Shown: in pieces, positions 1 through 24,381 of the stretch
Layout: the number at the start of each line of letters is the position of its first letter
How positions within the stretch are numbered: position 1 is the stretch's first letter
Source: a virus
Reading direction: 5' to 3' (one strand)
Virus record (IMG/VR): IMGVR_UViG_3300030103_002562
Coordinates: 12,947-37,327 of that record
DNA length: 24,381 nt
Position numbers and translations under genes: made by a program
Notes under the pieces: generated by a model
The model's input: the letters and a program-made list of their open reading frames with translations, nothing else
Told to the model about the DNA's origin: nothing
The model's database searches: none

Positions 1-107
1 GCCGTTATATCATCCTCAGCATGTGTGATTATAGGCTCCTTTAATACCTTAATCAGCTCGTCAATAGCCAGCTTGGCCGCCTGTAATATTTCTACCTTTT
101 TAGACAT
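1..107 (-). CDS. Hypothetical protein, 3' end outside window
   Basis: An open frame begins at the ATG at 107-105 and runs off the left edge, giving at least 35 residues starting MSKKVEILQAAKLAIDELIK. The visible part is predicted helical and charged, with no recognisable motif. Its start overlaps the last 16 bases of the upstream double-GroES-like gene, the same tight coupling used throughout this arm, which supports it as a real gene. Function unknown. Confidence 0.6.
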   Translation of the reverse strand, partial: MSKKVEILQAAKLAIDELIKVLKEPIITHAEDDIT

Positions 108-649
108 ATGTTCTTGTTGTACATCCTGTATAGTATCTCGTCTCCTATCCTAAACTCATACTCGCTGTCTGGAGTAAATGATATAATATCCCCATGATCC
201 ACGTAGTCTATATCGCTGTTCTTAAAAACCAACTCACCCCACAGTTGCTCTAAGTTTCCTAACTGAGTAAACATATGGTCTTCAGATTCTATAGGCCTTA
301 CAAAACAAAATGGAGACGGTGCATTCCACACCTCATCTCTTCTATACAAATAAACCTGACTGGGCTCCACTATGAATATGTCATCCATGACATGGTGCCA
401 GCTACTTTTTTGATTACCCTTCATGTCGTAGTAGTACCTAAACACGTTGTGGTGTACTATAACTATGTCTCCCTTTTGTATTGGTCCACTGTAGTATGTG
501 GGCCTTGATATAACCTCAGCAAATCTATTTGATACGGTGTGGTCCTCCTGTGACGTGCTTATGATAAACTCCTTGCCATCATAGCTACGTATGTTGTCAT
601 AACGCCTTCCATCGACAGGCTTTATAACGAAGCAGTATGGAGATTTCAT
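92..649 (-). CDS. Double GroES-like (tandem Cpn10) protein
   Basis: 185 aa that read as two Cpn10-like halves. Residues about 5-103 show the Cpn10 order: a VIKPV first strand, a possible loop around KEFIIST, FAEVISRP (compare RGEVLAVG), QKGDIVIV (compare VGDIVIF) and DDIFIVEPSQVYLY (compare EVLIMSESDILAI). Residues about 114-185 repeat it: FVRPIES, HGDIISF, then IGDEILYR. The last 33 residues align without gaps to the last 33 of the separate GroES in this window (8016-8273), with about 12 identities including the spaced GD-I-F and the IGDE block. Known tandem Cpn10 proteins include chloroplast Cpn20. A co-chaperonin for the phage GroEL is inferred; a diverged GroES fold with another role is possible. 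The start overlaps the upstream stop as TGATG. Confidence 0.5.
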   Translation of the reverse strand: MKSPYCFVIKPVDGRRYDNIRSYDGKEFIISTSQEDHTVSNRFAEVISRPTYYSGPIQKGDIVIVHHNVFRYYYDMKGNQKSSWHHVMDDIFIVEPSQVYLYRRDEVWNAPSPFCFVRPIESEDHMFTQLGNLEQLWGELVFKNSDIDYVDHGDIISFTPDSEYEFRIGDEILYRMYNKNICLKR

Positions 650-867
650 CAGAAGTCTATTTTAAACTCTATAGATACAGGCATTGTAGAGCTAAACTGC
701 TTCCACTTAACGATCTCGTCATCCTTACGTATGTATATAGATATAGAAGTATCCTCCTGTATTATTGAATCTATAGTATAACTTCTTCCTAGAACTTCCT
801 GACCAACAACGTAGTGCATGCACTTCATATAGTCTGGTCCTACAGATATCTTTCTAACTATATTCAC
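649..867 (-). CDS. Hypothetical protein, 72 aa
   Basis: Unrecognised 72-aa protein beginning MNIVRKISVGPDYMKC. It is mostly predicted beta strand with alternating hydrophobic residues (SISIYIRKDDE, then VSIEFKIDF at the C-terminus). Its stop TGA shares one base with the ATG of the double-GroES-like gene, so the two are probably translationally coupled, and it overlaps the preceding coiled-coil gene by 14 bases. Nothing in the sequence gives a function. Confidence 0.7.
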   Translation of the reverse strand: MNIVRKISVGPDYMKCMHYVVGQEVLGRSYTIDSIIQEDTSISIYIRKDDEIVKWKQFSSTMPVSIEFKIDF

Positions 868-1090
868 CTGTATGTAGATTTATGTCTACATTTCCGTACT
901 TTTCAGAAATCTCCTTCTGGTATTCCGCAAGGTCATGTGCCCCCATCTCTAGGTTAGCTATAGACGTTATCTTTTGATTTTTTAGTCTTTCGAAGGTGAT
1001 CTCAATGTCAGCTATCTGAAACTTTAGATCCCTGTAATTCTTGTTAAGCTCGATTAATTTATCAAGCTCATCCTTTTCAATTTTTTTCAT
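854..1090 (-). CDS. Small coiled-coil protein, 78 aa
   Basis: A highly charged helical protein. Residues about 5-50 carry heptad-like leucine and isoleucine spacing (LDKLIELNKNYRDLKFQIAD), consistent with a short coiled coil. The tail from about residue 58 (YQKEISEKYG) is also helical. The start lies 13 bases beyond the upstream fibre-like gene's stop and the end overlaps the next gene by 14 bases. It may be a virion or assembly accessory by position, but no family was recognised. Confidence 0.7.
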   Translation of the reverse strand: MKKIEKDELDKLIELNKNYRDLKFQIADIEITFERLKNQKITSIANLEMGAHDLAEYQKEISEKYGNVDINLHTGEYS

Positions 1091-1103
1091 TTAATTTATT
1101 TTA

Positions 1104-1355
1104 CTACCAACTAGCTATAGCAACACGCTTCCATGTGTTTGTGGCTACACAAACATACAGATAGCTTGAATCATAAGCAAGTGTACCAGCTATTCCAGTT
1201 GAAGATGCAGTTGATGGAACGCTAGACGTTATCATGTAATTTCTTAGCGATCCTACCGTAAAGTTCTTTGTAGCGTTTGCAGCGTCAGAGTCTGATCCTA
1301 GTAATATATCGTTCTCTGTCGGTGTAGCTGTTGAATATGAATCTATTTTTGCCAT
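1104..1355 (-). CDS. Short tail-fibre/appendage-like structural protein
   Basis: 83-aa Ser/Thr/Ala-rich protein. The C-terminal part contains the pattern AGTLAYDSSYLYVCVATN followed by TWKRVAIASW, which recurs in phage fibre and appendage proteins: a Gly-rich turn, a strand with YVCVAT and a terminal WKRV. The N-terminus (MAKIDSYSTATPTENDILLG) resembles the adaptor start of fibre proteins. It lies directly downstream of the lysis block and has its own TATATTTG box 15 bases upstream. A structural, receptor-side role is inferred from composition and pattern. Confidence 0.6.
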   Translation of the reverse strand: MAKIDSYSTATPTENDILLGSDSDAANATKNFTVGSLRNYMITSSVPSTASSTGIAGTLAYDSSYLYVCVATNTWKRVAIASW

Positions 1356-1370
1356 GTCAGTTATTTAGTA

Positions 1371-1378
1371 CAAATATA
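1371..1378 (-). promoter_or_regulatory. Bacteroidota-type -7 box TATATTTG
   Basis: Exact match to TAnnTTTG on the minus strand, 15 bases before the ATG of the fibre-like gene at 1355. No clear -33 TTTG is seen at the expected distance. The same octamer stands before at least four other genes of this arm. Confidence 0.5.
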
Positions 1379-1385
1379 GTAATTT

Positions 1386-1511
1386 TTATTTTCCTTGCCC
1401 TCTGTAAGGCTTTTTGTAATTAACAGATTTCTTTAACCTTGAATTATTCTTACTATGAATCCCTGTACGCTTCTTTTTAGGTTTACTAAGGGCTAATGTT
1501 TTATTACGCAT
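1386..1511 (-). CDS. Very basic 41-aa peptide
   Basis: Begins MRNKTLALSKPKKKRTG and ends RGQGK; about a third of residues are Lys or Arg and there are no acidic residues, so it probably binds nucleic acid or the virion interior. The ATG at 1511 lies within the last codons of the amidase (8-base overlap), the usual coupling in this operon. It resembles the basic mini-proteins at 5965-7506 in composition. Function unknown. Confidence 0.6.
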   Translation of the reverse strand: MRNKTLALSKPKKKRTGIHSKNNSRLKKSVNYKKPYRGQGK

Positions 1512-2190
1512 TCTCCAGCTGTTGAATCATTTGAAAATGTATTTTAGCAACTCTATCTCTTCCTGACTCGCTCATAAGTATTTCATGGCATTCTTTAGAA
1601 TTAGTCATAAAAAAATTTTCAGATAGTATGGCAGGCATAGACGTATCCATAAGGACGGTGAACTTTGACTCCTTATCAGGATCTCCATCTCCCATTGATG
1701 GTCTCATTCTTCTTTCAGGAAACTCAGCCTTAGCTTTTTCATAAAGAACTGTCGCTATTGAATCCGACTTGGTTTGCCCTGGAGATGTAAAAACCTCCCA
1801 CCCATTTGCAGACTCATCAGTAAATCCATTAGCATGAACGCTGACATATATACAAGGTTTTTCAGAAGACTTTGCCAGCTTGTTAGCCATCTTAGGTCTT
1901 TCTTTTAAAGGGACATCCTCTTGCGTGTCTATTAAGTTCACACAGTCAATATTATTTGACTTACACATGTCTACAATTCTATTTACGATAGCCCTGTTAA
2001 ACTCGCCCTCATACAAAACTTCACCATCTGGCCATACTGGAGATCTCTTTCCCGATGTCTGATAAACACCATCAATAACACCACCATGTCCGTTATCAAG
2101 TATCCATAGATATTTTGATTCTGATCTATGAGGTTTTATAGACATATCAAACTCAGTATTGCAATTAGGACATGTAATCATCTTTTCCAT
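1504..2190 (-). CDS. N-acetylmuramoyl-L-alanine amidase (endolysin)
   Basis: 228 aa. It cleaves the amide bond between MurNAc and the stem peptide to release progeny. Amidase_3-type landmarks are in order: DNGHGG (zinc ligand His35), EGEFNR (Glu at 61-63, second ligand), SVHANG (His119, third ligand) and ILSENFFMTN (catalytic Glu191). The N-terminus has one CPNC pair at residues 7-10; only one CxxC is present, so a complete zinc ribbon is not supported. There is no signal peptide, so export would need the holin. It is last in the holin/spanin block, with its start inside the 23-aa membrane peptide's frame. Family assignment is firm. Confidence 0.93.
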   Translation of the reverse strand: MEKMITCPNCNTEFDMSIKPHRSESKYLWILDNGHGGVIDGVYQTSGKRSPVWPDGEVLYEGEFNRAIVNRIVDMCKSNNIDCVNLIDTQEDVPLKERPKMANKLAKSSEKPCIYVSVHANGFTDESANGWEVFTSPGQTKSDSIATVLYEKAKAEFPERRMRPSMGDGDPDKESKFTVLMDTSMPAILSENFFMTNSKECHEILMSESGRDRVAKIHFQMIQQLENA

Positions 2191-2249
2191 AATGTAATTA
2201 TTAATGAGGCAGCGAGGTAAGCCGCAATTATTACGAGCACTACACCCAT
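2178..2249 (-). CDS. 23-aa single-TM mini-protein in lysis block
   Basis: Starts MGVVLVIIAAYLAASLIITL and ends WKR: an uninterrupted hydrophobic span with a short basic tail, the look of a one-pass inner-membrane peptide. Its ATG follows the holin candidate's stop directly (TAGATG) and its TGA lies 13 bases inside the amidase gene, so it fits exactly between holin and endolysin. A holin antagonist or accessory is plausible but inferred. At this length a chance open frame cannot be excluded. Confidence 0.45.
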   Translation of the reverse strand: MGVVLVIIAAYLAASLIITLWKR

Positions 2250-2435
2250 CTATTTATCTTTTGCAGGTAGTGCTATCAAGCTGTCTTTTGATCGAAGGAA
2301 CATTAGACCTACAGCAAGCCATCCTGCCATTCCTTCTGTCGTCTCCTTTTCAGTGTAAATCATTACGCCACAAAATATTAAAATTAAACACCCTAATATT
2401 GTGGTTACGTAGTTTGAGAATAATCTATTTTTCAT
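2250..2435 (-). CDS. Two-TM holin candidate
   Basis: 61 aa with two hydrophobic spans: residues about 8-28 (YVTTILGCLILIFCGVMIY) and about 35-47 (GMAGWLAVGLMFL), separated by the charged loop TEKETTE and ending in a Lys/Asp tail. Size, topology and position next to the amidase fit a class II-like holin. The start overlaps the spanin stop as ATGA. Another small membrane protein (2865-3188) is a competing holin candidate, so this assignment is positional. Confidence 0.6.
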   Translation of the reverse strand: MKNRLFSNYVTTILGCLILIFCGVMIYTEKETTEGMAGWLAVGLMFLRSKDSLIALPAKDK

Positions 2436-2881
2436 ATCTTTTTTTTTACAAATATAACTAATCTAAAGACTCCATAAACTATAGCTGCAAATATCAACCA
2501 GTTCATAACCTTTTTCCATAACGGAGTCTTTTCGTAGTACTTCACAGGTATCTTCCTCTCTATAATCTTTTCTATTGTGACAGTGTCGCACTCGCCCTTT
2601 ATATATACCTCTCTAGTGACGGTGTCGTGAAATATCTTTACGGTCAATCTGTCTTTCTCTAGTATAAGTGTGTCTTTAGTTATCTCATGAAAAAAATGTT
2701 CGTTGATAACTGTGTCATGAACAACACTTGGTATGGTTGCTGTTACTGTATCTATCATCGTCACAGTATCTGTGGTTATGAGATAAGGATATTTACCTAC
2801 AAGCCTAGTGAATCTTCTTTGCGGAGTGCAAGAGATTATGAGTAAAATTAATAATAGAAGGCAACTATTTCTTGATCGCAT
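2432..2881 (-). CDS. Probable unimolecular spanin (lipoprotein with C-terminal TM)
   Basis: 149 aa. The N-terminus has a basic start, hydrophobic core LLLLILLIISC and a lipobox-type Cys18, so the mature protein should be anchored by lipid in the outer membrane. Residues about 19-125 are periplasmic, Thr/Val-rich with repeated DTV triplets. Residues about 127-145 (NWLIFAAIVYGVFRLVIFV) are a C-terminal inner-membrane span followed by KKKI. A lipoprotein plus C-terminal TM is the defining layout of u-spanins such as T1 gp11, which bridge and fuse the two membranes at lysis. It sits between membrane proteins and the endolysin. Assigned by architecture; no sequence family was recognised. Confidence 0.65.
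   Translation of the reverse strand: MRSRNSCLLLLILLIISCTPQRRFTRLVGKYPYLITTDTVTMIDTVTATIPSVVHDTVINEHFFHEITKDTLILEKDRLTVKIFHDTVTREVYIKGECDTVTIEKIIERKIPVKYYEKTPLWKKVMNWLIFAAIVYGVFRLVIFVKKKI
2449..2456 (-). promoter_or_regulatory. Possible internal -7 box TATATTTG before holin
   Basis: The octamer lies within the last codons of the spanin gene (encoding Val-Ile-Phe-Val), 13 bases before the holin candidate's ATG. It may be coincidental coding sequence, but the spacing is like that of the other TAnnTTTG boxes in this arm. Confidence 0.3.
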
Positions 2882-3188
2882 GAATGGCTTGGATAATTCT
2901 TAACTCCATCGCTCCCATCTCGGTCTTCAACTCTGCCAGAGAGGCATCGTTCTTTTCCCTGTTTCTTTCTACCTGTCCCTTAAGGTCATCTACTCTCTTA
3001 TGCAATAAAATATTACCCTCCTTCTTATGTGTCTTAATATCATCCATATCCGAAGCAAGATTATCTAAAACTACCTGCTGAATTTCAACCTTTCCCTTCA
3101 AAGTATACCACACAGTAAGAGCTCCTGTCACTGCCGAAAGAAGAGAAATTAAAGCATCAAACCCAATCTGAAATCCCGTCACTTGCAT
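2865..3188 (-). CDS. Membrane-anchored coiled-coil protein (lysis region)
   Basis: 107 aa. Residues about 9-30 form one hydrophobic span (FDALISLLSAVTGALTVWYT). The rest, residues about 33-107, is a long charged helix with heptad character (VDDLKGQVERNREKND; ELKTEMGAMELRIIQAI). XhlA-type lysis proteins combine one TM with a coiled coil but in the opposite order. A holin or lysis accessory role fits the position upstream of the spanin; the genes overlap by 17 bases. It has a near-consensus promoter box upstream. Confidence 0.6.
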   Translation of the reverse strand: MQVTGFQIGFDALISLLSAVTGALTVWYTLKGKVEIQQVVLDNLASDMDDIKTHKKEGNILLHKRVDDLKGQVERNREKNDASLAELKTEMGAMELRIIQAIHAIKK

Positions 3189-3205
3189 TTTTATTTTTAT
3201 ACCTG

Positions 3206-3213
3206 TAAAGGTA
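3206..3213 (-). promoter_or_regulatory. Near-consensus -7 box TACCTTTA
   Basis: Seven of eight matches to TAnnTTTG, 17 bases before the ATG at 3188, in the 58-base gap after the first LamG cassette. A small TACCT/AGGTA hairpin overlaps it. Confidence 0.35.
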
Positions 3214-3246
3214 CGATTATTTTTTATACGTATTATTACTTACAGA

Positions 3247-3504
3247 CTAATCTACAGGCATTGGCTGTTGCCATTTAGAATTATTCATAACAATCAAAGA
3301 CTGCCTATGAGACATAGTTTGGACAGGCACAACAGTACCATCTGCTATAAACGTAGGCTCTGTGTTCCACTTAATTAAAAATTGTAATTCATCTAAAGAC
3401 TTACGAATAGTATTTTCACCTGTCTCTCCAATCTGACTAAAGTCAATCAAAGGTAAATCAGTTATATTGATTATTGCATATGTTTCTGCTTGTCGTGTAC
3501 TCAT
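3247..3504 (-). CDS. LamG-cassette accessory protein, copy A (85 aa)
   Basis: Clear paralogue of 4706-4960. Both share YAII, the run DLPLIDFSQI, TIRKS, FLIK, DGTVVP or DGSVVP, and a terminal VD. Each copy follows a LamG protein gene by five bases, so the pair moves as a unit. Placement straight after a receptor-binding protein suggests a fibre chaperone or tip subunit, as with Tfa-type genes in other phages, but no homology to Tfa is seen; this is inference from position. Confidence 0.7.
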   Translation of the reverse strand: MSTRQAETYAIINITDLPLIDFSQIGETGENTIRKSLDELQFLIKWNTEPTFIADGTVVPVQTMSHRQSLIVMNNSKWQQPMPVD

Positions 3505-3509
3505 ATCTT

Positions 3510-4232
3510 TTATGTTGGTACGTCTGTGGTTCTGTTAGCTTCAAGCATATTTTTGCTTTCTGCCGTATTTGTTGTACTTCCTACACTTGTCATAGTCCAA
3601 ACATCATCCCCACTTGTAAAGGCGGCATTCTCTCCCATCCTAAACCAACCCACAGGAGAATAAGCGGACAGGTCTGTTGGTGTCCCACTATTGTATATGG
3701 CACTTATATTTGCACTTTGGTCGCTATCAAAAAATGCAACTTCGTCAATATTTCCGTCAGTAAATCCGTTTAAGAGTTTACTGCTGCCGATTCTTAGATT
3801 TTCAGTGTCGCTTGTTTGATGTCCTCCGCCATGATTAAGCGTAGCATCTTCAACACCATTGATATATATTTTATTGTCTGCTGCATTGTGAACACAAGCA
3901 ATGTGATACCAAGTTCCTGCACTCAATGCAGTAGTGCTGTTTAATCCCGTACTTAATGCTCTATAAGACCAAAAACGTATCTTGCCATCTGTTCGTACTC
4001 TAAATGAGTAACCGTTACCAAAACTTGCACTTGAAGAAGTGTCTATAATGTAGTAGTCGTTTCCTATTACATCAATCTTTACCCAAGCCATAATAGTAAA
4101 GTCCCCTGTAAATTCGTAATTACTTGCATCATCTACACTAAAGGCTTCATCATTACCATCAAAACTAAAGCTCTTTGTGTTTGAAAAAGAGGGAGTCTGT
4201 ACGTTTAATATAGAACGGTAGTTACTTGACAT
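3510..4232 (-). CDS. LamG/concanavalin-like receptor-binding protein, copy A
   Basis: 240 aa with a LamG_3-type jelly roll. Features include SFSFDGNDEAFSVDDA near residue 22, FTIMAWVKI, GTWYHIACVHN, KIYINGVEDA, and GNIDEVAFFDSDQSANISAI near the end of the fold. Such domains bind carbohydrates and are frequent in adhesins and phage appendages. After the fold comes a conserved tail (WFRMGENAAF ... VWTMTSVGS ... TTDVPT) shared with copy B at 4966-5691. The ATG at 4232 is one base from the preceding stop. A role in adsorption to the host surface is inferred. Confidence 0.75.
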   Translation of the reverse strand: MSSNYRSILNVQTPSFSNTKSFSFDGNDEAFSVDDASNYEFTGDFTIMAWVKIDVIGNDYYIIDTSSSASFGNGYSFRVRTDGKIRFWSYRALSTGLNSTTALSAGTWYHIACVHNAADNKIYINGVEDATLNHGGGHQTSDTENLRIGSSKLLNGFTDGNIDEVAFFDSDQSANISAIYNSGTPTDLSAYSPVGWFRMGENAAFTSGDDVWTMTSVGSTTNTAESKNMLEANRTTDVPT

Positions 4233-4643
4233 CTATGCAGGTTGTACAATCCAATACTCAACTCTTGTTCCTCCACACCACTCAGCATATATTACGTTAA
4301 GTGCCGATGTACTGTATGTACCCGACCCCATAAGAACCCATCCTGCAGGTACTGAAGGAGCTGAACCCTCTTGGTGGTACAACTTCTGAACGATTCCCAA
4401 CTGTGCGTTTGTCAAATCGTTTGTGATATTGCCTGTCCCAGTCGCTGCTGATGTGTTGTATATCTCACTCTCGGTGAATGATATTGCAACACCCGTCTTA
4501 GCGATAGCGGACTGTGACCCTCGCTTTAGATCGGCATATATATATATCGTTCTTGCACTGTTTGTCTGTGATGAACCTCTCTCTATTAAATCCTCTGAGG
4601 CTGATATTCCTACAAACTGTTCGTTACTTGGTACTGTTGGCAT
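4233..4643 (-). CDS. Probable structural protein preceding LamG copy A
   Basis: 136-aa Ser/Thr-rich, low-charge protein beginning MPTVPSNEQFVGISASEDLI. The second half has Gly/Trp turns (VPAGWVLMGSGTYST) and ends RVEYWIVQPA. Its stop abuts the LamG A start, just as the 88-aa protein abuts LamG B, which suggests it is the fibre or spike-base partner of LamG A. It is not visibly homologous to the 88-aa protein. It has its own TATATTTG box 21 bases upstream. Function inferred from position. Confidence 0.55.
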   Translation of the reverse strand: MPTVPSNEQFVGISASEDLIERGSSQTNSARTIYIYADLKRGSQSAIAKTGVAISFTESEIYNTSAATGTGNITNDLTNAQLGIVQKLYHQEGSAPSVPAGWVLMGSGTYSTSALNVIYAEWCGGTRVEYWIVQPA

Positions 4644-4664
4644 AATGTTTTATTTTTATATTTA

Positions 4665-4672
4665 CAAATATA
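4665..4672 (-). promoter_or_regulatory. Bacteroidota-type -7 box TATATTTG
   Basis: Exact TAnnTTTG match, 21 bases before the ATG at 4643, in the AT-rich gap between the two receptor cassettes. It would allow cassette A to be transcribed separately from cassette B. Confidence 0.5.
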
Positions 4673-4705
4673 AGATTATTTTTTATAAGCATTATTACTT
4701 ATACA

Positions 4706-4960
4706 TTAATCTACAGACATTGGTATTTGCCATTCGATTGTATTCATAAGAGTCAAAGCCTCACTATACGTTAAAACCTCTAAAGGCACAACGCTTCCAT
4801 CAATTATAAAACTTGGTTCTGAATTATATTTAATAAGAAACTTTAAACCATCATAAGACTTACGAATTGTAGTTTTGTCATTTTCTACAATTTGAGAAAA
4901 GTCAATTAATGGCAAGTCTGCCGTTTGAATTATTGCGTATATTCTATTATTGTTTTTCAT
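4706..4960 (-). CDS. LamG-cassette accessory protein, copy B (84 aa)
   Basis: Paralogue of 3247-3504 with the same core (DLPLIDFSQI, TIRKS, FLIKYN, DGSVVPLEVLTYSEALTLM, terminal VD). It begins five bases after LamG copy B. More than half of positions look identical between the copies on inspection. As for copy A, a fibre-tip or chaperone-like role is inferred only from linkage. Confidence 0.7.
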   Translation of the reverse strand: MKNNNRIYAIIQTADLPLIDFSQIVENDKTTIRKSYDGLKFLIKYNSEPSFIIDGSVVPLEVLTYSEALTLMNTIEWQIPMSVD

Positions 4961-4965
4961 TTTAT

Positions 4966-5691
4966 TTATGTTGGTACATCAGTAGTTACTTCGCTACCGT
5001 CCATATTTTGACTTGTTGCACTTCTTGTGTCGCTTCCAATACTGGTAGCAGTCCATATTTGAGTACCTGTATCAAAGGTGGCGTTTTCTCCCATTCTAAG
5101 ATTAATTAGAGGATTTAAACCTGTAATATCTGAAGGTATTCCGCTTCCATAAATAGTTGCAATGTTTGCAGTCTGATCTGTATTCCAAATGGCAAATTCA
5201 TCTAAAAAACCTTTAAAACCAAAAGAGGAGTTTACCACTCTACCAAGAGAATCTAAAATTACTGATTTTAATCCTAAATTTATAGCAGTTCCAAAAGCCT
5301 GACCGTTCAAATAAGGTTGCAAAGAATTAGACGAATCTTTTATTACTATTAAATGTCCCCATGTATCTCGTGGTATTGTTAATGTGCTGCTTGTAAAATC
5401 ATAAAATGTTCCAGATACTTTAATTCTTATTTGCGTATCAGAAACGAATTGAAAATAGTTTGCATTTGAAGTTTGTTGACCAATCAGAAACATTTGTGAG
5501 TTAACATAATCACCTGTGAATTTAAACCATACCGATACCGAAAATGGATCAGATATGTGAATTACCACTTCTGAATTAAATTTTAATAAATCATCAAGCC
5601 CATCAAATTTAAAAGAATTTGTGCTGTATGGTTCTGTGCCACCGTTTATCTCTCCCTTGATGGCATTCGATATGGATATTTGCATCGGCAT
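4966..5691 (-). CDS. LamG/concanavalin-like receptor-binding protein, copy B
   Basis: 241 aa, same layout as copy A: NSFKFDGLDDLLKF, FSVSVWFKF, DTWGHLIVIKDSSN, LQPYLNGQAFG and GFLDEFAIWNTDQTANIATI, then the conserved tail LRMGENATFDTG ... TATSIGS ... TTDVPT. The jelly-roll region is more diverged between the copies than the tail, as expected if the binding face is under diversifying selection while the tail has a shared partner. The ATG is one base from the stop of the 88-aa spike-base-like gene. Confidence 0.75.
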   Translation of the reverse strand: MPMQISISNAIKGEINGGTEPYSTNSFKFDGLDDLLKFNSEVVIHISDPFSVSVWFKFTGDYVNSQMFLIGQQTSNANYFQFVSDTQIRIKVSGTFYDFTSSTLTIPRDTWGHLIVIKDSSNSLQPYLNGQAFGTAINLGLKSVILDSLGRVVNSSFGFKGFLDEFAIWNTDQTANIATIYGSGIPSDITGLNPLINLRMGENATFDTGTQIWTATSIGSDTRSATSQNMDGSEVTTDVPT

Positions 5692-5692
5692 A

Positions 5693-5959
5693 CTACCAGA
5701 GAGCTACTATGTCCGTAGATGTGGTTCCTGTAGCAAATACTCGAACTACCTGTACTGGTATGAAAGACCCTGCAAGTACTCCAGTGAATGTAACGTCATC
5801 ACCACCTGCCGTTCTAACCTTTACATTCCCAGCGACTCCTACATACAACACGCATGCCCATAGCTTATCTCCAGCCGCATCTCCTACATATGGTATATCT
5901 ACTGTATCACTTGGCGTAACTGCAGCCGCCCTATTTGCTTGTAATTTTTGGTATCCCAT
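5693..5959 (-). CDS. Spike-base-like small structural protein, 88 aa
   Basis: Pattern of short phage structural proteins resembling the RcGTA Rcc01079 spike-base family: a start of the MGYQKLQANRAAAVTPSDTV type, LYVGVAGNVKVRTAGGDDVT in the middle, then FIPVQVVRVFATGTTSTDI and a terminal ALW. Predicted all-beta and almost uncharged. Its stop touches the LamG B start, consistent with a base that displays the LamG adhesin. The family name rests on recalled pattern similarity and needs a profile search. Confidence 0.6.
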   Translation of the reverse strand: MGYQKLQANRAAAVTPSDTVDIPYVGDAAGDKLWACVLYVGVAGNVKVRTAGGDDVTFTGVLAGSFIPVQVVRVFATGTTSTDIVALW

Positions 5960-5964
5960 TTTTT

Positions 5965-6225
5965 TTATTTTTTAGTACTTCTTCCGTCGGCACCATTTCG
6001 TGCTCTGTTCTTATACGGATGTTCAAGTACAAATTTACCATTTTTTTTCTTACTGACATCATCTCCACCCTTTCCGTCTATACCCCTACGCCTACGCTCC
6101 TTTGTATGCTCGGCACGGTACTTCTTTTGCTTCTCTGTCTTGTTCAGCTTTCTCTGATACCTTCGACGCTTCTCAGCCGCCTCAGGGTTCTCCTCGTAGT
6201 ACTTGGATGTCTTACTTTTTCCCAT
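5965..6225 (-). CDS. Highly basic conserved phage protein, 86 aa
   Basis: Starts MGKSKTSKYYEENPEAAEKR and is about 40% Lys/Arg, with RRRYQRKLNKTEKQKKYRAE forming a charged helix and a Gly/Asp/Lys-rich second half ending GADGRSTKK. Proteins with the MGKSKTSKYY start and a KxNK core are common in environmental tailed phages, without known function. A nucleic-acid-binding or internal virion role is plausible from composition. It is last in a run of seven small, mostly basic genes. Confidence 0.7.
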   Translation of the reverse strand: MGKSKTSKYYEENPEAAEKRRRYQRKLNKTEKQKKYRAEHTKERRRRGIDGKGGDDVSKKKNGKFVLEHPYKNRARNGADGRSTKK

Positions 6226-6382
6226 ACGGAAATAATTCGTTTAGTTTGTCCTTACGCTTGTCACATCCGCACGGCTGATTGAATGCCTTGGCTCCAGCCT
6301 TTACGATCTGTTGAATACCCGTAAGCTTAGTCACAGCCTCAACTGTGTCTCCCAAACCTTTATGTTTCTTTATCTTAATCAT
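6212..6382 (-). CDS. Small conserved phage protein with CGCDKRKDKLN motif, 56 aa
   Basis: Starts MIKIKKHKGLGDTVEAVTKL, then an alpha-helical middle and a CGCDKRKDKLNELFPY motif at about residues 38-53. The combination of GLGDT, a TGI helix and CGCDxRxxxLNxLFPY is familiar from Bacteroidota phages and prophages, where it has no assigned function. The two cysteines three residues apart could bind metal. The ATG at 6382 and 14-base overlap with the next gene fit the operon. Confidence 0.7.
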   Translation of the reverse strand: MIKIKKHKGLGDTVEAVTKLTGIQQIVKAGAKAFNQPCGCDKRKDKLNELFPYGKK

Positions 6383-6385
6383 GTC

Positions 6386-6685
6386 TTAATACTTTCCTTT
6401 TCTACCTTTAGGCGAACTCTTGGTAGAACCGCCTTTACCAGCCCATAGGTTCTTACAGGCCCAGTATCTTGCGGTAAGCTTAGATGTGGCCGTACCACAC
6501 TTATGTCGAGCCTTGAAAGATTTTCTAGCTGCAGATGAGTAGTTGTGACCGTAACCCTTCGCACCGAAGTGTATGATCTTCTCCTTGCCACCCTCGCATC
6601 CCTTGACCATCTTCTTCTTACCTGGCCTTGTAGACGATCTAGGCTTGTTGCAAGGCATACTACTCTTGTCTACCCTCTTTGCCAT
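6386..6685 (-). CDS. Basic phage protein with RHKC ... ARYWACKNLW motif, 99 aa
   Basis: Contains an N-terminal MPCNKPRSSTRPGKKK segment, then KEKIIHFGAKGYG, RKSFKARHKC and KLTARYWACKNLW. The order PCNKPR, IxHFG, FxARHxC, KxxARYWxCK is a recurring small phage protein type in marine phages, with related strings in some large DNA viruses; the function is unknown. Cys and His residues near the end could coordinate metal. The start forms TAATG with the preceding stop. Net charge is strongly positive. Confidence 0.7.
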   Translation of the reverse strand: MAKRVDKSSMPCNKPRSSTRPGKKKMVKGCEGGKEKIIHFGAKGYGHNYSSAARKSFKARHKCGTATSKLTARYWACKNLWAGKGGSTKSSPKGRKGKY

Positions 6686-6831
6686 TATCCCTTTTTCCTT
6701 AGCTTTTTAAAGTCAGATCCCTCAATCTTATTAGGATCTCCAGACTGCTTTGCTATATATTGCTGTCTCTTTGTCAATACCTTTATGGAGCTATTCTTCA
6801 TAGGCATTGAGTCCATCTCTTTCTTGTTCAT
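6685..6831 (-). CDS. Small basic hypothetical protein, 48 aa
   Basis: Begins MNKKEMDSMPMKNSSIKVLT and ends FKKLRKKG. It is Met/Lys-rich and probably helical. The stop shares a base with the following start (TAATG) and the ATG lies nine bases after the upstream gene. No family recognised; coding status rests on perfect operon packing. Confidence 0.6.
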   Translation of the reverse strand: MNKKEMDSMPMKNSSIKVLTKRQQYIAKQSGDPNKIEGSDFKKLRKKG

Positions 6832-6840
6832 AACTATTAT

Positions 6841-7023
6841 TTAGTAGCTTGTACTTTGCTTTTCCTGACCGTATCCTGGATTGTCTTTTTTTACAATTTT
6901 AGCTCCTTTGTTTCTAGGATCTCTCATAAACTGATCTAACTTAACCTTTCCAACTGCGTTGTAAGGAAATTTTTTAATCATCATCTTACCCGTGTCAGGA
7001 CATTTGTGTTTTACTGTAGGCAT
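6841..7023 (-). CDS. Small basic hypothetical protein, 60 aa
   Basis: Begins MPTVKHKCPDTGKMMIKKFP. HKCPDTGK near the N-terminus resembles half of a zinc knuckle, but no second Cys pair follows, so metal binding is unsupported. Basic overall, with NAVGKVKLDQFMRDPRNKG in the centre. Three bases separate its start from the upstream stop. Function unknown. Confidence 0.65.
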   Translation of the reverse strand: MPTVKHKCPDTGKMMIKKFPYNAVGKVKLDQFMRDPRNKGAKIVKKDNPGYGQEKQSTSY

Positions 7024-7026
7024 AAC

Positions 7027-7152
7027 TTATTTTTTTTTAGTTGTTTTGTTCATAGACTTAAGCATCCTGTCAATCTTAGCTGCCTGTCCCTTATGCATAG
7101 CAGAAGCCTTCTTTAACTCTGCAGAAATAGTCTTTAGTTTTTTTGCATCCAT
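7027..7152 (-). CDS. Lys-rich 41-aa helical protein
   Basis: Begins MDAKKLKTISAELKKASAMH and ends in a lysine run. A single amphipathic helix is likely over the first 34 residues. It sits exactly in the gap between the 115-aa and 60-aa genes, spaced six and three bases, which is the main support for it. Function unknown. Confidence 0.6.
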   Translation of the reverse strand: MDAKKLKTISAELKKASAMHKGQAAKIDRMLKSMNKTTKKK

Positions 7153-7158
7153 ATCTAA

Positions 7159-7506
7159 TTATTTTCTTTTTAATGATTTTACACGTCTACCCATTCCTAC
7201 CCTAGACTTCTCTGACTTCTTTCTAGCTAGCTCAGACTTAGACATCTCACCCTTAGTCTTTGGAGTCTTGGAAGACACCCTCTTTGTTGGCCTGCAGTAC
7301 TCGTTTTTATTACCTGCACCGCATGCCTTACCAGTACGTGTATCTACCCATTTCTCCTTCTCCCACCTCTTGAGGCTTGCACCCTTGGAAGACTTGGTAA
7401 CCTTACCCTTACCCTTCCTACACTTGGCTATAGCCTGTGAGGCTCTGGCCGATGGGAAGACCTTGTACTGTCTCTTTACTTTCTTGTAGCAGGCGTCTTT
7501 TGGCAT
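7159..7506 (-). CDS. Basic DUF5872-like protein, 115 aa
   Basis: The N-terminal module DACYKKVKRQYKVFPSARAS followed by QAIAKCRK matches the pattern I associate with DUF5872, seen in phages and large DNA viruses. The second module has SLKRWEKEKWVDTRTGKACG, then EYCRPTKRVSSKTP and a Lys/Arg tail. The paired Cys/Trp features suggest two small folds. First gene of the basic-protein operon, 24 bases after a TATATTTG box. Function unknown; an abundant DNA-contacting or virion protein is a guess from charge. The family name needs a profile search. Confidence 0.7.
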   Translation of the reverse strand: MPKDACYKKVKRQYKVFPSARASQAIAKCRKGKGKVTKSSKGASLKRWEKEKWVDTRTGKACGAGNKNEYCRPTKRVSSKTPKTKGEMSKSELARKKSEKSRVGMGRRVKSLKRK

Positions 7507-7513
7507 TTATAAG

Positions 7514-7521
7514 TATCTTTG
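7514..7521 (+). promoter_or_regulatory. Plus-strand -7 box TATCTTTG
   Basis: Exact TAnnTTTG match, 22 bases before the ATG of the winged-helix-like gene at 7544. It interleaves with the minus-strand box at 7531-7538, making a compact divergent promoter. Confidence 0.5.
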
Positions 7522-7530
7522 TTACAAATA

Positions 7531-7538
7531 CAAATATA
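7531..7538 (-). promoter_or_regulatory. Minus-strand -7 box TATATTTG
   Basis: Exact TAnnTTTG match on the minus strand, 24 bases before the ATG at 7506. It would drive the basic-protein operon and possibly the receptor genes beyond. It lies 9 bases from the opposing box at 7514-7521, so the two promoters probably cannot fire at once. Confidence 0.55.
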
Positions 7539-7543
7539 ATAAA

Positions 7544-8050
7544 ATGATTCCAAAGGTTAAGAAGAGGATCTCAAAGAGGGAGGACAAAATATTTTTCACA
7601 AGGGAAGCGAAGTACGATTTCATGAAGCACTGGAGCGTTATCAGGAGATGGGCCGTAGTAAACTACGAGCTCAAGTCGTCTGCAGATTTAGACATGCTCA
7701 TGTTTCTCTACTCCGAACACCTATTCACTAGAAAGCAATTCGACAGGTATGCCAACCACATGTCATGGGACAGGCTCAGGTTTAACAGACTGCTAAGAGA
7801 CGGGTTTATAAGGAAGTTTAGGGAAAAGAGATGGGGAGAGGCACTTTTGTATGAGGTATCACGAAAGGGAAAGAAGATGATCGCAACGATCTACAGGAAG
7901 TTGCTTGGATTTGAAGAGCTGCCAGAGTCGCCCAGGAGGAATAAGATATTTAAGAAAGAGGCACCCTTCTCTCACAAGATACTATCGATTGCGGTGAAGG
8001 ATGCCAATAGAGACCTTAAAGAACGCAGGCAACGTCCTTCTCTTGAATGA
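7544..8050 (+). CDS. Winged-helix (MarR-like) protein, candidate regulator
   Basis: 168 aa. Residues about 42-125 look like a winged helix-turn-helix: DLDMLMFLYSEHLFTRKQF (helices 1-2), RLRFNRLLRDGFIRKF (recognition helix), ALLYEVSRKGKKMI (wing strand and next helix). The order 'leucine-rich helix, LxxxGFI, YxVSxKGK' is typical of MarR-like proteins. The flanks are strongly basic. It is the only plus-strand gene in the left arm, with its own promoter opposite the basic-protein operon, and its last 35 bases overlap the end of groES head-on. A transcriptional role is inferred; a DNA-binding structural protein is possible. Confidence 0.6.
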   Translation: MIPKVKKRISKREDKIFFTREAKYDFMKHWSVIRRWAVVNYELKSSADLDMLMFLYSEHLFTRKQFDRYANHMSWDRLRFNRLLRDGFIRKFREKRWGEALLYEVSRKGKKMIATIYRKLLGFEELPESPRRNKIFKKEAPFSHKILSIAVKDANRDLKERRQRPSLE

Positions 8051-8273
8051 TAGTAAGCCTCTCGTCTCCTATCAAGACGTCGTATGCCGACACCTTGTCA
8101 AATATAATGGTGTCTCCACCCTTGATTCCGAGTACATTGTACCCCACATCCCTGACATTACCCCTCTGGTAACGCATCTCGTTTGAGTCTTCGTCGCTCA
8201 TTATCAGTCCACTTGAGCTGGTCTTCTTCTCGTAAATCCTCTCAAGCATTATAAACTTATTTAGTATCTCCAT
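8016..8273 (-). CDS. groES: GroES co-chaperonin (phage)
   Basis: 85 aa, close to the usual 95-97. It shows a first strand FIMLERIYEK, a mobile loop TSSSGLIMSDED (compare the GGIVL loop that docks on GroEL) at about residues 18-29, RGNVRDVG, then GGDTIIFDK, and the ending LTIIQEKDVACVL, equivalent to the EVLIMSESDILAI end. It caps the GroEL ring and closes the folding chamber. It lies downstream of groEL and overlaps it by 17 bases, the reverse of the usual bacterial groES-groEL order. Its 3' end overlaps the convergent winged-helix gene. Confidence 0.85.
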   Translation of the reverse strand: MEILNKFIMLERIYEKKTSSSGLIMSDEDSNEMRYQRGNVRDVGYNVLGIKGGDTIIFDKVSAYDVLIGDERLTIIQEKDVACVL

Positions 8274-9816
8274 TGTCTCTGACGTTTGTTATTATTGAAC
8301 TCGTGCTCATTATCGTTGTGGCAACAGACACAGCATTCTCTAACGCATTCCTTGTCACATTAGCTGGGTCTATGATCCCCATCTTTATCATATCACCCAC
8401 CTTTTCATTCTTTACGTCGTACCCCTCTCCATCCTGTTTTAATTCGATCCTGGTTTTAATTGGATTTACGCCAGCATTCTCAAGTATTTGTACGAATGGA
8501 GCGAACAGTGCCTGAGTTACGATCTCAGATGCAATGGTGCCATCCTTAACAATATCCATGCAGTTCAGTAGTGCGATACCACCGCCAGGAAGTATTCCCC
8601 CCTCGATAGCTGCCTGTACCGCACATACAGCGTCATCGATACGGTCACGCTTCTCCTTCTGCTCTATATCTGTCAGTGCACCGACATGTATCACACCGAT
8701 ACCTCCAGATAGGTTTGCGATACGCTCCTGAAGAAAGTCTCTCTCCTCCTTCTGCTCTGTGCCCCATACAACCTTTTTTAGTACCTCGACATGGTCGGTT
8801 ATCGTATCACCCATCTCCTCTGCATGCATGATGACCGTCATGTCCTTACGTACGACTATCTTTGCAGCACGACCTAGGTCTCCCAGCTGTATCACGGACA
8901 GGTCGTCCCCAGTGTCGTCAGAGAAGTACGTACCACCAAGTGCCACGGCTAAATCTTCTAGGAGCTCCTTCTGCCTGTATCCAAAGTTTGGAGGGAGTAT
9001 GTTACACACCTTAATCTTACCCTGCAATGCATTGACATTCAGAGTGTTAAGTACGTTCTGACTCAGCTCTCCTATGATCAGCAGAGACTTACCCTGTGCC
9101 ACGATAGGCTTCAGTATGTTCTCTATATTGGCCAGGTTACTGATCTCGTGGTCCGTGATTAATACATACGGGTTCTCCATCACACACTCCTGCTTCTTCT
9201 GGTCAGTGACAAAATACTTTGAGGTATAACCACGCTCGATACGCATCCCCTTTATGATGTCTACATAGGTATCAGAGTTCATACTGTTCTCAACCGTCAC
9301 CATCTCTACCTCCTCAAACGCACCAGCGATCATCTCACCGACCTTCTTGTCGTTGTTGGCGGATATGGTTGCCACATCTATCAGACGCCTACCGCTTACC
9401 TTCTTACTCTTCTTCTTTAGGTGTGCATCTATACGCTCGGCTATCGAGTTTATCTCCCTGATTACCTCTGTAACATTCGTATCATCCTCGATGTATCTCT
9501 CTGCTGCATCTATGATCGCCTCGGCCAGGACGATAGATGTCGTCGTGCCGTCGCCAGCCATGGTGGCAGTCTTTTCTGCAGCCTGACGCATCATCATCAC
9601 CGCCAGGTTCTCAGTCGGGTCATATAGGTTGATCGACTTCGCTACCGTCACACCGTCCTTAGTGACCGTTATGCCGCCTACATGGTTCTCGGACTCTATA
9701 AGGACTGTCCGTCCCCTAGCCCCTAGTGTGCTCTTTACAGCTCCTGCAATTTTTTTGATTCCAGCCCTTAGTTTCTCTTGGCCGCTGTCGCCAAGGTGTA
9801 CCTGTTTTACTATCAT
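8257..9816 (-). CDS. groEL: GroEL-type group I chaperonin (phage)
   Basis: 519 aa (about 548 in E. coli). Nucleotide-site motifs: TLGARG at 30-35 (Pro33 of the usual TLGPKG is Ala), VTKDGVTVAK at 51-60, AGDGTTTSIVLA with Asp89 equivalent to E. coli Asp87, IDDAV with Asp395 equivalent to the hydrolytic Asp398, PGGGIAL at 410-416 and GIIDP near 480. The apical domain keeps NLANIENILKPIVAQGKSLL and a helix with VLNTLNVNAL where GroES and substrates bind. The C-terminus ends NVRDNGDTK without a Gly-Gly-Met tail. All ATPase residues appear intact. It probably folds phage virion proteins; a TATATTTG box and an upstream terminator isolate it as its own unit with groES. Confidence 0.95.
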   Translation of the reverse strand: MIVKQVHLGDSGQEKLRAGIKKIAGAVKSTLGARGRTVLIESENHVGGITVTKDGVTVAKSINLYDPTENLAVMMMRQAAEKTATMAGDGTTTSIVLAEAIIDAAERYIEDDTNVTEVIREINSIAERIDAHLKKKSKKVSGRRLIDVATISANNDKKVGEMIAGAFEEVEMVTVENSMNSDTYVDIIKGMRIERGYTSKYFVTDQKKQECVMENPYVLITDHEISNLANIENILKPIVAQGKSLLIIGELSQNVLNTLNVNALQGKIKVCNILPPNFGYRQKELLEDLAVALGGTYFSDDTGDDLSVIQLGDLGRAAKIVVRKDMTVIMHAEEMGDTITDHVEVLKKVVWGTEQKEERDFLQERIANLSGGIGVIHVGALTDIEQKEKRDRIDDAVCAVQAAIEGGILPGGGIALLNCMDIVKDGTIASEIVTQALFAPFVQILENAGVNPIKTRIELKQDGEGYDVKNEKVGDMIKMGIIDPANVTRNALENAVSVATTIMSTSSIITNVRDNGDTK

Positions 9817-9834
9817 TTTATTTAATTATTTTTC

Positions 9835-9842
9835 CAAATATA
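9835..9842 (-). promoter_or_regulatory. -7 box TATATTTG for groEL-groES
   Basis: Exact TAnnTTTG match 18 bases before the groEL ATG, immediately downstream of the terminator stem. No CIRCE-like heat-shock operator (TTAGCACTC-N9-GAGTGCTAA) is present, so the phage operon is not under visible HrcA-type control. Confidence 0.55.
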
Positions 9843-9873
9843 CAAAAAACCCACCGTTTAGGTGGGCTTTTGA
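9843..9873 (-). terminator. Intrinsic terminator upstream of groEL
   Basis: Perfect six-pair stem CCCACC (9850-9855) and GGTGGG (9861-9866) with a five-base loop. On the minus strand it is followed by six T residues. On the plus strand it is followed by CTTTT, so it may also work in that direction. It ends transcription from the genes at 9896-11442 before the groEL promoter begins. Confidence 0.8.
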
Positions 9874-9895
9874 TTATTTTTTTACAGTTAGTCTA

Positions 9896-10207
9896 TTACT
9901 TCTTCTTAGACTTTACTCTTGGTGACATCTGTGAGAAAGGTACATGGTCAGGCACCGTGTAGTACTTCTGAAATCCTTTACCAGCAAGATCACCCGTCTT
10001 CACATCGAATATACGCCCACTCTTACCTACTCGGTATTTCTTGGACCTCATCATCTGATCTGCCTTCTCCGCTGTTATATTTACTGATTTACGTTTATCA
10101 GCACCGTAAATACCAAATCTTTCGACCTCAGGTATAATAGCCAGTGCTCTGTCTCTCGTTGTGGTACCTGTGAACCTTCTGCTAGTTGTGTAATTGTTTA
10201 TCGCCAT
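9896..10207 (-). CDS. Hypothetical basic protein, 103 aa
   Basis: Begins MAINNYTTSRRFTGTTTRDR, has an ALAIIPEVERFGIYGADKRK segment, then AEKADQMMRSKKYRVGKSGR, and ends in KSKKK. Mixed alpha/beta with net positive charge; no recognised motif. It overlaps the upstream 46-aa gene by 10 bases and its stop is followed about 23 bases later by the intrinsic terminator, so it closes the short operon 9896-11442. Confidence 0.65.
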   Translation of the reverse strand: MAINNYTTSRRFTGTTTRDRALAIIPEVERFGIYGADKRKSVNITAEKADQMMRSKKYRVGKSGRIFDVKTGDLAGKGFQKYYTVPDHVPFSQMSPRVKSKKK

Positions 10208-10338
10208 ATCATTAATATTCTTACTATAAATAAATTGACGTGAAACTCGTACACGTCGTTATAATCGTCTGGGCTGTAGAACTCAAAGCCTACATTAATC
10301 CCAAACCTGATCCTGTTCTCGATCAAGATCTCCCACAT
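10198..10338 (-). CDS. Hypothetical protein, 46 aa
   Basis: Begins MWEILIENRIRFGINVGFEF, then YSPDDYNDVYEFHVNLF, and ends with a hydrophobic strand FIVRILMIW. Compact beta-rich composition. The ATG immediately follows the preceding stop (TAGATG) and its end overlaps the 103-aa gene by 10 bases. The tight packing on both sides is the main evidence that it is coding. Function unknown. Confidence 0.6.
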   Translation of the reverse strand: MWEILIENRIRFGINVGFEFYSPDDYNDVYEFHVNLFIVRILMIWR

Positions 10339-10551
10339 CTATCTCTTGTATAGACCGTGGATGTGTCCCTTGAATTGCTTACGTGACTCTGCGTCGTAGT
10401 GTGCGTCCTTCTTGAGTGCGTGTGCGTGGTCGAAGTCATTCTTAGCCGCAGCCATCTTTCCATGGGCCGCCTCATAGCGTCCGTCTATTCGTAGCTTTCT
10501 CTCGTGAGAGTAGTCGTCCATCGACGCCTCTTTGTCTTGGTACTTGTTCAT
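10339..10551 (-). CDS. His/Lys-rich helical protein, 70 aa
   Basis: Begins MNKYQDKEASMDDYSHERKL. It is one predicted long charged helix with seven His residues (AAHGKMAAAKNDFDHAHALK is typical) and ends HIHGLYKR. The histidine and acidic pattern could bind metal, but no motif is recognisable. A TAAATTTG box lies 18 bases upstream of the ATG. Function unknown. Confidence 0.65.
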   Translation of the reverse strand: MNKYQDKEASMDDYSHERKLRIDGRYEAAHGKMAAAKNDFDHAHALKKDAHYDAESRKQFKGHIHGLYKR

Positions 10552-10569
10552 GTCTTTAATATTATACTA

Positions 10570-10577
10570 CAAATTTA
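10570..10577 (-). promoter_or_regulatory. -7 box TAAATTTG
   Basis: Exact TAnnTTTG match 18 bases before the ATG at 10551, in the 33-base gap after the secreted-protein gene. It has the same spacing as the groEL box. Confidence 0.5.
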
Positions 10578-10584
10578 ATCTTTT

Positions 10585-11442
10585 TTATTGATTAAATTTT
10601 AAAGTCCCATCACCATCTATATAAAGACCCCTGTGACTGTCATCTATAGATATACCCATAAGACTATATCGCCCTGAGGTCTCATTAACATCTCGGTACA
10701 CATGAACAGGACCATATACCTCCTGCTGACCATCGATGTCTGACTGTACAATCCTATAGTAAACATAACCGCCATGCATAAACCTGTCTAGGTGACTGTA
10801 GCTTATCTCACTGTTACTAAATCCAGCTCCAGGTAACTCGGCCAAAAGATTCCAATCAATACCATCGCAAGACCTGTACAGATCGAATGTCATTGAGTTA
10901 AACTCAGAAGCGGTGGACCACTCGATAATATTACCGTCTTCCCTTACCGATGCCTTAAAGTCAAGCATCTCAACAGGTAGAGGTGAGGCATCCCTTATCT
11001 GAAGGAACTCGACATCGGAATACATTCCAGATACAGACCCAGTACCACCAATCGTGTTCAAGACAAAGGCAAGTGCCTGGGTGGTGTTAGGTACAACTAC
11101 CGTGTAGTATCCAGTAAGGTTCGACAGGTCGTAGTAGAACCATCCCCCGTCATAGAAGTATAAACCGAAGACATCCCCTGGCCTAATGACACTCTTCTGG
11201 TACCAAAGCAACTCAACCTCTGAGTATGTGCTGAAGTCATAGCTAGGACTCTGGAAGATGTAGAACTCATTGTCAAGGTAGTCGCCAGTGATGTTGTAGG
11301 TAAGACTACCTCCCAGAGATCCAGTGTTTCCGCCAGGACTTGTCCATTCGCCAGGACCGTCAAAGCTATCGAAAGGCTCAAATATCTGAGCGTTTGATGT
11401 TACGGTAATTAGTGCAATCGTGAGTTTTAATAGTAGCTTCAT
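10585..11442 (-). CDS. Secreted host-like protein with jelly-roll and T9SS-like C-terminal part
   Basis: 285 aa from the ATG at 11442 (a TTG three codons upstream is also in frame). Signal peptide: MKLLLKLTIALITVTSNAQ, a flavobacterial-type start with SNAQ before cleavage. Residues about 20-145 form a beta-sandwich of the kind seen in secreted MAM-like or concanavalin-like proteins (SPGGNTGSLGGSLTYNITGD; VELLWYQKSV; YYTVVVPNTTQALAF). Residues about 150-245 match a segment widespread in Bacteroidota secreted proteins: LPVEMLDFKASV, IIEWSTASEFN, FDLYRSCDGIDW, YYRIVQSDIDGQ. The end, YSLMGISIDDS then GLYIDGDGTLKF, resembles a short type IX secretion sorting tail. It is first in the leftward arm. 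Probably host-derived cargo; role unknown. Confidence 0.65.
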   Translation of the reverse strand: MKLLLKLTIALITVTSNAQIFEPFDSFDGPGEWTSPGGNTGSLGGSLTYNITGDYLDNEFYIFQSPSYDFSTYSEVELLWYQKSVIRPGDVFGLYFYDGGWFYYDLSNLTGYYTVVVPNTTQALAFVLNTIGGTGSVSGMYSDVEFLQIRDASPLPVEMLDFKASVREDGNIIEWSTASEFNSMTFDLYRSCDGIDWNLLAELPGAGFSNSEISYSHLDRFMHGGYVYYRIVQSDIDGQQEVYGPVHVYRDVNETSGRYSLMGISIDDSHRGLYIDGDGTLKFNQ

Positions 11443-11448
11443 ATTTAA

Positions 11449-11456
11449 CAAATGTA
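11449..11456 (-). promoter_or_regulatory. -7 box TACATTTG
   Basis: Exact TAnnTTTG match on the minus strand ending only six bases before the ATG at 11442. With the usual start about five bases downstream of the box, the transcript would be leaderless or nearly so. Confidence 0.45.
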
Positions 11457-11538
11457 AGACTTTTTTTTAGCTTGTCAGATGTGTGTAGCAATTGGTCAAT
11501 ATGTATATATGACGACGACGACCTCAAAAGGAAAAGCA

Positions 11539-11550
11539 CCCCCACCCCCC
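11539..11550. other. C-tract CCCCCACCCCCC in switch region
   Basis: Two cytosine runs of five and six bases separated by one A; on the minus strand it is a G-tract. It is conspicuous in an AT-rich, non-coding stretch. Preceded at 11511-11523 by a short GAC/ACG microsatellite. No function can be assigned. Confidence 0.6.
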
Positions 11551-11560
11551 TAAAACAAAT

Positions 11561-11589
11561 ACAAATCGAAGATTTGTTCTGAATTTTTT
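11561..11589. terminator. Perfect hairpin with T-run, possible terminator
   Basis: ACAAATC (11561-11567), three-base loop GAA, GATTTGT (11571-11577), then six T residues at 11584-11589 on the plus strand. The stem is AT-rich and weak. On the minus strand it is followed by ATTTGTTTT. It could be a bidirectional weak terminator or an operator dyad between the arms. Confidence 0.35.
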
Positions 11590-11597
11590 GCCGTTTT

Positions 11598-11676
11598 ATC
11601 TACATATCTGCCTGTCTATCAGCCTATTACGTTTGACGTAGCTACCTAACCATCTACATATCTGTCTGACTATCAG
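11598..11676. repeat. 25-bp direct repeat, two copies
   Basis: ATCTACATATCTG followed by CCTGTCTATCAG-like sequence occurs at 11598-11622 and 11652-11676, with 23 of 25 bases identical and a 54-bp period (about five helical turns). Lies in the non-coding switch region, suggesting paired protein-binding sites. Confidence 0.65.
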
Positions 11677-11735
11677 TAGCTTGTATAAAACCTCATACCA
11701 ACCAACCTATCAATAGGTCTGACTGACTGAAATTT

Positions 11736-11802
11736 ATTATGTATGCATAGCAATTAATTGGTCAGTCGATTTGTTATGCGTACATATATTATGTATGCAT
11801 AG
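11736..11802. repeat. 15-bp direct repeat ATTATGTATGCATAG, two copies
   Basis: Perfect copies at 11736-11750 and 11788-11802, period 52 bp. Each contains the palindrome ATGCAT, and a related TTATGCGTACAT lies between them. The spacing is close to that of the neighbouring 25-bp repeat pair. Confidence 0.65.
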
Positions 11803-11839
11803 GAAATTATAAATCCCGATATACCGTTTGACATTATCA

Positions 11840-11867
11840 TTGACTTACATACATAAAGACATAGAAT
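11840..11867 (+). promoter_or_regulatory. Sigma70-like promoter candidate for rightward arm
   Basis: TTGACT (11840-11845), a 16-base spacer, then TAGAAT (11862-11867): five of six matches to each E. coli-type hexamer. A perfect TTGACA also lies at 11828-11833. No clear TAnnTTTG box was found on the plus strand of the switch region, so early transcription may use a different promoter class. Sequence match only. Confidence 0.4.
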
Positions 11868-11885
11868 AAAACCTGCCCTAAAAAA

Positions 11886-11957
11886 ATGAACACAAAAACA
11901 AAAATAGTACTTGTTTATATGAAATCAATTGCAAGTGCTTGTTTTACAGTAAGTTAG
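11886..11957 (+). CDS. Possible 23-aa leader peptide
   Basis: An open frame beginning MNTKTKIVLVYMKSIASACF in an A-rich start context, about 12 bases beyond the predicted start of the sigma70-like promoter. The length is near chance expectation; the only support is position. It could be a leader peptide ahead of the structured RNA region, or nothing. Confidence 0.2.
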   Translation: MNTKTKIVLVYMKSIASACFTVS

Positions 11958-11986
11958 GTACTGATTCAATGACACACAAACCCGTC

Positions 11987-12034
11987 AACTACGTAGCACC
12001 CACTAAGTATAACTACGTAGATAGAACTAAGTAG
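11987..12034. repeat. AACTACGTAG operator-like repeats
   Basis: Perfect copies at 11987-11996 and 12011-12020, a one-mismatch copy (AACTAAGTAG) at 12025-12034, and a weaker CACTAAGTAT at 12001-12010. The core CTACGTAG is an eight-base palindrome, so each copy can bind a dimer. They lie downstream of the rightward promoter candidate, as expected for a repressor site. Confidence 0.55.
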
Positions 12035-12069
12035 TAACACGTAATCTTTAAACCTTATAAAAAAAAATT

Positions 12070-12144
12070 ATGACATATCGATTAAGTATTCCGAGATTTG
12101 ATATCAGAAGCAAACGAGCTACTACATACAAATTGAAATATTGA
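12070..12144 (+). CDS. Possible basic 24-aa peptide
   Basis: Open frame beginning MTYRLSIPRFDIRSKRATTY after an A8-TT leader resembling start contexts in the right arm. Very basic. Its IPRFDI is faintly like LRFDI in the 38-aa gene at 12446-12562, which may be chance. Coding status uncertain. Confidence 0.25.
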   Translation: MTYRLSIPRFDIRSKRATTYKLKY

Positions 12145-12161
12145 TAAGACAATAAACATAC

Positions 12162-12421
12162 CTTGGTTGGTCAGACGAGGGCTTGCAGAGATTAGTAAAG
12201 CGTAACTACGGGAGTACGTAAGGCAAGGGCAACATTACACTACTCAGGTGGGTGTTGTTAAAACCATATCAAATATGATATAGGGATAAAGGAGGGATGG
12301 CAGTTTCACGTGGCTATCAAAAGACTTGTGTAGGTTCGATTCCTACTATATAAGTGAGGTGCAAGTCAAACATTAGGTGCAGTTAGAATGACTAATTAAT
12401 GAGAGCAATACTCACTGCACC
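12162..12421 (+). ncRNA. Structured RNA candidate with tRNA T-arm-like hairpin
   Basis: Consecutive hairpins. CTTGC/GCAAG (12182-12186 with 12223-12227) encloses a bulged stem 12201-12218. CAACA/TGTTG pairs 12230-12234 with 12253-12257. CCATATC/GATATAGG with one bulge spans 12264-12284. GATGGC/GCTATC spans 12296-12318. A perfect T-arm GTAGG-TTCGATT-CCTAC is at 12330-12346, with a consensus seven-base loop. GGTGCAGT/ACTGCACC pairs 12376-12383 with 12414-12421. AGTGAG at 12353-12358 could instead pair with CTCACT at 12411-12416, giving two exclusive folds. No matching acceptor stem was found for a complete tRNA. A phage non-coding RNA or leader switch is inferred. Confidence 0.4.
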
Positions 12422-12445
12422 ACTAACCAATAAAAAACAAATATC

Positions 12446-12562
12446 ATGAGAAAAAGAAAAATAATAGGAAGAACGCCATGCCTACGTTTTGATATCGTAG
12501 CGATATTCATCAACGGAATTGAGGTATCTGGAAGCAGAAGAAGAATCAGAGTATTTAACTAA
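12446..12562 (+). CDS. Basic 38-aa peptide, first gene of rightward arm
   Basis: Begins MRKRKIIGRTPCLRFDIVAI and ends SGSRRRIRVFN. The start is preceded by AAAAAACAAATATC, matching the leader used before many genes of this arm, which supports it. Beta-rich and strongly basic. Function unknown. Confidence 0.6.
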   Translation: MRKRKIIGRTPCLRFDIVAIFINGIEVSGSRRRIRVFN

Positions 12563-12573
12563 AAAAAACAGAT

Positions 12574-12726
12574 ATGAATTATTACGAATGTATGTATAGA
12601 GTAAGCGGTTGCCCTTACTCTTTCAATGGATATGATTTTACCACAGATGTAGAGGAAGAAATCATAGAGATATTAGAGGCAAGAGGATACGAAGTATTAG
12701 AAGTTTACGGAATTAAAGAACAATAA
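12574..12726 (+). CDS. Hypothetical protein, 50 aa
   Basis: Begins MNYYECMYRVSGCPYSFNGY, then an acidic helix EEEIIEILEARGYEVLEVYG. The beta-hairpin plus helix plus strand order suggests a small alpha/beta fold. Two Cys near the N-terminus are six residues apart. The gene has an A-rich leader. Unrecognised. Confidence 0.65.
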   Translation: MNYYECMYRVSGCPYSFNGYDFTTDVEEEIIEILEARGYEVLEVYGIKEQ

Positions 12727-12738
12727 AAACAAATAGAG

Positions 12739-13083
12739 ATGAACACACAAGAGAACAATAAGTTAATCGCAGAATTTATGGGTGCAAGACCTATTGTATT
12801 TAGCGATGGTACAAAGGGACATAGTTTTTGGAATATGGATTTTGATAGGGAAGGTCGATATGGTTCATTCCCCGATGGTTCTACAAACTATTTTGACTAT
12901 GACAAAGGATATAACACCGATTGGAATTGGTTGATACCCGTAGTGGATAAGATTGAAGAATATCTGAGTGCTAATGTAGGCAAGGTAGGGTACTTTGATG
13001 AATGCCTAATCAGTAACGATTTAGATATAAGATACAATGCAGTAGTAGAATTTATAAAACAATACAATGAAAGTGCAGATTAA
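12739..13083 (+). CDS. Phage ABA-sandwich-like protein, paralogue 1
   Basis: 114 aa beginning MNTQENNKLIAEFMGARP, with a central TDWNWLIPVVDKIEEYL and an ending RYNAVVEFIKQYNE. The order 'NKLIAEFM ... WxWLxPVVxKIE ... AVVEFIKxYN' is typical of small early proteins in Bacteroidota phages that I associate with the Phage_ABA_S domain; their function is unknown. The gene at 14976 is a paralogue with a nearly identical 5' end and leader. It overlaps the next gene by 17 bases. Confidence 0.7.
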   Translation: MNTQENNKLIAEFMGARPIVFSDGTKGHSFWNMDFDREGRYGSFPDGSTNYFDYDKGYNTDWNWLIPVVDKIEEYLSANVGKVGYFDECLISNDLDIRYNAVVEFIKQYNESAD

Positions 13084-13264
13084 ATTTAGAATGCCCGATG
13101 GTACGGATTGGTATGTGAACAAGACGTTCAATGACCGACAACACCTTGACAACTATATGAGCAAGGTTGAGAGAGATAAGGACTGCTTCGTAGATGAGGT
13201 ATGGTATGAGGAATCAGAGGTTCACCCAAGTGAACCTCATAAAACAAATAGAGATGAGCAATAA
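13067..13264 (+). CDS. Hypothetical protein, 65 aa
   Basis: Begins MKVQIKFRMPDGTDWYVNKT; predicted beta hairpin, helix (HLDNYMSKVERD) and strand (VDEVWYEESEV). The C-terminal part is encoded by the AAAACAAATAGAG leader of the next gene, whose ATG lies inside this frame. Starts within the last codons of the preceding gene. Unrecognised. Confidence 0.6.
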   Translation: MKVQIKFRMPDGTDWYVNKTFNDRQHLDNYMSKVERDKDCFVDEVWYEESEVHPSEPHKTNRDEQ

Positions 13265-13721
13265 AGGACACGTATACCTACGTATCAATAAGAATTACGT
13301 AGCAACAGTTAGAGACTTAAACAGTCTTGCATCCTACCTTGAAAAAGTAGGAGATATAGATGATAGTTTTGGTAAAATTGTAGAGGTATCAAACGTAAGC
13401 GAATCATTCTTAAAAACACTATACAAAATTGTTGATAGATATACAGAAATACTAAATAAGAAATATTTAGGGAGGCATGTAAGTGTACACCGAAATCAAG
13501 GATTTAGAGATGGTTTTGTGGTAGCGACAAGCAAGAATGGTTTCTTGGTTGAATACGAGATGCCTAATGGTACTACTGCCCTCAACGTAATAAAGTCATT
13601 ATATTTTCCTGATGGAAGGAGTAACTACAAGACGATTACATACAAAAGAGCATTCGCTTCTTTAGAATTTGGATTGCAGTTACAAGATGCACAATTAATT
13701 AATAACCCACAAAGACAATAG
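13254..13721 (+). CDS. Hypothetical protein, 155 aa
   Basis: The start at 13254 (MSNKGHVYLRINKNYVATVR) is preferred over an upstream in-frame ATG because it directly follows the AAAACAAATAGAG leader. The protein has a KNYVATVRDLNSLASYLEKV stretch and a later small beta region with GFRDGFVVATSKNGFLVEYE and a PNGTTALNVIKSLYFPDGR loop. No family is recognised. Basic overall. Confidence 0.65.
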   Translation: MSNKGHVYLRINKNYVATVRDLNSLASYLEKVGDIDDSFGKIVEVSNVSESFLKTLYKIVDRYTEILNKKYLGRHVSVHRNQGFRDGFVVATSKNGFLVEYEMPNGTTALNVIKSLYFPDGRSNYKTITYKRAFASLEFGLQLQDAQLINNPQRQ

Positions 13722-13723
13722 AT

Positions 13724-13849
13724 ATGAGAAATACAGAGACAATAATGAGAGGTATAACCCTTGCAATATTGGTAGCACTTGCCACCTTAGTAACATACAA
13801 CGTAGTTGCATATGGCACTGCGAATGACGAACTATACATAACACATTAG
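13724..13849 (+). CDS. Single-TM 41-aa peptide
   Basis: Begins MRNTETIMRG, followed by a hydrophobic span ITLAILVALATLVTYNVVAY at about residues 11-30 and a short polar tail ending YITH. Starts two bases after the preceding TAG and stops two bases before the next ATG. Small inner-membrane protein of unknown function, probably expressed early. Confidence 0.6.
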   Translation: MRNTETIMRGITLAILVALATLVTYNVVAYGTANDELYITH

Positions 13850-13851
13850 AT

Positions 13852-13989
13852 ATGAAATCAAGAGACCTAAAGAAAATCATATCATCAGACAAGCACAACA
13901 TGCTTCGAGATGATCAGAGTCGTATCGGATACTTCCTACTGAGGATGAGATACAAGATACAATTATTACTAACCAAAGAAAACAAATAG
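13852..13989 (+). CDS. Basic helical 45-aa peptide
   Basis: Begins MKSRDLKKIISSDKHNMLRD and ends LLLTKENK, with its last codons formed by the AAAACAAATAG leader of the next gene. Helical and basic. No family recognised; junction spacing of two bases on each side supports coding. Confidence 0.55.
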   Translation: MKSRDLKKIISSDKHNMLRDDQSRIGYFLLRMRYKIQLLLTKENK

Positions 13990-13991
13990 TT

Positions 13992-14258
13992 ATGAACGAA
14001 GCAATAGGAATTTTATTAATTATATCAATGGGAGTAAATGTTTACTTCTTTTTGACAATAGGAATTTATTTAACAGAACTTAGTGAAAAACTTGATGAAG
14101 TAGGCAACCAACTTACAAGCACTGCTGAAGATGTTGATAATCAATTTAAGATCAGTAAAGAAGACAAAGATGCCTTTGCCATAAATTCGCATGAAAAAGC
14201 AATTAGTGTAATCAAAGAAGGTAAGTTTAAGTTCAGATTTTTAAACAAAAACAAATAG
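13992..14258 (+). CDS. Membrane-anchored helical protein, 88 aa
   Basis: N-terminal hydrophobic span at about residues 4-27 (AIGILLIISMGVNVYFFLTI), then an acidic coiled-coil-like helix (LTELSEKLDEVGNQL) and a basic tail ending FRFLNKNK. One-pass membrane protein with the soluble part probably cytoplasmic. Its stop TAG is part of the leader of the next gene. Unknown function. Confidence 0.65.
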   Translation: MNEAIGILLIISMGVNVYFFLTIGIYLTELSEKLDEVGNQLTSTAEDVDNQFKISKEDKDAFAINSHEKAISVIKEGKFKFRFLNKNK

Positions 14259-14260
14259 AC

Positions 14261-14518
14261 ATGAATAAGATAGAAAAATTAACAAAAAAAGATCTGATAA
14301 GAAGACTACATTTAATTAAGGAAGACATTCAGAATCTTGAATCGGCATTGAATTTACATAGCGTAGACATATACAAAGAAGACGATAAAGGGTGTGGAAT
14401 ATGTACGTACCTAACAAATATAGAGGTATGTGTAGGTGTTGATGATAATGGAATCCCAACAGATTCAGAAGGACATAGAGTAGAAACAGAATGGAAATTA
14501 AAAAACAAATACACATGA
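14261..14518 (+). CDS. Hypothetical protein with CGIC motif, 85 aa
   Basis: An N-terminal charged helix (LTKKDLIRRLHLIKEDIQNL) is followed by DDKGCGICTYLTNIEVCVGV, with a CxxC pair and a third Cys, then an acidic DDNGIPTDSEGH segment. Three cysteines could make a partial metal site. The stop overlaps the next start as ATGA. Unrecognised. Confidence 0.6.
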   Translation: MNKIEKLTKKDLIRRLHLIKEDIQNLESALNLHSVDIYKEDDKGCGICTYLTNIEVCVGVDDNGIPTDSEGHRVETEWKLKNKYT

Positions 14519-14973
14519 AAAACTTAAAACAATTCAGTAAAGCACTACTTGAGGATGGTGGTGCAACATTCAACCTTGTATCAGGAGAGCATGACTTCAA
14601 GGGATACGCCTATTCGATATATGGGCATGAGAAGATACACAACACATTGGAAGGGATGTTTACGATCTCAGAAGTAGAACAAGCAGTCAAGACCTTCGTA
14701 AGAGAGAATGGCGTGGAATTATACTCAGCAGACAATCATCTTGGTGGATGGTTTGACAAGGGTAAGCTATACCTCGACATCACAAACGTAACGTCAGACC
14801 TACGCAATGCAATCGAGCAAGGGATACGCAACGGTCAGGAGGCGATACACGACTTCAAGTCAGGCAAGGACATAAGCCTACCGAAAGGTCAGGGTGCAGG
14901 TACAATGACACAGAAGGCGAGTTACCTGGAGATGAAGATAGACGAGTTAGTTAGTAACCATAAAAACAAATAG
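14515..14973 (+). CDS. Conserved phage-type protein, 152 aa
   Basis: Starts MKNLKQFSKALLEDGGATFN; the ATG at 14515 is chosen over an in-frame ATG at 14491 because it follows the AAAAACAAATACAC leader. Central and later motifs VELYSADNHLGGWFDKGKLY, LDITN and AIEQGIRNGQEAIHDF fit a type seen in Bacteroidota phages and mobile elements, with the pattern 'LGGW-D-GK-YLDI ... A...GI.N.Q.AI.D'. Its function is not established. The GC content is higher than that of its neighbours. Confidence 0.65.
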   Translation: MKNLKQFSKALLEDGGATFNLVSGEHDFKGYAYSIYGHEKIHNTLEGMFTISEVEQAVKTFVRENGVELYSADNHLGGWFDKGKLYLDITNVTSDLRNAIEQGIRNGQEAIHDFKSGKDISLPKGQGAGTMTQKASYLEMKIDELVSNHKNK

Positions 14974-14975
14974 AG

Positions 14976-15278
14976 ATGAACACACAAGATAAGAATAAAC
15001 TAATAGCAGAATTTATGATGTTTGAAACCGTAGGAGATTTACATTTAATCCCTTTCGACAATACAGATAACGACACATACTTGTCTAAACACATGAAATT
15101 TCATTCCTCCTGGGATTGGCTAATGCCAGTGGTGGAGAAGTGTTTGGTAGGAGAGGCAGAACATACCGAGGAGGCATTTATAAATGCAATTTCAAACATT
15201 TACGAGGGTATATGTAGTCAAGACATATATCAAGCACATCAATCAGTAGTAGAATTTATAAACCAATTAAACAAATAG
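14976..15278 (+). CDS. Phage ABA-sandwich-like protein, paralogue 2
   Basis: 100 aa with MNTQDKNKLIAEFMMFE, HSSWDWLMPVVEKC and AHQSVVEFINQLNK, matching the 12739 gene in the same three blocks; the middle differs. The leader and first 18 codons are almost the same DNA as at 12739, pointing to recent duplication or shared ancestry of the cassette. The role is unknown. Confidence 0.7.
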   Translation: MNTQDKNKLIAEFMMFETVGDLHLIPFDNTDNDTYLSKHMKFHSSWDWLMPVVEKCLVGEAEHTEEAFINAISNIYEGICSQDIYQAHQSVVEFINQLNK

Positions 15279-15280
15279 AC

Positions 15281-15547
15281 ATGAAAGTAACAATAAGCGA
15301 AAGACGAATATACCATAAGGTAGCAGAGGTAGAGATAGATATTCCAGACAACATAGAGTTAGATGATGTATCAGATTATCTGATGGAGAATGAACACCTA
15401 TATGTAGATAGGTTAGATAACAAGATATCAGTATCGGAATACGAATACGGATTCGGTATGGGTATAGGTGCATATTGGACAGATAAAGACCAAGAGGTAG
15501 AGACAAGGTTCGATATAGACCAAAAAAATTTCGGAGGTCATCTGTAA
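15281..15547 (+). CDS. Conserved small phage protein ending GGHL, 88 aa
   Basis: Begins MKVTISERRIYHKVAEVEID, then IELDDVSDYLMENEHLYVDR, ISVSEYEYGFGMG and a terminal NFGGHL. The pattern 'YxKVAEVEI ... YLxENExLxVDxxD ... SEYEYGFG ... GGHL' is familiar from flavobacterial phages, with no known function. Acidic. Its stop marks the start of the non-coding repeat island, and the first repeat overlaps the stop codon. Confidence 0.65.
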   Translation: MKVTISERRIYHKVAEVEIDIPDNIELDDVSDYLMENEHLYVDRLDNKISVSEYEYGFGMGIGAYWTDKDQEVETRFDIDQKNFGGHL

Positions 15548-15831
15548 TGTTAATATACCTGACTGACAATCAATAGATTAGCCGATAAAATGTTAAACAG
15601 ACCAACATTGGCTAAGTGTCTGTAAATCAATCGATTGAACGAAAGAATGTTGGAATGTTAGAAATATTACAAATTGTGGGGAGAATATATATTATCACAA
15701 TCATCAGTATATATATATATTATTTACTTTTCTCTCACAGAAGGGAAAAAACTAACATTCTAACATTTCAATAAAAAAACATAGTAATATCAAGGGTTTC
15801 AGAGATGTTAATCCAAAAAAAAACCAACATT
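15546..15831. repeat. YYAACATY repeat cluster (iteron or operator array)
   Basis: Nine copies in 286 bp. Plus orientation cores AACATT at 15604, 15754, 15762 and 15826; minus orientation AATGTT at 15546, 15589, 15646 and 15654; a one-mismatch GATGTT at 15804. Every copy is preceded by two pyrimidines in its own orientation. Two tandem pairs (15646-15661 and 15752-15767) form a 16-bp inverted repeat with 15 matches. A perfect palindrome TCAATCGATTGA (15627-15638) and an AT alternating run (15711-15721) lie inside. The island has no convincing gene. An origin or multi-site operator is inferred. Confidence 0.65.
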
Positions 15832-15853
15832 TCGTAACACAAACCAACACAAA

Positions 15854-16042
15854 ATGAAAGAATACATAGACAACGGAGCCGAGATACTCGGCATGGAGTA
15901 CACAAGAGACGAGGTAATAGACCTCATCAAGTCGATTTTAATCGGAGACGAAGACCTATTGAACGGAAGGTCAATAGAACGGATGTCAGACGACGATATC
16001 ATAGAGATAGGGCACAATCATTATTCAATAACACTTAAATAA
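15854..16042 (+). CDS. Acidic hypothetical protein, 62 aa
   Basis: Begins MKEYIDNGAEILGMEYTRDE, with a helix VIDLIKSILIGDEDLL and a second helix around ERMSDDDIIEIG. The length, acidity and two-helix layout suggest a small helical protein; no family recognised. First gene after the repeat island, preceded by ACACAAA rather than the full leader motif. Confidence 0.65.
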   Translation: MKEYIDNGAEILGMEYTRDEVIDLIKSILIGDEDLLNGRSIERMSDDDIIEIGHNHYSITLK

Positions 16043-16048
16043 AATCAA

Positions 16049-16309
16049 ATGAACATAGACATAGACTACATAGACGACGCAAACATATGCGTATGCGTAT
16101 CAGGGACTGTCTACTTTAACGTAGGTATAGAGAGGGAGTTAAGGCGAGAGGAGATTCCAGTACGATTCAACGGACTGAATGACGAGATAGACTACCATTA
16201 CGGACACATGACATACATGAGACCTACCTTTATAGAGAGGGCAGATGGAGATGGCGACGTGAACATCGAGGAGTTGAGAGAACTAATTGAGGACGAAATA
16301 AATAAATAG
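16049..16309 (+). CDS. Acidic beta-rich protein, 86 aa
   Basis: Begins MNIDIDYIDDANICVCVSGT with alternating strand pattern (VCVSGTVYFNVGIE), then a HYGHMTYMRPTFIERADGDG region and an acidic C-terminal helix EELRELIEDEINK. Function unknown. Spaced six bases from the previous stop, and its own TAG is part of the next leader. Confidence 0.65.
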   Translation: MNIDIDYIDDANICVCVSGTVYFNVGIERELRREEIPVRFNGLNDEIDYHYGHMTYMRPTFIERADGDGDVNIEELRELIEDEINK

Positions 16310-16311
16310 AT

Positions 16312-16590
16312 ATGAAACAATTAACAATAACAAAAGAAAGATTTTTAGATTGGTACTTTGATTATGGGCAAGACCAGGAGAACTTAGAGTTGAGAACAAA
16401 CTTAGCTAATTCAATCATACATCAGATGTATAGCGTTGGTCATGGAAGTATGTCAGTTAATGAGCTATTTGATGCGTGTAATCAAGATTCAATAAGGGCT
16501 TACTTTACGCAAGAATATGACATGCAGACCGATGAATACGATATTGAATTGTCAGATTTGAATACACCATATACGATAACTTTAATATAA
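16312..16590 (+). CDS. Hypothetical protein, 92 aa
   Basis: Begins MKQLTITKERFLDWYFDYGQ, followed by helices LRTNLANSIIHQMYSV and VNELFDACNQDSI, and an acidic C-terminal DEYDIELSDLNTPYT. The 'RFLDWYF' start is a common phage early-protein pattern. No function known. Leader AAATAAATAGAT upstream. Confidence 0.65.
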   Translation: MKQLTITKERFLDWYFDYGQDQENLELRTNLANSIIHQMYSVGHGSMSVNELFDACNQDSIRAYFTQEYDMQTDEYDIELSDLNTPYTITLI

Positions 16591-16609
16591 CCAATAAAAT
16601 CAAATATAC

Positions 16610-16822
16610 ATGAAGAAGAAGATAGAGAAACTACTTGAGATAGTAGAGAGAATAGAGTCCCTTAACAATCAGATTGACATACTGGATGAGAACATAGACA
16701 TGTATCCAGAAGATTGCGTAGATTTGAAGGAGAAAGACAGGCGATCTGTATTACGTCATGGCAGACAGATAGTCATCCTGGAGTCCAAGATAAGTGAGAT
16801 AGCAAAGACCCTTACGCCATGA
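16610..16822 (+). CDS. Coiled-coil protein, 70 aa
   Basis: Begins MKKKIEKLLEIVERIESLNN; heptad-like hydrophobics run through LLEIVERIESLNNQIDILDE and again near VILESKISEIAKTL, with a short break around MYPEDCVD. Probably oligomeric. Leader AAAATCAAATATAC upstream; the stop overlaps the next ATG as ATGA. Function unknown. Confidence 0.65.
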   Translation: MKKKIEKLLEIVERIESLNNQIDILDENIDMYPEDCVDLKEKDRRSVLRHGRQIVILESKISEIAKTLTP

Positions 16823-17007
16823 CGGTCATGATGAGATACCTCAGGTACGTATGCACAAAGAAGGGCATAGACATAGATTACTTCTATCGCATACAGATAT
16901 CGAGGAGGCACATCATCCTGATAGGCAATCGGACGGACGAGATGGTGTCCAGGATCGGTGGCGATGACGTGATGATTACTAACCATATAAACATATACCT
17001 AAGATGA
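16819..17007 (+). CDS. Basic hypothetical protein, 62 aa
   Basis: Begins MTVMMRYLRYVCTKKGIDID, with strands FYRIQISRRHIILIGN. Coupled by ATGA overlaps at both ends. The higher GC and lack of A-rich leader differ from the genes upstream. Start could instead be an internal Met (residue 4 or 5). Unrecognised. Confidence 0.55.
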   Translation: MTVMMRYLRYVCTKKGIDIDYFYRIQISRRHIILIGNRTDEMVSRIGGDDVMITNHINIYLR

Positions 17008-17135
17008 GTAAGGAGAAAGATGTAAAGGCAGAGATTCAGGCCTTAAAAAGCAAACTGACTGGCGATCCTTTGACAGACGCACAGACTCATAGTGCTATAT
17101 ATGAACTGATGAAATTATTAAAACAAAACAAATAA
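17004..17135 (+). CDS. Helical 43-aa peptide
   Basis: Begins MSKEKDVKAEIQALKSKLTG and continues DPLTDAQTHSAIYELMKLL, ending KQNK from the AAACAAATAA leader of the next gene. Two short helices separated by a GDP turn. The ATGA overlap with the upstream stop and exact fit in the gap support it. Confidence 0.6.
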   Translation: MSKEKDVKAEIQALKSKLTGDPLTDAQTHSAIYELMKLLKQNK

Positions 17136-17136
17136 G

Positions 17137-17466
17137 ATGAGTAATCCATTAATAACACATAATTATGCTTCAAGCCATGTTGAAATAAACAAGCACAACA
17201 AGGGCGTAAAAACAGCCGAAGCAAAAAAACAAGTAAAAAAACTTGGTGTAATAAAACCGCATAAAGGACATTCTTTGTTTGAGATAGAGATTCAAACTAT
17301 GAATATTAATTTAGCAGAGTTTGAAACCATAGAAGTAAATTGGGCAAAAAATTCTTCTAATAAATCTCAATTAAAAGTAAAAGAAGGTTGTTTTTATATC
17401 AGTGCATTAAACAAAAAGAATGCTTTAAAAAAGTTTAAGAAAGGCAGCAGCGGGAGTAGAATTTAA
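17137..17466 (+). CDS. Basic hypothetical protein, 109 aa, AT-rich
   Basis: Begins MSNPLITHNYASSHVEINKH. It is Lys/Asn/Ser-rich with KTAEAKKQVKKLGVIKP and a KNALKKFKKGSSGSRI tail. Codon use is markedly more AT-rich than in the genes on either side (AAA, AAT, TTA dominate), hinting at separate acquisition. No recognised family. Preceded by the AAAACAAATAAG leader. Confidence 0.65.
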   Translation: MSNPLITHNYASSHVEINKHNKGVKTAEAKKQVKKLGVIKPHKGHSLFEIEIQTMNINLAEFETIEVNWAKNSSNKSQLKVKEGCFYISALNKKNALKKFKKGSSGSRI

Positions 17467-17479
17467 AACCAAGACAAAG

Positions 17480-17644
17480 ATGAGTAAAGAAAAAAAGATA
17501 TACACATACGGATGTAATAGCTGCGAGGAGACATATGAGTTCGAGCATCCACAGTCGTACAAGAACTGCACAAAGTGTGAGGAGAGTGGAGAGATTCGGC
17601 TACAATCGATCGAGGTAATTGATGAGGAGGTAGGCGATGAATAA
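17480..17644 (+). CDS. Small zinc-ribbon protein, 54 aa
   Basis: Begins MSKEKKIYTYGCNSCEETYE and has a second pair in YKNCTKCEESGE: a CxxC-N15-CxxC arrangement (Cys 12, 15, 30, 33), the layout of a zinc ribbon. The tail is acidic (IDEEVGDE). Such proteins may bind nucleic acid or partner proteins. Resembles FmdB/regulatory zinc ribbons in length but the loop sequence is not diagnostic. Overlaps the next gene by eight bases. Confidence 0.7.
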   Translation: MSKEKKIYTYGCNSCEETYEFEHPQSYKNCTKCEESGEIRLQSIEVIDEEVGDE

Positions 17645-17771
17645 GTTTCACATATGCTACATGATAGGCGACAACCTATGCACTGGAGAGACGATCAATG
17701 CGTTAAGTTACCAAGACGCAATTAAAAAGTTTGGTAAGGATTGTAACATTATATACATATCTAAGTTATGA
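17637..17771 (+). CDS. Hypothetical protein, 44 aa
   Basis: Begins MNKFHICYMIGDNLCTGETI, then a helix around SYQDAIKKFGKD and a final strand NIIYISKL. Strand-helix-strand composition like a small ferredoxin-type half. Overlaps both neighbours (8 and 4 bases). Unrecognised. Confidence 0.6.
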   Translation: MNKFHICYMIGDNLCTGETINALSYQDAIKKFGKDCNIIYISKL

Positions 17772-17953
17772 CACACAACAAATCATTCGCACTGACATTC
17801 ACACTTCATGGTGAGAGGTCATACACAAAAATACACTGCGAGGACGACCTAACGGCACTCAACTACTTCAACTTCTTCTTCCCTGAGGCAGAGTTGATAG
17901 ACATAGAGGAGAGCATTGTGCAGATCGTCATCGAGGAGATAAACGAGAACTAA
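17768..17953 (+). CDS. Hypothetical protein, 61 aa
   Basis: Begins MTHNKSFALTFTLHGERSYT and has DDLTALNYFNFFFPEAELID, then an acidic C-terminal strand. It has the same strand-helix-strand order as the gene before it, and the two may be distant relatives (SYQDAIKKFG compared with DLTALNYFNF). Starts by ATGA overlap. Function unknown. Confidence 0.6.
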   Translation: MTHNKSFALTFTLHGERSYTKIHCEDDLTALNYFNFFFPEAELIDIEESIVQIVIEEINEN

Positions 17954-17954
17954 T

Positions 17955-18128
17955 ATGATATCAATAATTTCAATACTAACATTCGGCCTATCGCTCTGGC
18001 TTTTACATCTGGCGATGGACAACATACTGAGCATAGCCGTCAGGTCGATTGTTATACCAACGCTAATGTGCTGTATGTTCGGCTCATGCATCGCATTATT
18101 TTTATCAATCTTAAATTTAATATTATGA
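17955..18128 (+). CDS. Two-TM membrane protein, 57 aa
   Basis: Almost wholly hydrophobic: residues about 2-20 (ISIISILTFGLSLWLLHLA) and about 32-56 (IVIPTLMCCMFGSCIALFL), separated by MDNILSIAVRS. Three Cys lie in the second span. Start is one base after the previous stop; the end overlaps the next gene as ATGA. A holin-like topology, but the early-arm location argues against a lysis role; function unknown. Confidence 0.6.
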   Translation: MISIISILTFGLSLWLLHLAMDNILSIAVRSIVIPTLMCCMFGSCIALFLSILNLIL

Positions 18129-18517
18129 AAAATGTAATTTTAATTATGGTGCTAATGTTCAGCACCAACCTGATCTCGCAGAAGTTCAACGTCCCAGATG
18201 GCTTTGATTACGACAGTGAGTACAAGGGCTACTTCAAGACCGTAAAGACAAAGAAGGAGGCGGTCTCTGAATGCCTTGATGTGTTCGAGTTCTATGGCCT
18301 AAACAGTCTTGACCTTATCGTGAGTAACGAGTCCAGGATTATTGTATTCAAGAGCATAGATTCTAAAAAAAAGAATCACATGATTGTACTATACGCAATA
18401 CACTTCGACGGCATGTATGACATATCATTAAACGAGATAAAGAATCAGGACAAGGTAATGTTCAGCTTCGAGGACTACGATGGTCAGACATACCTCCTTA
18501 AATACTTCAAACAATGA
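18125..18517 (+). CDS. Secreted/periplasmic hypothetical protein, 130 aa
   Basis: The start at 18125 (MKNVILIMVLMFSTNLISQK) is chosen because it gives a clean Sec signal peptide and an ATGA overlap with the upstream membrane gene; an in-frame ATG at 18068 would bury the signal. The mature part has FNVPDGFDYDSEYKGYFKTV, LIVSNESRIIVFKSI and a C-terminal FEDYDGQTYLLKYFK. An exported early phage protein could act on the host envelope, for example in superinfection exclusion; that is speculation. Overlaps the next gene by four bases. Confidence 0.65.
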   Translation: MKNVILIMVLMFSTNLISQKFNVPDGFDYDSEYKGYFKTVKTKKEAVSECLDVFEFYGLNSLDLIVSNESRIIVFKSIDSKKKNHMIVLYAIHFDGMYDISLNEIKNQDKVMFSFEDYDGQTYLLKYFKQ

Positions 18518-18900
18518 AGGCCTGGGAGGATCTGGTAAATGACGAGGAGAAGTCATTATACTGGACAGAAAATAGCGACTGGTACCTGGACATGGGCGTC
18601 AAGATAGAAAAGTTTCACGAGGACGGACGTATCGAGATAAAGAACGTGATGACCAGGACGGATAAGTTTGAGGATGTAGAAGGAAAAAGTCTTAAGGTAT
18701 TTAAGGATGAGGGATGGTTCATGGGATGTGTTAAGCTAAACATAGAAGTTCATCAACGTAAACTACTGAGAACAAACGATTTAATACGCATAGGCATATC
18801 CAACGGTAATGAGAAGGTGGTAGACATGTTCAAGCGTAGCAGAGAGGATCTTCAAAAAAAAATCCACAAATACCGTAACTTATTAACAAATAATTATTAA
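18514..18900 (+). CDS. Hypothetical protein, 128 aa
   Basis: Begins MKAWEDLVNDEEKSLYWTEN, has a strand-rich centre (RIEIKNVMTRTD; GWFMGCVKLNIEVHQ) and a basic helical C-terminus (RSREDLQKKIHKYRNLL). No family recognised. It is the last of the small early genes before the recombination module; 26 bases of AT-rich sequence follow. Confidence 0.65.
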   Translation: MKAWEDLVNDEEKSLYWTENSDWYLDMGVKIEKFHEDGRIEIKNVMTRTDKFEDVEGKSLKVFKDEGWFMGCVKLNIEVHQRKLLRTNDLIRIGISNGNEKVVDMFKRSREDLQKKIHKYRNLLTNNY

Positions 18901-18926
18901 TATTGTAACCCCTAATTTAATTTAAT

Positions 18927-19418
18927 ATGCACTGGAGAAATTTAATGAAAGACAACAAGTACCTCGGCTCATGGGACTTGGAGGTCAATGGAAAGTATGA
19001 GCCTAAGCTAGTAACCATCAAGAAAATATACCAAGACGTCTTCGTAGGCGAGATGGGTAAGGAGGATAAGGTCTTCCTGATGATGAATGAGTTCGACAAG
19101 CCGATGGTTTGCAACCGATCAAACTTTAAGAGGTTGGAGAAGTTCTTTGGAACATTCGACTACAACGAGTACATCGGTAAGCAGATCGTCCTAAACACCG
19201 AGAAGGTCAAGTCACCGCAGGGAATGGTAGACGCACTGCGTTTTAGCACCAGGCCACTGCCTAAGAAGACAAAGAAGGTACTGACAGATGATCAGATGGA
19301 GAAGGCGACTGAGTCCGTATCAAACGGACGGTCAACACTGGCAAAAATATCTGCCGTTTACGAACTGAGTGATTCACAAATTAAAACCCTGAAAGATGCT
19401 GAGAATAAGAGCAAGTAA
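18927..19418 (+). CDS. Conserved phage protein upstream of exonuclease, 163 aa
   Basis: Begins MHWRNLMKDNKYLGSWDLEV and has PKLVTIKKIYQDVFV, KPMVCNRSNFKRLEKFFGTF, IGKQIVLNTEKVKSP and DALRFSTRPLP. The block 'YLGSWDLE ... TNFKRLEK.FG ... GK.I.L..EKVKS..GMVDALRFS' is a common phage protein type next to YqaJ exonucleases and probably adopts a small beta fold. The C-terminal 40 residues (STLAKISAVYELSDSQIKTL) look like a helix-turn-helix. A recombination accessory is inferred from linkage; it overlaps the exonuclease gene by 23 bases. Confidence 0.7.
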   Translation: MHWRNLMKDNKYLGSWDLEVNGKYEPKLVTIKKIYQDVFVGEMGKEDKVFLMMNEFDKPMVCNRSNFKRLEKFFGTFDYNEYIGKQIVLNTEKVKSPQGMVDALRFSTRPLPKKTKKVLTDDQMEKATESVSNGRSTLAKISAVYELSDSQIKTLKDAENKSK

Positions 19419-20166
19419 ATGTGCGGCCCTATTTACAGGTACGGACGGCCTGACAGCCAGGCAAGAGGCGGAGCTTGATATTTTGATGGCCAAGGATGAT
19501 TATAAATTGACGCACAACCAATCCGTTAAGCGTTATAATTTAATAGCCAAGCGTGACGCACCAATTACATTGGGCGAAGGAGCCAGGACATTGATAGAAG
19601 AGGCAATCGATGAGGTAATGTACGAGTATAGTGTATCTATCGACAGGAGAGAGATGACGAAGGGCACGGATGTTGAGGACGAGTCTATCGAGATATACAA
19701 CAGAATCTTCTTCACTGACTATCGTAAGATGGAGGAGTTCGATGACCACTACTCACTTAGCTTTCTGTTTGCATCAGGTCACCCTGACATTGTTGATCGT
19801 GAAAGACTTAAGGTGATAGACATTAAGTCTAGCTGGTCAAAGAAGACGTTCCCAAAACGTCCGCCAAAGAACTCTACATACGAGTGGCAGGTAAAGATGT
19901 ACCTATACATGCTTACCAAGAAGACTGGTAAGCACTGGTCTGATGGTGAGATTGCCTACATACTCACTACCACTCCTGAGGAGTTGATACCTGATCATGA
20001 GGACGACAGTCTACACTACATGGACGCACTGGAGGATAACCTACGTGCAACTATAGTAAAGATAGAGCTGACTGAGGATGACATCAAGCACATGGATGCA
20101 AGGATGTTTGCGGCAGAGATGTACGCAAAGGAATATGTAAATTTTTTAACAACCAAAAACAAATAA
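19396..20166 (+). CDS. YqaJ-like PD-(D/E)XK exonuclease
   Basis: 256 aa beginning MLRIRASKCAALFTGTDGLT, the RASK start typical of YqaJ/lambda-exonuclease relatives. The nuclease core has KGTDVEDESIEIYN (Glu94/96), GHPDIVD (Asp131), and VIDIKSSWS (Asp142 and Lys144, the (D/E)XK motif), followed by YEWQVKMYLYML, the helix with the QxxxY motif. It should resect double-stranded DNA ends for single-strand annealing recombination. A dedicated annealing protein is not evident beside it; the neighbouring gene may fill that place. An in-frame insertion of about 45 residues precedes the first motif. Confidence 0.8.
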   Translation: MLRIRASKCAALFTGTDGLTARQEAELDILMAKDDYKLTHNQSVKRYNLIAKRDAPITLGEGARTLIEEAIDEVMYEYSVSIDRREMTKGTDVEDESIEIYNRIFFTDYRKMEEFDDHYSLSFLFASGHPDIVDRERLKVIDIKSSWSKKTFPKRPPKNSTYEWQVKMYLYMLTKKTGKHWSDGEIAYILTTTPEELIPDHEDDSLHYMDALEDNLRATIVKIELTEDDIKHMDARMFAAEMYAKEYVNFLTTKNK

Positions 20167-20167
20167 A

Positions 20168-20512
20168 ATGAGTAATCAATTTAAAATGAAAGGTGTCGTG
20201 GAAAAGATCTTCGACACAGAACAAGTAAGTGAAAAGTTTAAGAAGAGAACATTTGTACTGAACGATCAGGCAGATAAGTATCCACAAACCATATCGTTCC
20301 AGGCGGTGCAGGATAAGACGACACTTTTAGACTCTATTATAGAGGGTCAAGAGGTAGAGGTATCGTTCAACCTTCGAGGACGTGAGTGGACATCACCAGA
20401 TGGTGAGGTTAAGTACTTCAACACACTAGAGGCATGGAGAATAGAGGGATCCTCTGAACCAGCTCCACAGCCAGTTACAACTGAAGAGAAGGACGGAGAT
20501 CTTCCGTTTTAG
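20168..20512 (+). CDS. DUF3127 OB-fold, SSB-like protein
   Basis: 114 aa. Strand pattern MKGVVEKIFDTEQVSEKFKK, RTFVLND, PQTISFQAVQDK, EVEVSFNLRGREWTSPDG and LEAWRIE is the DUF3127 signature: a single OB-fold common in Bacteroidota phages. The protein ends in an acidic tail EEKDGDLPF, like the DxPF tails by which SSBs recruit partners, so it probably binds single-stranded DNA during recombination or replication. It directly follows the exonuclease with an AAAACAAATAAA leader and is followed by a terminator. Confidence 0.8.
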   Translation: MSNQFKMKGVVEKIFDTEQVSEKFKKRTFVLNDQADKYPQTISFQAVQDKTTLLDSIIEGQEVEVSFNLRGREWTSPDGEVKYFNTLEAWRIEGSSEPAPQPVTTEEKDGDLPF

Positions 20513-20533
20513 GCATTGTGTTTTCATGATGAA

Positions 20534-20551
20534 AGCAGTTAGGGTTCTGCT
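20534..20551 (+). other. Small hairpin AGCAG/CTGCT between operons
   Basis: AGCAG (20534-20538) and CTGCT (20547-20551) with an eight-base loop, followed by a second imperfect dyad GGTTAGCTGACC. It stands just before the intrinsic terminator in the 122-base gap after the DUF3127 gene. May be part of a structured leader; function unknown. Confidence 0.35.
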
Positions 20552-20582
20552 GGTTAGCTGACCATACTCAGTAAAAACCTAT

Positions 20583-20613
20583 AACACCGACTGTATGGTG
20601 GTCGGTGTTTCTT
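20583..20613 (+). terminator. Intrinsic terminator after DUF3127 gene
   Basis: Nine-pair perfect stem AACACCGAC (20583-20591) and GTCGGTGTT (20601-20609) with a nine-base loop TGTATGGTG, followed by TCTTT. It separates the recombination genes from the replication genes. Confidence 0.8.
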
Positions 20614-20634
20614 TAACCAATTTAATTCAATCAT

Positions 20635-20865
20635 ATGAAATATTACACGACACGTACAGATAATCTTGACAAGAGGGATAAGGTTATAGAGACATTGAAG
20701 GATCACTACGACGCCAGAAGTAAGAAGGGTATTATCAAGTACAAAACCACACTACATGACAATAATGACGATGACTTCCTTATGCATCTGCTAGAGGAGT
20801 TGATGGATGCTACGGCATATATTACTAAACTTCTAATGCAGAGAAAAAATGATAACGTACTTTAA
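20635..20865 (+). CDS. MazG-like small helical protein, 76 aa
   Basis: Contains a KKGIIKYKTTLHDNN segment and HLLEELMDATAYITKLLMQR. The order 'KGxxKYxTTL ... N.DD...H..EEL.DA..YI..L' is the core of small phage MazG/dUTPase-like helical proteins that handle nucleoside triphosphates, with the EExxD part of the metal site. At 76 aa only the minimal helical pair is present, so activity is uncertain. It overlaps the primase gene by 17 bases. Confidence 0.5.
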   Translation: MKYYTTRTDNLDKRDKVIETLKDHYDARSKKGIIKYKTTLHDNNDDDFLMHLLEELMDATAYITKLLMQRKNDNVL

Positions 20866-23203
20866 GACAATAAACGAGACAGACAAGCCATACCACATAG
20901 ACATAGATAGGGCAATAGATCGTATACGTGATGGATCTTCAAAGGATTTAGTAGGTCAGGTTAGGTTAGAGGTGGATAAAGATGGTAGGAATCAGTTGAA
21001 AAAACAACTTCCTGCCATCTGCTTCTCTGGGACTTTTTCAGATAGGCGTGACAGCTCCATCATTGATCACAGTGGGATAATGTGCCTGGACTTCGATGGC
21101 TTCAGGGACGAGCAACACCTACACTCAAAGAGGTTGGAGCTGATGGAGGATGAGTTCACTTACTGTCTATTCACATCTCCATCTGGGAATGGTATCAAGA
21201 CGCTTGTCCGTATACCTAAAGATGCAAAGAATCATAAAAAATATTTCAAGGCACTTGAGAAGTACTACGCATGCGATGAGTTCGATACCTCGTGCAAGAA
21301 CATTTCAAGGGTATGCTACGAGAGTTATGATCCAGACATATATGTCAATGAGCTTTCATCTGTATGGAAGGACATGGAGAAGGAGATTGAATTTGTAACC
21401 AAGTCAAAGGCAACCATAAAGATATCAGATAGCAACGAGATCATACGCAGGCTCTCGCTATGGTGGGACAAGAAGTATGGTATGGTCCAGGGTCAGAAGA
21501 ACAACAACCTTTTTATTTTGGCTTCCGCACTGAATGAGTTTGGAATCAATCAAGACGAGGCGTTTACTACTCTGAACTCATACGACTCAACTGGTGAGAA
21601 GTCTTCGGAGATTATGGCTATAGTACGTAGTGCTTACAAGAACATGTCTGGTCACAACACTAAGTTCTACGAGGACGTAGACAAGACATCTGCAATAGCC
21701 AGAGACATAAAGATGGGCGTACCTATTTCTGAGATAAAGGACAGTAATCAGGATGTCGATGTCGATGAGGTCGCTAAGACTGTAGACTTCAATGAATTTT
21801 GGATAAAGAACAGTAAGGGTAAGATTGATCTTGTACCTCATCTGTTTAGATTATACTTGCAGGATAATGGTTTCTACAAGTACTACCCCGTAGGTAGCAA
21901 TAACTTTGTATTCGTTAGGGTGATTGACAACACCATATCTGACGTTAACGAGGATATGATAAAGGACTTCGTACTTGACTTCCTTCTAGGTATCGACGAC
22001 ATGTCGGTATACAACTTCTTCGCACTCAATACAAAGTTTTTTCAGGAGACATTTTTAAATTATGTCTCAAGGATAGAGCCAGACTTTATGGTTGATAACA
22101 CTGATGAGGCTTATTTGTACTACCGAAACTGTGCTGTAAAGGTCACAAGGGATAGCGTAGAAACCATTTCTTACAGAAACCTTAAGGGGCATGTATGGGA
22201 AAAGCAAAAGATAGACAGGGACTTCATCAAGTCTGAGTTTAAGGATTCAGAGTTCAGGTACTTCATTAAGAACATATCTGGAGACAGATCTGATAGCACA
22301 AGGTCTATGGAGAGCACTCTTGGATACCTTATGCACTCACACAAACCAGCAAGCTACTGCCCTGCCGTCATACTGAATGACGAGATAATATCTGACCATC
22401 CTGAGGGTGGAACTGGTAAGGGTATCTTTGTCAAGTCGATAAGTCACATCAAGAAGATGGTTATAATTGACGGAAAGGGATTTTCATTTCAAAAGTCTTT
22501 CCCGTACCAGAGGGTACAGGTAGATACACAGACACTTGTGTTTGATGACGTCGCAAAGAATTTTGACTTCGAGAGACTTTTCTCTGTAATCACAGAGGGC
22601 ATTACCCTTGAGAAGAAAAACAAGGACGAGATACACATACCTTTCGAGTACTCTCCAAAGATTGTTATAACTACAAACTATGCAATCAAGGGTGCTGGTA
22701 ATAGCTTTGAGAGGCGTAAGTGGGACCTGGAGTTCAAGCAGTACTATACTAAAAGCTTCACGCCTGAGAGTGACTTTGGCCACATGCTATTCAGCGAGTG
22801 GACAGATTCTGAATGGTCAAAGTTTGACAACTACATGATAGACAACCTTCAGCTATATTTGAAGAGTGGCCTTGTTGTATGCGAGTTCAAGAACCTTAAG
22901 GTTAGGAACTTTATTGCTGAGACTAATTCAGACTTCTGGGAGTGGGCTGACGGTAAGGATAACTACTACACGAACAAAGGTTCGGCAAGCCTGGGTATGG
23001 ATCTTTACAACAACTTTACCGAGGAGTATCCAGACTATGGTCCGTATGGAAAGTTTAAGCTTTCTCATAGTAAGTTTTACAAGTGGCTTGATAGCTTTGG
23101 TAAGTTTAAGTACGATACCAAGCCGATTATAACCAGGAATGCGTCTGGAAAGATGATAGAATTTATAGAAACTGAGCCTGAACAGGTGAAACTAAACTTT
23201 TAA
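20849..23203 (+). CDS. Primase-helicase (BT4734-like N-domain + D5-type SF3 helicase)
   Basis: 784 aa. The N-terminal part has IMCLDFDGF (Asp81, Asp83) and YCLFTSPSGNGIKTLVRIP (105-123), the pattern of BT4734/VirE-type primase-polymerase-like domains. The C-terminal part is a superfamily 3 helicase: Walker A EGGTGKGI at 519-526, Walker B LVFDDV at 563-568, sensor-like KIVITTN at 604-610, and a downstream ERRKW arginine. Together it should prime and unwind at the phage origin. The middle (about 190-470) has no recognisable motif and probably links the two. Overlaps the small helical gene; the stop is followed three bases later by the helicase gene. Confidence 0.85.
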   Translation: MITYFKTINETDKPYHIDIDRAIDRIRDGSSKDLVGQVRLEVDKDGRNQLKKQLPAICFSGTFSDRRDSSIIDHSGIMCLDFDGFRDEQHLHSKRLELMEDEFTYCLFTSPSGNGIKTLVRIPKDAKNHKKYFKALEKYYACDEFDTSCKNISRVCYESYDPDIYVNELSSVWKDMEKEIEFVTKSKATIKISDSNEIIRRLSLWWDKKYGMVQGQKNNNLFILASALNEFGINQDEAFTTLNSYDSTGEKSSEIMAIVRSAYKNMSGHNTKFYEDVDKTSAIARDIKMGVPISEIKDSNQDVDVDEVAKTVDFNEFWIKNSKGKIDLVPHLFRLYLQDNGFYKYYPVGSNNFVFVRVIDNTISDVNEDMIKDFVLDFLLGIDDMSVYNFFALNTKFFQETFLNYVSRIEPDFMVDNTDEAYLYYRNCAVKVTRDSVETISYRNLKGHVWEKQKIDRDFIKSEFKDSEFRYFIKNISGDRSDSTRSMESTLGYLMHSHKPASYCPAVILNDEIISDHPEGGTGKGIFVKSISHIKKMVIIDGKGFSFQKSFPYQRVQVDTQTLVFDDVAKNFDFERLFSVITEGITLEKKNKDEIHIPFEYSPKIVITTNYAIKGAGNSFERRKWDLEFKQYYTKSFTPESDFGHMLFSEWTDSEWSKFDNYMIDNLQLYLKSGLVVCEFKNLKVRNFIAETNSDFWEWADGKDNYYTNKGSASLGMDLYNNFTEEYPDYGPYGKFKLSHSKFYKWLDSFGKFKYDTKPIITRNASGKMIEFIETEPEQVKLNF

Positions 23204-23206
23204 GAT

Positions 23207-24381
23207 ATGAGACTACGTGACTACCAGGTTGACATATCCAGGAGGGGTGTCGACATACTGAACAGACTCAATATGGTTTGCCTTGCGATGGAGGTACGCC
23301 TCGGTAAGACCTTCACGTCCTTAGAGATATGTAGGCTTGCTGGGGCGACCAAGGTTTTATTTTTGACAAAGAAGAAGGCTATATCATCCATACAGGCCGA
23401 TTACGACACCATGGATCCAGGGTTTGATATAACTATCATAAACTATGAATCCATACACAAGATTGATGATGTGATGTTTGACGTGGTGGTGTGCGATGAG
23501 TCACACACCATGTCTGCATTCCCTAAGCCAAGCATAAGGACACGTCAGATAAGAAAGATGTTGTCTATAAATAATGCCAAACTTATACTCATGACTGGCA
23601 CTCTGACACCTGAGTCTTACAGTCAGATATACCACCAGTTCTATGTACACCCAGACAATCCGTTCAGGGGTTACAAGAACTTTTATGCCTGGTCTCATGA
23701 CTATGTGAATGTGTGGCAGAGAAAGATAAACAGTTTTATGGTCAACGACTACTCTCGTGGTATCGAGGACAAGATAATGGGTGCTGTTGCACCCTACGTG
23801 ATTTCCTTTACTCAGAAGGAGGCTGGATTCTCTACAGACATAGAGGAAGAGGTTCTGTATGTAAAGATGCAAGACAGGACTTATCAGATATGCGACACAC
23901 TTTCAAAGGATCTTGTCGTGGAGGGTAAGGAAGAGGTTATACTTGGTGATACTCCTGCTAAGTTGATGCAGAAGCTACACCAGTTGTATAGCGGAACTGT
24001 TAAATTTGAATCTGGAAATAGCATGGCTATTGACAGAACAAAAGCTATATTTGTCAGAGATACATTTAAGGGAAGTAAGATCGGTATATTCTACAAGTTT
24101 AAGGAGGAGTTAAAGCTGCTTCAGTCTGTATTCGGTGATAGACTAACTACAGACCTAGATGAGTTTAACTCAACCGACAAATCAATCGCCCTACAGATAG
24201 TTTCTGGGCGTGAGGGTATATCGCTACGTAATGCGGCACATCTTGTCTTCTACAACATAGACTTCTCTGCCGTAAGCTACTGGCAGGCTAGGGATAGGAT
24301 GACAACGATGGAGAGGACATTTAATAAGGTGTATTGGATATTTAGCGAGGGTGGTATAGAGGACAAGATATACACCGCAGT
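23207..24381 (+). CDS. SF2 (SNF2-like) DNA helicase, truncated by window end
   Basis: 391 codons visible, open at the right edge. Motifs in order: DYQ near residue 5 (Q motif), MEVRLGKT at 28-35 (motif I), VVCDESH at 94-100 (motif II), LMTGTLTPES (motif III), KIGIFYKFKEE (motif IV), IVSGREGISL (motif V) and YWQARDRM (motif VI). Such helicases accompany primase-helicase genes in many phages and may act in replication, branch migration or remodelling. The window ends just after motif VI, so only a short C-terminus is likely missing. Confidence 0.85.
   Translation, partial: MRLRDYQVDISRRGVDILNRLNMVCLAMEVRLGKTFTSLEICRLAGATKVLFLTKKKAISSIQADYDTMDPGFDITIINYESIHKIDDVMFDVVVCDESHTMSAFPKPSIRTRQIRKMLSINNAKLILMTGTLTPESYSQIYHQFYVHPDNPFRGYKNFYAWSHDYVNVWQRKINSFMVNDYSRGIEDKIMGAVAPYVISFTQKEAGFSTDIEEEVLYVKMQDRTYQICDTLSKDLVVEGKEEVILGDTPAKLMQKLHQLYSGTVKFESGNSMAIDRTKAIFVRDTFKGSKIGIFYKFKEELKLLQSVFGDRLTTDLDEFNSTDKSIALQIVSGREGISLRNAAHLVFYNIDFSAVSYWQARDRMTTMERTFNKVYWIFSEGGIEDKIYTA

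Follow-up and report, generated by a model that had tools for sequence, protein, structure and literature searches.

Genes and features of the locus

We analysed a stretch of 24,381 nucleotides (the window), which is part of a 37,327-base viral record. Close to its first base lies a gene whose product, judged by profiles and a predicted structure, is two Cpn10 domains in tandem, one of them shown mainly by prediction. The features relevant to this protein are as follows.

1..108, minus strand: start of a small open reading frame (ORF), followed by another short ORF and then, outside the window, by the terminase large subunit
92..649, minus strand: gene for the double (tandem) Cpn10 protein, from the ORF list (ATG start, 185 aa); the protein is a relative of phrog_13932, 'co-chaperonin GroES'
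95..334, minus strand: C-terminal Cpn10 domain, residues 106-185 (hhalign 93.0-97.2%; structural match 4pkn_W)
239..292, minus strand: C-domain mobile-loop region, shortened to 18 aa at residues 120-137 (alignment of 99 members; pLDDT)
335..649, minus strand: N-terminal Cpn10-like domain, residues 1-105 (VHHN motif, with H66 H67 N68; structural alignment, hhalign)
521..616, minus strand: mobile-loop region of the N domain, residues 12-43 (28-32 residues in 99/99 members; lower pLDDT)
8016..8273, minus strand: single-domain phage GroES, 85 aa (Pfam Cpn10 4.1e-10, 40 bits, cut-off 21.1)
8257..9816, minus strand: phage GroEL, 519 aa (Pfam Cpn60_TCP1 9.9e-62; phrog_5725 4.1e-127)
G000:C1:10573-12792, minus strand, outside the window: terminase large subunit (phrog_6681 2.5e-178)

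All three parts of the set proposed in a preliminary description of this DNA, a phage GroEL, a single GroES and a double GroES, were thus found in the window by profile. The GroEL frame, which passes the Pfam cut-off, overlaps the start of GroES by 17 nt, and the double gene lies 7-9 kb from this pair on the same strand. Compared with 11 bacterial GroELs from MAGs, the phage GroEL retains the apical-helix stretches VLNTLNVN, LLEDLA and YTSKYF, together with GDGTTT; helices H and I of GroEL are described as the GroES site in a review of co-chaperonins (PMC5780408).

Several other features of the window were noted in passing. A 168-aa ORF (7544-8050, plus strand; phrog_17028, with a weak Replic_Relax match) is convergent with GroES and overlaps its 3′ end by 35 nt, and in MW202828 a 'repressor protein' gene lies in a similar convergent overlap with the cpn10 of that phage. 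A two-gene cassette is present twice at 3247-5691 (minus strand), where each LamG-like gene (3510-4232 and 4966-5691; Pfam Laminin_G_3) is followed by a gene for a protein of 84-85 aa (3247-3504 and 4706-4960), these two being similar by eye. The series of small, very basic proteins encoded at 5965-7506 (minus strand), of which 7159-7506 matches DUF5872 (6e-14), might, as a guess, be DNA-condensing virion proteins. A 288-aa protein (10585-11451, minus strand) has a signal-peptide-like start by eye and no Pfam match at E≤0.1, and about 1 kb with no listed ORFs of at least 50 aa (11546-12573), perhaps a control region, lies between the leftward and rightward arms.

In a Pfam profile search the double protein gave nothing over cut-off and no Cpn10 match; in PHROGs, its residues 1-181 match phrog_13932 (7.6e-16). 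It is therefore already known as a family, annotated "chaperonin cpn10" or "GroES", whose carriers include Cellulophaga phages phi38:1, phi18:3 and Calle, the Flavobacterium elemo phages and Maribacter phage Panino. The GenBank records that we examined for phrog_13932 phages do not state its double-domain nature, and several records call two quite different proteins of one phage 'GroES', an annotation corrected here. A literature search, made over ranked matches and covering few subscription papers, found no tandem, double or Cpn20-like phage co-chaperonin, which leaves such an absence unproven. The preliminary description had known of no described phage Cpn20-like protein; this has to be narrowed, since the protein is annotated as cpn10 or GroES in GenBank and PHROGs and as a Pervagoviridae core gene, and it is the double nature that appeared in no text found. 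New here are the gene order relative to terminase, the co-occurrence with a single GroES and the difference in length of the second mobile loop. Neither the Pfam and PHROGs searches with the double protein nor its listed structure matches showed a small-terminase sequence or fold; a reading as small terminase or structural protein, backed by no family and no listed structure match, was set aside.

'Chaperonin cpn10' is reported as a Pervagoviridae core gene used for phylogeny (PMC8776804), and from the Calle annotation we infer that this gene is the double one. Other reports mention GroEL in 36 environmental genomes of the phi38:1 group (PMC5332604), co-chaperonin GroES in viral genomic islands (PMC6487183), and GroEL and GroES homologues in Panino (PMC11590407); in the stretch of the Panino record examined here, the sole gene labelled GroES is the double one. 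The phi38:1 genome encodes the double protein, and its GroEL is reported to give methylated peptides by mass spectrometry in infected cells and free-virion samples (PMC13288928).

A tblastn search with the window protein matched 77 of 50,697 phage records, at 27-41% identity (68 Flavobacterium (elemo), 7 Cellulophaga, Maribacter phage Panino and MW202828). With the phi18:3 protein as query 10 records were matched, 8 of them Cellulophaga phages with a full-length match. The phi18:3 type belongs to the same family as the window protein by PHROGs and not by tblastn, the other named phages by both. Viral contigs yielded 283 and at least 591 stretches encoding relatives, of which the best 80 from each were fetched, and a viral scan with the Panino protein as query found nothing. 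Our alignment of 86 sequences (A2) comprises the window protein and 85 of 131 hand-listed loci from 181 fetched, near-identical ones having been dropped by script. One scan of bacterial and archaeal genome contigs gave 19 loci encoding relatives; all 19 are in records titled MAG, and a host or prophage origin of the double protein was rejected on this ground.

A profile of the double protein (33 members), which detected 4/4 positive controls, matched 0/5 other GroEL-bearing phages (Crassvirales cr108_1, Flavobacterium immuto, Bacteroides SJC03, MW202497 and Vibrio K447), a small sample of the 238 phage records matching the window GroEL. A 196-aa ORF before the cr108_1 terminase was dropped as a relative, having no profile match. 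Two genes before the terminase of this GroEL-bearing Crassvirales phage there is also a short ORF (L264, record 14073-14255) with a Cpn10 match below cut-off (E 0.004, 13.9 bits).

Sequence and predicted structure of the two halves

By sequence comparison, the C-terminal half is detectably related to single-domain GroES, including that of the same phage. In a single BLASTP comparison it shares with the phage GroES a gap-free block of 33 residues with 12 identities (E 4e-4). The block spans residues 150-182 of 185 in the double protein and 50-82 of 85 in GroES; the gap-free alignment claimed earlier is thus there, although it lies near the ends of the two proteins and is not literally their last 33 residues. 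The local alignment score of the C half with the phage GroES (51) was reached in 0/2000 shuffles, and that of the whole double protein in 1/2000.

The preliminary description had called for profile tests of each half separately. With hhalign, the C half of the family gave the expected Cpn10 match (93-97% overall), at 93.0-96.4% with Cpn10 (20 shuffles each, at most 3.9%) and 95.0-97.2% with a joint Cpn10 profile (100 shuffles, at most 1.2%). Pfam Cpn10 was matched at E≤1 by 41/86 family members (best 2.2e-6), and its curated cut-off was passed by phi18:3 (32.6 bits), Calle_1 (28.0) and L165 (26.4), as well as in the record of L152. Wherever the position of a Pfam Cpn10 match in a relative is shown, it falls in the C half.

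Pairwise, the N half of the window protein aligns with the phage GroES at chance level, 509/2000 shuffles reaching the score. The earlier claim that two halves are readable from sequence alone therefore holds for the C half and not for the N half. The N-half profile gave 27.5-30.7% with all Cpn10 (shuffles at most 10.9% and 8.9%) and 27.9-58.8% with phage GroES (shuffles, run for the first value only, at most 4.2%). With bacterial GroES alone it gave 3.2-3.5%, no better than shuffles (3.0%); tested separately, this half thus shows a modest signal with phage or all Cpn10 and none with bacterial Cpn10. At E<0.01, a Cpn10 profile was matched by 13/99 N halves and by 0/1980 shuffled sequences. These 13 are nine of the elemo type, that of phi18:3 and three others; in the elemo-type and phi18:3 N halves the match covers most of the first 75 positions of the profile. 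Residues 14-64 of the elemo protein match the single-GroES family phrog_3188 (whole-protein E 3e-4). Direct comparison of the N-half and C-half profiles was weak (14.9% and 4.6%), and we therefore do not claim that the two halves arose by duplication within the phage. Among 12 aligned members, H66-H67-N68, S162-E163 and E165 do not vary, and H66-H67-N68 and E163 remain invariant when 86 members are compared; HHN is absent in phi18:3.

An AlphaFold model of the window protein (86 sequences; mean pLDDT 81.7, pTM 0.75) has a predicted Cpn10 β-barrel fold in both halves. The pLDDT is below 50 at residues 124-133, in the C loop, and lower also in the N-domain mobile loop. With VIA-align, where a Z under 8 may represent a common arrangement, residues 1-104 of the model matched Thermus Cpn10 (1wnr_G; Z 8.7, rmsd 2.9 over 73) and T4 gp31 (2cgt_O; Z 7.9, rmsd 1.6 over 62), and residues 107-185 matched GroES (4pkn_W; Z 8.1, rmsd 3.4 over 79). 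The phi18:3 double protein is 17% identical to that of the window; its model (pLDDT 74.9, pTM 0.73; low at residues 16-38 and 72-78) again shows the two-domain fold, and in each model one of the halves has gp31 as a match. The structure prediction that had been proposed as a check thus points to a Cpn10 fold in both halves of both proteins. The description of the 185-aa protein as two Cpn10-like halves is borne out by the C-half profile, with the relatives and AlphaFold supporting the N half.

Could the N half instead be a dehydrogenase-type GroES-like barrel, or some other β domain, so that the protein would be a single Cpn10 with an extra domain? Its profile support is modest with phage or all Cpn10 (27.5-58.8%) and nil with bacterial Cpn10, and GroES-like domains of dehydrogenases do appear among the VIA-align matches, at Z 6.2 and below, a range in which Z can mean a common arrangement. 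Cpn10 chains on residues 1-104, however, score above every listed dehydrogenase (Z 8.7, 8.4, 7.9 and 7.9), and the nine elemo-type N halves and that of phi18:3 match the Cpn10 profile. We consider a non-Cpn10 N half very improbable.

To our knowledge, few tandem Cpn10 structures exist. The top solved match of both models in VIA-align is one of them, the ClpP-bound chain 7ekq_R, named 'Cpn20 co-chaperonin subunit' (Chlamydomonas plastids; 7ekq_P is 'Chaperonin 11'), which supports the Cpn20-like architecture suggested earlier. It aligned with the window model at Z 11.1 (rmsd 4.7, 159 aligned residues over 1..185) and with the phi18:3 model at Z 10.3 (rmsd 4.5 over 161). In Foldseek it ranked first for the window model (E 4.4e-5) and fourth for that of phi18:3 (E 1.0e-3), after human Hsp10 chains that cover one domain. 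Together with the report that a Chlamydomonas Cpn11/20/23 heterotetramer sits on the Clp core (PMC8889267), this match raises the idea that the double protein plugs some host ring that is not GroEL, such as ClpP, and so restrains host proteolysis. The match may, however, reflect shared architecture only, and a GroEL is encoded in most of the larger records (18/23); we give such a plug very little credence.

Cpn20 of plastids and apicoplasts (Chlamydomonas Cpn20/Cpn23, Arabidopsis, P. falciparum) has, like the double protein, two head-to-tail Cpn10-like domains (~20 kDa). In plants and algae it coexists with a single-domain co-chaperonin, as the phage protein does, and the review reporting this terms the two-domain co-chaperonin 'chloroplast-specific' (PMC5780408). 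The Cpn20 of P. falciparum is reported to complement E. coli depleted of GroES (PMC3542282). The double protein differs in being phage-encoded, in the position of its gene before terminase, and in its second loop, short in 95/99 members. In a profile search, bacterial GroES chains (2e-4) and Cpn11 (0.0036) scored better than Cpn20 itself (7ekq_R, 0.25); because of this low similarity to Cpn20, the phage domain fusion is probably independent of the plastid one.

Mobile loops, gene order and partners

In the window protein the mobile-loop region comprises 32 residues in the N half and 18 in the C half, compared with 26 in the phage GroES, in agreement with the preliminary description, which saw no obvious mobile loop in the second half. 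The C-domain region has 16-20 residues in 95/99 members, that of the window included, which makes it about 8 residues shorter than the full-length region retained in the phi18:3 and Calle types (25-27 residues in phi18:3, L163, L165 and L166). The N-loop sequence GKEFIIS of the window protein aligns with GLILN, SGLVLN and ESGLEL of relatives. Mobile-loop-like sequences are present in both halves of the phi18:3 protein (KTESGLEL and KPSLIYIPED), and the C-loop region contains GSIIVPNS in L165 and DNGLRVI in Calle; the window protein, with EFIIS in its N loop, has a gap opposite the C loops of these three relatives. Searching the C loop for a hydrophobic triplet by regular expression did not separate the members (35/99 matched, window included), and the argument made here is one of loop lengths. 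Plastid Cpn20 has a mobile loop in each of its two domains, a pattern from which the window protein, with 32 and 18 residues, departs. Given its short loop in 95/99 members, the C half may not bind GroEL.

At the position of the GroES roof hairpin the two halves have short segments, of 8-10 and 7-13 residues; in T4 gp31 the roof is missing. T4 gp31 is a phage lid of Cpn10 fold, as the double protein would be, and in structural alignment it matches the N half and its free form the C half. It is, however, one domain in a 107-residue chain used with the host GroEL, whereas the double protein has two domains and often occurs with a phage GroEL and GroES. The single-domain phage GroES (phrog_3188) has one domain with a full mobile loop and adjoins groEL in the window.

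Downstream of the terminase, also outside the window, lies the portal protein (phrog_6547, 6.4e-149). We fetched 205 loci, many of them close relatives, and 199 with at least 900 bases downstream were testable for gene order. A terminase large-subunit frame follows the double gene in 199/199, its start lying between -55 and 1093 bases from where the double frame ends, and the double gene likewise precedes terminase in annotated isolates. Since the gene lies directly before terminase and portal, it is probably expressed along with the late genes for packaging and head. The phi18:3 record carries MS/MS notes on structural proteins and none on gp096, its double protein, which is therefore probably not a major virion part. 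The terminase large subunit also varies in length: it has 876-879 aa in elemo, Panino and Calle (L082, L084, L085), where it directly abuts the double gene. In the window genome and in phi18:3 (L258, L256), where short ORFs lie between, it has 739 and 775 aa, respectively; perhaps an extra domain is fused in one case and separate in the other.

This gene order is what one would expect if a Cpn10-fold protein had been co-opted to assist packaging or head assembly and no longer acted on GroEL. The second loop, short in all but four members, agrees with such a role, and the residues invariant among 12 members (H66-H67-N68, S162-E163 and E165) suggest a specific surface. However, the N half still has loop-like sequence, as do the two halves of the phi18:3 protein, which has not retained the HHN motif, and the missing MS/MS note on gp096 speaks against a major virion part. 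We regard a packaging accessory as quite unlikely.

We then counted the partners of the double protein, other weak Cpn10 matches in these searches being the double protein itself and many of the records being fragments. GroEL accompanies it in 15/21 records and in 18/27 viral records (24/33 with six MAGs), and in 0/5 of the phi18:3 type; a separate single GroES does so in 15/21, 19/27 and 5/5, respectively. Among distinct records of at least 55 kb, the single GroES is present in 23/23 and GroEL in 18/23. Each genome was counted once here (Calle_1 and phi18:3 had come twice), and MAG contigs were left out because the search there spans the whole MAG. The five without GroEL are G051 (72,812 bases), phi18:3 (complete, circular), phi13:2, phi19:3 and phi46:3; the last four are isolates of the phi18:3 type with double proteins 99% identical among them, and encode the single and the double GroES while lacking GroEL. 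In G043 (54,425 bases), G001 (50,357), G034 (41 kb) and G032 (40 kb), which may be fragments, the searches detected no GroEL and no separate single GroES. The counts suggest that the double protein is tied more strictly to the single GroES than to GroEL, the records being related and not independent, and its co-occurrence with the single GroES may be common descent.

Within the same set, two profile searches detected no GroEL in G051 (72.8 kb, Calle-like), the record of L165, which encodes both co-chaperonins; GroEL may have been lost here inside a GroEL-bearing lineage. Three single-GroES-like ORFs (L219, L224 and L234), long or divergent, were dropped before the profile tests.

A proposed lid for the folding cage

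The preliminary description saw the double protein as an alternative or asymmetric lid. The two loops are indeed unequal. The constant partner, however, is the single GroES (23/23) and not GroEL (18/23), which makes a mixed lid no less likely than an alternative one. An alternative lid would consist of the double protein alone, three or four subunits with six or eight domains, and would replace the single GroES late, giving a cage suited to a large late protein, as with T4 gp31. Homo-oligomers of plastid and apicoplast Cpn20 are reported to work with heptameric chaperonins, and a linked six- or eight-domain GroES with GroEL (PMC5780408). The location of the double gene with terminase and portal, away from groEL-groES, would fit as well, as would the appearance of gp31 among the matches of one half in each model. 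Such a lid would leave the single GroES of all 23 larger records unexplained, even where GroEL is missing, and we think it unlikely.

We somewhat favour, on the analysis as a whole, a two-domain, Cpn20-type co-chaperonin that helps to close a GroEL-type cage, likeliest in a mixed ring with the single GroES. The double protein would help to close the folding cage for late phage proteins, the timing, GroEL binding and clients being part of this proposal. Three double proteins and one single phage GroES would make a ring of seven domains, which would cap the phage GroEL or, in relatives that have none, the host GroEL. This composition leads among the possible assemblies because the single GroES is constant and because there is a plastid precedent for seven-domain hetero-oligomers, but it is put forward tentatively. 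In that precedent, CrCPN20 and/or CrCPN23 are reported to form hetero-oligomers of seven GroES-like domains with a single-domain subunit (PMC5780408), and Arabidopsis Cpn10(1) is reported to be functional only together with Cpn20 (PMC4242682).

In the lineage of the window, with a full-length mobile loop in the first domain only, the mixed ring would hold GroEL by about four loops instead of seven, and its roof would be short. The fuller proposal, a mixed lid of three double and one single protein that arose independently of plastids, binds asymmetrically by about four of seven loops and is reserved for folding of the terminase, portal or capsid proteins encoded downstream, is more doubtful than the ring composition itself.

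With a second, apparently independent, two-domain co-chaperonin in viruses, one could test by comparison what favours domain fusion in a lid of seven-fold symmetry. The double protein is present in isolated phages, phi18:3 without GroEL and phi38:1 and elemo with it, and small systems are therefore at hand for testing the symmetry (6, 7 or 8 domains on a 7-fold ring) and how few loops suffice to hold a lid. Some of these phages infect marine Flavobacteria, and bring to them an architecture otherwise known from plastids, in a protein that probably helps to cap a protein-folding cage during assembly of the virus particle.

Follow-up and report, generated by a model that had tools for sequence, protein, structure and literature searches.

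A predicted replication origin with inverted iteron arrays, and a primase-helicase as its proposed initiator, in Bacteroidota phages

At pSC101, P1, and oriC, initiator sites, an IHF bend, and an AT-rich unwinding element adjoin, and the initiators load the host DnaB helicase. In the satellite phage P4, the alpha protein, at once primase, helicase, and initiator, recognizes short repeats in two cis sites that lie apart. The PICI/SaPI elements EcCICFT073, SaPIbov1, and SaPI5 possess origins built as an AT-rich region with a set of short iterons on either side (PMC6092414, which also mentions P4 alpha and its cis site). The PICI/SaPI initiator is a self-loading helicase, the C-terminal domain of which reads the iterons (PMC7581432). 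The putative SCCmec origin consists of 5-nt iterons downstream of the gene for Cch2, a D5-type helicase whose C-terminal domain binds them (PMC7581432). Our literature search found no described origin for the phage family considered here.

The window, by which we mean the whole stretch of DNA that was analyzed, takes up the end (24,381 bases) of a viral record 37,327 bp long. Its gene content, which includes a primase-helicase with a BT4734-like domain, a single-strand DNA-binding protein, an exonuclease, and a GroEL, points to a Bacteroidota phage. The nearest annotated relatives in a phage collection are MW202828 and phages of Flavobacterium, Polaribacter, Nonlabens, and Cellulophaga. MW202828 is a complete, circular podovirus genome of 60,850 bp, with its own terminase, portal, and structural genes. 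A blastn search of the window against phage records gave no match, and no Rfam family matched. Within the window lies an island of short repeats that we predict to be a replication origin bound by the phage primase-helicase and equipped with a bend site for a host IHF/HU-type protein, a reading to which we give a probability of roughly 0.8. Very probably, the repeats mark the place at which replication begins in a whole family of Bacteroidota phages from marine and fresh waters.

The island resembles a PICI/SaPI origin in that sets of iterons flank an AT-rich region, and the window primase-helicase has SaPI5 Rep among its structural matches. Unlike the PICI/SaPI origin, which lies 3′ of rep, the island precedes the primase-helicase gene by 5.3 kb, with its counterpart in a second clade of relatives immediately upstream of that gene. 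Islands of this family also differ in having IHF-type boxes and in often occurring in two copies, and their carrier is a 60-kb podophage without an integrase, not a satellite island. For two reasons, a location other than 3′ of the initiator gene and a carrier that is not a satellite, we do not class the island as a PICI origin, although by analogy it would work like one. With its two islands, the second clade brings to mind P4 ori and crr. Unlike P4, the window clade has one island, and the repeat sequence, the IHF boxes, and the primase type all differ; the likeness is one of arrangement, and the sites may not be homologous. SCCmec differs in possessing three direct iterons only, with a separate primase-polymerase and no inverted arrays around an AT-rich core. 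Finally, unlike at pSC101, P1, and oriC, the proposed initiator is itself a helicase.

The island is bounded by the stop codon of the open reading frame 15281-15547, which overlaps the first site, and by the ATG at 15854. Its features, and the genes that bear on it, are as follows (window coordinates).

8257-9816, minus strand: GroEL gene of the window phage; in the sister clade, groEL is conserved beside a second island
15546-15553, minus strand: iteron TTAACATT, overlapping the stop codon of the upstream open reading frame
15568-15580, plus strand: IHF-type box AATCAATAGATTA, exact match to the consensus WATCARNNNNTTR
15589-15596, minus strand: iteron TTAACATT
15602-15609, plus strand: iteron CCAACATT, off-orientation within the left half
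15625-15637, plus strand: IHF-type box AATCAATCGATTG, exact consensus match, including the palindrome TCAATCGATTGA at 15626-15637
15646-15661, minus strand: left tandem iteron pair, CTAACATT CCAACATT read on the minus strand, the best-conserved element of the left half
15680-15735, no strand: AT-rich stretch with an alternating TA run, the proposed unwinding element
15752-15767, plus strand: right tandem iteron pair, CTAACATT CTAACATT, inverted with respect to the left pair
15788-15800, plus strand: degenerate IHF-type box TATCAAGGGTTTC, one mismatch
15804-15811, minus strand: iteron TTAACATC, off-orientation within the right half
15824-15831, plus strand: iteron CCAACATT
15835-15850, plus strand: two extra cores, TAACAC (15835) and CAACAC (15845), immediately 5′ of the ATG at 15854
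19396-20166, plus strand: PD-(D/E)XK exonuclease, a replication neighbor
20168-20512, plus strand: single-strand DNA-binding protein (SSB; PHROG 4932, DUF3127), a replication neighbor
20849-23203, plus strand: primase-helicase, 784 aa, with a BT4734-like domain, the proposed initiator

A previous, sequence-only reading had placed nine YYAACATY sites at 15546-15831, eight with an exact AACATT core and one near match. All nine are present where it put them, on the minus strand (starts 15546, 15589, 15646, 15654, and 15804) and on the plus strand (starts 15602, 15752, 15760, and 15824); the near match is TTAACATC at 15804. The other elements that it had described are there as well: a 16-bp inverted repeat (15 of 16 positions; arms 15646-15661 and 15752-15767, 90 nt apart), an alternating AT run between the arms, and a 12-bp palindrome, TCAATCGATTGA (15626-15637). 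The palindrome belongs to a second, different type of box, the IHF type, and the functional core of the iterons is probably the shorter YAACAY rather than the octamer. The two halves are less strictly inverted in the window than in the family average, with one off-orientation site per side. The AT-rich stretch holds the duplex-stability minimum of the island, which is the third weakest 50-bp stretch of the record. A 52-codon open reading frame with a GTG start (15616-15774) lies inside the island and is by itself no evidence of a gene.

Nine of the 13 copies of YYAACATY in the window sit inside the 286-bp island, and a count across the record, which had been proposed as a check, yields 18 in 37,327 bp. 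Shuffling the island gives a mean of 0.20 sites and a maximum of three. In 600 dinucleotide shuffles of the whole record, the 286-bp maximum is four, versus nine observed. Thus, by window, record, and shuffles alike, a similar density of the octamer elsewhere, which the sequence-only reading had named as evidence against itself, is not found.

Relatives of the primase-helicase were collected from viral contigs. In most of those with enough upstream sequence, the cluster recurs 4.5-8 kb upstream of the primase-helicase gene, and the island is kept among relatives with primase-helicase identities of 62-97% (the lowest being 62-65%). Loss of the sites in close relatives, the other outcome that had been held to count against the proposal, is therefore not seen; no island was found in a few relatives with enough upstream sequence, such as L051. 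The flanking genes vary: the islands of L016 and L019 align at ~80% between different neighbors. Aligned islands have in common a left tandem pair and, after an AT- or T-rich stretch, a right tandem pair, to the right of which more copies follow as far as the next ATG. Their common core, YRACAY, forms two inverted arrays around the AT-rich run. Specifically, in the window clade, 97 of 108 cores to the left of this pivot are on the minus strand (11 plus), and 103 of 110 to its right are on the plus strand (7 minus). Of 12 nearly complete records scanned, 10 have their densest YRACAY cluster at the island; the exceptions are G015, in which it ties with a second island, and G007, in which it is weaker. 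For each of six records, the three least stable 50-bp stretches of duplex include one within the island.

One candidate element was rejected. A hairpin (P3) that would separate the left iteron pair from the AT run is not claimed to be conserved: it is striking in L036, L039, L048, L049, L050, and L074, and in most other relatives, as in the window, it is no better than in shuffles. On this ground, N4-type hairpin promoters and T7-like promoters were set aside as well. As a separate observation, near-perfect palindromes of variable sequence, with 9-13 bp arms, occupy this interval in some relatives and not in others (L036 4740-5110, L039 4260-4660, L049 3610-3990, and L050 1950-2320).

The MW202828-like phages, at ~50% primase-helicase identity to the window clade, constitute the second clade. 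Directly upstream of their primase-helicase start codon is an island of the same build, ordered as TGTCR sites, an AT-rich stretch, YGACAYnnnYGACAY, an IHF-type box, two to four more YGACAY, and the ATG. The core is mostly YGACA, and a clear iteron pair is missing in a few members. Around the pivot, the orientation is 46 minus to 6 plus on the left and 210 plus to 2 minus on the right. Usually there is a second island as well: five nearly complete second-clade records have one in front of groEL, oriented oppositely with respect to it. The two islands are ~9-13 kb apart (L133 1-340; MW202828 42621-42803 and 53555-53738; G013, G015, and G019). Both islands of one genome share their iteron type. 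Because the groEL-side island, too, is YAACA in second-clade YAACA phages, a single protein appears to read both islands of a genome. Phage L085 is a chimera (relevant coordinates 2453-2719 and 6200-6380): the gene that flanks the window's island is kept (78% identical), the island after that gene is absent, and a YGACA-type island precedes its own primase-helicase (47% identical). A possible third iteron type, TATCAT/TCATCA, occurs in both islands of one phage; the sequences concerned are L160 (G020), upstream of the primase-helicase, and L368. The elemoE phages, which are ~37% identical in the N-terminal part only, revealed no comparable island.

The Pfam domains of the primase-helicase are BT4734-like_N, PriCT_1, and DUF5906, arranged as a primase N-terminal domain, PriCT_1, a DUF5906 helicase, and a C-terminal winged helix (model residues ~681-772). 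The last of these is a prediction: in the AlphaFold2 model, the C-terminus runs helix-helix-strand-helix-helix-hairpin, which we read as a winged helix with residue 768 in the wing. SelB-wing_2, a winged-helix profile of Pfam, matches some family members. PDB sequence searches with the protein gave no match, so that its structural relatives come from fold comparison only (Foldseek and VIA-align), with a helicase/ATPase core modeled at low confidence: Z is 13.7 for ASFV PrimPol, 12.2 for the SaPI5 primase-helicase (Rep), ~11 for poxvirus D5/E5, and 7.6 for the NrS-1 C-terminal region. By the same two programs, the N-terminal domain resembles S-2L PrimPol and RepB′ primases. Judged by Pfam and by its modeled fold, the protein is a D5/SaPI5-type primase-helicase (SF3 helicase plus primase domain), and it resembles self-loading initiator helicases.

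A link between this protein and the iterons emerges from their co-variation. The iteron type (YAACA or YGACA) is clear in 121 phages, and on a tree of these built from primase-helicase residues 1-650 only, it switches at least seven times. Among the 83 YGACA phages, 80 have K at residue 716 and all have R at residue 768; among the 38 YAACA phages, K is never found at 716 and stands at 768 in 35. In a ranking that covered the columns of the primase-helicase, 716 and 768 come first and second of 596 variable columns for following iteron type, and eight of the top 10 fall in 651-784, the C-terminal 134 residues. For the 70 columns whose raw correlation was highest, a pair test was performed: residue 716 agrees with iteron type in 4.6 of five supported independent pairs on average and is never opposed, a number of pairs with which the sign test alone cannot reach p<0.05. 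The window protein, with G716, K768, and YAACA iterons, matches expectation, and the window clade by itself is uninformative about the association, nearly all of its members being YAACA. Together, these patterns support the prediction that the C-terminal winged helix reads the iterons.

The second type of box follows the published E. coli IHF consensus, WATCARNNNNTTR (PMC8421141). Two boxes in the window island match exactly. IHF-consensus boxes occur between iterons, and 34 of 38 islands carry a match. The window clade has 30 boxes in 19 islands, versus 1.9 ± 1.4 in shuffles, with at least one in every island; the second clade has 35 in 49 islands, versus 3.0 in shuffles. At the position equivalent to the degenerate box of the window, L062 and L064 carry AATCAAGGGTTTA, a full match. 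The middle positions are mostly free, as in the consensus: in second-clade boxes, the third of the four N positions favors A, and the other three hold little information. We regard the boxes as candidate sites assumed to be bent by a protein of the IHF/HU family. This protein would come from the host, because a search of the phages found no HU/IHF gene.

Other parts of the window merit mention. The extrema of cumulative GC skew lie at the divergence of transcription and not at the island, and they track the direction of transcription; skew thus does not support the origin. The divergence itself (11500-12570) is ~1 kb of non-coding DNA that holds the skew minimum and two IHF-consensus boxes within a repeated motif (11617, TATCAGCCTATTA; 11671, TATCAGTAGCTTG); it may be another control region or a packaging or replication element. 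At 12330-12420, a stretch resembles a tRNA T-arm (GTAGGTTCGATTCCTAC). ARAGORN made no tRNA call and Rfam no match there, and this is possibly a degenerate tRNA or tRNA-like RNA.

What the computation shows directly is that inverted arrays are conserved, that boxes fit the IHF consensus, that the duplex is weak, and that iteron sequence co-varies with the winged helix. Because the inverted arrays around weak duplex are conserved, and because of the IHF-type boxes, the D5/SaPI5-type primase-helicase, and the co-variation, the suggestion in the sequence-only reading that the iterons are bound by an initiator such as the primase-helicase is well supported by computation. We infer binding, bending, melting, the loading of two hexamers, and a start of replication at the island. 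In this scheme, the winged helix at the C-terminus of the primase-helicase would contact the 6-8 bp iterons, and the inverted arrays would position helicase assemblies on both sides of the AT-rich stretch. A host IHF/HU-family protein would bend the WATCARNNNNTTR boxes, thereby bringing the arrays together. The AT-rich stretch would then melt, and the same primase-helicase would unwind and prime.

Other explanations must be weighed. AT-rich sequence favors such words, and the cluster could be an accident of AT-rich non-coding DNA. Given that shuffles reach at most three sites in the island and four per 286 bp of the record, and that the island is conserved among relatives in both clades, we consider chance a negligible prospect. 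A more serious proposal is control of an operator or promoter, by which the primase-helicase or another phage DNA-binding protein would regulate downstream transcription with no role in initiation. One second-clade copy does lie in a leader, with a terminator-like hairpin before it and the primase-helicase ATG after it, a place that would suit an operator equally well, and the right array of the window clade runs up to the next ATG; moreover, control regions also contain IHF-type boxes, and initiators often autoregulate. However, the window-clade island is 5 kb from the primase-helicase gene, before differing small genes, and the groEL-side copy of the second clade is oriented opposite to groEL. 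The Bacteroidota sigma-A promoter (TTTG-N17-22-TAnnTTTG) occurs in 0 of 21 islands, in a search for this promoter type only and not for phage-specific ones, and sigma-70 scans found promoter-like sites no commoner than in shuffles. We place the weight on an origin for three reasons: it is the replicative primase-helicase that co-varies with the sites, the anatomy persists though neighbors and orientation relative to genes change, and the search found no host-type promoter. Regulation as the entire function is thus unlikely. The operator alternative raised in the earlier reading may hold as an extra role, since a second-clade copy fronts the primase-helicase gene, and it explains less as a sole role; autoregulation in the second clade as well is likely.

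Lambda attP, in which arm-type and core-type integrase sites are combined with IHF bends, also bears a superficial similarity to the island, with its short repeats on both strands and its IHF-type boxes. A tyrosine integrase (PF00589) is found in none of 14 records, among them that of the window and a complete circular genome, and we reject a lambda-type attP on this absence of its cognate enzyme. The sites, moreover, co-vary with the primase-helicase and are present in two copies in many genomes, making an attachment site highly improbable. Centromere-like sites can likewise have inverted arrays of short sites, and a small phage DNA-binding protein could use the island for partition, packaging, or chromatin anchoring. 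Against this idea, which we hold to be quite improbable, among the primase-helicase columns ranked, those that best follow iteron type sit in the C-terminal domain of that protein.

Returning to the predicted origin, we regard as evenly balanced a wider, joint reading: that a large family of free-living Bacteroidota phages uses an origin of the satellite-island type, with inverted iterons, an unwinding element, and a self-loading primase-helicase, to which an IHF-type bend is added, each genome having one such origin or two. A readable code would exist, in which residues 716 and 768 of the winged helix follow one iteron base pair, and, with both copies switching together, phages of one type would be unable to fire the origins of the other.

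The origins of most environmental phages are unknown. Here, a candidate origin is located, along with its likely reader and a testable specificity code, in a family with many members among public viral contigs. The natural YAACA and YGACA variants make the pairing of protein and DNA testable without designed sequence. A layout described as unique to phage-inducible islands would be extended to ordinary phages, and its presence there bears on the source of the replicons of satellites.
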